Positions 1 to 64,000 of a stretch of DNA of 64,000 nt are shown piece by piece (the first letter of the stretch is position 1; every line of letters starts with the position of its first letter). The notes below the pieces were generated by a model. That model was given only the letters and a program-made list of their open reading frames with translations, searched no databases and was not told where the DNA came from. Made by a program: the position numbers and the translations under genes. Source of the stretch: Spongiibacteraceae bacterium (GTDB lineage Bacteria; Pseudomonadota; Gammaproteobacteria; Pseudomonadales; Dasaniaceae); NCBI GenBank assembly GCA_028280715.1, contig JANQLG010000042.1, forward strand, positions 62,001-126,000. Reading direction: 5' to 3'.

Positions 1-593
1 CACTCCGAATGTCTGTACAGTAAAATTAAGACACTAAATAATATTGATAAGTATTGTATAACTAGGCATTGAATGTATTTCCATTAGCCTCTTAATTACA
101 CTAGATCAGGAACTACAAATTCGTAATATTTTAAATATAAAAAATAGAAATATAAAAAAGCGCAATTATTCTGAATAGTAAAATATTAGGATATAAGTAC
201 TTCCTTCTACTACTAACCGTTACCCTGTTTTAATACCATCGGCCAATCGGCTATTTGCTTAATTAGAATTTTTAGATTCAGCCTATTTTAATAGTCTAGT
301 CGAGTTTTTTGTTCACAACTCTAGCCATGAAGCGAAGGCTCAATATAAATACTGGGTGATTTCTGATATCAGGCTGCTTCTCTACAACAAATTTTGCAGT
401 GGTGTGGAATGAGTAAAAGCACTATGAGTTTGGAGGCAACTCAGCTTCGCGTTTTTATAGCACGCAGTTACCTGTTTCGAACTGATTGAATGGCTAACCG
501 GTCTAGGGTTTAGTTAATCGCTCAATAAATAACCGCACTATTTAATGTTTAATTACGCAGCTAACTTGATGCAACTACTTCACGCAACTAATT
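1..593. other. AT-rich non-coding left end
   Basis: No open frame with a ribosome binding site or recognisable product is visible on either strand. The stretch is AT-rich, with many short A/T runs between about 100 and 240. The only structure I could support is the direct repeat near 555-602. A gene ending just left of the window may have its downstream region here. Confidence 0.5.
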
Positions 594-602
594 TCATGCA
601 AC
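555..602. repeat. Two near-identical 21-bp direct repeats
   Basis: Two 21-base copies at 555-575 and 582-602 both begin ACGCA and end ATGCAAC, and differ at three positions. The period is 27 bases. The second copy runs into the last codons of the PilZ gene, whose stop lies at 594-596. This is read directly from sequence; no function is known. Confidence 0.75.
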
Positions 603-1364
603 GAAGGCATTAGATGCCATGTCATTCATCATCCGAATTCTGTTGCGCTGAATTTTCATAATGGATTTGTTCAGGTAGTTTTGCTCCGCTGGAGAGATAT
701 CGATGAATTCCCCTCCAATGATCACAATACCGGTTTCTTCGTCCTCTTCTTCAACTGATCGAATAGCTAAATCACAATCGATATTGACGCCGACAAAATC
801 AAAGGCAACATGCTTGAGTTTATCGTTAAAGTGGAAATCACCTTCAGCATTTTTTACTTGCATAGCCAAACCATTTCTCGACAAATTTTTTATCCGAGCA
901 GTATAAGCGGTTTGGTCAGGGCCAATAAAGTTGGAATCAATACTGATAGATTCACCAAGCGGCAAACGATAGGCATTACGGCGTTGATCAGATTCAAGAT
1001 CGCGCGGCATTAATAACACGTACAAAGGCGCACCTTCATGCATGTGATTGGACATGATCTCGGTGGCAAACTTAATCCTGCCACCGTCCTTCTGCCTGAT
1101 ACAGACATTAACGCGCTGACCGGGCATACCAAAAAAACCGGTCGGGAAAAATTCATCAATCAGAATTGTTCGTTCTTCGGGATCAACCGATAGAATCATT
1201 GTTTGGTAGATAACGGTATCACCGGGCAGGGTAACTTCTACAAAACTGTGTTCTCGTTGAGCCTTGTGTAGTTGCAGGTAGGTTTGGTTACGGGCGTGAT
1301 CCACCGCCTCTTTGCGAGGCTTGCTGCCATTGCCTTTCAGGCGCTCCAGTATTGAACTAATCAC
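594..1364 (-). CDS. PilZ-domain c-di-GMP-binding protein (YcgR-like)
   Basis: Probable cytoplasmic c-di-GMP receptor of about 257 residues. The first ~120 residues resemble the YcgR/PilZN-type N-terminal domain. The PilZ domain follows, with the arginine motif RRNAYR near residue 130 and the second ligand motif NLSRNG about 30 residues later. Both motif elements needed to bind c-di-GMP are present. I chose the GTG at 1364 because a GGAG site lies 7 bases upstream; an earlier GTG at 1385 is possible. In this family the output is usually control of flagellar or surface motility, but no flagellar structural gene lies nearby, so the target is unknown. Confidence 0.8.
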   Translation of the reverse strand: MISSILERLKGNGSKPRKEAVDHARNQTYLQLHKAQREHSFVEVTLPGDTVIYQTMILSVDPEERTILIDEFFPTGFFGMPGQRVNVCIRQKDGGRIKFATEIMSNHMHEGAPLYVLLMPRDLESDQRRNAYRLPLGESISIDSNFIGPDQTAYTARIKNLSRNGLAMQVKNAEGDFHFNDKLKHVAFDFVGVNIDCDLAIRSVEEEDEETGIVIIGGEFIDISPAEQNYLNKSIMKIQRNRIRMMNDMASNAFVA

Positions 1365-1535
1365 CGACACACTCCAAATTAACACGCTAGATTGGCTCGA
1401 CTCTACTACAAATCGGCACGCTTTGTTAATTCTTTAATAACAGTTGACGGGGAGATAAAAGCAAGCTTTTTCTAACGAAAGGATAAGATTTTATAAGCGG
1501 CAACCATTCTTATTCGATTACCATCTTAGTAGCAC

Positions 1536-1721
1536 TTAATACACCCCTGCCCAGCTGGCCAAAACAAGGCTTAATACACTCAAACCGGTGACGATGACCA
1601 ATAGTATCGCGAGCAATCTCAAAGGCTTAAAAGGTTTTCTCTCAACAGAGTTAACCCCCCTCGATAAGAATTGATCTACCTTTTCCTGATCTTCTGGATA
1701 GAGCCGATTCTCTCTGGGCAT
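1536..1721 (-). CDS. Small single-pass membrane protein, DUF3094-like
   Basis: A 61-residue protein with a charged N-terminus (NRLYPEDQEKVDQFL), a basic-proline segment (ERKPFKPLRLL) and one C-terminal transmembrane helix, roughly residues 35-58. The pattern matches the small DUF3094 family of Pseudomonas and relatives as I remember it: a DQ-x-V start, an R-P-F/K-P junction and one helix. No function is known for that family. It stands alone between the PilZ gene and the metalloprotease-like gene, all on the minus strand. Confidence 0.7.
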   Translation of the reverse strand: MPRENRLYPEDQEKVDQFLSRGVNSVERKPFKPLRLLAILLVIVTGLSVLSLVLASWAGVY

Positions 1722-1876
1722 AAACAGTTACCTATACATTTTTAAACGGGTTTTGCTGGGAGTAGACACAGTAGTTAATGCCACTGTCGCGACGAACCAC
1801 AGTGTACCACCTCGTCAACAGCAGGGGGAATGATGGAGTTGAATGTAGGTAAATTAAGAAACGTCTGCGGAAAATC

Positions 1877-2692
1877 CTAGGCCAGCTGATCGAGAACAGC
1901 ACCGACTGTTCTTTCTACGGCTTCTCCGGTAATCAATTGATTGCTCAATTGCTGACTACGACGCGACGCGATTCTGAGTTCTTCCAGACGATCCTCACGC
2001 AATTGCTGTTCACGCAATCGTTCTTCCCGTTGCTCTTCCTCTTCTCGCCGCTCGGTAGTCTCTTGTGCGGCCGTTTCTCGCTCAACACGCTGTTCTTGCT
2101 GTTGTTGGGCTTGAATTTCAGCTCTCGCTTCAATGGCTAAATTGGCTGCACGGGCGGCAATACTTCTATCCTGAGCAGAAGGTTCAGCCGGTGCCAAGGC
2201 AGCTCTTCGTACCTGTTCGGCAGCGGCCAAAGCTGCTTCAGGGTCTGATAAATTGGCAGGAAGAGAAATAGGAACCTCACCGGCAACAGCATAATTCACG
2301 CCGTCAGGTCCGCGTTGGAAGGTATAGGAAGGAGCCCCTGCATATTGGCCTCCGACTGCAGCATGTGCCTGTTCATGGGCACGTACTTCACGATCTCTAG
2401 CGGCCAAATCACGAATAATTTCCTGGTCGCGCCGCTGTTGTTCTTGTTGTTGATCCTGTTCTTGCTGTTCATTGCGATCAGTCACACGCTCTTCTTCGGT
2501 TTCTGCACCGGTTCTACGGGACTCTTCGGTATCGCGATTTAATGATTTTGAAGACTCAGTGGACTGCTCAACGGGGGCAAAGACTTCTTCCTTGGCATCA
2601 GCATTTTCCAAACCCACAGCCTGCTTACCCACCGGACTAAATGGGGTAACGACGTTGGCAAATACCGTTGTATTGATCCCTATATTGTTCAT
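1877..2692 (-). CDS. SprA-related putative metalloprotease
   Basis: A 271-residue protein. The N-terminal ~80 residues are low-complexity and acidic, followed by a Q/E-rich coiled-coil-like stretch. A conserved core has the HEQAH motif (an HExxH-type zinc site) next to GGQYAGAPSYTFQRGPDG and an alanine-rich segment. This core is characteristic of the SprA-related family, annotated elsewhere as a putative metalloprotease. After residue ~180 it is again E/Q/R-rich and probably helical. There is no signal peptide. Proteolytic activity is inferred from the motif only. Confidence 0.7.
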   Translation of the reverse strand: MNNIGINTTVFANVVTPFSPVGKQAVGLENADAKEEVFAPVEQSTESSKSLNRDTEESRRTGAETEEERVTDRNEQQEQDQQQEQQRRDQEIIRDLAARDREVRAHEQAHAAVGGQYAGAPSYTFQRGPDGVNYAVAGEVPISLPANLSDPEAALAAAEQVRRAALAPAEPSAQDRSIAARAANLAIEARAEIQAQQQQEQRVERETAAQETTERREEEEQREERLREQQLREDRLEELRIASRRSQQLSNQLITGEAVERTVGAVLDQLA

Positions 2693-2777
2693 CCGATGAT
2701 ACTGCTCGTTCTACGAATCTTACTGAAAAAAGTGGGCTTAGTGGGTAGGGTTTGCTGAATGGATTACTGATTTAAGG

Positions 2778-3023
2778 TCAGGCTTTTATATCAACCAGAG
2801 TGCCGAGTACTTCATCAGCTGTACGCACTACTGCAGCCGATGCTTTAGCCTGGATTTCGCCAACCTTTAGGTCAACAACGGCTTCAGTGATATCAGCCGT
2901 TACTTCACCATCTGCATCTTGTTCAGTAGTAGTTGCTCTGACAATATCCCGAGCAGCCTGATTGGCAGTATTAACGCCATTCTGGATGCCCTGTAAACCT
3001 GTAGATAAAATCGAATCAGCCAA
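2778..3023 (-). CDS. Small flagellar rod C-terminus-like protein
   Basis: About 81 residues from a TTG start at 3023, chosen because AGAGG sits 8 bases upstream and the product then opens MADSILSTGLQGIQNG, as short homologues seem to do. A TTG at 3059 would add 12 residues. The C-terminal half (AVVDLKVGEIQAKASA, then TADEVLGTLVDIKA) resembles the C-terminal helix of flagellar rod, hook and hook-associated proteins, which typically reads V-DL-x-x-AE..., K-x-x-TADEMLGTL. The protein is too short to be a rod protein, and no flagellar gene is nearby. Function unknown. Confidence 0.55.
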   Translation of the reverse strand: MADSILSTGLQGIQNGVNTANQAARDIVRATTTEQDADGEVTADITEAVVDLKVGEIQAKASAAVVRTADEVLGTLVDIKA

Positions 3024-3259
3024 CGTCAATACCTCTTTTTCAGCTTGCTGCTGTTTCAAACAAGGTCAGAAATCATCATAAAAACCTTACCTGACCCACT
3101 TTTGCCTTCTCGCGCAAAACGCCCGCGACTAAACCCAAGTAACAAGTTCAAGTAACAGGCGTATTACTATGTGATTATAATTTAAGCAAAACTGGTTTTA
3201 TTTTTCCATGTGTTTGATCACGTTCGGCACTATTCACCAAGATAAAGAAGTTATAAAAA

Positions 3260-3946
3260 TCAACGATTGATAACTAAATCTACTGATAAATAATTAGCAA
3301 CAACCGCCGAAGTCACCTCTTCTAACACGGGTATTTCCCCTAGACATGGCGCCCCGATCAACTCCTTTAGCGTCGCCAGATTTTCATCATAGCAATCCAT
3401 TTCATGACATTGGTTAGCCACCCAACCAGCCATCATTAAACCGTCGCGCCTTATGGCCTCAACCGTTAGTAACGCATGATTGATACAGCCTAACTTCATA
3501 CCTACCACCAGAATAACCGGCAGCTGCAGCTCTTTGGCAAGCCCTGCCAGGGTCTCACTACGATTTAGCGGCACACGCCAACCACCTGCACCCTCAATAA
3601 GCATAATATCAGCGGGCTGCATCATCACGCCTCGGCAATAACCGGCCAGCTGAGATGCTAATAATCGCTTACCAACCTGGTCAGCTGCAATATGTGGAGC
3701 AATAGCAGGCTCAAGGGCTACAGGGTTAATTTGTTCATAGGGTAAATTCACAGACATGGCCTTTTGTAATAACAACGCATCTTCATTGCGCAGTCCTGCT
3801 TCCGTTTGCTGGCAACCGGCAGCCACCGGCTTCATCCCAATGGTAGATAGACCGATCTTATTGGCAGCCTCCAACAAACCTGCAGTTACGACTGTCTTAC
3901 CAACATCAGTATCAGTGCCCGCAATAAAAAAAGTGTGTTTAGCCAT
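3260..3946 (-). CDS. bioD: Dethiobiotin synthetase
   Basis: ATP-dependent carboxylation of 7,8-diaminopelargonic acid to dethiobiotin, the penultimate step of biotin synthesis, in the cytoplasm. The 228 residues match the usual family length. The glycine-rich P-loop GTDTDVGKT lies at residues 10-18, followed by MKPVAAGC and the EGAGGWRVPL loop near residue 115, all family signatures. It lies on the same strand as bioHC-bioF-bioB but is separated from them by an oppositely oriented GAF gene, so it must have its own promoter. Confidence 0.95.
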   Translation of the reverse strand: MAKHTFFIAGTDTDVGKTVVTAGLLEAANKIGLSTIGMKPVAAGCQQTEAGLRNEDALLLQKAMSVNLPYEQINPVALEPAIAPHIAADQVGKRLLASQLAGYCRGVMMQPADIMLIEGAGGWRVPLNRSETLAGLAKELQLPVILVVGMKLGCINHALLTVEAIRRDGLMMAGWVANQCHEMDCYDENLATLKELIGAPCLGEIPVLEEVTSAVVANYLSVDLVINR

Positions 3947-4124
3947 GGTATTTCACGTAAATTAATAAACCGTTATAAATGAAAATTAAACAGAGAATAT
4001 TATTATGATTTGGCGAGCAGGCCAATTGACGCCGCCAATATCTGCATGCATCTTAAAAACTATTGAAAGCGTAAAAAAATTTCCTAAACTAATAGAACCT
4101 CCCTTGTAATAATCAGCTCCTGTT

Positions 4125-4568
4125 ATGTGGAATCAAGATATTCAACAATTTTGTGACAATATACTTAAAGAGGGTCTGGAACACCTCGATTTATCCGTAG
4201 GTATAGTCAGTCATATTGAACAGGACACTTACTCAATCCTCGCAGCAAAGTCTCCTGATAATGCATTTAAGCATGGTGATCGTTTCCCCTTACGAAATAC
4301 TTATTGCAAAGATGTTGTTGCTAGAGGAAAGACCATGGCCCTGACTGAACTAGGCGGTTTTAAAGGCCTGTGCCAGCATCCACTCTATACAAACCTGCCG
4401 TTAGAAAGTTATATCAGCACCCCTATATTTTTAAACCAGGAAATATGGGGCACGCTCAATTTCAGCTCGATGAAAATAAGAGATCATAAATTTAACGCAG
4501 AAGAAATTTCTTATATAGAAAAAAGAGCCAAAGTAATCTCTACAGCTATCTCTGAAATAAAAACATAG
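4125..4568 (+). CDS. GAF-domain protein
   Basis: A 147-residue protein that is essentially one GAF domain: N-terminal helix, then VGIVSHIE, a central PLRNTYCKDVVARGK segment, SYISTPIFLNQEIWGTLNFSS and a C-terminal helix. That order (Y-x-x-TPI, x-x-G-TLNF) is typical of GAF sensors. No output domain is attached. Its stop lies 1 base from the convergent stop of bioHC, and it interrupts the biotin gene run. The ligand is not predictable from sequence. No strong ribosome binding site precedes the ATG, so the start is less certain. Confidence 0.75.
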   Translation: MWNQDIQQFCDNILKEGLEHLDLSVGIVSHIEQDTYSILAAKSPDNAFKHGDRFPLRNTYCKDVVARGKTMALTELGGFKGLCQHPLYTNLPLESYISTPIFLNQEIWGTLNFSSMKIRDHKFNAEEISYIEKRAKVISTAISEIKT

Positions 4569-4569
4569 C

Positions 4570-6177
4570 TTATCGATTTAAATCAACTGACTTTGTGACC
4601 ACTCCATACCATACTTGATAACTGGCAGGTAACTTGCCGTTTTTATTTCTTTGCAATTCATATCCTTCAATAAATTGTTGCAAACGCTTTTTGCCCATTA
4701 GCCCTACAGGCCGCCCTTTATTGACATTATGCGCACCGAGTGACTTAAGCTCTGCTGTCAACTGTTTAAGTGTTTGGTACTCAAGTGTCATTGATTCTTC
4801 CTTAAGCCAGGCAGCATTTCCCTGATCATTCTCTATAAACCCGGCGTGAGAAACTGCTTGTTCAACCACATGTTTATCAGCAAACTGATTAACATGTGTG
4901 TAATTATCGACCTGCTCCCAAGCCTGCCTTAATTCACATAAGGTATTGGGGCCAAGAGTAGAAAAAATAAATCTTCCGCCAGGTTTTAACACGCGATACA
5001 TTTCTGTAAATAAAGCATTAATATTTTCGCACCATTGTATAGCCAAGCTGGAAAACACAACATCAATAGACTCTTCCAAAAAAGGCAGGTCCTCTGCATC
5101 TCCACATACTGCACTAAAGTCATCATTTTTATTCACAGCAAAGTGAGCCATACCTTCGGCAATATCAACACCTGCCACAAATCCATCAACCACTTTTTGC
5201 TGTAAATGCGGTACAAAAAAGCCGGTTCCACAACCGAGATCAAGAATTATTGCACCGGGGGTTTCTGGCAATTGGTTCAGTAAATTCTCCCCTACTTTGC
5301 GCTGCAAATCAGCAACACTATCATAAGTGCTAGCGGCTCGACTAAAGGACTGCGCTACAGCCTGTTTTTTTCGGCTATTACACTGTTCAGCAGAGGAAGA
5401 AGTAATTTGATTTTCTCTTAAAAAATTTTCTATTCCTTGATAACACTGCTCTGCATGACTAAGCAGAAAAGCATGTGGCGCACCATCAAGTATCGAAATA
5501 TTTTTATCAAATTGCGCTTGCATTTGTTGCGCAGCCTCCACTGGCACCAAAGCATCCTTTTCGCCAAAACAATGTAACGACGGCAATGATAATTGGGATA
5601 AGGCTTCGATAAGGTTAAATGCTGCCAACCAATTCAATGATTGACTTAAAACCTCTTCGTTAATTGATTCATTATTGGCACGCAGCTCTTTCAACAATAA
5701 TTTTTCTTCTTCACCACCATGCGCCTGTAAACCATGGAAACGCTTTAGTGCAATAGCAGGTTTAGCAACTGAACGTTGAAAATTTTCAAATACTGAAGCT
5801 TCCATTGCATAAGACCATGCCTCACTGGCGACGAACCGCACATTAGCGGCAAGAGTAATGAGCGCAGACACCTTCCCTGAATTTCTTGCCGCTAATTCGG
5901 TTGCCAGCATGCCCCCCAGAGAATATCCAATCAGCACCGATTGTGATGGCAAAATTTTTTCGCAAACCCTTATCAGGCTTTCAAATGTGCAATCAGATAA
6001 TTTTTCACTGGCACCATAGCCCGGCAAATCGACCAAGGTCACATTGGCCTGCTGACGCAGCTTAACCACCAAACTGTGCCAGATAGTGCTAGACATGCCC
6101 CAACCATGAAATAGCACCAACTCAGGAGCATTACCGCTGTTATGAATAGCAGGAATACGTTGGGAATGAATTATCAC
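4570..6177 (-). CDS. bioHC: Fused pimeloyl-ACP esterase/malonyl-ACP methyltransferase
   Basis: A 535-residue fusion of two early biotin enzymes. The N-terminal half is a BioH-type alpha/beta hydrolase: oxyanion segment HGWG at 25-28, nucleophile elbow GYSLGG near 84-89, Asp in GEKDALVP and His in GAPHAFLLS. It cleaves pimeloyl-ACP methyl ester. A linker near residues 250-270 leads to a BioC-type SAM methyltransferase with LDLGCGTGFF near 312. BioC methylates malonyl-ACP to start the pimeloyl chain. The start is a GTG overlapping the bioF stop as GTGA, so translation is probably coupled. Similar BioHC fusions are known from Saccharophagus-type bacteria. Confidence 0.93.
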   Translation of the reverse strand: MIIHSQRIPAIHNSGNAPELVLFHGWGMSSTIWHSLVVKLRQQANVTLVDLPGYGASEKLSDCTFESLIRVCEKILPSQSVLIGYSLGGMLATELAARNSGKVSALITLAANVRFVASEAWSYAMEASVFENFQRSVAKPAIALKRFHGLQAHGGEEEKLLLKELRANNESINEEVLSQSLNWLAAFNLIEALSQLSLPSLHCFGEKDALVPVEAAQQMQAQFDKNISILDGAPHAFLLSHAEQCYQGIENFLRENQITSSSAEQCNSRKKQAVAQSFSRAASTYDSVADLQRKVGENLLNQLPETPGAIILDLGCGTGFFVPHLQQKVVDGFVAGVDIAEGMAHFAVNKNDDFSAVCGDAEDLPFLEESIDVVFSSLAIQWCENINALFTEMYRVLKPGGRFIFSTLGPNTLCELRQAWEQVDNYTHVNQFADKHVVEQAVSHAGFIENDQGNAAWLKEESMTLEYQTLKQLTAELKSLGAHNVNKGRPVGLMGKKRLQQFIEGYELQRNKNGKLPASYQVWYGVVTKSVDLNR

Positions 6178-7355
6178 GCGGCAGACACCTTATCAGCCAC
6201 TTCAATCAAGGCTCGCAGCAGTTGATCAACTTGCTGCTCTGTATGTGCCGCACTAAGAGTGATACGCAAACGGGCGGTATTAGCCGGTACCGTGGGCGGG
6301 CGAATTGCCGCTACCCAAAAACCTTTTTCTCGCAATAATGCACTCATTTCTAACGCTTTATCAGCATCGCCCACCACAATCGGCTGAATAGCACTACCCG
6401 ATGGCATTAATTTCAGACCACTTGCAACGACATTTTTTTTAAATTGCCGTATCAGCGTATGCAGATGTTGACGACGCTCTGGTTCGTCACGCATTACCTG
6501 CAAACTGGCCAACGTTGCTGCAGCCACTGCCGGTGGTAATGCGGTGGTATAAATATAGGGCCTGGCAAATTGAATGAGGTATTCGATTAAAGTTTCACTA
6601 CCGGCAACAAAGGCGCCAAAGCTTCCCATACCTTTGCCAAGTGTTGCCATCAAGATAGGTAGTTGGTTTTGATCAAGGTTAAATTGCTCTGAGCAGCCGG
6701 CACCTTTTTCTCCCAACACACCAAAACCATGAGCATCATCAATCATCAACCATGCATTATGTTTGTCTGCTATAGCCGATAATTCGTTTAACGGTGCACA
6801 ATCACCATCCATGCTAAATACGCCATCAACCACGATTAGCTTTCGCCCATCATTGCTAACGTTTTTATCAAGACGCGTCTCAAGATTTTTTATATCATTG
6901 TGCAAAAAGCGTTGGAAGCGCGCACCTGAAGAAAGGCCGGCATCTAATAGCGATGCGTGATTGAGCTTATCTTGATAAACAAAATCGTCTTTTCCTAACA
7001 ATGCATTAATGGTGCCGATATTAGCCATATAACCGGTAGAGAAAAATAGCGCCCGATCGCGCTTAACAAAATCCGCCAGCTCTTCTTCCAACTGATGATG
7101 CAACTGGCTATGGCCACAAACAAGATGGGAGGCACCGCTACCTACACCATAATCATTAGCAGCTTGCTGAAAAGCAGTAACGATTTTTGGATGATTGGCC
7201 AACCCCAAATAATCATTACTGCAAAAGTTAACCAACTGCTCTCCATCAACAACAATCTCCGCTCCCTGTGCACTGGCTACAATTTGTCGCTGGCGATACA
7301 GGGACTGCTGCTCTCGCTCTTTTAAAGCGATCTGTAGCGAAGATAAATCAGCCAT
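6174..7355 (-). CDS. bioF: 8-amino-7-oxononanoate synthase
   Basis: PLP-dependent condensation of pimeloyl-ACP with alanine to give 8-amino-7-oxononanoate. It has 393 residues, close to the usual ~385. Visible signatures are NFCSNDYLGLANHP near the N-terminus, VVDGVFSMDGD, the PLP-contacting DDAHGFGVLG and the Schiff-base lysine in TLGKGMGSFG near residue 238. It overlaps bioHC by 4 bases and follows bioB by about 120 bases, so all three probably share a transcript. bioA is not in the window. Confidence 0.95.
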   Translation of the reverse strand: MADLSSLQIALKEREQQSLYRQRQIVASAQGAEIVVDGEQLVNFCSNDYLGLANHPKIVTAFQQAANDYGVGSGASHLVCGHSQLHHQLEEELADFVKRDRALFFSTGYMANIGTINALLGKDDFVYQDKLNHASLLDAGLSSGARFQRFLHNDIKNLETRLDKNVSNDGRKLIVVDGVFSMDGDCAPLNELSAIADKHNAWLMIDDAHGFGVLGEKGAGCSEQFNLDQNQLPILMATLGKGMGSFGAFVAGSETLIEYLIQFARPYIYTTALPPAVAAATLASLQVMRDEPERRQHLHTLIRQFKKNVVASGLKLMPSGSAIQPIVVGDADKALEMSALLREKGFWVAAIRPPTVPANTARLRITLSAAHTEQQVDQLLRALIEVADKVSAA

Positions 7356-7418
7356 CTTTTATTATTTGAAAATCACTATTAGAAAGTTACTGTTTAGTAG
7401 AGAGTTACTTGTTAGAGT

Positions 7419-7447
7419 TCAGGCACAGTTTTATCGACTGTACCTGA
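7419..7447. other. Hairpin between bioB and bioF
   Basis: An 11-bp stem with one mismatch: TCAGGCACAGT (7419-7429) pairs with ACTGTACCTGA (7437-7447) around a 7-base loop. It lies 27 bases after the bioB stop in the direction of transcription. No T-run follows on the minus strand, so it is not a standard terminator. It could modulate mRNA stability or relative bioF expression, which is inference. Confidence 0.5.
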
Positions 7448-7473
7448 CTGGAATTGTCGCACTCTGAGGCTGT

Positions 7474-8532
7474 TTAACCCTGCGCTGCGTCGTAAAAAAA
7501 CTTATCGTTTTCTACCCGTTGCATTTGTTCGCGCAGAAGATCTTCTTCACCATCGTCACAACGTTCAACATCGCGCTGCTCCGGTTTGATGCCGAGACGA
7601 TCAAATAACTGCAAGTCTTTATTGGATTCCGGATTCGCTGTAGTTAGCAATTTCTCGCCATAGAAGATTGAATTAGCACCGGCAAAATACGCCAGTGCGT
7701 GCATTTCCTCGTTCATTTCTTCACGCCCTGCCGAGAGACGTACATGAGATTGAGGCATCATGATCCGGGCTACAGCGATGGTGCGAATAAAATCAAAGGG
7801 ATCCAGCTCCGCCTGTTCTGCCAACGGAGTTCCTTCAACTCGCACTAACATATTGATGGGCACACTTTCAGGATGCTGCGGCATATTGGCCAGTTGAATC
7901 AACAGACCTGCCCGATCTTTAACCGTTTCGCCCATACCAACAATACCACCACTGCATACCTTAATGCCGGCATCACGTACATTGGCCAAGGTATCCAGGC
8001 GATCAGAATAAGTACGAGTGGTAATAATTTCACCATAGAATTCAGGTGAGGTATCGAGGTTGTGGTTGTAATAATCCAGTCCCGCTTCAGCCAACTCTGC
8101 CGCCTGCTCAGATGTCAGCATGCCCAGTGTCATACAGGTTTCCAGCCCCATTTCCTTTACACCCTTCACCATCGCAGTTACATAGGGCATATCCTTTTTC
8201 TTAGGTGAACGCCAGGCTGCACCCATACAGAAACGGCTGGCGCCGGTATCCTTAGCCGCCTTGGCCTCCTGCAGGACTTTTTCCACCTCCATCAGCTTTT
8301 CCTTTTCCAGGCCGGTGTCATAGCGGTTGCTCTGCGGGCAATACTTGCAGTCTTCGGGACAGGCGCCTGTTTTAATGGATAGCAAGGTGCTCACTTGCAC
8401 CGCATTGGGATCGAAGTGCTGACGGTGTACAGTCTGCGCCTGGAACAGCAAATCGTTAAAGGGCAAATTGAACAGTGTTTCCACTTCAGCTGGTGTCCAA
8501 TCGTGGCGGATTTGGGTTTGAAATGCTGACAT
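7474..8532 (-). CDS. bioB: Biotin synthase
   Basis: Radical SAM enzyme inserting sulfur into dethiobiotin to form biotin. The [4Fe-4S] motif CPEDCKYC lies near residues 56-63. Other family signatures are FCMGAAWR, the [11 protein letters not shown] segment, [11 protein letters not shown] and the [13 protein letters not shown] region before the C-terminus. I chose the ATG at 8532 (352 residues) because AGGAA lies 10 bases upstream and the product then begins [12 protein letters not shown]; a longer frame to 8574 lacks such support. First gene of the bioB-bioF-bioHC unit. Confidence 0.95.
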
Positions 8533-8604
8533 TAGATACTGATTTCCTGTGAATTGAAGTCTGAAGCTAGCCAAATTGGGCTTTGAACCTTACAGTTGTG
8601 GCCC

Positions 8605-8632
8605 ATCATAAGGATAGATTTACAGCTGTCAA
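8605..8632 (-). promoter_or_regulatory. Predicted sigma-70 promoter of bioB
   Basis: On the minus strand a perfect -35 box TTGACA (8627-8632) is followed, after 16 bases, by TATGAT (8605-8610), one mismatch from the -10 consensus. It lies about 75 bases before the bioB start and in the divergent gap to the comF-like gene. A TTACAGYTGT element overlaps the -35 box and a second copy lies exactly 30 bases away (8590-8599 and 8620-8629), suggesting a repressor site. No classical BirA operator was found. Confidence 0.65.
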
Positions 8633-8647
8633 CTTGCAGGAAGCAAT

Positions 8648-9376
8648 ATGGTTAACAGATTTAAAGACCTTTTTAGTAGCCTTACACCCAATATTTTTCA
8701 CACCTGCATTCTCTGCGGGGCACGACAATCAGGGCAAATAGACCTATGCACTGCATGTCAGCAGGAATTGCCAACCCTGTCAGGGGGGTGCTTACGATGC
8801 TCTTTACCCATTGCTGACTCCGATATTGCTGACCCCAATAACCCGCAATGCGGACAATGCCTGCAACAACCACCCCCTTTTCAACAAACTATAGCCAGCT
8901 GGACCTATCAGCCACCAATCGCACAGCTGATAAGCCGCTTCAAATATCAAAGACAACTCAGCATTGGTCGTAGTCTTTCAATGTTGCTCGCCGAAAATAT
9001 TGCCGCCAATTATTCGCCTGAGTCGCTTCCAGATGTAATTACCCCCACCCCGCTGCATCGTTGGCGGCTGCTTCGGAGAGGATTTAATCAAAGTGAGCAT
9101 ATCTGTCAGGTGTTATCTAAAAAGTTAGGCATACCCGTTAATTCGCTGGTGAAGCGGCAAAGGCCCACACCAGCTCAACAATCACTAACAGCTTCTCAGC
9201 GTCGTCGAAATTTAAAGGGAGCGTTTAAGGTCTCTCGTGACGTTAAAGGATTATCTATTGCTCTGGTAGATGATGTGCTGACTACAGGTGCAACAGCCAC
9301 AGAAATCAGCCAGTGCCTGCTAAAGGCTGGGGCCAAGGAAGTTCACTTATGGTGCCTAGCCAGAACGCCACACTAA
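8648..9376 (+). CDS. ComF family phosphoribosyltransferase-like protein
   Basis: A 242-residue ComF/GntX-type protein. Two cysteine-rich knuckles at the N-terminus (C-I-L-C-G, then C-x-x-C pairs through CLRC and CGQC) form the usual zinc finger. The C-terminal phosphoribosyltransferase domain has the PRPP-binding signature VDDVLTTGAT near residue 205-215. E. coli GntX supports use of DNA as nutrient, and ComF helps natural transformation in other bacteria; type IV pilus genes are also in this window. An AGGAAG site precedes the ATG. It diverges from bioB, as in many gammaproteobacteria. Confidence 0.88.
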   Translation: MVNRFKDLFSSLTPNIFHTCILCGARQSGQIDLCTACQQELPTLSGGCLRCSLPIADSDIADPNNPQCGQCLQQPPPFQQTIASWTYQPPIAQLISRFKYQRQLSIGRSLSMLLAENIAANYSPESLPDVITPTPLHRWRLLRRGFNQSEHICQVLSKKLGIPVNSLVKRQRPTPAQQSLTASQRRRNLKGAFKVSRDVKGLSIALVDDVLTTGATATEISQCLLKAGAKEVHLWCLARTPH

Positions 9377-9529
9377 TCGCTGCATCCTTAACTACTGATG
9401 CCATTAGCTACTTATACCGAGGTAACTAGAAAATGATGCTACCATTGCACTTTTAATATCTGGCGATCTAATTTCTCACAGCTTAATTAATCGCACCCAC
9501 AATATAAAATATCAACAAAAGTCACCCGC

Positions 9530-10510
9530 ATGACCAATCCTCACCCCTATGAAACTTTAATACCTGAATTGGTAATTGATTCTATCGAAAGCTGTGGCTT
9601 TGTGACTGATATGAGAATCTTCCCTCTCAATAGTTACGAGAATCGAGTTTACCAAGTGGGTATTGAAGAGGGAGAGCCGATCATTGCCAAATTTTATCGA
9701 CCCGGTCGCTGGAGTACAGAGCAAATTCTGGAAGAACATGCATTTAGCAAACAATTGTTCGATGCTGAAATTCCAGTAGTACCACCCATCGCCGATGACA
9801 ATGGTAATACTCTCTTCGATCACAATGGATTTCGCATAGCGTTATATCAACGCAAAGGCGGCCATGCACCGGAATTAGGTGATCTTGATAATTTGCTTAT
9901 TTTGGGAAGGCTGGTAGGTCGTATTCATGCTATTGGTGCTCAGCAAAATTTTCAGCATCGGCCGACATTAGATATCGATAATTTTGGCACAGAAAGTTAT
10001 CACTTTATCAGTGAGTACTTTATTCCTGATGAACTAAAACTGTCCTATACCAGCTTATGTAAAGATTTACTGAAAGGCATTCAGCAAGCTTTTGCGCAGC
10101 AGCCAACAAAAAATATTCGCGTTCACGGCGACTGCCATTGCGGCAATATTTTATGGCGCGATCAAAACCCGCACTTTGTCGATCTTGATGACAGCCGTAT
10201 GGCACCGGCCATTCAGGACTTATGGATGTTTATTTCGGGAAGTCGATCCGAACAAACTGCACAAATCAGCGAAGTCATTGAAGGCTATAATGAATTTTTT
10301 GATTTTGATCCGCGCGAATTACATTTAATTGAAGCACTGCGAACATTACGGATTATGCACTACAGCGCATGGCTGGCTCGTCGCTGGCAGGACCCCGCTT
10401 TTCCGCACAACTTCCCCTGGTTTAATACACAGCGCTACTGGTCGGATCATATTCTGGAATTGAGAGAACAACTTGCTTTACTGCAGGAACCACCGTTACA
10501 ACTTTTTTAG
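9530..10510 (+). CDS. srkA: Stress response Ser/Thr kinase (YihE/SrkA)
   Basis: A 326-residue aminoglycoside-phosphotransferase-fold kinase, almost the length of E. coli SrkA (about 328). Signatures are KFYRPGRWS early (ATP lysine region), the catalytic loop HGDCHCGNILW near residues 198-208 and the metal-binding FVDLDDSR near 216. The SrkA family counteracts programmed cell death and envelope stress in E. coli. It is a single gene with no partner on either side. No clear Shine-Dalgarno site precedes the ATG. Confidence 0.88.
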   Translation: MTNPHPYETLIPELVIDSIESCGFVTDMRIFPLNSYENRVYQVGIEEGEPIIAKFYRPGRWSTEQILEEHAFSKQLFDAEIPVVPPIADDNGNTLFDHNGFRIALYQRKGGHAPELGDLDNLLILGRLVGRIHAIGAQQNFQHRPTLDIDNFGTESYHFISEYFIPDELKLSYTSLCKDLLKGIQQAFAQQPTKNIRVHGDCHCGNILWRDQNPHFVDLDDSRMAPAIQDLWMFISGSRSEQTAQISEVIEGYNEFFDFDPRELHLIEALRTLRIMHYSAWLARRWQDPAFPHNFPWFNTQRYWSDHILELREQLALLQEPPLQLF

Positions 10511-10535
10511 CAAAGCCTTCTTTTTAAGAAATACT

Positions 10536-10919
10536 CTAACTATTAGTATTAGCAGCACTGAACGCTACCAGTGTATTAATTTTTTCAACGGCTTCTTCTT
10601 TTTTGACTGGCTTGCACAAGTAGTCATCAACACCAATGAAATCAATTTCCTGCGCCAAGTCTGAAGCATCAAGGTCGGACATTAAAATAATTGGAATGCT
10701 GCCGGTATTGGGGTCAGCCTTCAAGGTTCTGCAAATTTCATAGCAGTTAGGTTCCAGCAACATATCATCAACGATGATGATATCCGGCAACTCATCACAC
10801 AGCGCCGCATAACATTCCTCTCCCGATGACACACCAATGATCTGAAACTTTTTCTCCAAAAAACTAATTAGTTGCATGAGTTCCTCAGAATTATTCTCAA
10901 CAACTAATACTCGCGACAT
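10536..10919 (-). CDS. Single-domain response regulator
   Basis: A 127-residue CheY-like receiver domain with no output domain. The phosphoacceptor is Asp51 in DIIIVDDMLL, and the conserved lysine is in LCKPVKKEE near the C-terminus. The usual acidic pair after beta-1 is replaced by E8-N9 (VVENNSEE), so metal binding may be altered. No histidine kinase lies in the window, so the partner is unknown. Its stop faces the end of srkA. Confidence 0.85.
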   Translation of the reverse strand: MSRVLVVENNSEELMQLISFLEKKFQIIGVSSGEECYAALCDELPDIIIVDDMLLEPNCYEICRTLKADPNTGSIPIILMSDLDASDLAQEIDFIGVDDYLCKPVKKEEAVEKINTLVAFSAANTNS

Positions 10920-11027
10920 AGTAGATACTTCTCCAAAAGTAACAGGCGTCTTTTTAGTGTACTGTAAGCTTTGCCAACCCCTTGGAAGATTAGGTTATAA
11001 CAATCTCCATAAGCATAGAGTTATGTT

Positions 11028-11801
11028 TTAATCCTGGCGAGTTGGCCTGATGATCGTTTTTAGCCATCCTAGCAGGCTATTATCTGCCAGGGTCAGCTGA
11101 TCCAAACCATCATAGAGTTTTTCCTGCCCGGCCGGATCAGTAAAAAAACGCTCTCGTGTCACAATGACTTGTTCTGGATCCAGAGTCTTTACCACTTTGG
11201 CAGGATTGCCTGCCACTACAACATTGGCAGGTACATCTTTACTGACTACCGCACCAGCAGCCACCACACTGTTTTCACCTATAGTGACACCCTTTAAAAC
11301 CCTGCTGCCGTCGCCCAACCAAACATTATCAGCAATAGTCACCGGGGTAGGCTCTGTGGCCAGCTTGGTACGATTGTAAACGGTGTGCCAATCGGAATCC
11401 GTAATATATACGCCGTTAGCAATCATGACATTGCTGCCAATAGTGATTTGATCCAATGCCGAAATTCTCACGCCGGGTGAAATCAACACATAGTCACCTA
11501 TTTCGATGGTGCCACTATCTGGCTTGCGACCCCACACGCAAATCCGCACACGATTATCAGGCTCCCCAATCAATGTGATGCATTGTCCAATATGAATATT
11601 CGGCCCTGAAATCTGCACACACCAGGGCTTCATAATAGTGAAGTGCGAACCAAAATGATCGCAGGCTGGCAGCAGATAGTTTGCCGAATACCAATTGCTA
11701 AACTTCTGAACCAGTTTTTTCAGCCAATAAGGGCGATGATCACGTCTCATAACCTGGGAATATAGCGGTTTATTTTTGTCGAGCAGAGAGTGTGTCAGCA
11801 T
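11028..11801 (-). CDS. Hexapeptide-repeat acyltransferase (WbbJ-like)
   Basis: A 257-residue left-handed beta-helix transferase. The C-terminal two thirds hold hexapeptide repeats (IGDYVLISPGVRIS, IGSNVMIANGV, IADNVWLGDGSRVL, IGENSVVAAGAVVS) and end in the typical VVAGNPAKVVK turn. The conserved SDWHTV segment holds the catalytic-type histidine of WbbJ/NodL acetyltransferases. The ~60-residue N-terminal extension is unassigned. Likely an O-acetyltransferase acting on a cell-surface sugar, but no glycan locus is adjacent. Confidence 0.8.
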   Translation of the reverse strand: MLTHSLLDKNKPLYSQVMRRDHRPYWLKKLVQKFSNWYSANYLLPACDHFGSHFTIMKPWCVQISGPNIHIGQCITLIGEPDNRVRICVWGRKPDSGTIEIGDYVLISPGVRISALDQITIGSNVMIANGVYITDSDWHTVYNRTKLATEPTPVTIADNVWLGDGSRVLKGVTIGENSVVAAGAVVSKDVPANVVVAGNPAKVVKTLDPEQVIVTRERFFTDPAGQEKLYDGLDQLTLADNSLLGWLKTIIRPTRQD

Positions 11802-11837
11802 GCATAGCAGAAGGCAATTTCAACACTGCTAACTTGC

Positions 11838-11843
11838 TATAAT
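11838..11843 (+). promoter_or_regulatory. Extended -10 promoter of the trmB-like gene
   Basis: A consensus TATAAT preceded by TGC (extended -10) lies 60 bases upstream of the ATG at 11904. The expected -35 region reads CAATTT, which is weak, as is common for extended -10 promoters. Confidence 0.6.
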
Positions 11844-11903
11844 GCGCGGTTTGTATTCGTAACAACATCTAAACACAATACCTAAAATCACTACCTAAAC
11901 CAC

Positions 11904-12566
11904 ATGTCAGAACCCAAGACAATCGAATCCAACCAAAACGGTATTCACGACAATCTTGAAATGGTGGTCAAACGTCATTTACATTCGCGCTTTCAGCGTC
12001 CTTTTCCCGATTACAGTATTGCTGCCTTTGAATCAGTTAACGACATAGTTCAGCGCTTCGATGGGCCGATAATTCTCGATTCCTATTGTGGGGTGGGTGA
12101 AAGTACCGCCAACATTGCTAAAGTCAATCCAGAAGCACTGATCATTGGCGTCGACAAATCACTTCATCGCCTACAAAAGCACGATACGCATTATCGACAT
12201 GATGACTGTAACAATTATTTATTGGTGCGAGCTGATCTCGACGACTTCTGGCGACAAGCCGTCGATGCAGGCTGGCAGCTACAACAACACTATCTGCTCT
12301 ACCCTAACCCCTGGCCCAAATCTGCTCACTTGAAGCGACGCTGTCATGGCTCTCCTCTATTCCCCTACCTGCTGGAACTCGGCGGTAAGCTGGAAGTCAG
12401 AAGCAACTGGCGGCTGTATATTGAAGAATTCTGTTTTGCGCTTGAGCTGGCAGGGCATCCATCGTCCGTAGAGCACTTTCACTACTCTGAGCCGATAACT
12501 CCCTTTGAAAGGAAGTATTCCGCAGCCAAACAGGATTTATGGCGCTGTGTAGCTTCCCTTGATTAA
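11904..12566 (+). CDS. TrmB-like tRNA m7G methyltransferase, divergent
   Basis: A 220-residue class I SAM methyltransferase. The SAM-binding part reads ILDSYCGVGESTANIA then IIGVDKSLHRL. The segment NPWPKSAHLKRR followed by F-P-Y-LLELGG matches the DPWPKxRHxKRR signature of TrmB, which makes m7G46 in tRNA. The usual TrmB N-terminal region and the classical glycine-rich motif are altered (DSYCGVGES), so this may be a paralogue with a different target. It is expressed from an extended -10 promoter and followed within 55 bases by cysE. Confidence 0.6.
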   Translation: MSEPKTIESNQNGIHDNLEMVVKRHLHSRFQRPFPDYSIAAFESVNDIVQRFDGPIILDSYCGVGESTANIAKVNPEALIIGVDKSLHRLQKHDTHYRHDDCNNYLLVRADLDDFWRQAVDAGWQLQQHYLLYPNPWPKSAHLKRRCHGSPLFPYLLELGGKLEVRSNWRLYIEEFCFALELAGHPSSVEHFHYSEPITPFERKYSAAKQDLWRCVASLD

Positions 12567-12619
12567 GCGCTATACTACCCCCATAGATACAGTCATTCTT
12601 CATCAAGCGGATCTTTATC

Positions 12620-13459
12620 ATGGCAACGCAACCTGTGGCACTCAATGCTGAAAATGACACCATCTGGCAGGAAATCCGTGAAGAAACCGGTGTTGCGGTA
12701 AAAAACGAGCCGATCCTGGCCAGCTTCCTCCATTCGACCATCCTCAATCACAAAACGCTGGAGTGCGCACTCAGCTTTCATTTGGCGCATAAACTCGACA
12801 GCCCGACAGCCCCCTCCATGCTATTGCGAGAAGTGATTGAAGAGGCTCTCGCTGCCGACCCAACTATCGGCAAAGCCATTCGCTGCGACTTGCGAGCAGT
12901 ACGTGAACGCGATTCCGCCTGCTGTAGCTATTCTGTGCCCTTCCTGTATTTCAAGGGCTTTCATGCGCTGCAGTCCTATCGGGTAGCCCACTGGCTGTGG
13001 AAGCAGAACCGCAAGGCTTTGGCACTGTTTCTACAGAACTGCATTTCCACCGAATTCGGTGTCGATATTCACCCTGCTGCTAACATTGGTCACGGCATCT
13101 TAATAGACCATGCCACTGGGGTCGTCATTGGTGAAACAGCAACGGTAGGCAATAACGTGTCGATCCTGCAATCGGTTACTCTCGGAGGCACCGGCAAAGA
13201 GGAAGGAGACCGACACCCCAAAGTGGGCGATGGTGTGTTGATCAGTGCAGGAGCCAAAATTCTGGGTAATATCAAAGTGGGTTGTGGTGCCAAAGTGGGG
13301 GCTGGCAGCGTGGTACTACAGGACGTGCCGCCTCACACTACCGTCGCCGGTGTGCCCGCTAAGGTAGTAGGCCATCCTCAAAGCGAACAACCTGCGCTGG
13401 AAATGAATCACGGTATTACCTGCGACATGGAGAATTGCAATCAGACTAAGTCTGATTAA
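12620..13459 (+). CDS. cysE: Serine O-acetyltransferase
   Basis: Transfers acetyl from acetyl-CoA to L-serine, giving O-acetylserine, the carbon acceptor for cysteine synthesis. At 279 residues it is the CysE type with a full N-terminal helical domain. The left-handed beta-helix shows DIHPAANIGHGILIDHATG (containing the catalytic-type Asp/His), VSILQSVTLGGTGK and the closing TTVAGVPAKVVG turn. The C-terminal tail, normally the cysteine synthase contact, is cysteine-bearing and hydrophilic. Transcribed with or just after the trmB-like gene. Confidence 0.93.
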   Translation: MATQPVALNAENDTIWQEIREETGVAVKNEPILASFLHSTILNHKTLECALSFHLAHKLDSPTAPSMLLREVIEEALAADPTIGKAIRCDLRAVRERDSACCSYSVPFLYFKGFHALQSYRVAHWLWKQNRKALALFLQNCISTEFGVDIHPAANIGHGILIDHATGVVIGETATVGNNVSILQSVTLGGTGKEEGDRHPKVGDGVLISAGAKILGNIKVGCGAKVGAGSVVLQDVPPHTTVAGVPAKVVGHPQSEQPALEMNHGITCDMENCNQTKSD

Positions 13460-13504
13460 TGTCATTTCAAAGCTTCTAACAATCAAGGCTTCTAGCAAAA
13501 GTAT

Positions 13505-14305
13505 CTAACGAGCGCATTGCGGGTTACGGCCCGCATTTCTAGCCTGCTGATATGTCGCCAGCGCAGCCCCCATATGATTGGACAAACCGGCTATTCGGGT
13601 TTCATCAGCAGGGTGGGTAGACATAAATTCAGGTGGAGCGTCTTTATTCTGCGAGCTCATATTGCGCCACAATTGAACACTCGCCTGTGGATTAAATCCA
13701 GCTTCGGCCATCAGTGACAAACCCATAACATCGGCTTCTGCCTCATGTGTTCGGCTGTACGGTAGCTTCATACCGTAATGAACACCTAAGCCCATCGCCG
13801 CCATAATAGCGGGTTTTTGATGGGTATCCTCCAGGGCAGCACCTGCCAGCTGCACACCAGCTTGAGTAGCCAGCTCCAGCGACATCCGCTCATTACCATG
13901 CTCAGCCAACACATGCGCCACTTCATGACCTATTACTGCTGACAGCTGGTGCTGATCAACCGCCACTTTTAGCAAACCGGTGTTAACTCCCATCTTGCCA
14001 CCAGGTAAGGCAAAAGCATTGGCGGAATCATCTTCAAATACAGCAACTTCCCATTGTGTTCCATTACTGCTTGGCAGGACGGCAGTAATAGCATCGGCGA
14101 CACAGCGCACATATTGATTTGTCGCGGCATCGTTACTGACCTTACCCTTTTGTTTCATGTCGGTAAAAGCGGCGGCACCCATTTCATTGAGCTGTGCAGA
14201 GGGCAGTAACAACAATTGCCTTCTGCCCGTCGGCGATGTAGTACAAGCAGCGAGCAAAAAAACAATCAACACCAACGAAATAATGCGCTGAGCTGCAGCA
14301 ATCAT
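13505..14305 (-). CDS. M48 family metalloprotease lipoprotein
   Basis: A 266-residue secreted zinc protease. It begins with a lipoprotein signal (LLAACTTSPTGRRQL; lipidated Cys near residue 21). The active site HEVAHVLAEHG lies near residue 126, and the glutamate ligand is probably in RTHEAEADVMGL, about 65 residues later. The order SxxLNEMG, HExxH, then EAEAD is that of LoiP/YcaL-type M48 proteases in envelope quality control. Its stop faces that of cysE with 45 bases between. Confidence 0.88.
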   Translation of the reverse strand: MIAAAQRIISLVLIVFLLAACTTSPTGRRQLLLLPSAQLNEMGAAAFTDMKQKGKVSNDAATNQYVRCVADAITAVLPSSNGTQWEVAVFEDDSANAFALPGGKMGVNTGLLKVAVDQHQLSAVIGHEVAHVLAEHGNERMSLELATQAGVQLAGAALEDTHQKPAIMAAMGLGVHYGMKLPYSRTHEAEADVMGLSLMAEAGFNPQASVQLWRNMSSQNKDAPPEFMSTHPADETRIAGLSNHMGAALATYQQARNAGRNPQCAR

Positions 14306-14422
14306 TACTTAATTCCTTATGTATGTGCATTCTTACATCTAAAAATCTAGCTGAATATAAACCTGATAGTAGAGACTATCACCAGAGGAGAAAAGTTTCA
14401 GCGAGGAAAATCAGTCAGGTAA

Positions 14423-14791
14423 TTACTGGCGGCTCCAAGGGGTACAAACAGGGGGATACTCTACATCGTCGTACTCACACAACGAAACAGCACCGGTTGC
14501 GGCATTAATGCGCCAGGTCGATAACACATCAGTACCGGCAATAATGAGATATTTCCCCTGCTCACCTACAGCACTCCAGGGATAACAGGTAGGCTCATGG
14601 GTATTACCTTCAAAACTACACAGCGAAACGGCGCCGGTGGTCTGATTAATGCGCCAGACAGAGAGATTTCCTTTTGTCGAGACACCACTGAAAATACCAT
14701 AGTCGGCACTGGCCATTGAAGCAGCCATCATCAGCAAACTTGGTATCAATAACTTTAACAAACATGGCAGCGGCCCAATCTTCGGCTTCAT
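14423..14791 (-). CDS. Small secreted protein with two internal repeats
   Basis: About 122 residues from the ATG at 14791, chosen because GGAG lies 9 bases upstream; starts at 14806 (ATG) or 14809 (TTG) are less likely. The N-terminus is a signal peptide ending near SMASA. The mature part holds two copies of a ~50-residue unit: WRIN-x-x-TGAVSLC, then 8-10 residues, then P-x-C-x-PWS. Each copy has two cysteines and could form one disulfide. Trp-rich, so probably a beta-propeller-like or lectin-like repeat. Function unknown. Confidence 0.6.
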   Translation of the reverse strand: MKPKIGPLPCLLKLLIPSLLMMAASMASADYGIFSGVSTKGNLSVWRINQTTGAVSLCSFEGNTHEPTCYPWSAVGEQGKYLIIAGTDVLSTWRINAATGAVSLCEYDDVEYPPVCTPWSRQ

Positions 14792-14910
14792 CTTTATGAG
14801 CTCCATCAAATCTCAAGGAAAATGGCTACTTCCATTAAACACAGTAGCCATTTCTATGAGTTGAAGTCAATGAATGCCGTTTTAGTTGAAACAAAAACTT
14901 GAGGCAGCTC

Positions 14911-15156
14911 TCAACTTGCCTGCTGCATTTTTAAAAAGCTATCCAAATCCTCAAAGCCACCAATATAATCCTTACCGTGAAATACCTGAGGCACTGTTCT
15001 CACGGGCTTACCAACAGTTTTCTCAAGGTCAGCCTGACTGATGCCTTCCTCTTCAATATCCACATAACGGTACTGAAGGTCTTTAATTTCACACAGCTGA
15101 ACCGCCCGGCGACAAAAGCCACAACCTTTACGTCCAAAAATAGTGATCGGATGCAT
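14911..15156 (-). CDS. Glutaredoxin
   Basis: About 81 residues from the ATG at 15156, preceded by AAGGAG at 8 bases; the frame continues upstream to 15198 without support. Thiol-disulfide exchange protein with active site CGFCRRA near residue 10, TVPQVF with the cis-proline of the thioredoxin fold, and YIGGFEDL (glutathione-binding GG-[FY]-DDL element). A typical dithiol grxC-like monomer; the active-site dipeptide is GF rather than PY. Confidence 0.88.
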   Translation of the reverse strand: MHPITIFGRKGCGFCRRAVQLCEIKDLQYRYVDIEEEGISQADLEKTVGKPVRTVPQVFHGKDYIGGFEDLDSFLKMQQAS

Positions 15157-15334
15157 TTTAATAACTCCTTGTTGCGAATGGATGGTTGTCATTATCAACG
15201 CAATAGAACAATAGGTAAATTTGATTTATTAAATACATTTGATTAAAAAAAGCTATTATTAAACTCCATGCCAATTTTTCCCCAAGCCATGTAAACTACC
15301 CTAATCAATCAACAGACGAGTTCACGGATTAGAT

Positions 15335-15892
15335 ATGCGTTTAAAACCCTTTATCCTCTTTACCTTTGTTGTATTGTTAAGCGCATGCCAATCGACGCAG
15401 GTAGTTGTCGATTACGATACGACAACCAATTTCAACAGTTATAAGCGATTCAGCTGGCAGGAAAGCACCAGTGGTGCCGAGGAAGGCTTTGATCCTCTCA
15501 TGAGTAGCCGTGTTAAAGAAGCTGTGAACCGTGAATTATTACGAGCGACCTTCACACTGGCTACGCCTACGCAACAACCTGATGTGCTAGTGCGTTACTA
15601 CGTAGGCACATATGCCCGCAGCGAGGAGTCCAACACCAGAGGCAGTATTGGGCTAGGAAGTGTTGGCAGTCGCACTGCCGTTGGGATATCTCTCAGTTTG
15701 CCTTTAGGCCAATCCAAGGTCGTAAAAGAAGCGCAAATTATGGTCGACCTGATTGGCACTGAAGACAATAAATTGAAATGGCGCGGTACCAACAGAATTA
15801 AGATCAGCGACCAGACACCGGATGAAATTACCGCTTTAATCAATGCAGCAGTTGCTGAAATTTTCAGCCAATACCCACCCATTGCTTCCTGA
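15335..15892 (+). CDS. DUF4136-like lipoprotein
   Basis: A 185-residue lipoprotein with a lipobox LLSACQST (lipidated Cys near residue 18). The mature start VVVDYDTTTNFNSYKRFSW followed by the region leading to VKEAVNRELL and a PDVLVRYYV strand match the DUF4136 pattern of periplasmic lipoproteins. A glycine/serine-rich stretch in the middle precedes a final KWRGTNRIKI strand. Function unknown. Convergent with hemE. Confidence 0.75.
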   Translation: MRLKPFILFTFVVLLSACQSTQVVVDYDTTTNFNSYKRFSWQESTSGAEEGFDPLMSSRVKEAVNRELLRATFTLATPTQQPDVLVRYYVGTYARSEESNTRGSIGLGSVGSRTAVGISLSLPLGQSKVVKEAQIMVDLIGTEDNKLKWRGTNRIKISDQTPDEITALINAAVAEIFSQYPPIAS

Positions 15893-15913
15893 ACAATATT
15901 GCCAGTAATACTG

Positions 15914-16978
15914 TTACTGGTGATACTGCGCGGATAACTCATGCACCGATTCGATAAAGACCCGCGCATGCTCGGGATCGACTTCGGGCGTAATGCCGTG
16001 CCCTAAATTAAATACATGCCCGGAACCATTGCCATAGCCTGCTAAGATCGAAGCCACTTCCTGACGAATTCGTTCAGGCGATGCGTACAACATGGTTGGG
16101 TCCATATTCCCTTGCAGAGCTACTTGATCACCTACGCGTGCACGAGCTTTGGCAATATCGGTAGTCCAATCCAGTCCCAGAGCATCAGTTCCAGTGGCAG
16201 CGATTGACTCCAGCCACTGACCACCATTTTTGGTAAACAGGATGACCGGTATTTTGCGGCCATCTTTTTCACGAATCAGACCATCGACGATTTTTTTCAT
16301 GTATGCCAGAGAGAACTCCAGATAAGCGCTCGAACTTAAAGCACCACCCCAGGTATCAAAAATCTGTACCGCCTGCGCACCGGCATTAATCTGGCCATTG
16401 AGATAAGTGGTGACCGATTGGGCCAGCTTATCTAATAACGCATGCATCGCTTCTGGCTGGTTAAATGCCATGGCTTTAGCTTGACGAAAATCTTTTGATG
16501 ATCCGCCTTCAACCATATAAGTGGCCAAGGTCCAGGGGCTTCCAGAAAAACCAATCAGAGGAACGCGGCCATTGAGCTCACGACGAATAGTGCGTACTGC
16601 ATCCATCACGTAACCCAGATCTCTTTCTGGATCAGGCACAGGCAGCGAAGCAACATCTTCAGCACTTCTAACAGTTTTCTTAAAGCGCGGGCCTTCGCCC
16701 GTTTCAAAATACAATCCCAACCCCATAGCATCGGGAATTGTAAGAATGTCTGAAAACAAAATAGCTGCATCTAATGGGTAACGATCCAAAGGTTGCAAGG
16801 TGACTTCACAGGCCAACTCAGGATTCATACACAGTGACATAAAATCACCCGCTTTAGCTCGCGATGCACGATACTCCGGCAAATAACGCCCAGCTTGACG
16901 CATCATCCATACAGGCGTCACATCAACAGGCTGCTTCAATAGAGCTCTAAGAAAACGGTCATTTTTTAATTCAGACAT
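15914..16978 (-). CDS. hemE: Uroporphyrinogen decarboxylase
   Basis: Decarboxylates the four acetate side chains of uroporphyrinogen III to coproporphyrinogen III in haem synthesis. The 354 residues equal the family norm. Signatures are [16 protein letters not shown] at the N-terminus, [29 protein letters not shown] and the C-terminal [16 protein letters not shown]. It lies downstream of gltBD on the same strand, but a terminator separates them. Confidence 0.97.
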
Positions 16979-17028
16979 AAAAAACCAAGGTAACCTTGTT
17001 AATCCTCATTATGATTATTCATTAGAAA

Positions 17029-17052
17029 AAAGGCACGTTTTAACGTGCCTTT
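17029..17052 (-). terminator. Rho-independent terminator of gltBD
   Basis: A perfect 11-bp stem, AAAGGCACGTT (17029-17039) with AACGTGCCTTT (17042-17052), and a 2-base loop. In the minus-strand direction the stem runs into six T residues. It starts about 12 bases after the gltD stop and lies before hemE. A-runs flank the plus-strand side, so only the minus direction fits an intrinsic terminator well. Confidence 0.9.
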
Positions 17053-17064
17053 GATTCAATCTGT

Positions 17065-18504
<1,440 letters not shown>

Positions 18505-18538
18505 TCAGCAACATCCGCCCTTTATCAATCTAACGATT

Positions 18539-21500
18539 TTATTCAGGGCGCTGCTTGATGTTGTCGAGCAGCGAATCAAGGTTTGCCGCTTTAGGTTTAA
18601 CCAGCCAGAATGAGCCGACAAAATCAGCCCAGTTATCGAGAATATGTTGCCCCCATTTGGAGCCAGTTTCATCGATAAATGTCAGGATATTACTACGCAA
18701 ATGGTTGCGATAAGCTTCCAGTGCCTCACCATTGATGCGCTGAATATCTACCAGCTCGTTGTTGTAACGATCAACAAAACGTTTGTTTTGGTCAAGCACA
18801 TAGGCAAAACCACCTGTCATACCGGCACCGAAGTTAACACCAGTATCACCCAATACCGTAATGTTACCACCTGTCATGTATTCACAGCAGTGATCGCCAG
18901 TGCCTTCAACAACAGCAATTGCTCCGGAGTTACGTACACCAAAACGCTCACCGGCAATACCCGCTGCATACAATCGTCCACCAGTTGCGCCGTATAAGCA
19001 GGTATTACCAATAATGGCCGTTTCCTGCGAAGCAAACTCACTGGCTTTAGGCGGATAGATAACCAGCTTGCCACCGGCCATACCTTTGCCGACATAATCG
19101 TTGGCATCACCTTCCAGGTACATATGCAAGCCGCCGGCGTTCCAAACACCAAAGCTTTGGCCAGCAGTACCAAGCAGCTTCAAAATTATCGGCTCATCCA
19201 CCATACCCAAATTGCCGTAACGTTTGGCAATTTCACCAGACAATCTAGCACCCACTGAACGATCACAGTTGGTCACTTCAAAAGCAAATTCTCCACCAGA
19301 TTTGGCGTCAATCGCATCAATAGTAGCAGCAACAATTTGTTCCGCTTTTTCACCCTTGTCAAAGGGGTCATTAGACTCGACAACACAAAACTCTGGTTGA
19401 TCTTTTGCCTCCGGATCTTTGTAGAGGATTGGCGACAAATCCAAATTCTGTTGCTTATCTGTGTATCCATCAAGAATTTCTAATAGATCTGTTCTACCGA
19501 TTAATTCCTCCAGAGATCGCACACCGAGCTGGGCTAACCATTCGCGTGTTTCCATTGCCATGAACTTAAAGAAGTTCATCACCATTTCAACAGTTCCGAT
19601 AAAGTGCTCATCACGTAACTGATCGTTCTGGGTAGCAACACCTGTGGCACAGTTGTTCAAATGGCAAATACGTAGGTATTTACAACCCAATGCCACCATA
19701 GGCGTAGTACCAAAGCCAAAACTTTCGGCCCCAAGAATAGCTGCTTTGACAACATCCAGACCGGTTTTTAAACCACCATCGGTTTGCACTTTAACCAAAC
19801 CACGCAAACCATTAGAACGCAGAGCCTGTTGAGCTTCTGAAAGCCCTAATTCCCAAGGTGAACCGGCATAACGAATAGATGTCAATGGACTGGCCGCTGT
19901 ACCACCGTCGTAACCTGAAATAGTAATCAAATCCGCATAGGCTTTGGCAACACCTGCAGCGATAGTTCCCACACCAGGTTCAGAGACCAGCTTTACTGAA
20001 ACCTGCGCATCAGGATTAACCTGCTTCAAATCATAGATAAGCTGCGCCAAATCTTCGATCGAATAAATATCGTGGTGCGGAGGTGGTGAAATGAGTGTAA
20101 CGCCAGGCACCGAGTAACGCAGACGAGCAATGAGTTTATTGACCTTGCCACCCGGTAGCTGACCGCCTTCACCGGGCTTAGCACCTTGTGCCACTTTAAT
20201 CTGTAAAACTTCGGCATTAACCAAATAATGCGGAGTTACACCAAAACGTCCAGAAGCCACCTGCTTAATTTTTGATGTTCTCTCGGTGCCATAACGTGCA
20301 GGATCTTCACCACCTTCACCGGAATTGGAGCGACCACCCAAGCGATTCATCGCCGTTGCCAATGCTTCATGCGCTTCTGGGCTCAGCGCACCTAGCGACA
20401 TGCCCGCCGAATCAAAACGCGGCAAAATCGCCTCAATAGGTTCTACCTGTTCAAGAGGAATAGGTGTTAAATCGGTTTTGAATGCAAATAGATCGCGCAA
20501 AGAAGCAACCGGACGATCGTTAACCAGCGCGGCATAATCGCGCCACTTTACATAGTCGCCCGTGGCGACAGCGTCCTGCAAACCTGTAACCACATCTGGA
20601 TTAAATGCATGGTATTCCTTGCCATGAACATATTTCAGTAAACCACCCTGATCGATATCTTTACGTGTAATCCAGGCATCATCAGCTAGGCGTATTTGAT
20701 CATCTTGCAGGTTGTTAAACTGTGTCCCCTGGATACGACTGGCCACTCCTTTGAAACATAAGCTGACCACATCTTCTGACAAACCAACAGCTTCAAATAA
20801 CTGTGCGCCACGATAAGAAGCGATGGTGGAAATTCCCATCTTTGACAGAATTTTCAGCAGACCTTTATTAAGCCCTTTACGATAGTTAATATGTGCCTGC
20901 ACCGGATCACCTAACAGCTCACCCGAGCTGAACATATCATCGATCACGCTATAGGCAAGATAGGGATAAACCGCGGTGGCGCCAAAACCAAACAAACAGG
21001 CTAATTGATGTGAATCACGTGCAGAACCGGTTTCTATAATTAAATTGGCATCACAACGAACACCCTTATCGATCAAGCGATGATGAACAGCACCTGTAGC
21101 CAATAAAGAGTGAATGGGTAACTTGTCCTGTTCGATATTGCGATCCGATAGCACTAATAAAACATTACCGTCTTTCACTGCCTCTTCAGCCAGATCTGCA
21201 ACATTCTCTATCGCTTGTTTAAGATCTACCTGTGCTGGGTCGTAATTCAGGTCAATCCTTTTCAGGTTAAAACCAGGGCGATCAAGGGTCTTCAATGTCT
21301 CAAATTTATCGGGAGACAACACTGGTGAAGTGAGAATGATGCGATCAGCATGCTCAGGTTTTTCCACAAAAACATTTCGTTCAAAACCCAGACAGGTTTC
21401 CAAACTCATTACGATGGATTCACGTAGCGGGTCAATGGGTGGATTGGTTACCTGGGCAAATTTTTGGCGGAAATAATCGTAAAGCGAGCGCTCCCGCCTC

Positions 21501-22987
21501 GACAGGACAGCCATCGGAGTATCATCACCCATGGATCCTACAGCTTCATTGCCAGCCTCAGCCAGTGGACGCAGTACCTGATCTCTCTCTTCAAAACTAA
21601 CCTGGAACATTTTCTGGTAGCTAGGAAGATCTTTGCCTTTAACCAAATCTGCTTCACGAGTTGGTTGGAAGGTGGATTCAATTCGGAACGCATGCTCCTT
21701 CAACCACTTCTTATAGGGTGCCCTGGACTTCAGCTGTTCATCGATATCCTTGGTATGTAACACCTTGCCAGTCTCTGTATCGACCGCCAGTATTTGACCC
21801 GGCCCAACACGCCCTTTGGCGACAACGTCTTCCGGTTTATAGCTATAGGTACCGATCTCTGAAGCCAGTGTGATAAAACCATTTTTGGTGATAACCCAAC
21901 GCGCTGGACGCAAGCCATTTCTATCCAACATACACACCGCATAACGGCCATCGGTTAATACAATACCGGCTGGGCCATCCCAGGGATCCATATGCATTGA
22001 GTTGTATTCATAAAAGGCTTTCAGATCCGCATCCATATGTTCCATGTTCTGCCATGCAGGTGGCACTAATAGACGCACCGCTCTGAACAGGTCCATACCG
22101 CCAGCCAACAATACTTCCAGCATATTATCCAGACTCGATGAGTCGGAGCCTGTGCGATTAACTAAAGGACTAATAGAAGCAATATCAGGAAATCTTTCAG
22201 TTTCAAACTTGGTAGAACGCGCAGCTGCCCAGTTACGGTTACCTTCAATGGTATTAATTTCACCATTGTGTGCTAATAACCTGAAAGGTTGAGCCAAAGG
22301 CCAACGTGGTAGGGTATTTGTAGAAAAACGCTGGTGAAATACACATATGGCTGTTTCCAGTCGAGAGTCACCCAAGTCAGGATAAAACTTGGGTAGATCT
22401 ACCGGCATCATCAAGCCTTTATAGGAGATAACAGAGGCCGAGAAGCTACATATGTAAAAATCTTTATCCTGCTCTAATGCCAACTCGATCTTTCTGCGGG
22501 CAATAAACAGCTTCGTCGTTAACGATGCTTCATCTTGTTCATCACTATTGATAAACAATTGCTCAATTTGAGGCAAACTTGCTAGCGCAATCTCACCTAG
22601 ACAGGCATCATCGGTGGGCACTACACGCCAACCAGCAACATTTAAACTTTCAGCAGCCAACACTTCGGCAATAATGTTTTTTGCCTTGTCAGCCATAGCC
22701 GGGTCGCGGCTCAGAAAAATTTGCGCAACGCCATAATGCTCACTCAGCTCAATGCCACACTCTTCAGCTGCAACTGTTCTCAGGAAACTATCAGGCTTCT
22801 TTATTAGTAAACCGCAGCCATCACCGGTTTTACCATCGGAGGCAATACCACCACGGTGCGTCATGCACGTAAGAGACTCAATTGCAGTGCGTAGCAATTC
22901 AGCGCTGGGCTTGCCGCCCATATCAGCAATCAAGCCGAAGCCACAGTTGTCACGGACATCTTCAGGTCTGTAAAGGCCTGTACTCAT
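18539..22987 (-). CDS. gltB: Glutamate synthase large (alpha) subunit
   Basis: A 1482-residue alpha subunit. After removal of a 14-residue propeptide Cys15 (CGFGLIADM) becomes the N-terminal nucleophile of the glutaminase domain. The central and FMN-binding synthase domains follow ([33 protein letters not shown]). The 3Fe-4S cysteines are in [12 protein letters not shown], and the C-terminal GXGXG beta-helix closes the protein ([18 protein letters not shown]). Transcribed ahead of gltD with a 55-base gap. Confidence 0.97.
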
Positions 22988-23159
22988 ATAACCATTCTCG
23001 CTAAAAAATCTTTTGTAAAATCAAAAAGATACAACGAAGGCTGGGCAAATTTAGGGTATGCGCAGCAAAAAAGGGAGGACATTCTACACGTTAGCTATAG
23101 AGTGGACAAATTTGATAGCAAAGCGGTTGTTTTTTGATCAGAGCAACTTTTGGGCTGCT

Positions 23160-24785
23160 TTACTCTAAATTACGTACCGAGCGAATATCCTGATGGATAC
23201 TCTGCAAGCTTCGTGCCCAGGGTTTTTGCCGCTGAAGAGCTTGCGGCAGGTCTCGGATCCCGGCAACAGCAGCATTTCGATCAGAATAAGGGCCAACCAC
23301 CGCCACAAACCAAGGCTTATCTTTATAACGGGTTTCAAAGTATATTATCTGCAGCAGCCCCTGATGCTGACGGGAAAATTCTTGAATACGTCTCTCTTCT
23401 ACCGTACCCAATAACTGCAACATATAGCCACTGGCAGGATAGCCTAAAAGTTTCTGCTCGCGTGCAGGGAGCGGATTTGATACCGGTGCAGGTTCTTCTA
23501 TAACAGCCGCTATTTCAGCTTCCTCCACCTCTGGCTTAGTTTCTGGCTCAGGAGTCAATTCGACTGGAGATGTAACTATTGGCTCTTGTACGGTTTGAGT
23601 CTGTACGACCTGCTGTTCAACAGTCTCAGCCTCTTCGGCTTGATCGATTTGTAAAGGTGTGGGCTTTTCTTCTGGCGCTAATTGTTCACTAGCACCTACC
23701 TCATCAGCACGATCAACAATTTCCAATTCGGCTTCTTTATTATCTCGATCCGCTTCTTTATCCAAAGCTACTACTTCAACTTCTGTGACAGACTCAGGAT
23801 TTGATTCAGACGGCTCTGATAGCAATATGGGTTCTGGCTTCTCACTGCTATCGTCAGCTACAAGTGTATTTTCTTGCCGGTTTACAACCGCTGTAGATTC
23901 TGCCGATGTAATCACAACATCTTTACGCTCATCACTCGACTGAAAGACATAAGAGACCAGAATCACCACGACTAACACAGCAATTGCGGCAATATGCGTT
24001 ATCGGCAATGGCAGATCTACCCCTCTGCGCTCAGCCTTACTATCTGAGGACAACAGTGTTGGCGCCACTCGCTTAATTTCAGCAATATTGCCACCGGTAC
24101 GCTCAACCAAAACGGCCAACTGATCCCTATTAAGCGGCTGTTCGCCGCCATAACCCACCGACTGCAGCAACCCGAGCAAGTACTCACCCGTTTCTTCCGC
24201 CGTCAAAGGCTCTATTTCTAATACTTTATATTGGTCAGGAGCAAGCCCGACTAATCTCACTAACTGCTCTACCTGATATTCACCTACTAATAGGAGATGG
24301 ATAATTCCTTCAGCGTGCTCGTAGAGATATTGCAACAAGCCTAAACCTTCCAACCCCATAAAATGTGCTTGATCAACGGCAATCAATAGCGGTTCAACTT
24401 CCCCCAACCCTTGCTGCTGACGCAATGATGCAAGTAAGCTGGCTGCACTTTCTCCTGAGCCCAGCTGCATTTGTTCAGCCAGTGTCTCCAGAATTTGCTC
24501 AGGAGAGGAAATTTCTTCGGCATCTATGGAGCAAAAGTCCATAACGGGTTCTAGCTGATCAAGAACCACACCTAATATCGAGGAAGTACCAACACCTGTA
24601 CTGCCAAGTAACAACACAGCCTGATCACTAAAGCGACCAAAATGAAGAACCTGATCGAGGATTTGCCTGCGCATGCCATGCGCATAAAAATAGTCATTAT
24701 GAAAATCAACGTTGAAGGGATCATCTCCCAGATCTAAACGCTGAACGTAATGATCAGCCGAATATTCAGCTGTTGCTTGTTGCAT
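23160..24785 (-). CDS. damX: DamX-like SPOR protein with degenerate ATPase domain
   Basis: A 541-residue inner-membrane protein between gltB and aroB, the place of the DamX-like gene in Pseudomonas. Residues ~40-240 are an ExeA/AAA-like ATPase domain, but the P-loop reads GSTGVGTSS (Lys replaced by Thr) near 60, and the Walker B-type site is VDQAH rather than DEAH. A transmembrane helix lies at about 258-280, followed by a long acidic Glu/Pro/Val linker and a C-terminal SPOR domain (~455-535, YMLQLLGTVEE, WFVAVVGPYSDRNAA). SPOR domains bind denuded peptidoglycan at the septum. GGGAG precedes the ATG. Confidence 0.85.
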   Translation of the reverse strand: MQQATAEYSADHYVQRLDLGDDPFNVDFHNDYFYAHGMRRQILDQVLHFGRFSDQAVLLLGSTGVGTSSILGVVLDQLEPVMDFCSIDAEEISSPEQILETLAEQMQLGSGESAASLLASLRQQQGLGEVEPLLIAVDQAHFMGLEGLGLLQYLYEHAEGIIHLLLVGEYQVEQLVRLVGLAPDQYKVLEIEPLTAEETGEYLLGLLQSVGYGGEQPLNRDQLAVLVERTGGNIAEIKRVAPTLLSSDSKAERRGVDLPLPITHIAAIAVLVVVILVSYVFQSSDERKDVVITSAESTAVVNRQENTLVADDSSEKPEPILLSEPSESNPESVTEVEVVALDKEADRDNKEAELEIVDRADEVGASEQLAPEEKPTPLQIDQAEEAETVEQQVVQTQTVQEPIVTSPVELTPEPETKPEVEEAEIAAVIEEPAPVSNPLPAREQKLLGYPASGYMLQLLGTVEERRIQEFSRQHQGLLQIIYFETRYKDKPWFVAVVGPYSDRNAAVAGIRDLPQALQRQKPWARSLQSIHQDIRSVRNLE

Positions 24786-24891
24786 CGTGCACTCCCGCTG
24801 GAGATTAATGGTGGTTTTTCAGGGTATCAACAAGCCCTTTGCACTACTGCTTTATAGTTATACAAAGTAAAAATTTTATGGGTAAAACCCA

Positions 24892-25971
24892 TTAACCACA
24901 ATTATATGCCTTCAATGTAGCTATTAAATCATCAATTGAAAAATCACTGGTCACTATAGCCTCACCGATGTTTTTTAACAGTACCAACCTCAGCTGCCCA
25001 TCCAAGACTTTTTTATCCACCGCCATCAACGATAAAAATTCTTCGCAACTTATTTGAGGTGGGGTGACGGGCAATTTGGCTAACTGCAATAGACTTTTTA
25101 ATTTTTCAACAGACTCCTGTGGCAACCATCCTAAACGTACAGAAAGATCAACGGCCATCACCATGCCTGCCGCCACAGCCTCTCCATGCAACCAATTGCC
25201 ATAGCCCTGAGAGGTTTCGATAGCATGCCCAAAGGTATGCCCCAAATTTAAAATCGCTCTTATCCCAGCCTCTTTCTCGTCACTGGCAACGACCTTGGCT
25301 TTATTCAGACAGGAACGATAAACGGCTTCTTCGACCACTTCTGGCACACGCTCAACCAAGGCATGAATATTCTGCTCTAACCAGGTGTAAAAATCGCTGT
25401 CACAAATCAATCCATATTTAATCACTTCAGCAATTCCAGCTGAGAGCTCCCTGGCTGACAAACTGTTTAGTGTATTGATATCAGCAATAACGCACTGAGG
25501 CTGATGGAAAGCACCAATCATATTTTTACCCAAAGGGTGATTAACCCCAGTTTTTCCACCAACTGATGAATCTACCTGCGACAACAAGGTTGTCGGTATC
25601 TGAATAAAATCGACTCCTCGTTGGTAGCTTGCTGCCGCATATCCGGTCATATCACCGATCACACCGCCACCCAATGCAATAAGAGTGGTAGTGCGGTTAT
25701 GCCTGTCCGCCAGAAGCTTATCGTAAATAGTCGCTAGTACATCTAACGTCTTATATTGCTCGCCGTCTGGAAGAATAACCTCGGAATAATGAAAATCACT
25801 TAAACCCTGCCTGACTGCAGGCAAATAAAGGGGGGCTATTGTTTCATTAGTCACAACAGCAACCTGCTTTCCGCGGATGTGGCGAACTAAGAGTTCCGGC
25901 TGGGCCAACAAATCAGCACCAATATAAATAGGATAAGTGCGATCATCTAGATCGACGTTCAAAATTTGCAT
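24892..25971 (-). CDS. aroB: 3-dehydroquinate synthase
   Basis: NAD- and metal-dependent conversion of DAHP to 3-dehydroquinate, the second step of the shikimate pathway. The 359 residues match the family length. Signatures are [26 protein letters not shown] (NAD-binding), [29 protein letters not shown] and [12 protein letters not shown] (zinc histidines). Between aroK and damX on the minus strand, an order conserved in gammaproteobacteria. Confidence 0.97.
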
Positions 25972-26064
25972 CAGGTTTTTCTCGAATCAATCACAATACG
26001 CCGACTAAAGTCAGGCATTTACTGGCGTATTGTATTCAATATCTATAGGAAAGAAATCAGGAAT

Positions 26065-26580
26065 TTAACTTGTCAGTAAGCCACTTAACTCTTGGGCAAC
26101 TGACTTAGGGCTTCTACTATCTGTATCAATGATGTAATCGGCTACCTCCTGGTAAAGAGGATCACGCTCAGCCATTAAGGTCTCTAACACCTGTCGTGGA
26201 TCTGCGTTCTGTAGTAATGGCCTTTTTTTATCTCGACTGGTGCGACGAACTTGTTCATCGATGGAGGTTTTCAGATAGACCACTGTACCTTTGCCCGCCA
26301 GAACCTTTCTGTTTTCAGGGCGTATGACTATTCCGCCGCCTGTACTCAATAAAATATTATCCAATTGGCTCAGCTCAGCCAACATCGCCGCTTCACGATT
26401 GCGAAATCCCTCTTCACCTTCCATATCAAAAATCCATGGAATATCGACACCACTACGATCTTCAATTTCTTTATCGGTATCTTTGAAATCCAAACTAAGT
26501 TCGGTCGCCAATAGACGACCGATTGTGGATTTACCGGCCCCCATAGGACCGACAAGAAATACATTTGGCAAGGCTTTCAT
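26065..26580 (-). CDS. aroK: Shikimate kinase
   Basis: Phosphorylates shikimate at the 3-OH using ATP. It has 171 residues. The Walker A loop is [12 protein letters not shown] near residues 11-22. Shikimate-binding D-x-D ([10 protein letters not shown]), [18 protein letters not shown] and the lid arginines [11 protein letters not shown] are all present. Upstream of aroB and downstream of the pil operon; probably cotranscribed with aroB. Confidence 0.97.
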
Positions 26581-26637
26581 ACTACGTATTTATAAAGGAC
26601 TCTAATAAACCAAGAGATGATCACGAAAAACCAATGA

Positions 26638-28833
26638 TTAATCAATCAGCGTATCAGCTAAAATACGTGGCGTAATGAAAATTAAGGTTTCTGTTTTTTC
26701 TTGAGTCACAGAAGTTGCAGAAAACAATCCTCCTATATAGGGAATGTCACCTAGCAGCGGAACCTTGGACTCAGATTCCACATCTACAGTGCGAAATACG
26801 CCGCCCAATACAACGGTCTCGCCATTCCCTACAAGTACCTGAGTTGTTAACTGCGTGGTATCAATGGTTGGAACGAAACCACCATTGCCTGAAGGCACCA
26901 AGTCTCCGACAGAATCTTGGTTTATCTCTAAAGTCATAATGATCCGATCATCCGGTGTAATGCTTGGTTTCACTTGGAGTTTTAATACAGCCTCTTTAAA
27001 CTCAATCGTAGTCTCACCATTCGCAGATGATTCCTGATAGGGTACTTCTGAACCTGACTTGATAACTGCTTCTTGTTTGTCGCCAGTGATAACCTTTGGT
27101 TGAGACACTATTTCACCTCGACCTTGTGACTCTAAAGCGCTCAATTCCATATTAAGGTGAACATCGTCCGATACATAGCCTACAGCAAAACTACTTGTAG
27201 GTGATGCAACACCCAAATCTACACTTAATGCATCTGGAAATAATATAGGTTCTGTCAACTGATTACCTTGAGCAATATCCAAAGCCGCTTGAGCTATAGA
27301 ATTAGAACTATCAATAATAGAGCTAGTGTTGCCTCCAAAAAATAGCGCATCATCACTATTTACTGAATTGATACCTGATACTCCCCATCGTATTCCTAAC
27401 TCCTCATCAAAGCTTGAGTTGGCAATAACAATTCTTGCTTCAACTAACACTTGCCTCACCGGAACGTCTAGCAATCTAATCACACGACGAAACTCCTCTA
27501 GCTTGGCAGCTGTTTCAGTAACCATTAGAGAATTTGTTCTCTCATCAACAATTACACTACCTCGACTCGAAAGCAGGCTAGCTGTGGATGCACCTTCTCC
27601 TTCTTGACTGGATTCCGAAGCACTGAATAAATTATATAACTCTTTCGCATCTGCATAACGAATACGTATGTACTCAGTTATAAGCGGAGCTAACTCCTCA
27701 ATCTGCTTATTATTCTCTATTTCTAGACGCTCACGCTCAGCAATTTCGTCGGCAGGAGCAACCATTAACACATTACCTACTTGCCGCTTATCTAATCCTT
27801 TGGTTTTAAGTACCAATTCCAAAGCTTGATCCCAAGGTACATTCTGTAGACGTAATGTAATACGCCCATCAACCGTATCACTGGCCACCAAATTAAGATT
27901 AGTAAAATCCGCAATCAGCTGTAACACTGCCCGGACCTCAATATCCTGAAAGTTTAGTGATAACTTTTCACCGACAAAGGCAAACTCTTTTTTCTTGGCT
28001 TCAAGTTCTTCAGTCGTCAATGGTTTAATACTGATAATGTATTCATTATCAGTTTGATAAGCCAAATAATCGTAATCACCTGTTGCAACTAATGAAAATA
28101 ATGCGCCACCTTGTGAGGGTTGTGCTTCAATTGACTGTACAGGTGTTGCAAAATCGCTAACATCATATCTACGCTGTAAACGTTCAGGGATATTGATTTC
28201 ATCAAAATCAACTTTAATGACCCCCCCTTCGGAGAAAACATTAATACCCGCTTTAGGGTTAGCCATATTAATAATTAAACGACCCTCACCTTGATCACCT
28301 CGTTTAAAGTCCACACTGACAATTTCGTTATCAGCAGTAGCTATTTTTTGAGCTGAAGATAATACTGGATTTTCTTTCGATGGCTTAAGATATTCACGAA
28401 CACCAGAATCTCCAACCACAACAAACAGGCTATTACCATCAATCCTTGTCTGATAAGGGGCAAGCTCTATCAAGTTTAAAATCATACGAGTCCGCCCACC
28501 CGACTCTAAAATTACAGCACTACTGGCATTACCGTAAGATAAAGGAAATTTCTTTTGGTTAAGCTGACTTGAAACACCCACTAAATCGAGAGCAATACGT
28601 GCAGGTTTCTCAATGTTATAGCCTTTTGGCTCAGGAGGAGTACCATCGAAATCCAGCCTCACTTCAAACTGACCACCAGGTTGCGAACTGAATTCCACAT
28701 TCTGCAAATTGACATTTGCCAACGCCAAACTGCTGCCCAGCAAAGTACTCAGTACTATTAACAGAACTTTCGTAAAACAACGGTGTATTACACCACCCTT
28801 GAATATACTCAGTTGTCTGTTTGCAATCTCCAT
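26638..28833 (-). CDS. pilQ: Type IV pilus secretin PilQ
   Basis: Outer-membrane secretin through which type IV pili pass. About 731 residues from the ATG at 28833 (GGAGAG upstream); a GTG at 28845 is an alternative. A signal peptide ends near SSLALA. Two AMIN-type domains (roughly 45-280) bind peptidoglycan; an STN/N0 domain (LSLNFQDIEVRAVLQLIADF) and N1 domain follow. The C-terminal secretin barrel carries EVPYQESS, VLGGVF and the closing VPLLGDIPYIGGLF motif. Last gene of pilMNOPQ. Confidence 0.95.
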   Translation of the reverse strand: MEIANRQLSIFKGGVIHRCFTKVLLIVLSTLLGSSLALANVNLQNVEFSSQPGGQFEVRLDFDGTPPEPKGYNIEKPARIALDLVGVSSQLNQKKFPLSYGNASSAVILESGGRTRMILNLIELAPYQTRIDGNSLFVVVGDSGVREYLKPSKENPVLSSAQKIATADNEIVSVDFKRGDQGEGRLIINMANPKAGINVFSEGGVIKVDFDEINIPERLQRRYDVSDFATPVQSIEAQPSQGGALFSLVATGDYDYLAYQTDNEYIISIKPLTTEELEAKKKEFAFVGEKLSLNFQDIEVRAVLQLIADFTNLNLVASDTVDGRITLRLQNVPWDQALELVLKTKGLDKRQVGNVLMVAPADEIAERERLEIENNKQIEELAPLITEYIRIRYADAKELYNLFSASESSQEGEGASTASLLSSRGSVIVDERTNSLMVTETAAKLEEFRRVIRLLDVPVRQVLVEARIVIANSSFDEELGIRWGVSGINSVNSDDALFFGGNTSSIIDSSNSIAQAALDIAQGNQLTEPILFPDALSVDLGVASPTSSFAVGYVSDDVHLNMELSALESQGRGEIVSQPKVITGDKQEAVIKSGSEVPYQESSANGETTIEFKEAVLKLQVKPSITPDDRIIMTLEINQDSVGDLVPSGNGGFVPTIDTTQLTTQVLVGNGETVVLGGVFRTVDVESESKVPLLGDIPYIGGLFSATSVTQEKTETLIFITPRILADTLID

Positions 28834-28850
28834 GGAACTCTCCACTCTAA

Positions 28851-29417
28851 CTATTTTTCTAGTGTCTTTAACGTGATAGTTCTAGGCCTTTCCACCCAAC
28901 CATCAACGCCATTAGGCACGATTTCTATAACTGAAATATGTGTTTCAGCAGTCTCAACTATTCGGCCGTGATTACGGCCAATATAATTTCCCTGCTTGAT
29001 TCGATGCACACCGCCTGATTCATCTGCCATTAACGCCCACAATGTTCCTGCCTGTTCTAACGTCCCCACCATGGCGAATGAATCAATACTAAATTGTTCT
29101 AGATATTCCTTTGTTCTGTTTAGGTCCGGATTAACATTACTGGCCATTCTTAAACGAGTAATCTCAGAAACTTCTATAGGCTGTTCAAACGGGCTTCTCA
29201 AACCAGACGCGCTATATGTGAACGCCTTATACGCCTTAAACGCAGGAATAGGCTCTATAATGCCTGCCGGCTTTGCTTTGGTTTCGGCCATAAAAACATC
29301 GAGATCTTCATAGCTCCTTCCACCACATGCAACTAATACCAAACAACCCGACATTAAAAGAAGCTTTGTCAAAAACCTCTTTGAAAAATTTAAGAAGAAT
29401 GCATTAACCATCTTCAC
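28851..29417 (-). CDS. pilP: Type IV pilus lipoprotein PilP
   Basis: Periplasmic lipoprotein joining the inner-membrane PilNO complex to the PilQ secretin. 188 residues with an unusually long N-terminal charged/hydrophobic segment before the lipobox (VLVACGGRS; Cys near 31). The C-terminal beta-domain reads VGTLEQAGTLWALMADESGG, then V-x-x-GNYIGRNHGRI, as in other PilPs. GTG start at 29417 with GGAGG 6 bases upstream; an ATG lies 6 bases further in. One base separates it from the pilO stop. Confidence 0.93.
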   Translation of the reverse strand: MKMVNAFFLNFSKRFLTKLLLMSGCLVLVACGGRSYEDLDVFMAETKAKPAGIIEPIPAFKAYKAFTYSASGLRSPFEQPIEVSEITRLRMASNVNPDLNRTKEYLEQFSIDSFAMVGTLEQAGTLWALMADESGGVHRIKQGNYIGRNHGRIVETAETHISVIEIVPNGVDGWVERPRTITLKTLEK

Positions 29418-29418
29418 A

Positions 29419-30030
29419 CTATCCCTCCAAATCCTTATAACGGTATGTTTTAGCCATTATTTTCATGGTCAGGGATGAACCTTCTTCCTCTTGGTCAATT
29501 TCAAAATTATGTAACGTTACTATTCGTGGCAAGCCTGCTATTCCACTCACAAACCCCCCCAGATCGTGGTAACCGCCCCGAACTAATATCTCAATTGGAA
29601 GTTCGATATAAAATTCTTCCGATTTCTCCGCACCCAAATTAATTGTTTCTATTTCAAGACCGCTTTCTAAACCTTTTATAGTGATATCTTCTAATAAGCC
29701 CGGAACCTCGGTATCACTCGGCAACTGGCTTACCAAAGCACCGAAGGACTCTTCCATTTCCTGCATCTGCTTTCGGTAAGCATCAAGATTGGCCGCTTTA
29801 TAAGCTTTATCACCAAATTCCTGTCTAAGCGTTACTTCGTTTTGCTGCTCTACGGTTAACTCATCTTGTAAACCCGAAATATGATAGACATAGCCAAGCA
29901 CCAAAACCGCAACAAAAACGATAACCCATACAATAACTTTGATAGCCATCGGCCAGGAGCCGATGTTTTCCAAATCCATATCGGCAAAATCAAAATCCTG
30001 CAGCTCTTGCAATGTATCTCGTATCGGCAC
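29419..30030 (-). CDS. pilO: Type IV pilus assembly protein PilO
   Basis: Inner-membrane assembly protein pairing with PilN. 203 residues: an N-terminal cytoplasmic stretch rich in Asp and Leu (LQELQDFDFADMDLENIG), one transmembrane helix (about 28-50, IKVIVWVIVFVAVLVLGYVY), a coiled coil and a ferredoxin-like periplasmic domain. The order matches PilO of Pseudomonas. Placed between pilN and pilP with 2-base gaps, so translation is tightly linked. Confidence 0.93.
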   Translation of the reverse strand: MPIRDTLQELQDFDFADMDLENIGSWPMAIKVIVWVIVFVAVLVLGYVYHISGLQDELTVEQQNEVTLRQEFGDKAYKAANLDAYRKQMQEMEESFGALVSQLPSDTEVPGLLEDITIKGLESGLEIETINLGAEKSEEFYIELPIEILVRGGYHDLGGFVSGIAGLPRIVTLHNFEIDQEEEGSSLTMKIMAKTYRYKDLEG

Positions 30031-30032
30031 AG

Positions 30033-30595
30033 TTATTCCTCCTCCACATCAACTGAAGGAGTTGTAATTTTAAAAGACATACCAAACTCACTAGCCTGCT
30101 CCCCAAAGTCGGGATTAGCTTTTACTGAAGTTAAATTAGGCTCATTAAACCATTCAGAGCTGTCAAGCTGCCTCATTAAGCTTGAAATACGGTTATTGGA
30201 TTCAGCAACACCTTGCAACTGAATCGTAGTGTCAGTACGAGTAAGATCAGTAAAAAACACGCCATCAGGTAATGTCCTTACCACTTCATCAAAGATACGC
30301 ACAATGATTGGCCGATTGCCTTGTAATTCCTGAATCACCTTCATACGATCAAGTAATTCCTGTTTCTTCTGTTCTAGCTGCTGAATTTCCTCAACTTGCG
30401 CATTAAGCTCATCGATATTTCTTTGCAAATAACTGTTTCGCGATTGCTGATTTTCTATAGAACCACTTACAACCATATCGGCTAACAAAACTAACGCGAT
30501 GGCTAACAAAACCACACCACCCAAAACGGTTAAAAATTCTTGTCGTAACTCCTGACGTCGTTCTTCACGCCATGGAAGTAGATTGATGTTTGCCA

Positions 30596-30596
<1 letters not shown>
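30033..30596 (-). CDS. pilN: Type IV pilus assembly protein PilN
   Basis: Bitopic inner-membrane protein, partner of PilM and PilO. 187 residues. The first ten residues MANINLLPWR are the conserved PilM-binding INLLPWR motif. A transmembrane helix spans about 22-42, followed by a coiled coil (SRNSYLQRNIDELNAQVEE) and a small periplasmic domain. The start overlaps the pilM stop by one base (TAATG). Confidence 0.95.
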
Positions 30597-31690
<1,094 letters not shown>

Positions 31691-31836
31691 TTACAGCGAA
31701 CTCTTACAACTTACATTAAATATCACGTAAGGGGTTTACGCAAATTAATCGGTATAAAAAAGTGCTTAAAATTTCACACTTTGGCAAACTAAGTTGAAGT
31801 AAAGTATCGATAAGCTCTTATTACAACTGGAAAAAC

Positions 31837-34302
31837 ATGGTTCACATCACAAATCTGACGCGTATATCCCTCTGGCTGTTTCTCTCAGCGGCTGCTGGAT
31901 CTCTCTTAATATTTGCCAGTGCCTATTTATACCTTAGCCCTAAATTGCCTTCTGTCGATGTTTTGAAAGATGTTCAACTTCAAACTCCCCTGCGTGTTTA
32001 CACGACTGATGGTCAACTTATGGGAGAATTTGGGGAACAGCGTAGAACCCCTATCCAGTTTGAGCAAATTCCTCCTCAGTTTATTCATGCCTTGTTATCG
32101 GCAGAAGATGACCGCTTCTATAGTCATCATGGCGTAGATATCAGAGGGTTGCTGCGCGCTGTGTCACGATTATTAATTGCCGGGGAGAAGCAAGGCGGAG
32201 GTAGTACCATCACCATGCAAGTGGCACGTAACTATCTGCTCAGCTTTGAACAGACCTTCCTCAGGAAATTTAATGAGATATTACTGGCGCTAAAAATGGA
32301 AAGAGAACTGAGCAAAGATCAGATTCTCGAACTGTATCTCAACAAAGTTTTTTTCGGTAATCGCGCCTACGGTGCGGAAGCCGCATCTCAGGTCTACTAC
32401 GGCAAACCTCTGGATGAGTTAACTCTCCCTCAGCATGCCATGCTAGTAGCTGTTTTACCGGCTCCGTCTTATTTTAATCCTCTGGTAAACCCCTCTCGCG
32501 CAGCGGAAAGGCGAGACTGGATTATCGGCCGTATGAACAAGCTGGGATATATTGATCAGCAAACCTATCAACAAGCCATTAGCAACCCCATTACTGCCAA
32601 AAGGCACGGTGCCATTATTGAGGTAAGCGCTCCTTATCTGGCAGAAATGACCAGAAAAGAGATTATCGCCAAGTTTGGCAATCAAGCGTATACCGCCGGG
32701 TATCGTGTCTTTACAACGATTAATACACAGTATCAGCAAGCTGCACAACAAGCTGTCATTGATGGGTTATTGGCCTACGACCAACGACATGGCTATCGAG
32801 GCCCAGAAGCAAACTACTTCTATGACGACATCGATGTCGAGACCCAATACAGCCGCTGGCTATCAATACTGGAACATACAGCTTCACCGGCAGATTTAGA
32901 ACCTGCTATCGTAAGCCAACTCCATGAACAGGCCTTCACAGCGCTTTTTGCTAATGGCGAAGAGCGGACTATCGAATGGCAGCACGGACTAAAAGACAAG
33001 CGCTCGTATCGAACTCCTAATCAGCTTGGGCCTAGACCAAAAGAAGTGACCGATCTGGTACAAGTGGGTGACCTAATCCGCCTAAAACAGATGGATGACG
33101 AAAGCTGGCATTTAACACAGCTACCCAAGGCGCAGGCGGCTCTGGTTTCCATGGACGCCAATAATGGGGCTATTTTAAGCTTGGTCGGTGGATTTAACTT
33201 TAATCAGAGCAAATTCAATCGAGTCACTCAGGCAACCAGACAACCCGGATCCAACTTTAAGCCTTTCATTTACACAGCAGCATTGGCCAATGGCTACACA
33301 CCCGCCAGCATTATTAACGACGCTCCCATTGTTTTTGATGATGCCAGTCTGGAAAGTACCTGGCGCCCCACCAACGACAGTGGTCAGTTCTACGGCCCAA
33401 CGCGATTACGAGTTGCTTTATATCGATCCCGCAACCTGGTTTCTATCAGACTGTTGCGCAGCTTAGGTATTCCCACAGCCATCAATTACAGCGCCAATTT
33501 CGGTTTTGATAGCAGTCAACTGCCACGCGACTTATCCCTAGCACTAGGCAGCCATGCTGTAACCCCTATGCAAATAGTCAGTGGTTACTCTGTACTAGCC
33601 AACGGTGGCTACAAAGTAGAACCCTATTTAATTGATCGAATTGAAAATCTCGACGGTGAAGTCGTTTATCAGGCGAAACCAATCACAGTCTGCAAAAGCT
33701 GTGAGGAACCCTTACCTGAACCAGGCAACGAACCCATCGAAGAAATGGCAACCTTGGAAGATATTCTTAAACAGGAAGAAGCTATTGAAGAGCCCCTGCC
33801 AGAAGCAGAAAGAGTTATCGACCCACAAGTGGCTTATCAAATTGACAGCATGATGCGTGATATCGTCAAAAAGGGAACCGGCCGAAGAGCACTCGTCTTA
33901 AACCGCAATGATCTTGCCGGAAAAACCGGCACCACTAACGGCCCCACCGACGCCTGGTTTTCGGGTTACGCGGGAGGGGTTGTCACGACAACGTGGCTGG
34001 GTTTTGACAATAATGGTGTGCTTGGCCGCAATGAATTTGGCGGCACTGCAGCACTACCCATTTGGATTGATTATATGCGTGTTGCCCTGGAAGGCCGACC
34101 TGAAACAGCACTGAAACAACCGGAAGGCATCGTCACGGTTAAAATAGATCCCAATACCGGTTTACTCGCCAAGCCTGGGCAGAAAAACGCAATCTTTGAA
34201 ACCTTCAGAACCTCTTTCGCTCCTACTCAAATCTCACCGGATCAAGCAATAGCCGGTGACATTACTGATATAGACAAAGTAGCGGAAGAAGATATTTTCT
34301 AA
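31837..34302 (+). CDS. mrcA: Class A penicillin-binding protein 1A
   Basis: Bifunctional peptidoglycan synthase of 821 residues, anchored by an N-terminal transmembrane helix (about 10-32). The glycosyltransferase domain has AEDDRFYSHHGVD (catalytic Glu) and GGSTITMQVARNY. The OB-like insert and transpeptidase domain follow, with the active serine in QPGSNFKPF (SxxK), the SRN motif YRSRNLVS and the KTGTT motif in AGKTGTTNGPTDAWF. Divergent from pilM, the arrangement known in Pseudomonas. An acidic insertion (EEPLPEPGNEPIEE) precedes the KTG box. Confidence 0.96.
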   Translation: MVHITNLTRISLWLFLSAAAGSLLIFASAYLYLSPKLPSVDVLKDVQLQTPLRVYTTDGQLMGEFGEQRRTPIQFEQIPPQFIHALLSAEDDRFYSHHGVDIRGLLRAVSRLLIAGEKQGGGSTITMQVARNYLLSFEQTFLRKFNEILLALKMERELSKDQILELYLNKVFFGNRAYGAEAASQVYYGKPLDELTLPQHAMLVAVLPAPSYFNPLVNPSRAAERRDWIIGRMNKLGYIDQQTYQQAISNPITAKRHGAIIEVSAPYLAEMTRKEIIAKFGNQAYTAGYRVFTTINTQYQQAAQQAVIDGLLAYDQRHGYRGPEANYFYDDIDVETQYSRWLSILEHTASPADLEPAIVSQLHEQAFTALFANGEERTIEWQHGLKDKRSYRTPNQLGPRPKEVTDLVQVGDLIRLKQMDDESWHLTQLPKAQAALVSMDANNGAILSLVGGFNFNQSKFNRVTQATRQPGSNFKPFIYTAALANGYTPASIINDAPIVFDDASLESTWRPTNDSGQFYGPTRLRVALYRSRNLVSIRLLRSLGIPTAINYSANFGFDSSQLPRDLSLALGSHAVTPMQIVSGYSVLANGGYKVEPYLIDRIENLDGEVVYQAKPITVCKSCEEPLPEPGNEPIEEMATLEDILKQEEAIEEPLPEAERVIDPQVAYQIDSMMRDIVKKGTGRRALVLNRNDLAGKTGTTNGPTDAWFSGYAGGVVTTTWLGFDNNGVLGRNEFGGTAALPIWIDYMRVALEGRPETALKQPEGIVTVKIDPNTGLLAKPGQKNAIFETFRTSFAPTQISPDQAIAGDITDIDKVAEEDIF

Positions 34303-34345
34303 CGAATCCTATCTCTAGCTGGGGGCTGCTAGAACCTTTAGATAA

Positions 34346-35716
34346 TTAGATAGCCTCCAGCGCCTCAGCCAACTTGTGTACCCCAATAATTTCCATTCCC
34401 TCAACACCACTTTTGGGTACATTGGCATGAGGTATGATTGCACGCTTGAAGCCATGTTTTGCCGCCTCATAAATACGTTCCTGGCCACTCGGCACAGGAC
34501 GTATCTCGCCAGATAATCCTACCTCACCAAATACGACTAAATCTTGCGGTAAATGCCGATCACGAAAACTGGAAACAATGGCCAATAACAAAGCGAGATC
34601 GGCACTGGTTTCCAATACTTTCACGCCTCCAACCACATTCACAAAGACATCCTGATCACCCACCTGTAATCCGCCATGACGATGCAATACCGCCAACAAC
34701 ATCGCTAAACGATTTTGCTCCAAACCCACCGCCACGCGCCGTGGATTACCCAACTGAGAATCATCCACCAGGGCTTGAATCTCAACCAACAAAGGGCGAG
34801 TTCCTTCCCACACCACCATCACCAAGCTGCCAGAGGCAGGATCATTGGCACGAGAAAGAAAAATGGCCGAAGGATTTTTCACCTCCTTCAGACCCTGCTC
34901 AGTCATAGCAAATACACCCAGCTCATTAACCGCTCCAAAGCGATTCTTCTGTCCACGCAGGGTTCGAAAGCGGCTGTCTTCCGTCCCCTCCAACAGAATT
35001 GAACAATCAATCATATGCTCCAGTACTTTTGGCCCTGCCAAACTGCCATCTTTAGTCACATGACCAACAAGAAATAGTACCGTACCGGTTTGCTTAGCAT
35101 AACGGGTTAAGTAAGCGGCGCACTCTCGCACCTGCGACACACTACCCGGCGCTGAACTGATATCGTCACTGTGTACCACCTGAATCGAGTCCACCACCAA
35201 CACCTTGGGCTTTAAGCGTTCTGCCTGTGCACAGATCCCCTCCACATTGGTTTCTGACAACATCTGTAATTTGTCGGTGGGCAAACCCAAACGTTGTGCT
35301 CGCATCGCCACTTGCTGCAACGATTCTTCTCCTGTGACATAAAGCGCATCCATTGATTCCGCCAAATGACATAGCGTTTGTAACAGCAGTGTACTTTTAC
35401 CAGCACCAGGATGACCACCAATCAAAATCGCAGAACCCTGGACCAACCCACCACCCAACACCCGATCAAACTCATTGGCACCACTGGCGATTCTTGGCAG
35501 GTCTTCCAGGTTAATCTCGCTTAAGGTCTGCACCTGCTGGCTATTTGCCGCGCCTGCATAACCTTGTAATCGGCTGGTTTTCGCCGCTTTAGCTGGAGCA
35601 GAGACTGTAATTTCCGTTAACGTATTCCAGGCACCGCAATCCTTGCACTGCCCCTGCCAGTGGCTATATTCGGAACCGCAGTCATTACAAACGTAGGCAG
35701 TTTTTCGTTTCGCCAT
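34346..35716 (-). CDS. radA: DNA repair protein RadA
   Basis: RecA-like ATPase that processes recombination intermediates. About 456 residues from the ATG at 35716 (GGAAG upstream); an extended frame to 35761 is unlikely. N-terminal zinc finger CNDCGSEYSHWQGQCKDCG, Walker A GGHPGAGKST near 99-108, the RadA-specific KNRFG motif in GQKNRFGAVNELGVF and a C-terminal Lon-like domain (GEIRPVPSGQERIYEA). Convergent with mrcA, whose stop lies 43 bases away. Confidence 0.96.
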   Translation of the reverse strand: MAKRKTAYVCNDCGSEYSHWQGQCKDCGAWNTLTEITVSAPAKAAKTSRLQGYAGAANSQQVQTLSEINLEDLPRIASGANEFDRVLGGGLVQGSAILIGGHPGAGKSTLLLQTLCHLAESMDALYVTGEESLQQVAMRAQRLGLPTDKLQMLSETNVEGICAQAERLKPKVLVVDSIQVVHSDDISSAPGSVSQVRECAAYLTRYAKQTGTVLFLVGHVTKDGSLAGPKVLEHMIDCSILLEGTEDSRFRTLRGQKNRFGAVNELGVFAMTEQGLKEVKNPSAIFLSRANDPASGSLVMVVWEGTRPLLVEIQALVDDSQLGNPRRVAVGLEQNRLAMLLAVLHRHGGLQVGDQDVFVNVVGGVKVLETSADLALLLAIVSSFRDRHLPQDLVVFGEVGLSGEIRPVPSGQERIYEAAKHGFKRAIIPHANVPKSGVEGMEIIGVHKLAEALEAI

Positions 35717-35864
35717 TTTTCTTCCAATCATTTTTCTTACAGATAGCATCGATAGTATCAAATACTGTATATATTAACAGTCTTTATTTGATTGCCAGCG
35801 ACTAGCAAGCTATTGATCACAGCCGTACAATATCCAGCCGAATGAAAATAGTAAAAGTTGATTG

Positions 35865-37064
35865 ATGCCATCCCTAGTTCACGAACGCTCAATGGTTTTC
35901 TCGCCCTCACTGGCTGCCACTATCGGCCTGGAAGAGGCAGTGATGCTACAGGGCTTGCACGACGTTATCGCAGTACTCGGCGGCACATTAAAAAATCACT
36001 ACCGGTGGTTGCGCCTGGACAGTAACAAGCTGACCGAGATTTTCCCCTTCTGGGAGATTGATGATTTACAGCGAATCAGCACTAGCTTGGTGGAAAAAGG
36101 GGTGCTTTTAATCAACTCGCCCCCTTTATCTCAATCACACTTTCTTCATTTTGCTATCAACGAAAAGATAGCCGATAGCACAAGTACAACCCATTCAAAT
36201 GCGACTTCAACTATTGGCTCTGTGGCAACCAATACAGCCACAGCTGCTCCGCAACACGAAAAAATTGTTAGGCATCGAGTCCGCAGTGGCGGCGCAACTT
36301 TATTACCAGATGACTGGCAACCACCTGAAGACTTGCTACAGCTATTGGCTCTGAACCACAACATTCCCAGAGACTTTGCCCTGCAACAATTGGAAGACTT
36401 CAACCTGTACTGGCGAGAGCGCGCGCAGGTGTCACATTCCTGGCCCAGCAAATTCAGGCAGCATGTGCTCAATGAATGGCGCCACCATCAGAGTCGAGAA
36501 GCAGCCAATACAAAAGCACAACAGCAACAAAATGATTTGGGCAACAACTGGCAACCCAGCCGGGACGCCTTGGATATTCTCTTCAAAGCCGAGATTAATC
36601 CGGAATTTATCGAAGATGCTATCCCGGAATTTGTCCTCTATTGGCGTGAACGTGGCGAAGTCAGCAGCACCTGGAACTCCAAATTCATCGCCCATATCCG
36701 TCGACAATGGGCCAAATACACCGCCTCACTGGAACACGATTATGAGCCGCGCGCCATTCCCGCCAACTGGCAACCCAATGAAGATGTGTTCGATATCCTG
36801 CGCTTGGCCAATATCGATATCAGCTTTGCTCGCCAACAGGTGCCGGAATTCGTATTATTCTGGCGTGACACCAAACAGATCCACCGCTCCTGGAATACCA
36901 AATTCCTGCAGCACGTAAAATACCAGTGGGCCACACGGCACAAAATGGAACAACACGATGCAAGACAGTCAAACGATCATCAACCAGGTCAAGCAAAAGA
37001 TGGCAGCCTCATCAAACGACTCACCGACCGAAGCTGGGCCAAAGGCATCGTCGAAGGGCTCTAA
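35865..37064 (+). CDS. Protein with three DnaT-type ssDNA-binding repeats
   Basis: Likely primosome or replication-restart factor, about 399 residues. The N-terminal ~100 residues look like a winged helix (LVHERSMVFSP, then WLRLDSNKLTEIFPF, then LQRISTSLVEKGVLLI). Three repeats follow near residues 149-206, 225-285 and 299-360, each with NWQP-x-x-D-x-(L/F)-x-IL, then P-E-F-x-L-(Y/F)-WRER, then W-(N/P)-(S/T)-KF-x-x-H-(I/V). This is the DnaT C-terminal ssDNA-binding domain pattern. E. coli DnaT has one such domain. It starts at the ATG at 35865; a TTG lies 3 bases before. It overlaps the next gene by 107 bases. Confidence 0.75.
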   Translation: MPSLVHERSMVFSPSLAATIGLEEAVMLQGLHDVIAVLGGTLKNHYRWLRLDSNKLTEIFPFWEIDDLQRISTSLVEKGVLLINSPPLSQSHFLHFAINEKIADSTSTTHSNATSTIGSVATNTATAAPQHEKIVRHRVRSGGATLLPDDWQPPEDLLQLLALNHNIPRDFALQQLEDFNLYWRERAQVSHSWPSKFRQHVLNEWRHHQSREAANTKAQQQQNDLGNNWQPSRDALDILFKAEINPEFIEDAIPEFVLYWRERGEVSSTWNSKFIAHIRRQWAKYTASLEHDYEPRAIPANWQPNEDVFDILRLANIDISFARQQVPEFVLFWRDTKQIHRSWNTKFLQHVKYQWATRHKMEQHDARQSNDHQPGQAKDGSLIKRLTDRSWAKGIVEGL

Positions 37065-37668
37065 CTCTCAACCTGTTAATACACAACCCACCAATCCACA
37101 ACCCACGGCCGAACATGTGGATGCCATCAGCCAGATGTTCACCGAGTTTGAACTGGCCTATCACAACCAGTTTCACAAAGCCTTTGGTACCTCCGAGCAA
37201 ATTATTATGGCCCAACAACTATGGCTGAACACCTTATGCGATATTTCACCGCAGCGCTTGGTCATGGGAGCACGTCGTGCAATCAAAGACTCGGAATATC
37301 TGCCAACACTGCATAGTATTCGCAAATATTGCGATCCGACACCGGAAGAACTTGGCATTCCCGATGCCCACGCAGCCTACGTTGAAGCCTGTCGCGCTGC
37401 CTCACCCAAAATAGAACAGAAATGGACACACCCCATTGTGTACTGGGCTGGCCACGAGTCGGATTGGTTTTTCCTCGCCAGCAACAGTGAGGCCAAGGCA
37501 TTTCCTGTATACCAGCGCAATTTCGAGATTCTGATCAATCGCCTGTTGGAAGGAGAAACACTGGAGCTGCCTGCCCATAAAGCAATTCCAGCCTCAATTT
37601 CAAAACCCTTGAGCAAAGAAGAGCAACGCAAGCATATGAAGGAGATGCGTGAGCAGTTGGATATCTAG
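36958..37668 (+). CDS. Lambda P-like replication (helicase-loader) protein
   Basis: 236 residues. The N-terminal ~55 residues are polar and low-complexity (Ser/Pro/Asn/Gln). The rest, from MFTEFELAYHNQFHKAF through RLVMGARRAIKDSEYLPTLHSIRKYC and SDWFFLASNSEAKAF, resembles the phage lambda P family, whose members load the replicative helicase. It has no Walker motif. It follows the triple DnaT-repeat gene with a 107-base overlap (or 65 if the ATG at 37000 is used). The pair looks like an analogue of the dnaT-dnaC operon. Membership of the P family is by eye. Confidence 0.6.
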   Translation: MQDSQTIINQVKQKMAASSNDSPTEAGPKASSKGSNSQPVNTQPTNPQPTAEHVDAISQMFTEFELAYHNQFHKAFGTSEQIIMAQQLWLNTLCDISPQRLVMGARRAIKDSEYLPTLHSIRKYCDPTPEELGIPDAHAAYVEACRAASPKIEQKWTHPIVYWAGHESDWFFLASNSEAKAFPVYQRNFEILINRLLEGETLELPAHKAIPASISKPLSKEEQRKHMKEMREQLDI

Positions 37669-37704
37669 CTTTTCTTCAGTGTCCTCTTCACAATCACAGC
37701 CAGA

Positions 37705-37726
37705 ATGTTGCATAGACATGCAACAT
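37705..37726. other. Perfect 9-bp inverted repeat before ubiE
   Basis: ATGTTGCAT (37705-37713) and ATGCAACAT (37718-37726) are exact inverted copies around AGAC. It lies 37 bases after the replication gene stop and 62 bases before ubiE, and is followed by AGCTTTT. The stem is A/T-rich and the T-run short, so an operator for ubiE or a weak terminator are both possible. Confidence 0.5.
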
Positions 37727-37787
37727 AGCTTTTCACTGCACAAGCGCTACAATACCCTACTGTTTTTTAATCACCACTGGATTTGGC

Positions 37788-38543
37788 ATGTCAGAACCGC
37801 AGTCCAATAAAACCCACTTTGGCTACAAAACCGTCGACAGCACGGAAAAGGCCGGCATGGTGGCCGACGTATTCCATTCAGTAGCCGCAAAATACGACAT
37901 CATGAATGACTTGATGTCAGCCGGCATTCATCGCATCTGGAAGCGCTTTACGATCGAATTGTCAGGCGTCAGGCCTGGACACAAAATACTGGACATTGCT
38001 GGCGGCACAGGTGATCTCGCTGCCAAATTTAGCAAGCTGGTTGGCCCGGAAGGTGAAGTGGTATTAGCAGATATCAATGCCTCGATGCTGCAAGTGGGTC
38101 GCGATAAACTGACCGATAAGGGCGTCGTTGGCAATATCACCTACACTCAGGCTAACGCCGAAGCTCTGCCTTTCCCCGATAATATTTTTGACTGCATCAC
38201 CATTGCCTTTGGCCTGAGAAATGTAACCGATAAGGATGCTGCACTGCGTTCAATGCTGCGAATATTAAAGCCTGGGGGACGCCTGCTGGTGCTGGAGTTT
38301 TCCAAACCACGCAATGAGCTACTCAGCAAGGCTTACGACACCTATTCCTTCAGAGTCTTACCCTTTATGGGCAAGTTGGTCGCCAACGATGCGGAAAGCT
38401 ATCGCTACCTCGCCGAAAGTATTCGCATGCATCCCGATCAGGAAACCTTAAAAGGCATGATGGACGATGCAGGCTTTGCGCGTTGTCAGTACTACAATAT
38501 GACTGGCGGCGTTGTTGCCATCCACAAGGGCATAAAGCCCTAA
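37788..38543 (+). CDS. ubiE: Ubiquinone/menaquinone C-methyltransferase UbiE
   Basis: SAM-dependent C-methylation of the benzoquinone ring in ubiquinone (and menaquinone) synthesis. 251 residues, the standard length. Signatures are [10 protein letters not shown] at the N-terminus, [32 protein letters not shown] (SAM motif I) and the [12 protein letters not shown] segment. A TACAAT -10-like box lies about 35 bases before the start. First gene of ubiE-ubiJ-ubiB, 19 bases ahead of ubiJ. Confidence 0.97.
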
Positions 38544-38562
38544 GCCTGAGCTGAACGTTGCC

Positions 38563-39195
38563 ATGACCATCATTAGCCCAACGCTACACACGGCGATGCT
38601 AGCCAGTCTGGAAAAGGTGATCAACAAAACTCTGAAGTTAGATCCGGCAACGCAGAACCGCCTGAGCGCTCTGCAGCATCATGTCTTTTTACTGCACTGC
38701 ACCGAACCTGATATCAGTGTTTACCTAATTCCAGGCGATGGTGAAGTCCGGCTGTGCGGCGTTTTTGAAGGAGAGGCTGACACCAAACTCACCGGCAGTG
38801 CCAGCGAGTACAGCAAGCTCTTCGCCGCTGAAGATCCAGCCAGCGCATTGATTAACGGTGAGTTGGAATTAATCGGCAATAGCCAGGCACTTATCGAACT
38901 ACAAAAGATTCTGACCGATCTCGATATCGACTGGGAAGCTCCCCTGGCACAGCACTTTGGCGATGTTATTGGCCACCAAATGGGACAAGGCATTCGTGCC
39001 GGCTTCAACTTTGGTCGTCAGGCATTTAAGGGCCTGAGCAGACAATTCAAAGAATTTATCACCGAAGAAAGCGAATTGGTGCCACCCAAACCACAGACAG
39101 AACGCTTCTTTCGCGAAGTGGACCAACTAGCCACTCGCACCGAGCGACTGGAGGCACGCTTGCAGAAATTAAGGCAATCACTGCAAAACCGATAA
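38563..39195 (+). CDS. ubiJ: Ubiquinone biosynthesis accessory factor UbiJ
   Basis: 210-residue lipid-binding protein of the Ubi metabolon that binds ubiquinone intermediates through an SCP2 domain (roughly residues 15-115, with YLIPGDGEVRLCGVFEGEADTKLTGS). The C-terminal helical coiled coil (VDQLATRTERLEARLQKLRQ) mediates contact with UbiK. The position between ubiE and ubiB is the standard order in gammaproteobacteria. Confidence 0.93.
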   Translation: MTIISPTLHTAMLASLEKVINKTLKLDPATQNRLSALQHHVFLLHCTEPDISVYLIPGDGEVRLCGVFEGEADTKLTGSASEYSKLFAAEDPASALINGELELIGNSQALIELQKILTDLDIDWEAPLAQHFGDVIGHQMGQGIRAGFNFGRQAFKGLSRQFKEFITEESELVPPKPQTERFFREVDQLATRTERLEARLQKLRQSLQNR

Positions 39196-39252
39196 CAACC
39201 ATTACTTATCCAAACCAATAAGCCCGATCAATAACCAAGAACAAGGAAACCC

Positions 39253-40878
39253 GTGTCCCGACTGCAACGAATCAGCAAAATTGCCCATGTGGTCACGCGC
39301 TATCGCCTGGACAAACTGATCGACACTGATCGCCTTCCCGGCAGCCTGTCACTACTATTTGCTGTTGGTCCCTGGAGGCTATTTCCAGAACCGACAATGA
39401 GCCGGGGTGAACGCATTCGCCTGGCGCTGGAAGAACTGGGGCCAGTGTTCGTCAAATTTGGGCAAATGCTATCGACCCGGCGCGACCTGTTACCACCTGA
39501 TATTGCCGATGAATTAGCCAAGCTACAGGATCAAGTGCCGCCCTTCGATTCACAACTGGCCATCAATATTATCGAGCAAACACTGGCACAACCCATCGCT
39601 GAGCTGTACGCAGAATTCGATCCATCCCCCCTGGCTTCAGCCTCCGTTGCCCAGGTACACGCAGCCACCCTACACAGTGGCGAAGAAGTGGTGGTGAAAG
39701 TCGTACGCCCCGATATCGAAAAGGTGATCCGTCAGGATATTAAGCTGCTCTTCAGCATCGCCAAACTAGTGGAAAAATACTTGCCTGATGGTAAACGACT
39801 GAGACCCGTTGAAGTGGTGGATGATTATCAGCACACCATTCTCGACGAGCTGGATCTACAACGCGAAGGCGCCAATACCTCGCAACTACGCCGCAATAGT
39901 GAACAGTCTGATTTGCTGTATGTACCGAACGTATTCTGGGATTACAGCGGTCATCAGGTACTGACTATGGAACGCATTCATGGTATTCCGGTAACTGACA
40001 TCGAAGCATTGAAAGCGCAAAACACCAATATGAAACTGTTAGCCGAACGCGGTGTGGAAATCTTTTTCAGCCAAGTATTTAACGACAACTTCTTTCATGC
40101 AGATATGCACCCAGGCAATATTTTTGTTTCCAGAGAACATCCTGATCAGCCAACGTATATCGGTATTGATTGCGCCATAATCGGTTCACTAAGCGATTCT
40201 GATCAGTACTATCTGGCCCGAAACTTACTTGCTATTTTTCAGCGCGATTATCGCGCCGTGGCAGAGTTGCACGTCGAGTGCGGTTGGGTCCCCCCCTACA
40301 CTCGCGTCAATGATTTTGAAGCGGCTATTCGCAGTGTCTGTGAACCCATTTTTCAAAAGCCTATTAGCGAAATTTCCTTCGGCCAGTTATTAATTTATTT
40401 ATTTCAAACCGCCCGTCGATTTGAAATGGAAGTGCAACCCTCATTAGTGCTGCTGCAAAAAACACTGCTCAATATCGAAGGCCTGGGAAGAGAACTCTAC
40501 CCTCAGTTGGACCTATGGAGTACAGCCCAACCCTTTTTGGAAACATGGTTAAAACAACGCTATAGCCCTAAAGGTATTTACCGACAATTTAAAAAATACC
40601 TACCGGAAATGCTGGAGTTACTACCGCATATTCCTCAGGCCACTCAGGACTACCTGCAAAACACCAAGCAAATTCGCACGCAACTTCAGGAGCAACAGCA
40701 ACGTTTAGCGACGCTTGAGCAATCCAGAAATAAGAGACAACGTCGAACAGTCCTAACTGCTATAACGCTTTTGATCGCGGCAGCAGGCACCGCATGGTTT
40801 AATGAGCAAAGCTTCGAATTACAAACCAGCCAATGGTTATTACTTATTGCCGCTATTGCCCTGCTACTGCATCGATAG
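39253..40878 (+). CDS. ubiB: Probable protein kinase UbiB
   Basis: Membrane-anchored atypical kinase/ATPase needed for ubiquinone synthesis. 541 residues with a GTG start (AAGGAA upstream). Family motifs KxGQ ([11 protein letters not shown]), A-rich loop SVAQVH and [10 protein letters not shown] with the metal-binding D-C-A-I in GIDCAIIG are visible. Two predicted transmembrane helices lie at the extreme C-terminus ([17 protein letters not shown] and [12 protein letters not shown]). Follows ubiJ by 57 bases. Confidence 0.96.
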
Positions 40879-40902
40879 CGCCATCTATGTCATAATGCCG
40901 GG

Positions 40903-41304
40903 ATGACTGAAACGCTTGCTCAATCCTATTTAGATGAAGTTCGCTGGAACAATGATGGCCTGGTGCCAGTCATTGCCCAGGATCACGAAACCAACGATGT
41001 ATTGATGGTTGCGTGGATGAACACTGAAGCATTGGCGTTAACGGTGAAAGAGCAACGCGCGGTTTATTGGTCGCGGTCCAGACAGAAATTATGGCGCAAA
41101 GGTGAAGAGTCCGGCCACGTTCAGTTAATTAAAGACATTCGTCTAGATTGTGACGAAGATGTCATTATTCTGAAAATTGAACAATTAGGTGGCATTGCCT
41201 GTCATACTGGCCGCCGTAGTTGCTTTTATCGGCGCCTTGAGAACAACCAATGGCAAATCGTTGAGAAAGTGATAAAAGATCCTGAACACATTTATAGTAA
41301 GTGA
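40903..41304 (+). CDS. hisI: Phosphoribosyl-AMP cyclohydrolase
   Basis: Hydrolyses the adenine ring of phosphoribosyl-AMP, step three of histidine synthesis. 133 residues; stand-alone cyclohydrolase domain rather than the HisIE fusion of enterics. Signatures are [32 protein letters not shown], the metal-binding D-C-D in [11 protein letters not shown], and [12 protein letters not shown]. Overlap-free pair with hisE 9 bases downstream. Confidence 0.96.
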
Positions 41305-41313
41305 CACCTGACA

Positions 41314-41646
41314 ATGACTGATGTACTAAAACAACTGGCTGATATTCTGGAGCAACGCAAATATGATGCGTCACCCGAATCATCTTATGTCGCCAGCTTA
41401 CATCATAAGGGTCTTAACAAAATTTTGGAAAAAGTTGGCGAGGAAGCCACTGAAACGATTATTGCTGCCAAAGAAGCAGAGCGCAGCAAAGATAACAAAG
41501 ATGTCATTTATGAAACCGCTGACTTGTGGTTTCATTCATTAGTTATGCTGTCACATTTAGGTGAAAGCAGTGATGCCATACTCGATGAATTAGCTCGCCG
41601 ATTTAATTTATCAGGCCTGGAAGAAAAAGCATCACGTGGAAAATAG
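41314..41646 (+). CDS. hisE: Phosphoribosyl-ATP pyrophosphatase
   Basis: Removes pyrophosphate from phosphoribosyl-ATP, step two of histidine synthesis. 110 residues. MazG-like helical fold with [24 protein letters not shown] (metal-binding glutamates), and [21 protein letters not shown]. Follows hisI and precedes tatA; this hisI-hisE-tat order is as in Pseudomonas. Confidence 0.95.
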
Positions 41647-41676
41647 TTTTACGATTAATTAGGTAGGAGAAAGGCA

Positions 41677-41907
41677 ATGGGAATAGGTGGTATTAGTATT
41701 TGGCAACTGCTGATTATTTTAGTGATCGTCATGTTGCTATTTGGAACCAAACGTTTACGCAACCTGGGAGGCGATCTTGGTGCCGCTATTCGAGGTTTCC
41801 GTACATCTATGGGCAATGAAGAAGAAAATAAAGAAGAAGACGATGAAACGGTTGAAAAGAGTGAAGCCGTAGAGCAACAAGAAACTAAAACCGACAGCGA
41901 GAAGTAA
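41677..41907 (+). CDS. tatA: Twin-arginine translocase TatA
   Basis: Pore-forming subunit of the Tat export system. 76 residues: N-terminal transmembrane helix ([19 protein letters not shown]), amphipathic helix and an acidic, Glu/Lys-rich tail. The [21 protein letters not shown] hinge and amphipathic region is typical. An AGGAG site precedes the ATG. First gene of tatABC. Confidence 0.93.
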
Positions 41908-41918
41908 CATCCGCCGCC

Positions 41919-42353
41919 ATGTTCGATATTGGTTTTTTAGAGTTACTGGTTATTAGCGTGGTATCACTGTTAATCATGGGACCCGAACGGCTCCCTGGTG
42001 CAGTGAGAACCGCAACATTATGGATTGGCAGATTACGCCGCAGCTTTCAAAACATCCAACAGGAAATTGAAAAAGAAGCCGGAGTCAATGAAATTAAGCA
42101 GCAATTGCATAATGAATCCATTATGAAATCACTGACCGAAAGCAAGCAGCAACTGGAAAACGAAATCAAACAAACAGCGGATCCGATAACGGCGGATTTC
42201 TCTAAGCTGCAACACGAAGTTAACAGCCTCACCAAATCAGATCCTGTGGCTGATCAACTTAATCCAGATACTGATCAGGCCACAACCGGGATCACTTCTT
42301 CAGATTTTACTTCCACATCCACCTCTAGTGATGAGCCTGAACAGAAGTCATGA
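41919..42353 (+). CDS. tatB: Sec-independent translocase TatB
   Basis: TatB binds the twin-arginine signal peptide together with TatC. 144 residues: [26 protein letters not shown] is the family-typical start, with glutamate 8 and the GPERLP hinge, followed by an amphipathic helix ([18 protein letters not shown]) and a long charged tail. It overlaps tatC by 4 bases (ATGA). Confidence 0.93.
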
Positions 42354-43117
42354 GCGGCACCGCAAACAACAAAGATAACAATGCAACACAACCTTTAGTC
42401 GCCCACCTTACTGAACTGAGGGATCGACTACTACGATGTGTGTTAGTAATTCTATTAATCTTTCTTGGCTTATTTTCCTTTGCCAACGATATCTATTTTT
42501 ATATTTCTGAACCCCTGCGCATACTGTTACCGGAAGGCACCAGTATGATTGCGACCGAAGTCGCTTCGCCCTTTTTAACCCCTTTCAAGCTGACCTTGAT
42601 TACGTCTATTGTAGTAGCCATGCCCTTTATTTTATTTCAGGCATGGGGGTTTATTGCACCGGGCATGTATCAATCGGAAAAACGCATTGCCTTTCCGTTA
42701 TTGTTTTCCAGTATTGTTTTATTTTACGCCGGCTTAGCCTTTGCCTACTATGTCGTATTTCCATTAGTGTTTGGGTTCTTTTCTTCCGTCGGTCCGGAAG
42801 GGGTGAGTTATACGCCGGACATCGCACGCTTTCTCGATATCACATTAAAATTATTTTTTGCCTTTGGCATTGCCTTTGAAATACCAGTAGCTACGATTCT
42901 ATTAATTTGGGCGGGGGTGACAACACCAGAAGATCTCGCCAATAAAAGACCTTATATCGTTGTTGGCTGTTTTGTATTTGGTATGTTATTGACTCCGCCA
43001 GACATTATTTCGCAAGCACTCCTTGCCATACCCATGTGGTTTTTATTTGAATTTGGTGTTTTCTTTGGGCGCTTTATCAAACAGCGTTCTGAAGAAGGCG
43101 AGGAAACTACTCAATAA
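42350..43117 (+). CDS. tatC: Sec-independent translocase TatC
   Basis: Six-transmembrane receptor of the Tat system for folded, twin-arginine precursors. 255 residues. Near the N-terminus [16 protein letters not shown] carries the conserved E of the signal-binding site; [23 protein letters not shown] and the [23 protein letters not shown] loop are family signatures. A short N-terminal extension ([13 protein letters not shown]) is polar. Confidence 0.96.
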
Positions 43118-43200
43118 TCTTTTGTATAAAACTTTTTGAGCAGCTCCCCTCTCATACTTTTACAACAACACTTTTAAAACAATAGTACTTTTAAAAAATT

Positions 43201-44595
43201 TTATAAATTTTCTTCAGCAAAAGCAGCCAGTCTGGATCGTTCAATACCATTTACATGCATAATGCCCGCATGCTGAAAATGCTTACTCTTTTCTACCAAA
43301 TACGTTAGTCCTGATGTTAATGGTGTAATGTATTTATTATCGATTTGCGCCAGATTTCCGAGCACGATAATTTTTGAATTCATGCCCACGCGAGTCACAA
43401 TAGACTTTAATTGAAACTGGGTTAAACCCTGGCACTCATCAATAATAATATATGCATTATTAAAAGAACGGCCACGCATAAAATTTAACGACTTGAATTG
43501 AATATTAGCGCGCTCTTTTATGTATTCGATACTGCCAAAGGGTGATTCATCAGCACCATGCAGCACCTCCAAATTATCATCAAAAGCTGCCAACCAGGGC
43601 GCCATTTTTTCTTCCTCTGTGCCGGGAAGAAAACCGATATCTTCGGCGATAGGCGGCGTTGATCGGGCCACAATTAATTTGTCATAGCGTTTTTCTTCCA
43701 TGATGGCATGTAAGCCATAGGCTAAAGCAATCAGTGTTTTACCGGAGCCAGCAGGTCCTGTCAGCACACTCATATCGATGTCTTCGCACTGAATCAGGAA
43801 AAATGCCATTGCCTGCTCAAGATTCCTGGGCTCAAGCCCCCAGATGCGCTGTGACATTAAGCGATCGCGACTAAGCTGCTGCATATGAATACTAGTGTCC
43901 GATACCTTTCTTACCAAGCCGACAAAATCGCCATCATCACAGACAAACATCTGCGGATAGGCATCAGGTAACACTGCACGATCAATGACATGCATGGTGA
44001 CCGGTCCTTCCTGTACAGATTTCACCGATTCGATTTGATCCCAAAAATCGCCTTCGACGATCTCATAGCCCTTTGACATTAAATCGATATCATCGATAAC
44101 CCTATCTTTGCGATAGTCCTCAACATGCTCCAGACCCGAACCCTTAGCCTTAAGACGCATATTGATATCTTTAGTCACCAAACAGACATAACTATCTTTA
44201 TTATGCGTTTGCAGATGCAGAGCTACATTGATAATCCGATTATCGTTTGCCTGTTGGGTAGAGCCATCCAGGTATGGCGCCTCATTGTCATGACTGATCA
44301 ACTGATCCGGGAAAATAGCCAATGTACCAGGCGCTGCCTCTTTGAACTGGGCATTAGTATCAGGAATTTCTACACCTTCCTGGATTTGTTTCGGTGAAGC
44401 ATCACTCAACGCATCATCAATAGCGTTAATCGCGATTCTCGCCTCGCGACTAACGTCTTTATCCTTTCGGTCTTTAATGGTATCCAACTCTTCTAATACC
44501 GTCATGGGGATAACCAACCGATGCTCATTAAACGCATACAGCGCCATTGGATCGTGTAACAGCACATTGGTATCAAGGACAAAGATTTTTTCCAT
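43201..44595 (-). CDS. PhoH-like ATPase with N-terminal PIN domain
   Basis: 464 residues from the ATG at 44595, which has GGAG 8 bases upstream; a start at 44625 is less likely. The N-terminal ~145 residues are a PIN ribonuclease domain (FVLDTNVLLHDP, then D-x-x-D in VTKDINMRLKA). The C-terminal PhoH ATPase domain has Walker A LTGPAGSGKTLIAL near 265 and Walker B IIIDECQGLT. Such PIN-PhoH (PhoH2-type) proteins are ATP-driven RNA helicase/ribonucleases in actinobacteria; here the activity is inferred. Divergent from rnb. Confidence 0.9.
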   Translation of the reverse strand: MEKIFVLDTNVLLHDPMALYAFNEHRLVIPMTVLEELDTIKDRKDKDVSREARIAINAIDDALSDASPKQIQEGVEIPDTNAQFKEAAPGTLAIFPDQLISHDNEAPYLDGSTQQANDNRIINVALHLQTHNKDSYVCLVTKDINMRLKAKGSGLEHVEDYRKDRVIDDIDLMSKGYEIVEGDFWDQIESVKSVQEGPVTMHVIDRAVLPDAYPQMFVCDDGDFVGLVRKVSDTSIHMQQLSRDRLMSQRIWGLEPRNLEQAMAFFLIQCEDIDMSVLTGPAGSGKTLIALAYGLHAIMEEKRYDKLIVARSTPPIAEDIGFLPGTEEEKMAPWLAAFDDNLEVLHGADESPFGSIEYIKERANIQFKSLNFMRGRSFNNAYIIIDECQGLTQFQLKSIVTRVGMNSKIIVLGNLAQIDNKYITPLTSGLTYLVEKSKHFQHAGIMHVNGIERSRLAAFAEENL

Positions 44596-45195
44596 AGAAA
44601 CAACTCCAAAAATTATTATTGGCAACAGAAAATCGTCGCAACTCGAAATAAAGCGTTGAAAGTACTGGAAACAAAAACGTTGAGAAGAAAACCGGATTAA
44701 CGGAGTGCAGGCTGCAATGAACTGGTAAAGCCCTAAAATTGCCTGGTGATGCGAACTGAGTGTGCTTATTCACGAGCGCCGCAATCGAATTTGCGGTCGC
44801 TTCGCATAACCTGCGCATCAGTCGCTTCATACGACCCATACTGTTCAGGCATAGGCACTTCGCAAGCACCAAGCTATATCGCTGCGCGGTCTTGGGACGC
44901 AATGGCGAATAACCTGTAGCCGGTGCATGTACTTTGATTATTAATAAGTTAGCTGATTAATGTCAACAGTTAAAAACTTTTTGGAGAAAAGATTCTTAGC
45001 GTTATTTTTTAAAAACATTCTGGCCTTAAAAATTTGATGAAATTTTCATCAAACAATTATCTATGGTGCGCTGACATTTATGTCTATTTCGGCTACTCTA
45101 TGCGCTTCAGAAAATAGGCCCAGGCCAATATACAATCGAGATTTTTTCAATACTATATATTCCAAGTCGTGTCCTGCGACAGTGGTAAGACCATC
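44596..45195. other. Non-coding gap between phoH-like gene and rnb
   Basis: About 600 bases with no credible coding frame. Around 44772-44795 the sequence CCGCAA/TTGCGG can fold into a short hairpin. A 21-bp perfect palindrome is at 45033-45053, and CTGACA (45071) with TACTCT 17 bases further is a weak promoter candidate for rnb. Between about 44700 and 44900 GC content is raised and the sequence could hold an unrecognised RNA, but I could not support one. Confidence 0.5.
45033..45053. promoter_or_regulatory. Perfect 10-bp palindrome upstream of rnb
   Basis: TTTGATGAAA (45033-45042), a central T, and TTTCATCAAA (45044-45053) are exact inverted copies. It lies 143 bases before the rnb start, upstream of the weak -35-like CTGACA at 45071. 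No gene ends just before it on the plus strand, so a transcription factor site is more likely than a terminator. The binding factor is unknown. Confidence 0.6.
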
Positions 45196-47184
45196 ATGCT
45201 AGATAAAAACTCCCTTACGCAGCTGAAACAGCTAAAACAACAAATTGAAGATAACAAAGAGTACGCTGATGGAACTGTGAAAGGCACTCAGAGAAAATTT
45301 GGTTTTGTCGTGCTGGAAGATGGCCGTGAAATCTATTTGTCGCCTGATGAAATGCAAAAAGTATTTCCGGATGACCGGGTCAATATTTTAATCGTGACTG
45401 AAGCGGCAAAAAAACCGGATGCTAATGCTAAAATTAGCGGTAGTATTCAGAAAATTCTGTCTTCGCCGCTGGACACTTTTACGGGCCGCTATATCGTCAA
45501 AGGCCAGGGGCATTTTGTCGAACCAGATCTGCCACGACTAAGCCGCTGGATTTTTATCCCACCCAAAGCGCGCAAGGGCGCCAAGCCCGGGGATTTCATT
45601 CGTTGCAAAATCAGCAAACACCCATTCCCTAGCACCAAACCACAGGCAAAGATTCTGGAAGTCATCGGCTCACCAGACCAAGTGGGTATCGAAGCCAATT
45701 ACATCACCAGCAAATTCCAATTGGCACCGCAGTGGCCTGAAGACTGGCAACAAACGTTGATCGAACCCGACCTGACTGCGCGTACAGATCTTACCGAACA
45801 GCCCTTTGTTACCATCGATGCCGCCAGCACACAGGATATGGATGATGCGCTTTATGCAACCAGAAATGACCAGGGTTGGGAATTACAAGTTGCCATTGCT
45901 GATCCCGGCAGTTTTATTCCGGAAGACTCGCCGGCGGATAATATTGCCAGCAAGACCGCGACATCAACCTATTTACCAGGAAAAGTCATTGCCATGCTGC
46001 CTAATCAGTTGGCAACACAACTATGCTCCTTGTTACCGGATGAATTGCGACCCGCGCTGGTTTGCCGTATGCAAATTAGTACTGATGGTGATATCCAAAG
46101 CTTTTCCATTTTTGAAGCGACAATAAAAAGTCAGGCAAAACTCAGCTATCGGGATGTATCGGACTTTTTAAAAGGTAAGCTGCAAGATAAGGAGTCTGGC
46201 AATGACCTGTCAGCATGCGAAGCTCACCGGGAAAACCTCGAAGCACTTCAGGCCGTCAGCGAAGCACTCATTCGTCACCGCCAAAAACATCACATTGTTA
46301 TCGATAGCCGACAGGATTATCAGTTAATCCTCAATGAACAGAAAAAACTGGACCGTATTGTGCTGCAACAAAAAACCAACGCCCACCATATGGTCGAAGA
46401 ATGTATGATTGCCGCCAACCGTTGTGCTGCCGATCAGTTGGGTGAAAAAGGCCTGTTTATTCAACATAATGGATTTCGCCCCGAGCGCCTTCCGGATGTA
46501 AAGAAGCTGGCTGAAGAACAGCTGAATTTAACCGATATCGATTTTTCCACGCCGGAGGGTTATCAACAGCTCATTGACGCCATTGATGATGACAACCTGG
46601 AATTTCCACTGCGAGCTGTGCTGAGTCGCCTTCACGAGCGCAGCCAGCTAAGCCTTGAGGCTGCCCCCCACTACGGCATGGGATTAACCAGCTACACAAC
46701 CTTCACTTCACCTATCCGCAAGTACAGTGACCTGCTAGTTCACCGAATAATCAAAGCAGCCGGCAGCGACTCACCGAGCAAGCTGACACAATCAACATTA
46801 GACCAACTGCAGGAAAGTCAGGATAACTCCCGCCAAGCATGTTACCAGTTAGAACAATGGCTCAAATGCCAATACCTTCAACCGATGATCGGCCAAACTC
46901 ATACCGGTCGTGTCACCCAGCTCAACAGTAATGGTTTCACGGTGAGATTAGATGAACACTTGATTGAAGGGTTTGTGGAAACGAAACAACTAAAAGAAAA
47001 GTTCAGCTTTGACCCTATGCGCTTGAGGCTGAACAGCCAGTCACAGCGTATTGAATTAGAACAAGCCGTTACAGTGGTGATCAAGGAAGTCGATAGCGCT
47101 AAACGCTCAATCCGCTTTGCCCTGGCAGAAAAAAGCACCCCTTCCAAGCAGCAAACAGAACAACATACAGAGCCGGTGAATTAA
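45196..47184 (+). CDS. rnb: Exoribonuclease II
   Basis: Processive 3'-5' exonuclease for single-stranded RNA. About 662 residues from the ATG at 45196 (a GTG at 45169 is possible); it then aligns with the E. coli RNase II start. Order: cold-shock domains at residues ~30-190, the catalytic RNB domain with TIDAASTQDMDDALYAT near 208 (metal-binding aspartates), the YTTFTSPIRKYSDLLVHR motif and a C-terminal S1 domain. Length (E. coli 644) and lack of a basic C-terminal tail favour RNase II over RNase R. Confidence 0.9.
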   Translation: MLDKNSLTQLKQLKQQIEDNKEYADGTVKGTQRKFGFVVLEDGREIYLSPDEMQKVFPDDRVNILIVTEAAKKPDANAKISGSIQKILSSPLDTFTGRYIVKGQGHFVEPDLPRLSRWIFIPPKARKGAKPGDFIRCKISKHPFPSTKPQAKILEVIGSPDQVGIEANYITSKFQLAPQWPEDWQQTLIEPDLTARTDLTEQPFVTIDAASTQDMDDALYATRNDQGWELQVAIADPGSFIPEDSPADNIASKTATSTYLPGKVIAMLPNQLATQLCSLLPDELRPALVCRMQISTDGDIQSFSIFEATIKSQAKLSYRDVSDFLKGKLQDKESGNDLSACEAHRENLEALQAVSEALIRHRQKHHIVIDSRQDYQLILNEQKKLDRIVLQQKTNAHHMVEECMIAANRCAADQLGEKGLFIQHNGFRPERLPDVKKLAEEQLNLTDIDFSTPEGYQQLIDAIDDDNLEFPLRAVLSRLHERSQLSLEAAPHYGMGLTSYTTFTSPIRKYSDLLVHRIIKAAGSDSPSKLTQSTLDQLQESQDNSRQACYQLEQWLKCQYLQPMIGQTHTGRVTQLNSNGFTVRLDEHLIEGFVETKQLKEKFSFDPMRLRLNSQSQRIELEQAVTVVIKEVDSAKRSIRFALAEKSTPSKQQTEQHTEPVN

Positions 47185-47705
47185 CCGGCTTGTTGGGCTG
47201 TTTTTTGGCGGTTTAGTCGTGCCTGCTCTTTGCGTTTTAAGCGTTCTATATGAAGTGTCAGATCCATTTTGCACATTTCACATGCAGTGGAAAAAGCCTG
47301 CTCATGACCGCAGCGCGGGCATGTTATGTTCCGCATTTGAGTATCATCGTTAGCAGACGCTGCGGCCGGGGTTGAGGTAGCGGGTGCAGCTTGTGCCGCG
47401 GTCGTTGTTTCCTCATTTGCAGCATTAGCTTCCACAGCTACGGTTGGTTTAGATTTTGAAGAGGCTTTGGTCGCCTGACTGGCTTTAACCACAGCAATAG
47501 CCCCTGCACGCATCAGCGCAGAGCGCAACTTCAGCGCAGGTCCCTTTTCAATATCGCGACGAATAGCCACAGGTTTACCAGAAAACAGCTTCTCTACCGC
47601 TGCAGAATCCAGTTTAAAAGTCTCACTGACATTGGATTTAACGGTCTCCAGATCAAATCCATCGACCAATTTCCCCGTCATAATGACACTGTACAACTCC
47701 GACAT
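47181..47705 (-). CDS. Small protein with C-terminal zinc ribbon
   Basis: 174 residues from the ATG at 47705, which has AGAGG 7 bases upstream. Residues 1-75 form an alpha/beta domain (VIMTGKLVDGFDLETVKSNVS, then LFSGKPVAIRR, then KLRSALMRAGAIAVV) that I recall as a domain of unknown function in several membrane proteins. An Ala/Thr-rich linker follows, then a zinc ribbon CPRCGHEQAFSTACEMC. The C-terminus is basic. No transmembrane helix. Convergent with rnb: the two stop codons overlap by 3 bases. Confidence 0.6.
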   Translation of the reverse strand: MSELYSVIMTGKLVDGFDLETVKSNVSETFKLDSAAVEKLFSGKPVAIRRDIEKGPALKLRSALMRAGAIAVVKASQATKASSKSKPTVAVEANAANEETTTAAQAAPATSTPAAASANDDTQMRNITCPRCGHEQAFSTACEMCKMDLTLHIERLKRKEQARLNRQKTAQQAG

Positions 47706-47913
47706 CACACAACCTCTTTATACAAATTATTGGTTCTGCTGCTCCGTAGCAACTGTTGTTAACTAGCCATTGCCTTTAATAATACTAAATAACAAATCAG
47801 TATAGGCGCAAAGACAGGGTATCGATCATACCTTGGGATAATTAAAACTCAACCGCTAACCATCCGCACAATTGCCAGTTTGTGACACCTATCGGGCTGA
47901 AAAAGTGCTGATA

Positions 47914-48216
47914 TCAGTGAGAAAGGGAGGGGTGTTTTGGTGAGCTTTTAGAGGTAAAAACGCGAGTATGCTGCTCCATGAGGGGTTTCAGTGTTTTCAC
48001 CACGCGTATCATCTCATCAACCTCCATGGATCTCAGATATTCACTGATATCGCGACGAGGTGCTGCAACCAGACTGGAATCGACCTGGCCAAGCAGTTCA
48101 ATGATCAACGCTTCCGTGTCATCCAGTTTTGATTCAGGGTCAAAAATTAGCCGGGTAAACATATCGACGATATCCATTTCGTTTACTACCGGGCATTTTA
48201 AGTCCGCAGGTGACAT
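47914..48216 (-). CDS. Unknown small helical protein
   Basis: About 100 residues from the ATG at 48216, preceded by AGGAAGAGG; the frame is open to 48276 but without a site. Predominantly helical (DMFTRLIFDPESKLDDTE, SEYLRSMEVDEMIRVVKTLK), ending in a Ser/Lys-rich tail. A single cysteine lies near the N-terminus. I recognise no family. It stands alone, with about 210-260 bases of non-coding sequence on both sides. Confidence 0.5.
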   Translation of the reverse strand: MSPADLKCPVVNEMDIVDMFTRLIFDPESKLDDTEALIIELLGQVDSSLVAAPRRDISEYLRSMEVDEMIRVVKTLKPLMEQHTRVFTSKSSPKHPSLSH

Positions 48217-48480
48217 CAAGCCTCTTCCTCTCAATAGTCTCTCACTCAATAGTGATGAATACCGACAAGCATTCACTCATTGCTCTAAAAACAACATGTT
48301 TTAATGCATACCGTTAATAGCAGTATGGACTAACAATGAGAATTTGCACGTTTTTTGATCATATCACTTCACTTTTAGGCGTTTTTACTCTACTTTTTCA
48401 TCAAAAATAGGTTTTCGGCTGTCTTCATTGAAAAAACTGCCATAAAAACAACTATGGCAAGATCTTATAAGGAAGCTGTT

Positions 48481-48861
48481 ATGCCTCGAAACTGGTATTT
48501 CACTCTCGGCGACCTGTTCTCCAATGCGCTCTGCGGACTGCTAGCCGCACTCAGCTGTTTCTATTTATTTGATACCTCCTGGTCCATGTTTATTGCCATG
48601 ATTTTGGCCATGTTACTCGGTATGGCTGTTGCCATGCTAGCGGCATTGTTGTTCTTGATGCGCTTTTTTGGCGCCATGGAAATCATGTTACCCACTATGG
48701 TAACCGGGATGGTGGCGAGCATGATTGTCGGCATGCGGGCAACGATGGCCGAGTTATCCCAAATGGATGCCTGCCTGTATGGCATGATCTCAGGCCTGGC
48801 CGTAACCGGTTTTTGCTGGGCGGCCAATGAACATATACAGAGGCAGCCGGGTCATGACTGA
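48481..48861 (+). CDS. Methionine-rich small membrane protein
   Basis: 126 residues from the ATG at 48481, which has AAGGAAG 7 bases upstream. The sequence is hydrophobic with about four transmembrane helices. It contains 16 methionines, many regularly spaced (e.g. MVTGMVASMIVGM), plus four cysteines. Such a pattern is seen in metal-interacting membrane proteins, but no metal-binding family is recognised. Its stop TGA overlaps the start of the methyltransferase gene (ATG at 48854), so the two are probably translated together. Confidence 0.6.
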   Translation: MPRNWYFTLGDLFSNALCGLLAALSCFYLFDTSWSMFIAMILAMLLGMAVAMLAALLFLMRFFGAMEIMLPTMVTGMVASMIVGMRATMAELSQMDACLYGMISGLAVTGFCWAANEHIQRQPGHD

Positions 48862-49495
48862 CAACATCACTACCAACCCCAGTGATCTGGCAAATAAGCA
48901 AAAATGGGATCGAGCCGCTGCCACTTTTGATTTTATGGCGGGTGAAGGTGCGGAAAAACGCTGGCGCCCCAATAAGCGAAAACTGTTCAGCCGCATGGGC
49001 GAAGGTAATATTTTGTTTATGGCTTTGGGTACTGGCCTCGATATCGAATGTTTTCCTCCCAACCGCTCGCTACAAGCCATCGATATCAGCGCTGAAATGA
49101 TGAAATACGCCAAACCGCGCATTGCTCAGTACAGCGGCGAGATTCAAACCAAAGTGATGGATGTGCACAATATGCCCTTCCCGGAAAATCACTTTGACCA
49201 GGTTTTTACCTCCTGTACGTTCTGCTCTGTACCCAGACCTGCCGAAGGCCTCAAAGCCATTCTTAAGGTACTCAAACCCGGCGGGGAATTACTGATGTTT
49301 GAACATACGGGCAGTCGCTATTTTCCCTTCAACCTCATGCTAAACATCATGACGCCATTAACTGCCAAGATAGGCCCGGATATGAACCGACCCACCGTAG
49401 AGAGTGTCCGCAGGGCCGGCTTCGAAATTATTGAAGTGGAAAATATATATCTGGACGTCGTAAAAACCATCCGCGCACAAAAGCCGCTCGATTAG
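48854..49495 (+). CDS. SAM-dependent methyltransferase
   Basis: 213 residues from the ATG at 48854; the frame is open to 48827. The SAM-binding motif is degenerate (LFMALGTGLDIECF), followed by IDISAEMMKYA, then DVHNMPFPENHFDQVFTS and LKVLKPGGELLMFEHTGS. It resembles UbiE/COQ5- and METTL7-type small-molecule methyltransferases. The C-terminus (NIYLDVVKTIRAQKP) is typical of that subgroup. It overlaps the preceding Met-rich gene by 8 bases. Substrate unknown. Confidence 0.75.
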   Translation: MTDNITTNPSDLANKQKWDRAAATFDFMAGEGAEKRWRPNKRKLFSRMGEGNILFMALGTGLDIECFPPNRSLQAIDISAEMMKYAKPRIAQYSGEIQTKVMDVHNMPFPENHFDQVFTSCTFCSVPRPAEGLKAILKVLKPGGELLMFEHTGSRYFPFNLMLNIMTPLTAKIGPDMNRPTVESVRRAGFEIIEVENIYLDVVKTIRAQKPLD

Positions 49496-49512
49496 ATTTG
49501 CCAACGAGTCAC

Positions 49513-50910
49513 TTAAAACGGCGCATTGCCAGGTGTACGTGGAAAAGGAATCACATCGCGAATATTTTCCATACCGGTGACATAGCTGATCAAACGTTCA
49601 AAACCCAAACCAAAACCGGCGTGTGGCACGGTGCCATAGCGGCGCAAATCGCGATACCACCAAAGTTCATCACCAACCCCCTGCTCGGACATGCGTCGAT
49701 CTAATACATCCAGGCGCTCTTCCCTTTGGCTACCTCCGATGATTTCCCCAATACCCGGCACTAACACATCCATCGCTGCCACGGTTTGCTCATCATCATT
49801 CAAGCGCATATAAAAGGCTTTTATCTCCTTGGGATAATTCATCACCACCAACGGGCCACCAACATGTTTTTCACACAAGAAGCGTTCGTGTTCAGATTGT
49901 AAATCCAGCCCCCACTGCACAGGGTATTCAAATTTTTCTTTACTGGTCTGCAGAATGTTGATGGCCTCACCATAATCCATATGCACGAAGCCTTTTTCTG
50001 CGACAGTTTGCAATCGTTCCAGACAGGTCTTATCGATGAACTGATTAAAAAAGGCCATATCGTCTTCACATTTTTCCAACACTTGCTGGAATAAATATTT
50101 AAGAAAATCCTCAGCTAAAGCAGCATCCTCGTTCAAATCAGCAAAAGCAATTTCCGGCTCTATCATCCAGAACTCGGCCAAGTGGCGACTGGTATTGGAA
50201 TTCTCTGCCCTGAAGGTAGGACCAAAGGTATACACCTTGGACAACGCCAAACAATAAGCCTCAACATTTAACTGGCCTGATACCGTTAGAAAAGATTCTT
50301 TGGCAAAAAAATCCTGCTCGTAATCAACAGTGCCGTCTTTACTCAAGGGTAAATTGCTTTGATCCAGAGTACTGACACGAAACAACTCTCCCGCTCCTTC
50401 ACAATCACTGGCAGTAATAATCGGCGTGTTGATCCATTGAAAACCATGCTCAAAAAAATAATTGTGGATCGCATTAGCAAGTACCGTTCTGACACGGGTA
50501 ATGGCACCAAAGGTATTGGTACGCGGCCGCAAATGCGCCATCGTGCGTAAAAATTCAAAACTATGCCTTTTCTTGGCGATGGGATAACTCTCGGGCTCAT
50601 CTACCCACCCTACTACTTCAACACGATTAGCCTGTATTTCAACGCCCTGTCCTTTACCTTGCGATGCTACCAGCTCACCACTAACCACAACCGAACAACC
50701 TGCGCCCACATGCAGAATCTGATCCTGATAATTATCTAACTCTGACGGCACAACTGCTTGAATAGGATCAAAGCAACTACCATCATGAATCGCCATGAAG
50801 GAAATACCGGCTTTGGAGTCACGGCGGCTGCGAACCCAGCCCTTAACTTCCACTTCATTGCCCGCTTCAACCACACCGGAAATTAACTGTTTTACATTGG
50901 CTTCAATCAT
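49513..50910 (-). CDS. asnS: Asparaginyl-tRNA synthetase
   Basis: Charges tRNA-Asn with asparagine. Class II synthetase of 465 residues, the standard length. An N-terminal OB-fold anticodon-binding domain (~15-110, [12 protein letters not shown]) precedes the catalytic domain with motif 2 [21 protein letters not shown]-type sequence and motif 3 [12 protein letters not shown]. Ends [11 protein letters not shown], the conserved C-terminus. Convergent with the methyltransferase gene, 17 bases away. Confidence 0.97.
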
Positions 50911-51132
50911 TATTCAGTTTCCACATTCTCTTTGCTTATTTTCCCCGATCATTTTAGCCGGATCATGGCTGCGCTACCGTACAATCTACAACATTTTTAT
51001 GTCAATACTGATTGTGTGAGCTATTGGTAAATCAATCCGTTTATGCTTGACTTGCTATAGGGACATAAAGTTTTAGATTATATAATCTGACAAACAAGAA
51101 AATGGCTTTGCTCATTCGATGACCACAGAACC

Positions 51133-51894
51133 ATGATCACAGAACAACGTATTTCAAGTCTAATCGCTCATCGGGGCTGGCAAAAACAATTCCCTGAGAA
51201 CACCTTACTTGCAATAGAGCAGGCTATTATCGCCGGCGCAACGAATATAGAAATTGATGTTCAGCTATCAAAGGATCACCAATGGTTTCTTTCTCACGAT
51301 AATTCGCTGGAACGTGTCGCCAATACAAATTGCCTGATCACTGAATCGATCTCCGACGACCTGCTAAAACTGTCAGCCTACGAGCCCAAACGTTTTGGCG
51401 AAAAATTTTATGGCACGCCACTATCGACGCTGGATGACTGCGTAAATTTAATAGCGCAATATTCCAATATTCAGCTTTTCGTAGAAATCAAAGAGGAATC
51501 AGTTCAAGCTTTTGGTAATGATATAGTGATGGATTGTATTGAACAGGTGCTTGCCCCAATAAAACAACAATGCTATTTAATCAGCTTCGACATGGATATT
51601 TTGTTTGCCGCCAAGCAAAGAGGCTGGCAGCAGATAGCACCGGTCATTAAAAACTATCAGCAACTTCAAAGCGACTTATTTGAACAGCTATCGCCGCCCT
51701 TGGTATTTGCCAATATAAAACGATTAATCGGTAAAGACCTCAAGCAGCAACCCTATCCATTGGCTATTTATGAAATTGCTGATAGCAAACAGGCCGTAAC
51801 ACTAATCGAAAAGGGCGCTCATCTCGTAGAAACCTTTGCTGTAGGTGAAATAATAGCCGAGTTAAAAAAACATCCAGAGCCGCATAATGAATGA
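51133..51894 (+). CDS. Glycerophosphodiester phosphodiesterase
   Basis: Hydrolyses glycerophosphodiesters to glycerol-3-phosphate and an alcohol. 253 residues with the GDPD signatures LIAHRGWQKQFPENTLLAI at the N-terminus, IEIDVQLSKDHQW and SHDNSLER. UgpQ-like in length and lacking a signal peptide, so probably cytoplasmic. It overlaps the FAD dehydrogenase gene by 8 bases; a product of the first could feed the second. Confidence 0.88.
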   Translation: MITEQRISSLIAHRGWQKQFPENTLLAIEQAIIAGATNIEIDVQLSKDHQWFLSHDNSLERVANTNCLITESISDDLLKLSAYEPKRFGEKFYGTPLSTLDDCVNLIAQYSNIQLFVEIKEESVQAFGNDIVMDCIEQVLAPIKQQCYLISFDMDILFAAKQRGWQQIAPVIKNYQQLQSDLFEQLSPPLVFANIKRLIGKDLKQQPYPLAIYEIADSKQAVTLIEKGAHLVETFAVGEIIAELKKHPEPHNE

Positions 51895-53038
51895 AGTAGA
51901 GGTCGCGATTATTGGTGGCGGTATTCATGGTGCAGGCGTAGCTCAGGCTGCCGCCGCTGCCGGTTACAGCACCGTTATCATCGAAAAAAACGACTGGGGT
52001 GCTGGCACATCATCCCAATCCAGCAAATTACTGCATGGCGGACTTCGCTATTTGGAAACCGCCCAATTGCCACTGGTTTACCAAAGCCTGAGAGAAAGAA
52101 ATCTGCTGCTAAAAAATGCACCTTCACTCGCCAAACCGTTGAAATTTAACATCCCCATTTATCAGTACACCCATCGCAGACCGTGGCAAATTCTTGCAGG
52201 TTTAAGTCTCTATTCATTACTGGCAGGCTTTTCTGCTTTATCCCGATTTACTACCAACAAACAGGCACCTGACATTTTAACGTCTAACGATTTTAATAGA
52301 CTGTTCAGCTATTGGGATGCTCAAACCGACGACCAGTTGCTAACCAGAGCGGTAATAGATTCTGCGCAATCACTCTCAGCTAAAACACTATGTCCGGCAA
52401 CATTGCTGTCAGCAGAACAAACTGACGCAGGTTATCGTTTAACAATAGAAACTGAAACGGGAGAACAATCCCTAACTTGTCAATGCCTGATTAACTGCGC
52501 TGGCCCCTGGGTAAATGCTGTTTTAGATAAAATCTCTCCAGTACCTGAGCAACGTGCAATCGACTTGATTAAGGGGAGTCATCTGTTGCTGGATAAACAA
52601 ATCAGCGATGAAGCATTTTATCTGGAATCTCCCGTCGACCAGCGGGCTATTTTTTTATTACCCTGGAAGGGAAAATCCTTATTGGGAACAACTGAAGAAG
52701 CTTTTTCAGGCGATCCTGATAATGTGACGATCTCGCAATATGAAACAGATTATCTACTTGAAACCTTTCAACATTACTTTCCCGGTATTGATGCTTCAGT
52801 TTATGCTACCTTTGCCGGTATTCGTGTGCTCCCTGCAGGTGGCAGTTCAGCCTTTAACCGGCCCAGAGATTGCGTGATTCATCAAACATCAGAGCAACCA
52901 CGCTTGATCAGTTTATATGGAGGGAAACTGACCACATATCGACATACAGCCAGTAAGGTGATGACAAGAATAAAGACGTTACTGGGTGATCGTAAGTCTA
53001 TTGCCGATACGGCCAAGCTCCCACTCACTGAGTATTAA
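51887..53038 (+). CDS. Short glycerol-3-phosphate dehydrogenase (GlpD-like)
   Basis: 383-residue FAD flavoprotein oxidising glycerol-3-phosphate to dihydroxyacetone phosphate. The dinucleotide fold GGGIHGAGVAQAAAAAGYS is at residues 9-27, with the GlpD-specific SSQSSKLLHGGLRYLE next; later GPWVNAVLDK, LPWKGKSLLGTTEE and GGKLTTYR close the FAD domain. Bacterial GlpD is usually ~500 residues with a C-terminal helical domain; that domain is absent. Starts 8 bases inside the phosphodiesterase gene and converges on glpK with a 14-base overlap. Confidence 0.85.
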   Translation: MNEVEVAIIGGGIHGAGVAQAAAAAGYSTVIIEKNDWGAGTSSQSSKLLHGGLRYLETAQLPLVYQSLRERNLLLKNAPSLAKPLKFNIPIYQYTHRRPWQILAGLSLYSLLAGFSALSRFTTNKQAPDILTSNDFNRLFSYWDAQTDDQLLTRAVIDSAQSLSAKTLCPATLLSAEQTDAGYRLTIETETGEQSLTCQCLINCAGPWVNAVLDKISPVPEQRAIDLIKGSHLLLDKQISDEAFYLESPVDQRAIFLLPWKGKSLLGTTEEAFSGDPDNVTISQYETDYLLETFQHYFPGIDASVYATFAGIRVLPAGGSSAFNRPRDCVIHQTSEQPRLISLYGGKLTTYRHTASKVMTRIKTLLGDRKSIADTAKLPLTEY

Positions 53039-54500
53039 TATTTTGGATAGACAACAACCGCTGCTCCATTAATTCAGTCCACTGCCGATAACGAGTAGTT
53101 ACCGTTTCGTTGTTTTCCACTGAAAAGATTTTTCGTGTGGCCGTCAGCCACTCTTCACTAGCAGAGTATTTCAAATCGTTATGTGAAAGCAAAAATGCAG
53201 CACCCCTGGCCGATGCATCTGCCATTTGAATTCTTGCAACAGGGACCGCTAACAGATTCGCGATCAACTGACATAGCCAGTCGTTTTGAGCTAAACCACC
53301 ACTAACGATAATGTGTTCAGGTAATCTTTCCGTTTCATATAGACAATAAATATTGCGCGCAATTAAAAATGCAATACTCTCTAAAATCGCTATCTGCTGA
53401 GATATCCCATCGCCTTCACCAACAAACTCTGTACCAAATTCCGCACACCAGTCAGGTGCCCCCAAACCACCAACACCGTTTAAAAAATAGGGGGCATTCT
53501 TTTGCAAGCTAAAACATTCTTGCTTCGATAAATTTTGATATTCATTATTAGTATGTGCAATTTGTTGATGCCATTGTAGCGCCGAGGCAGCACCATTTAC
53601 GGTTGCCTCTTGCACATACCATATGGATGAATTTTCAGGGCAATGCAGCATGCTATAAAGCAAACGTTTATGATCATTTTTTTGATCACTCAACCGAAAC
53701 AAAAAAGCACCGGTACCGATGTTGATATAGCAGTTATTAGCTTGAGGCAAGCCGTCAGCAAAGGCTGCAGCTGATTGATCACCAGTAACCAGCTTTAACG
53801 GTATCTCTAGCTCATCAATCTTAATAACACCGAATATCTCATCAGAGTGAATAATGTCGGGTAGCCAACTCTTTTGAATACCAAACGTTGCTAACTGTTT
53901 CTCACTCCAAGTACCAGTATCAATATCCATAAGCAATGTGCGCGAAGCATTAACCGGGTCAACCAACCACTCTCTATTCCCGCAAAGCTCTCTGGCCAAA
54001 AATGCAGCCAGCGGAGCCATGATCAAAGCATCATTCTTTGCCGCCAACTTCACCTGATCAAGATTATCCAGGCACCAACGCATTTTACTGGCGCCAAAGT
54101 GTGCATTTTTATAAAGGCCGGTTATTGTGCGTGTAGGCTCAACGTCACTAACTAACCGATTCAGTATTTTGATGGCACGTGTATCTTGCCAACTCAAAAT
54201 TGGGGTCAGTGCCTGATTATTTTTCTTATCCCAGCACAACATGCTCGAACGCTGACAGATCAACCCAGCCGAACAGATAGCCTGTCGCTGTTGCTCAGTT
54301 AACTGCTTTAAAGCACAGCGTGCTGCAGATTGAAGAGAACCGATAACTTCTGCAGGCGACTGCTCAACCCAATTTTTTTGAAGTCTCTGCGTTGAAACTT
54401 TTTCAGCACTATGACTAATAACATTACCGCACTGATCAAACACAATCGCGCGACTACTGCTACCACCTTGATCTAAAGCCAAAAAAAATCTCTGTATCAT
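53025..54500 (-). CDS. Glycerol kinase-like FGGY sugar kinase
   Basis: 491-residue FGGY kinase that most resembles GlpK, phosphorylating glycerol to glycerol-3-phosphate. The N-terminal fold FFLALDQGGSSSRAIVFD, the CSMLCWDKKN-type substrate region and the late GGLAQNDWLCQLIANLL segment are visible. The FGGY-family GGLAQNDW signature holds, but the N-terminal GTTSSR of GlpK is GGSSSR. Next to a phosphodiesterase and a GlpD-like gene, it fits the same pathway, on the opposite strand. Xylulokinase-type use cannot be excluded. Confidence 0.75.
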   Translation of the reverse strand: MIQRFFLALDQGGSSSRAIVFDQCGNVISHSAEKVSTQRLQKNWVEQSPAEVIGSLQSAARCALKQLTEQQRQAICSAGLICQRSSMLCWDKKNNQALTPILSWQDTRAIKILNRLVSDVEPTRTITGLYKNAHFGASKMRWCLDNLDQVKLAAKNDALIMAPLAAFLARELCGNREWLVDPVNASRTLLMDIDTGTWSEKQLATFGIQKSWLPDIIHSDEIFGVIKIDELEIPLKLVTGDQSAAAFADGLPQANNCYINIGTGAFLFRLSDQKNDHKRLLYSMLHCPENSSIWYVQEATVNGAASALQWHQQIAHTNNEYQNLSKQECFSLQKNAPYFLNGVGGLGAPDWCAEFGTEFVGEGDGISQQIAILESIAFLIARNIYCLYETERLPEHIIVSGGLAQNDWLCQLIANLLAVPVARIQMADASARGAAFLLSHNDLKYSASEEWLTATRKIFSVENNETVTTRYRQWTELMEQRLLSIQNINTQ

Positions 54501-54764
54501 CTTTAATCTGAACCAGACCTTATTCCATATCTATCTACTTTCGCCCAAGTGTTAACTAGCTTCATTACCTACACTACAATTAAAGATAGAGTAATGTCAG
54601 GCCTAATCAATACCGACGCAGTATTTTGTTTATCTGTCACTATGTCTGCCTCCGATTGCTACTGCTTCCCCTAAAACAATAGTAAATATTTTTAGGTTTT
54701 GACTTCCTATTCACTTACGTTAAGCTTTTGTATGTTTGGAACAACAGCCTTTCGGAGCATAACT

Positions 54765-55106
54765 ATGGACTGCTTATTTTGCAGCATTATTGAAAAAACC
54801 ATTCCAGCCGATATTGTGTATGAGGATGAACAAGTACTTGCCTTTCGCGATATCGCTCCTCAGGCACCAACCCATATTTTAATAATCCCCAAGCAGCACA
54901 TAGCAACAGTCAATGATCTAACTCCGGAACAAAACAACGTGATTGGCCATATGTTTCAGACTGCCAAACAACTGGCCACCAACGAAGGCTTAAGCAACGA
55001 TGGTTACCGACTGGTGATGAATTGCAATGAATACGCAGGGCAGACCGTTTTTCATATCCACCTGCATCTATTAGGTGGCCGCCGCATGACATGGCCTCCC
55101 GGCTAA
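54765..55106 (+). CDS. HIT family protein (HinT-type)
   Basis: About 113 residues from the ATG at 54765, with GGAG upstream; the frame to 54699 is unlikely. Nucleotide hydrolase/transferase of the histidine triad family: CLFCSIIEKTIPADIVYEDE at the start, then LIIPKQHIATVNDL and the catalytic HIHLHLLGGRRMTWPPG tail. Probably hydrolyses purine nucleoside phosphoramidates. The kinase gene follows after 36 bases. Confidence 0.92.
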   Translation: MDCLFCSIIEKTIPADIVYEDEQVLAFRDIAPQAPTHILIIPKQHIATVNDLTPEQNNVIGHMFQTAKQLATNEGLSNDGYRLVMNCNEYAGQTVFHIHLHLLGGRRMTWPPG

Positions 55107-55142
55107 TTAAACGTTTCTTTCCTAGACCCCCTTTCATTTACT

Positions 55143-56321
55143 ATGAAAATTCCCGGCTATAGTGTTCATCGTAAAATAGGCAAAGGAGGAATGGCCACAG
55201 TCTTTCTGGCCACCCAAACCTCCTTTGAACGCAAGGTCGCGTTGAAGATTATTGCTGACAGTGCTTTCGGCGGCCAAAGCCTTGCCGACCAATTTATGTC
55301 CGAAGCCAAAATTATTGGCAGCTTTTCCCACCCGCATATCGTTCCTGTCTATGATGTCGGCAGAATTGAACAGTTTCATTATCTGGCTATGGACTATCTT
55401 CAAGGCGGCGATCTGAGCAGCTGGATAAAAAGCGGGCTGACACCAGAAGAATCCGAACAAATCATCATCCAGATCGCCAAAGCGCTGCACTTCGCACACG
55501 GCAAGGGCTACATTCATCGCGATATCAAACCGGACAACATTCTATTTCGGGAAGATAATTCGGCGGTATTAACAGATTTTGGTATCGCTCAACCCTTACT
55601 GAAAAATTCCTCCGAGAGTTCAAAGCGGGAACGCATAGTAGTTGGTACCCCCGCCTATATGAGCCCGGAACAGAGCCAGGGCAAAGCTATCGATGCTCGC
55701 AGTGATTTATATTCGCTGGGCGTGATGTTTTATCAAATGCTGACCAGGGAACAACCCTATCATGCTGATAATTCCAAGGTACTGCTGATAAAACATATTA
55801 AAGACCCTATCCCCAAACTACCCTTTGCGCTGCAACGTTATCAACCCATTATTGATAATCTGATGGCCAAAAACAGCGATGAGCGTTTTCAATCTGCACT
55901 TGAATTTATTAAAGCACTGGAAAATTTAGCCGAGCACCCGGATATGAATGAAGTGATTACTTCCATAGCCGATCTTAAGCTGGTGGATAAAGAACCTGAA
56001 AAAGAAGAATCACAATCTCTGGTGATCGAAGAAAACAGCTACCGAAAATTAGGCCTGGCAAAACGCTACGCCTTAAACTGCTCCATTAAAAGCAATGAGT
56101 CACAGCATTTTTTGCTGTTGTTTAGTCAATTCACTCGTCGACTGATAGAGTGGCATAACCAACACGGCGGGCAATGTGGCAAAATACATTGTGAAATTAC
56201 TATTGATCCGATGTTAGCTGAGGTTGTAAAGAACAGTATTGATCAAGTACTGAATGATGAGAATTTTGATTTTTTAAAAAGGCTTAAGCCGGATTTTAAA
56301 ATCATAGATACAAATGGATAG
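55143..56321 (+). CDS. Cytoplasmic Ser/Thr protein kinase, PknB-type
   Basis: 392-residue Hanks-type kinase. Kinase domain (about residues 5-270) has the glycine loop GKGGMATVFLA, VALKII lysine, HRDIKPDNILF near 123-133, DFGIAQ near 145 and a GTPAYMSPEQ P+1 loop. Unlike classical PknB it has no transmembrane helix or PASTA repeats. The C-terminal ~110 residues (KRYALNCSIKSNESQHFLLLF) form an alpha/beta region I do not recognise. 36 bases after the HIT gene, so possibly cotranscribed. Confidence 0.88.
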   Translation: MKIPGYSVHRKIGKGGMATVFLATQTSFERKVALKIIADSAFGGQSLADQFMSEAKIIGSFSHPHIVPVYDVGRIEQFHYLAMDYLQGGDLSSWIKSGLTPEESEQIIIQIAKALHFAHGKGYIHRDIKPDNILFREDNSAVLTDFGIAQPLLKNSSESSKRERIVVGTPAYMSPEQSQGKAIDARSDLYSLGVMFYQMLTREQPYHADNSKVLLIKHIKDPIPKLPFALQRYQPIIDNLMAKNSDERFQSALEFIKALENLAEHPDMNEVITSIADLKLVDKEPEKEESQSLVIEENSYRKLGLAKRYALNCSIKSNESQHFLLLFSQFTRRLIEWHNQHGGQCGKIHCEITIDPMLAEVVKNSIDQVLNDENFDFLKRLKPDFKIIDTNG

Positions 56322-56367
56322 AGAACTGATAGTTAAAGACGCAGTGGTTTAAAAATTATTTTTTCCG

Positions 56368-56562
56368 CTAACGGACACGAACGAAGTGAGCATCGAATTG
56401 AAGGACAATTTTTAACTTAGCTGATTTAGTAACTCCAACAGTCAATCCCAACCTATCAAATCCACTTGGTGGAATTTCGTGAGCGACCGATATTTCATCA
56501 GTTTTAGTCACAGAATCAACATCAATAATCAAGTTATAGATTGCGCTTGGAGGAACAAGACT
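56368..56562 (-). pseudogene. Orphan C-terminal gene fragment
   Basis: A 64-codon open stretch with no ATG/GTG/TTG start near its left (5') end; it ends in TAG at 56368-56370 and is closed upstream by TAA at 56563-56565. It translates to a coherent, beta-rich sequence (IYNLIIDVDSVTKTDEIS, then GLTVGVTKSAKLKIVLQ) ending in FVRVR. The hydrophobic/polar alternation is that of a genuine protein. It is best explained as the 3' end of a decayed gene. Parent family unknown. Confidence 0.45.
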
Positions 56563-56721
56563 TTAGCGAATATCATTTTAAATAACTGTCCAGGAATTTA
56601 CCCAGCTCCCTTCTGCTAAGAGATCAGTCAATTAAGAGGCCAGTCAATAATCCGCTGCCGCCACTCCTTTACCCTTTAATACCGATTTTAAAAAATTGCG
56701 TTATTTCACTTGCAAAACGAG

Positions 56722-56760
56722 GATTACACTTGTAATCTCTCCATTGGCTTACAAATGTAA
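56722..56760. promoter_or_regulatory. Two BlaI/MecI-type operators before blaI
   Basis: GATTACA-CT-TGTAATC (56722-56737) and TTACA-AA-TGTAA (56749-56760) both contain the BlaI/MecI/CopY core TACA-N2-TGTA. Centres are 25 bases apart. They lie 54-92 bases before the blaI ATG, the expected place for autorepression. A -35-like TTGCAA (56710) and TAATCT (56733) are a possible promoter overlapping the first operator. Confidence 0.8.
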
Positions 56761-56813
56761 TCCGGCAGTATGACCCCTGCTAAATACGATCTGTACTAAC
56801 GAGAGGGAAAAGT

Positions 56814-57206
56814 ATGAGTAGCATCCAATTGTCTGACTCTGAGTGGGAGTTGATGAAGGTTCTGTGGGACTGTGAGCCGGTTTCCGTCAATGATATAGCG
56901 GCCAAGTTGCATGAAAGTACCCAATGGCATCGGAAGACAGTCCGCACCATGCTAAATCGATTGGTTAAGAAAGGCATAGTTGAGCAGGTAATAATCGATA
57001 ATATCCAGCACTACCAGGCGCTACTTACGCGAGAAGAATGCTCTACAAATGCCACCCAATCATTCCTTGATCGGGTTTTCGATGGTTCCTTTACGCCTTT
57101 CCTTGTGCACTTTACCAAAAGCAACAAACTCTCGGATGAAGAGCGAAAAGCCCTGGAAAAACTCCTTGAAGATTCGTCACCCAACAACAAAGACACCAAG
57201 GAGTAA
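56814..57206 (+). CDS. BlaI/MecI/CopY family repressor
   Basis: 130-residue winged-helix repressor (IQLSDSEWELMKVLWD, then TVRTMLNRLVKKGIVEQV). The recognition helix and wing are typical of BlaI/MecI; the C-terminal helical part is the dimerisation region that the partner protease cleaves in related systems. A GAGAGGGAAA site precedes the ATG. Two operators lie upstream, and the membrane protease gene follows 6 bases after the stop. Confidence 0.9.
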   Translation: MSSIQLSDSEWELMKVLWDCEPVSVNDIAAKLHESTQWHRKTVRTMLNRLVKKGIVEQVIIDNIQHYQALLTREECSTNATQSFLDRVFDGSFTPFLVHFTKSNKLSDEERKALEKLLEDSSPNNKDTKE

Positions 57207-57212
57207 AGACAA

Positions 57213-59417
57213 ATGGAAATGGCTAACAATCTAAACCCATTGGTAGAGTGGCTTGTTATAGCATCAATTAAAAGCACCCCAATTATCGTCGTTGTTTTAT
57301 TCCTAAGGAAAATACTGTTTACCTATTTGTCCGCGGGTGCGCGCTACGGGTTGTGGTTCAGTGTAGTGATTAGCTTAACTATCCCTATAGGCTGGCAATT
57401 CAACATTCCCTTCAGCGCCTTGAACCCCTTAAACACTGAAACCGGGATTAACAATGAAGATCCATTCAACGATCTTTCCGAAACACACCTGAGTGGGGAG
57501 GAAATGTATGCCTTTGATTCAGCCGATGATTTAAGTACAACAAACACCACCGATTCAAAGCAAAACACATTAACATTAAGCACCTTCACTGAGAAAAAAA
57601 CCGATAGCAATGTTGGATCACCAACCGAAAAGAAAACAGATAAACAGGCATTAACCTATGCTCATATATTTGTTTTATTGTGGTTGGCGGGGCTGTTGAT
57701 TTTCGGCTTTCTGATTGCCGCCAGTTTTTACCGGCATTATAGGATCACCAATGAAGCGGTTAACTGTAGTACCTCTATTCATCGGTTATTTGACTTGTGC
57801 GCCGAAAAAATTAGTCTCAATAGAAAAGTTACACTGCTTCAATCCCAAGACGTAAGATCACCTACTGTTATCGGCTGGATCTCACCAAGGTTAATTCTGC
57901 CTGTAAACCTGGACACCACACTCAGTGAGAAAGAGATAAGCCATGTACTTCTTCATGAATTAGGACACATAAAACGCAACGATATATTGTTTAACTGGAT
58001 GCTCTGTATTGTTAACCTGCTTCACTGGTTCAATTCTTTGGTCTGGCTCTTTGTCAGAATAATGCGCCGGGATATGGAGGGAGCTTGCGACGCATTTGTC
58101 TTAAACAATTTGTCAAAGGATAAACACCGTGACTACGGAGCGACCCTAATACAGCTAAGCAATATTACCCAGTTGCCAAAATACTCTGCTGCAGGAATTG
58201 GTTCTGCAACTGCAGTCGGAATTTTAGAAAATCACAAGGATCTCGTGGAAAGAATAAACATGATTAAACAGTTTAAAAGCATTAGTGCGAAAAGTCGGGC
58301 AATGTTTTTAATGATATTTGTCGGATGCACTTTAGCCGCAACGGCTCAGCCCTTAAGTGAAAAGGTAATACTAACCTTACCCGAACTCGCGAAAGTTATT
58401 GAAGAAAATACCGGGAAAACGGTTGATTTATCGAATCCTGCTCTGCAGGGTACTTTCAGCGTAAAAAAACCAACAAGCAAAGTGAACTATTCGAATTTTC
58501 TCACACTGTTAAATCCACAGCACCTCACCGCCTATCAATATGATGACAAAGTTATCGTTATCAATAAAAAAGATATTGTTCAACATTACAAATATCTCCC
58601 TGAGGTTAGTGAAAACAAAGAATATCAAACAGATGAGTGGGTTAAGGCTTCTGTCAAGCTGAAAAATATTTGTGCAACCACTATCCTCCCGGCAATCAGA
58701 CCATTGATTGGCCGCTTTGATTTTTTCAGAGCCGACCTTGACAGCGGTAGAGCTATCAACCTCGGCATAAACTATGGAAACCTACAGCGAATTGAAACCA
58801 TCATCCGCCAAGCCGATCAATTGAGCCGTAGAGAAGAAGACTGCAAAGCTAAGGCTGATCAGGCTTACGGCCCCTATATCGGTCGAAAAAAGATGCCTAG
58901 CAATATGCCCAGACGTGTCGTGGCTGAGTTTAGTACGAAAACATCAGAAGGAAAACTTGTCGGCCTGAAAACCCTAAAAGGCAAAATTTCAATAATTAAC
59001 ATCTGGTCATCTAATTGTGAAGTTTGCGAAAAAGTGATGCCGGCACTCGACAGGTTATATAAAAAATATCAACACGAAGGGATGGAAATTATCGGCGTTA
59101 ATCGCGACTACCATGAGGCGGGTCGAACAGTTTTAAAAGATTATGATCCAGACAGTTATTCGCCCCTTCAAGTATCAGACCATAAAAAACTGCAAGCGTA
59201 CCATGACGATTTTTTGAAACGAGTTCCAGTCAGTTTTCCTTCCATAAGAATCGATAGCGCTAAAGATAAAATCCCCGGCAGCATGAAAGTAAAAGCCGGA
59301 GACTCCGTTATCATTGATAGGACAGGAAAAATACAATTCAGCATCTCAGGTTTTAATGAAGACACTGAGGCTTTGTATGAGCGCACTATCAACGAATTAT
59401 TGAAAAATAATCTATAG
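57213..59417 (+). CDS. M56 (BlaR1-like) protease fused to secretin-like and thioredoxin domains
   Basis: 734 residues. Transmembrane segments near 11-32, 44-60, 149-171 and 262-282 frame an M56 protease domain: HELGH at 248-252 and MEGACD with Glu289, the zinc ligands of BlaR1/MecR1. A long loop at 60-148 has repeated EKKTD. A final helix at 363-380 leads to the predicted periplasm. There lie an STN/N0-like module (~385-455, ILTLPELAKVIEENTG), an N1-like module (~470-540, KASVKLKNICATTILPAIRPL) and a TlpA-type thioredoxin domain (~570-734, CEVC at 602-605). BlaR1 instead has a penicillin-binding sensor there. Cotranscribed with the repressor gene. Confidence 0.85.
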   Translation: MEMANNLNPLVEWLVIASIKSTPIIVVVLFLRKILFTYLSAGARYGLWFSVVISLTIPIGWQFNIPFSALNPLNTETGINNEDPFNDLSETHLSGEEMYAFDSADDLSTTNTTDSKQNTLTLSTFTEKKTDSNVGSPTEKKTDKQALTYAHIFVLLWLAGLLIFGFLIAASFYRHYRITNEAVNCSTSIHRLFDLCAEKISLNRKVTLLQSQDVRSPTVIGWISPRLILPVNLDTTLSEKEISHVLLHELGHIKRNDILFNWMLCIVNLLHWFNSLVWLFVRIMRRDMEGACDAFVLNNLSKDKHRDYGATLIQLSNITQLPKYSAAGIGSATAVGILENHKDLVERINMIKQFKSISAKSRAMFLMIFVGCTLAATAQPLSEKVILTLPELAKVIEENTGKTVDLSNPALQGTFSVKKPTSKVNYSNFLTLLNPQHLTAYQYDDKVIVINKKDIVQHYKYLPEVSENKEYQTDEWVKASVKLKNICATTILPAIRPLIGRFDFFRADLDSGRAINLGINYGNLQRIETIIRQADQLSRREEDCKAKADQAYGPYIGRKKMPSNMPRRVVAEFSTKTSEGKLVGLKTLKGKISIINIWSSNCEVCEKVMPALDRLYKKYQHEGMEIIGVNRDYHEAGRTVLKDYDPDSYSPLQVSDHKKLQAYHDDFLKRVPVSFPSIRIDSAKDKIPGSMKVKAGDSVIIDRTGKIQFSISGFNEDTEALYERTINELLKNNL

Positions 59418-59437
59418 AATCAGGAGTGCAATGCCTT

Positions 59438-60004
59438 ATGAAAATACTCAAAATTATTGTTGTCAGTTTACTGCTCACCACCAATCAGGCTTTCGCCATA
59501 GAAAATGGAGTACCTCCAGATGATGTAATTACGCTATCAGAATTAGCCGAAAAACTGGAACAGAAACTGAAAAAACCTGTAGTTGTCGATAAAAACTACG
59601 CAAAGAATGAAGTCCAAATAAAGCTGGAACGTGCCCTTGAAGATAGGGGCAATCTGCTTACTGAGCTTTCCATCAACGGTTACACAGCAATTGATACAGA
59701 GGATTATATTGAATTAATCGATGTTCGGCGTTCTCGAATGTCTGCAATTCCAGTGGTCGATGAAAGCAAACATTACTATCCAAACCAATGGGTTACAAAA
59801 ATTATTACCGTTGAAAAAGCTTGTGCCTATAAAATTCTACCTATAGTAAGGCCGCTGGTGCCTCAATATGCTCACATGGCAGTCACTGGAGAGGAGAGTC
59901 TGGTTATTTCTGATCGTTACGCAAATGTACAGCGGCTATCTTCTATTATTGAAAATATTGATAAAGAAACGAAAGACAAAGCTGGCTGTAACAAAAAATC
60001 GTGA
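59438..60004 (+). CDS. Periplasmic secretin N-domain-like protein
   Basis: About 188 residues from the ATG at 59438; GTG at 59426 is an alternative. Signal peptide (MKILKIIVVSLLLTTNQAFA). It resembles the isolated N0-N1 part of secretins: N0-like residues ~30-85 (ITLSELAEKLEQKLKKPVVV) and N1-like ~100-165, ending YANVQRLSSIIENID, as in GspD N1 domains. Its N1-like region (ACAYKILPIVRPL) is close to that of the preceding protease (ICATTILPAIRPL), so one probably arose by duplication. No secretin pore domain is present. Confidence 0.7.
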   Translation: MKILKIIVVSLLLTTNQAFAIENGVPPDDVITLSELAEKLEQKLKKPVVVDKNYAKNEVQIKLERALEDRGNLLTELSINGYTAIDTEDYIELIDVRRSRMSAIPVVDESKHYYPNQWVTKIITVEKACAYKILPIVRPLVPQYAHMAVTGEESLVISDRYANVQRLSSIIENIDKETKDKAGCNKKS

Positions 60005-60074
60005 ACTTAGGATAAAACAACGCCAGAATTTTTTAGTAATTTGATTCAGCATTTTTTATTAACGGAGTTAGCCA

Positions 60075-60164
60075 ATGAAAGATTCCTTTGCTGATAATTT
60101 AGAAATACTGACGGAAAAATTACTTAAGAAAGGAAAATCAGGATATAAATCTCGAATTAGGTAA
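60075..60164 (+). CDS. Possible 29-residue small ORF
   Basis: ATG at 60075 with GGAG 7 bases upstream; 29 codons to the TAA at 60162-60164 (begins MKDSFADNLEILTEKLL). A shift by one base near 60141 would extend the reading to a TGA at 60211 with another plausible stretch (DINLELGKLLPEFRLLGQHL). It could be a real small gene or a frameshifted remnant. Last element after the three-gene unit. Function unknown. Confidence 0.3.
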   Translation: MKDSFADNLEILTEKLLKKGKSGYKSRIR

Positions 60165-60299
60165 ACTGCTCCCGGAATTCCGCCTCTTGGGTCAACATTT
60201 AAATGGTCTCTGATCCGGTTTTTCTTCTAGCTTTTAATAGGCTGATAGCTAATGGCTTTTATTTTGTTACATGTATTTATTATTAACGTCACACATTGC

Positions 60300-61229
60300 T
60301 CACCATACCATGCTCACCCCCAGCAACAAAAACGGGCTGTCATCCAAATCACTTTTCAACCTCTGGTTGTTCTCCAGGCGCAATTGTAGTTTCTGTTCAA
60401 AGCGCAGCCCTGTTGATACAAAGGTTTGCCAGTGCTTGGCAAATTGCCAATGCAATTTTAGCTCAAACTCCCAAGCGCGCCATTGCAACTCACTTTGGCG
60501 GGCAAAGTTTTTATCGTACACCGTCCACTCGCGTCCTATAGGCTGCAGTGTCAACTCAATATAGTGGCTGTCACTTGGCTGCCATCGTAACGCAGTGTCG
60601 GGAAAAGCAAGGCGAAGATTAATGTTTCCTTTCAAATGCCACTGCATTCCCAACAGCGGATACAGGCGATAGTCGCCAAAACGATGATCCGCGCACAATC
60701 CCCACAGCCAAGCTGTATTGTTAGATACTTTGCTCAACTCCTCCCAGCCTAGCCACAACTGCAGATTGTCGGTAGTCAATTCATCGAGGTTCTTCAATGC
60801 ATTGGAGGAAGAGGCAATGACAACTGCGGCACCCAAACGGCGTTCGCCACGATGATGGCGTTGCCACCGCTGCATAGGTAGCTGCAAGGTGTGCAGGTCA
60901 CCGTTGGTCTGGGGAGGCGAAGCCAGATTATTAAATTCCACTGACCGGTACTCATGGGCGATGCCGCCAAAGTATGCAGTACTATTTGTTTTATCGTTGG
61001 CCATTTGATGGGTAGTAACCGACGGCAAACGGGCGATGGCTTGAAACTGATAACGCTGTGCCTCTACATCTGCGTCAGCAATATCAACCACATCCGCAGA
61101 ATCAATGTTGCTGTATTCAATGCTGGCGAAGCTCTGCTCATACTGGGGAACACACGCTTCTCCCGATGCCAAAATCGGTCTGCTGACAACAAACAAAACA
61201 ACCAGTAAAAAAGAGAGGCCCTGGCGCAT
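60300..61229 (-). CDS. Probable outer-membrane beta-barrel protein
   Basis: 309 residues with a signal peptide (RQGLSFLLVVLFVVSRPILA). The mature part alternates polar/hydrophobic strands (LGAAVVIASSS, LQLWLGWEEL, LRLAFPDTALRWQPS, IELTLQPIG) with many aromatic residues. The C-terminus LLLGVSMVW ends in Trp, consistent with a barrel-assembly signal. May belong to small porin-like families (DUF6268-type), but I cannot confirm a family. Start supported by a weak GGAA. Starts 153 bases after the lipoprotein gene ends. Confidence 0.65.
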   Translation of the reverse strand: MRQGLSFLLVVLFVVSRPILASGEACVPQYEQSFASIEYSNIDSADVVDIADADVEAQRYQFQAIARLPSVTTHQMANDKTNSTAYFGGIAHEYRSVEFNNLASPPQTNGDLHTLQLPMQRWQRHHRGERRLGAAVVIASSSNALKNLDELTTDNLQLWLGWEELSKVSNNTAWLWGLCADHRFGDYRLYPLLGMQWHLKGNINLRLAFPDTALRWQPSDSHYIELTLQPIGREWTVYDKNFARQSELQWRAWEFELKLHWQFAKHWQTFVSTGLRFEQKLQLRLENNQRLKSDLDDSPFLLLGVSMVW

Positions 61230-61247
61230 AATGAATTCCGGTGTTCG

Positions 61248-61263
61248 CTGATATCGTTATCAG
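61248..61263. other. Imperfect palindrome before the barrel gene
   Basis: CTGATATCGTTATCAG has 6-bp inverted arms around a 4-base centre. It lies 19 bases upstream of the barrel-protein ATG on the minus strand and overlaps the region where its ribosome binding site would be. A regulatory site is possible; this is based on symmetry only. Confidence 0.35.
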
Positions 61264-61382
61264 TATAGTCACTGGCAGGGTTTGATCCGATTAGTCGTTT
61301 AAGGCCAAAGGCCTAACCCTCTCAGTGAACGATGTTAGTTAGCTTTGGACTTACTGGTGAGTATCACCAAATTCGAGAGTCT

Positions 61383-62708
61383 TTATTGTTGTGCCGCCTG
61401 AAGTCGCAGATCATCTAACTGCAAACGATACATAATCTGATTGTAGTTGTAGCGTGGCGTCTTTTCTCGCGCATTGGTAAAGGCATTTGTGTAGGTTCCT
61501 TCCAGGTAAATTACTTTTCCATTTTCCTTGTTGAAGAATGGATGACTAACCACATTGTAGAAATTATAGTTATCGTGATGAATAATTTTTACAGTTTCTC
61601 CATAAGGGCCTTCCGGTTGCACGGCTTCTGCATAATAAACATTGCCCAAGTTTTCAAACAAAAGAATCCAGCGTTGGCGGTATTCATTCCATACCACAGA
61701 TGACACTCGCTTTGCATTAGCAGGTAATTGCACTTCGCGTTCTTGCCACTGCGCCGGGTTTTGAATCGCATTCCAGTTGTTTGGAATTCGTAGCCATGGA
61801 TAGAGATACCAGTGGTCATCATGCAAAAAAGGATGCGAGGAATAGTGCTCCTTTGTGCAGCTTGTCTGTACCCATGGTTGGAATATCTGCTTCGCCTCAT
61901 CAAACAGGGCTAGACCACATTCATCGGGAAATTTTAGACCGTCCTGTCGTGTATAAGTAGCAATGAGCCGCTCCTGGCCACCCTCATCCATCATCGGTAT
62001 CAACCCTTCTATCCAGACCAGTCCCTTCTTCCCCTGCAAGGGAAGCATTTCCTTTGAGCGCCCTTCTGAATCGATAAAGTAACGGTAGTTCACCCTTACA
62101 TCCGGATCATCCTGTAAATCACTGGTGGCCGCAGAAACACTGAAATTCCAATAGTTCGGCCCAATGGTATCTCCCCAAATCCAAAAAATCTCGCCCTGAT
62201 AGATTGCCGCTGACACCGTATCCTGCCCAAGCACTTTTCCCTTTAGTTGGGACTCTGTGACAGGGATGGGAAAACCTGCCATTACACTATCGCGGTAGAT
62301 ACCTGCACCTGTGAGACGATAAAGACGTTCAGCAATCATTGTGCGATGCATTTCTAGTTGCCGCACCCGACCCGGTTCAATTTTTACACTGGCACCACGC
62401 CCTATCACAGTATCCTTCGGATACTCGTAACCGTGACTGCGAATGGCAATAAAAACTTCATGCCCATTCAATGACGGTTCATTGATCGCTGCAACTCCGG
62501 CACTATCAGTCCAGTACGTCACTTCATTTGGAAACTTCAACTCAACAAGCGGTACGCCCCGACCTGTCTGCTCATCGATTACTTGTAGTACAAAATATTC
62601 TGACTTTTGGTTTTGACCACAGGAGCACAGCAGGAATGCCAAACTAATGGCAATAAGAATTCGAAACGCTGGACTTAGAGTGCTATACATTAATTTATGA
62701 ATCCTCAA
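61383..62708 (-). CDS. Lipoprotein with CarboxypepD_reg-like N-terminus and predicted propeller
   Basis: 441 residues. Signal with lipobox LLCSCGQ (lipidated Cys near 31). The first ~90 mature residues read like a carboxypeptidase-regulatory/Ig-like domain (IDEQTGRGVPLVELKFP, then WTDSAGVAAI). The remainder is rich in Trp and Tyr with IFWIWGDTIG, a motif I associate with DUF4185-type glycoside hydrolase-like five-bladed propellers. That family link is tentative. Catalytic residues not identified. It ends 153 bases before the barrel gene on the same strand. Confidence 0.55.
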   Translation of the reverse strand: MRIHKLMYSTLSPAFRILIAISLAFLLCSCGQNQKSEYFVLQVIDEQTGRGVPLVELKFPNEVTYWTDSAGVAAINEPSLNGHEVFIAIRSHGYEYPKDTVIGRGASVKIEPGRVRQLEMHRTMIAERLYRLTGAGIYRDSVMAGFPIPVTESQLKGKVLGQDTVSAAIYQGEIFWIWGDTIGPNYWNFSVSAATSDLQDDPDVRVNYRYFIDSEGRSKEMLPLQGKKGLVWIEGLIPMMDEGGQERLIATYTRQDGLKFPDECGLALFDEAKQIFQPWVQTSCTKEHYSSHPFLHDDHWYLYPWLRIPNNWNAIQNPAQWQEREVQLPANAKRVSSVVWNEYRQRWILLFENLGNVYYAEAVQPEGPYGETVKIIHHDNYNFYNVVSHPFFNKENGKVIYLEGTYTNAFTNAREKTPRYNYNQIMYRLQLDDLRLQAAQQ

Positions 62709-62784
62709 CCTAACATTTACTGTTAAATGATCTCTGACTCGATTTCCCCTTCATAAAATATAACACCTCAATAACCAACGGCCA

Positions 62785-63294
62785 TTAGGGCCTCCGGCGC
62801 CAAAGGCATGTAGTTGATTGATTTGTTAGCTCTAAGCCCTGGTTGACATCAAACGGTTGAAGTACTTCTGGATATTTCTGGTCAATTAAATTTGTAGCTA
62901 CAACCAAAGGCCGTATTTGTTTAGACCACTCATTTCTCTCATACTCAAAAAGCTTGTATGTAACTTCGTTATCCAGCAAACCTCGCTTATATAAAACTTC
63001 TAACTGCTGCCAAAAAGATAACACTCTATACATATCCCTAAAATTTTGAGCTTTGTCCTTATCTCTCCATATCTGCTCAAATGATGGATAATTTTTAAAA
63101 TCTTCTAACCCTTCAAGAAAAAACCATGTATTTTCACGAGAAACCAACATCTCTTTACTATTAAAATACTCATGAAGATTTTGAGTTAGTCTTATTTTTT
63201 CTGATCCATCCTTTACCCAGCTTCGAATAAAAACAGCAATGGCAACACACAAAGATAATGCCGATATTAGAATTGCAATTTGATTTTCTATCAC
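62785..63294 (-). CDS. Small membrane-anchored protein, unknown
   Basis: 169 residues: an N-terminal transmembrane helix (IAILISALSLCVAIAVFI), then a charged, mostly helical cytoplasmic or periplasmic part with ENTWFFLEGLEDFKNYPSFE, aromatic and basic stretches. It ends in CLWRRRP. No enzyme motif is visible. The same plan, one N-terminal helix and a charged helical body, appears in the gene 80 bases upstream (63378-63851), on the same strand. Function unknown. Confidence 0.5.
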   Translation of the reverse strand: MIENQIAILISALSLCVAIAVFIRSWVKDGSEKIRLTQNLHEYFNSKEMLVSRENTWFFLEGLEDFKNYPSFEQIWRDKDKAQNFRDMYRVLSFWQQLEVLYKRGLLDNEVTYKLFEYERNEWSKQIRPLVVATNLIDQKYPEVLQPFDVNQGLELTNQSTTCLWRRRP

Positions 63295-63377
63295 TGAATA
63301 AATTTCCTTAATAATTCAGGCCACATAGCGGTTATTTGTTAATCACTTTATTATCGCTCAAAATCTGACTACCTAAG

Positions 63378-63851
63378 CTAGAATAAAGGATCAGCCACTT
63401 CCAAATTATCGAGCATTATCTTTAAATAGGAACCAAAATCTGGCGTATAACCTCGCTGCAGTAGTGCAGATAATTCTATACTATCAATAGATTTTAGAGT
63501 TCTCGCATGTGAATTTATTATAATGTCTCGTTCATTTTCTGTGATAAATTTTTCCTTAGCATACAACCAAACTCGGTAAAGACGATTTATCCTCATTAAA
63601 TTTATGTACGAGATACGCGCTTTTTCATCATCATATTCCCTATCCGGGTTAACTGCCATTATTGCAGCCTTGAGACTATCTTTATTTGCAAGTACAGTCT
63701 CATTAAACTTTTGCATCTCAATATAAGATTTTTCAATTATTTCCATTCTATCTTTTCTTTTTTTCCACATATAACCTTGATAGGTCACATAGAAACCTAA
63801 GATCAAAAAAATGGATTTTAGTGTAAGATCTAATGTCTCAGCATCTATCAT
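63378..63851 (-). CDS. Small membrane-anchored protein, unknown
   Basis: 157 residues: one N-terminal transmembrane helix (LKSIFLILGFYVTYQGYMW) followed by a long helical, charged part (KKRKDRMEIIEKSYIEMQKFN, YAKEKFITENERDI). The base composition is AT-rich compared with the housekeeping genes to the left. Resembles the next gene (62785-63294) in architecture and probably shares its promoter. No family recognised. The sequence beyond it, to 64000, is non-coding. Confidence 0.5.
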   Translation of the reverse strand: MIDAETLDLTLKSIFLILGFYVTYQGYMWKKRKDRMEIIEKSYIEMQKFNETVLANKDSLKAAIMAVNPDREYDDEKARISYINLMRINRLYRVWLYAKEKFITENERDIIINSHARTLKSIDSIELSALLQRGYTPDFGSYLKIMLDNLEVADPLF

Positions 63852-64000
63852 TTACGATTTCCTAGTCGATAACACCAAAAGAACAATAGTTTACTTTTCA
63901 GTTACTTGCTTTGTTAAAAGAAAAGCTAGTGCGGAAATAACTACAGCGCATTCAGTTGGCTTTGCTTGTAGCATGAAGTGAGGTCCCTCTACAGATTTAA

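Follow-up and report, generated by a model that had tools for sequence, protein, structure and literature searches.

BlaR1-type proteases are best known for sensing antibiotics. In Staphylococcus aureus BlaR1, as described in the available part of PMC9834060, the protease is cytosolic and the sensor lies outside, the topology being reported as Nout/Cout, and signal peptidase cuts between the last helix and the sensor; the same text reports that the BlaR1 of M. tuberculosis is without an equivalent sensor domain. The PetP-PetR pair of Synechocystis is made up of a BlaI-family regulator and a BlaR1-family protease, with copper as the signal (PMC7896320, PMC13421787, both in part), and some M23 proteins also contain an M56 domain (PMC9662197, in part). 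A periplasmic STN subdomain is found at the C-terminus of the inner-membrane regulator PupR (PMC7186176, in part).

Here we describe a locus in which the same type of protease and repressor is associated with a secretin-derived sensor. It lies in a window of 64,000 nucleotides from a Spongiibacteraceae bacterium, to which all coordinates refer, and comprises, in order, blaI (56814-57206), the M56 gene (57213-59417) and orf3 (59438-60004). The M56 gene is a single open frame on the forward strand (57213..59417) with Pfam and NCBIfam matches, and its product, P0001, has 734 aa. The earlier note, made by reading the letters alone, had described this product as a BlaR1-like protease with a secretin-like and thioredoxin part in place of the usual sensor, which profiles and folds confirmed, and its positions for the HELGH (248-252) and CEVC (602-605) motifs were borne out. 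The M56 zinc protease domain, of the BlaR1/MecR1 type proposed there, occupies residues 16-351 (57258..58265, +; PF05569, E 9e-58) and is alignable to BlaR1 (8exs). Eight residues, which include the zinc site, are invariant in all seven M56 proteins of alignment A9, the window included: H248, E249, H252, D257, E289, D293, Y308 and R347. By our own mapping through the 8exs alignment, these fall onto BlaR1 residues that are discussed in the available part of PMC9834060.

Hydropathy analysis of P0001 gave hydrophobic segments at residues 13-31, 47-65, 152-170, 263-281 and 363-381. The fourth, which follows HExxH, lies above the hydropathy cut-off in just three of the seven family proteins and was therefore not accepted as a certain transmembrane segment. 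The last (residues ~363-381; 58299..58355, +), within which C372 sits, is flanked N-terminally by four Lys/Arg, and its end, A-T-A|QP, resembles a signal-peptidase site; the QP is found in 7/7 family proteins and the Ala at -1 in 6/7. As judged by hydropathy and charge, this arrangement agrees with the Nout/Cout layout and cytoplasmic protease of BlaR1 (PMC9834060, in part), by which the C-terminal half of P0001 is predicted to be periplasmic, as first proposed, and not cytoplasmic. A free N0-N1 protein of genome G1127 aligns to the M56 protein of G1018 from residue 316, and to that of G1124 from residue 330, which is where the last helix starts; the last helix of the M56 proteins and the signal peptide of the free protein thus look equivalent.

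The first half of this predicted periplasmic part, residues 381-545 (58353..58847, +), had been read as STN/N0-like and N1-like, a reading that proved right and can be sharpened to the N0-N1 of the type II secretin GspD. The Pfam models STN, Secretin_N and GspD_N0 gave no reported match to P0001 at E<=1, so the assignment rests on the GspD profile, on PDB matches and on fold, through which the similarity to secretin N-domains was found. The N-terminal part of the NCBIfam GspD model matches residues 391-537 (E 3.7e-6), and the 12 PDB sequences that a two-row profile of P0001 residues 377-556 and ORF3 retrieved at E<=0.1 are without exception of T2SS GspD type. The N0-N1 and TlpA-like parts were aligned and modelled apart; the AlphaFold model of residues 381-560 (pLDDT 83, pTM 0.62) has the N-domains of XcpQ and GspD as its best folds (E from 3e-8), with a TM of ~0.34 over both domains and of 0.57 (rmsd 3.9) against assembled PulD, a gap which in our reading may reflect a different inter-domain angle. 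The GspD model is matched by all seven M56 proteins and by the five N0-N1 sequences of alignment A10, and no Pfam match to the Secretin barrel is present in P0001 or ORF3.

A feature of the N1 domain that went unnoticed at first is a pair of cysteines, C487 and C544, invariant in the seven M56 proteins (A9) and with equivalents in all four free N0-N1 proteins (A10). The pair is absent from each of 19 distinct GspD N1 segments, in which Ser takes the place of the first cysteine and Cys does not occur. These comparators are what remained of 21 distinct N1 segments from the examined loci once two family members had been set aside, and they are GspD proteins, with Secretin_N and GspD_N0 in 19/19 and the secretin barrel in 18/19, the frame of the nineteenth running off its locus. 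Beyond the last helix there is no further Cys in the five proteins that lack TlpA, and just the CxxC is extra in the two that have it. The N0-N1 domain probably carries a disulfide (C487-C544), and conservation of the pair makes a disulfide-based sensor more plausible. In a 21-row tree the 11 cysteine-bearing N0-N1 domains split from the GspD sequences, of which 10 were included (SH-aLRT 99), with their own inner order unsettled. The long branches are those of the attached domains of G1148 (2.54) and of the window (2.12) and of ORF3b, a free copy in G1148 (2.05); with one of the longest branches, the attached domain of the window may itself be under weak constraint.

The remainder of P0001, residues 568-734 (58914..59414, +), is a thioredoxin part of TlpA/ResA type, as the earlier note had it, on the basis of a Pfam AhpC-TSA match (E 7e-14, residues 570-649), of alignment and of a model (pLDDT 77, poor at model residues 85-92 and 94-98) whose best folds are DsbE/ResA. 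The cis-Pro and the Trp before CxxC define the TlpA/ResA thiol reductases. P0001 has Asn601 in place of this Trp and is without the Pro of the MP motif, both of which are kept by 14/14 comparators, and has an insertion of ~25 residues relative to them. The corresponding domain of G1148, with 22% identity (E 7e-12), carries the motif CKSC and, where the cis-Pro would stand, a Pro, and is likewise without the Trp. With CxxC kept and the cis-Pro and preceding Trp missing, normal reductase activity of the P0001 domain is doubtful, and the domain may be inactive. BlaR1 models are matched by all seven M56 proteins and ResA/TlpA models by two, those of the window and G1148. By these counts N0-N1 is the constant part of the predicted sensor, and the thioredoxin part, which the initial proposal had placed among the sensing modules, is optional.

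The relatives were found by widening the search. With P0001 as query no other full-length relative was seen in 293 genomes of the order, 398 of the phylum, 10 of the family and 369 of the class (overlapping sets, its own genome counted). A larger draw of 390 genomes from the order gave one, G1018, together with matches to the M56 part only in G1064 and G1096. With the G1018 protein as query, matches at E<=1e-20 came from 26 of the 144 genomes searched in its family, and BlaI-M56-N0N1 loci are present in six genomes (G1018, G1121, G1122, G1124, G1137 and G1148), which with the window make the seven loci of A9, from two families of one order. The same 144-genome search yielded the free N0-N1 protein of G1127; judged by where they lie and how long their frames are, the remaining matches look like GspD or other M56 proteins. 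M56-only matches were also seen in G1131, G1169, G1170 and G1191. The large genome searches scored the best two or three candidates per genome, so that these counts may miss relatives. Scans of assembled genome contigs with P0001 and with P0001 plus ORF3 gave no relative and look insensitive, as relatives later turned up in other genomes; a P0001 plus ORF3 alignment found none in viral contigs. A plasmid scan matched 732 records, all at <60% identity and none covering 80% of the query, and the best 20 of these end at or before query residue 408, 19 being annotated as BlaR1/MecR1/M56 and one unannotated. The M56 proteins of the order have varied C-termini, which include TonB_C (Pfam) as well as ankyrin repeats and an M23-like part that were recognised by eye.

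It had been suggested that other M56-STN-thioredoxin fusions with adjacent BlaI genes be sought, and one more was found, in G1148, whose layout is the same as that of the window, TlpA and free copies included. Among the three closest relatives, dN/dS was 0.11-0.15 for the whole gene, 0.11 and 0.16 for the M56 part (the third pair being saturated) and 0.07-0.11 for the periplasmic part; these values are rough, with synonymous distances near or above 1, and come from three relatives without TlpA, the other four proteins having been left out. They indicate that purifying selection acts on the M56-N0N1 genes of the relatives.

The gene upstream, blaI (56814..57206, +), encodes a BlaI/MecI-type repressor of 130 aa (Penicillinase_R, E 1.6e-32, 112.7 bits against a cut-off of 22.6) which is 52-66% identical to the BlaI proteins of the six relatives. 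As the earlier note anticipated, a BlaI-type gene adjoins the M56 gene here, and it does so in all seven loci. Operator-like palindromes lie upstream. BlaI/MecI operators are of the TACAnnTGTA type, as are those at this operon. The candidate operators, identified by sequence only, are palindromes at blaI's own promoter: operator 1, GATTACACTTGTAATC (56722..56737), with place and spacing kept in the relatives, and operator 2, TTACAAATGTAA (56749..56760), which lies 25 bp away and is also kept. The pair is 24-25 bp apart in six of the seven loci, and G1018 has one site beside masked bases. The sequence TTACAnnTGTAA occurs twice in the window, against 0.06 expected, and 0/100 shuffles reach two. 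A candidate promoter (56710..56738, +), TTGCAA (56710-56715) and TAATCT (56733-56738) separated by 17 nt, overlaps operator 1; it is a weak match to the sigma-70 consensus (4/6 and 3/6), and a CTTGC box is equidistant from operator 1 in 6/7 loci, 17 nt from the operator-overlapping TAATCT. Flanking genes beyond the operators vary by locus (Smr, PD40, AdoMet decarboxylase and 2OG-oxygenase proteins). A kinase gene (55143-56321) lies ~490 bp upstream, and no reason was seen to count it in the operon.

A search of the genome for further operators found no regulon beyond the operon when set against a control. The exact 14-mer operator occurs once; allowing one mismatch raises this to 11 places, which include the operon's own two operators, against 10 in the control. 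TTACAnnTGTAA is found at five places against three in the control, two of which are again the operon's operators, and the other three lie, by eye, within long frames (L036, L040) or between genes (L039). Two further TACAnnTGTA cores in the window both fall within long frames. The core is absent from both T2SS regions (18 kb each); since chance alone would give just 0.33 and 0.24 cores there, this tells us no more than that such a site is lacking. BlaI control of the T2SS genes is not supported. In viral contigs the 16-mer operator was found at 25 stretches. The operon itself is the sole predicted target that these searches support.

The third gene, orf3 (59438..60004, +), encodes a free N0-N1 protein of 188 aa whose start resembles a signal peptide and which has the cysteine pair (NCBIfam GspD, E 1.8e-14); its frame is listed from a GTG at 59426 and the ATG at 59438 was picked by eye. 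G1148 has two such copies in tandem, of 191 and 204 aa. The identity of ORF3 to the first of these (ORF3a) is 43%, and to the free G1127 protein 36%; with attached N0-N1 domains it is 31-40% for five relatives and 30% for G1148, and it drops to 25% with the N0-N1 of P0001 and with ORF3b of G1148. An earlier tree of 10 rows, built when the relatives had yet to be found, had grouped P0001 and ORF3 (0.983). In the stretches of sequence examined, TlpA and an operon-borne free N0-N1 occur together, in both of the TlpA loci against none of the other five, a pattern that rests on two loci only; the G1127 copy had no BlaI or other M56 match within the 7 kb examined. It appears that the gain of TlpA was accompanied by retention of the ancestral N0-N1 as a free exported protein, with the attached copy diverging fast. 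This would be a case in which a sensor domain has apparently given rise to a free exported copy, with the version in the membrane diverging and acquiring a thioredoxin-like domain.

We propose that the operon is an autoregulated BlaI/M56 switch in which BlaI represses and the periplasmic N0-N1 gates the protease, most likely via the N1 disulfide or an N0-N1 contact, with ORF3 as the likeliest partner; on balance, we think this proposal somewhat likelier to be right than wrong. BlaI would bind the two palindromes at the operon promoter and repress all three genes. The M56 protein would span the inner membrane, its zinc protease on the cytoplasmic side and its GspD-derived N0-N1 in the periplasm. 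A change in N0-N1, most likely at the C487-C544 bond or in contact with another N0-N1 protein, would pass through the last membrane helix to activate the protease, upon which BlaI would be cleaved. In the window and G1148 a TlpA-like domain would have been added, the ancestral N0-N1 copy now being the free exported ORF3, which could act as a feedback competitor or else as a ligand, the CxxC domain then reading its cysteine pair. The ligand role cannot hold family-wide, since five of the seven loci have neither TlpA nor a nearby free copy. The parts of this circuit are well supported by sequence, and from them we infer the disulfide, the topology, BlaI binding and cleavage, the signal and the role of ORF3. 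The system offers a small, testable case of a periplasmic domain gating an M56 protease.

Redox control via the N1 cysteine pair is the reading that we favour, and its main rival is the sensing of a partner without redox chemistry, in which N0-N1 would read GspC, GspD, another secretin-type protein or ORF3 by docking, in the manner of the STN domains of sigma regulators, and the cysteines would form no more than a structural disulfide. A lone cysteine pair in an exported protein is often structural, the module is GspD-like, and the genome itself encodes two GspC proteins as well as GspD-type secretins; furthermore, the periplasmic STN subdomain of PupR, together with its neighbour subdomain, binds its partner (PMC7186176, in part). 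However, the lack of a BlaI-type site in either T2SS region and, as a hint of thiol chemistry, the gain of a CxxC domain at two loci count against docking alone, and we regard it as possible but rather unlikely. A secretin or TonB-type partner was first suggested for the sensor; the N0 is of GspD type, no match to a TonB receptor was seen and no link to a T2SS partner emerged. The interpretation given in the earlier note is thus supported in part: the protease core, the predicted periplasmic N0-N1/TlpA part and the adjacent BlaI were upheld, whereas the thioredoxin domain as a fixed part of the sensor and a link to a T2SS or TonB-type partner were not. A narrower form of redox control would make ORF3 and the protease a thiol-disulfide ligand-receptor pair, in which the oxidation state would be carried by the ORF3 cysteines and read out by the diverged N0-N1 and the CxxC-bearing TlpA-like domain of the protease, with loss of BlaI as the outcome. 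We consider this unlikely; if true, the pair would turn envelope disulfide status into proteolytic loss of BlaI.

It is more doubtful still that the C-terminal half is an effector, which signal peptidase would free to work in the periplasm as a thiol protein, the protease itself answering to another stimulus. The signal-peptidase-like A-x-A|QP past the last helix in six of the seven proteins, the comparable cut reported for S. aureus BlaR1 (PMC9834060, in part) and the existence of free N0-N1 proteins would all suit such a role; however, the TlpA-like domain here is without the cis-Pro and Trp and is missing from five of the seven, and the domain at the equivalent place in BlaR1 is the sensor. 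A beta-lactam or cell-wall switch that has been retained, with N0-N1 reporting envelope damage, is very improbable: blaR1_generic is the top model for P0001 among M56 families and BlaI and operators are of the same kind, but its 178.7 bits are well short of the curated cut-off of 400 and cover the protease part only, Pfam found no penicillin-binding sensor domain in P0001, and no beta-lactamase gene was seen beside the operon among the window frames and Pfam matches. The different external part suggests that the switch senses something other than antibiotics. A chance fusion, assembly error or decaying gene, which the initial genome searches with P0001 might have implied by giving no full-length relative, can be dismissed almost entirely, as it is largely refuted by the six relatives, one of which (G1148) has the same layout with TlpA and free copies, by the open frame and by purifying selection in the relatives.

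The exchange of sensors in M56 proteins is not new, since PetR/PetP, the M. tuberculosis BlaR1 and the varied M56 C-termini precede the present case. The literature searched, outside which most subscription journals lie, gave no description of an M56 protein that carries secretin N0-N1 or thioredoxin domains, and within that literature a GspD-type sensor with a cysteine pair is new. P0001 has the N0-N1 sequence and fold of GspD/XcpQ in common with these secretins, but is without the secretin barrel and has the cysteine pair. With TlpA/ResA/DsbE it has fold and CxxC in common and differs in its missing cis-Pro and Trp and its ~25-residue insertion. PupR also has a periplasmic STN-like domain; however, it is of anti-sigma type and not a protease, and its STN lies behind another subdomain (PMC7186176, in part). 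PetP-PetR likewise has a signal other than beta-lactams, and the available part of PMC7896320 mentions no N0-N1 or thioredoxin part for PetP. Closer to home, the second M56 protein of the same genome also has a BlaI neighbour and an envelope-type C-terminal domain, but this is TonB_C and not N0-N1, its BlaI is 28% identical to that of the window, and TACAnnTGTA is absent from the 3.3 kb of its locus (L035). With BlaR1/MecR1-BlaI/MecI the system has in common the key M56 residues, a similar predicted membrane layout, a signal-peptidase-like site, an adjacent BlaI and operators of TACAnnTGTA type, whereas in place of the penicillin-binding sensor found there this family has a GspD-type N0-N1 with a cysteine pair and, in two of its seven members, a TlpA tail.

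The free N0-N1 gene of genome G1127 (L137 3148-3762, minus strand), which retains the cysteine pair equivalent to C487/C544, appears to stand alone. No BlaI match was found in the 7-kb stretch that contains it, and when M56-protein queries were compared with this 7-kb stretch the sole matching segment was the free N0-N1 gene itself, the product of which begins at the equivalent of the last helix of the M56 protein. It is adjoined by a PD40 beta-propeller gene identified with Pfam (L137 4106-5626, plus strand); in G1122, another PD40 gene (Pfam; L134 1728-3305, minus strand) adjoins the BlaI operators. Both PD40 genes have signal-peptide-like starts and, by eye, the two are alike. It is possible that the beta-propeller protein of these two genomes is a target or partner.

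The C-termini of other M56 proteins are varied. A second BlaI-M56 pair in the same genome as the operon (contig C34, L002 949-3668) has the order M56-TonB_C followed by a TonB_C protein, and no TACAnnTGTA site was found at this pair in the stretch L035. M56 proteins with an M23-like (L017) and an ankyrin-like (L009) C-terminus were also seen by eye, and on such inspection would represent more cases of sensor exchange within the order.

Elsewhere in the window, the stretch 26638-31663 (minus strand) includes the gene of a PilQ-like secretin whose domains are AMIN, STN and Secretin_N; this gene closes a five-gene set which by eye resembles pilMNOPQ. Two additional TACAnnTGTA cores (22447-22456 and 23859-23868) each lie within a long frame.

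Upstream of blaI in G1137 is a CRISPR-like array (L136 2830-3778; 14 copies among those listed, spacing mostly 61 nt). Upstream of blaI in the window is a Ser/Thr protein kinase gene (55143-56321, plus strand). For the BlaR1 of M. tuberculosis, it has been suggested that the missing sensor might be replaced by a kinase, PknB (PMC9834060).
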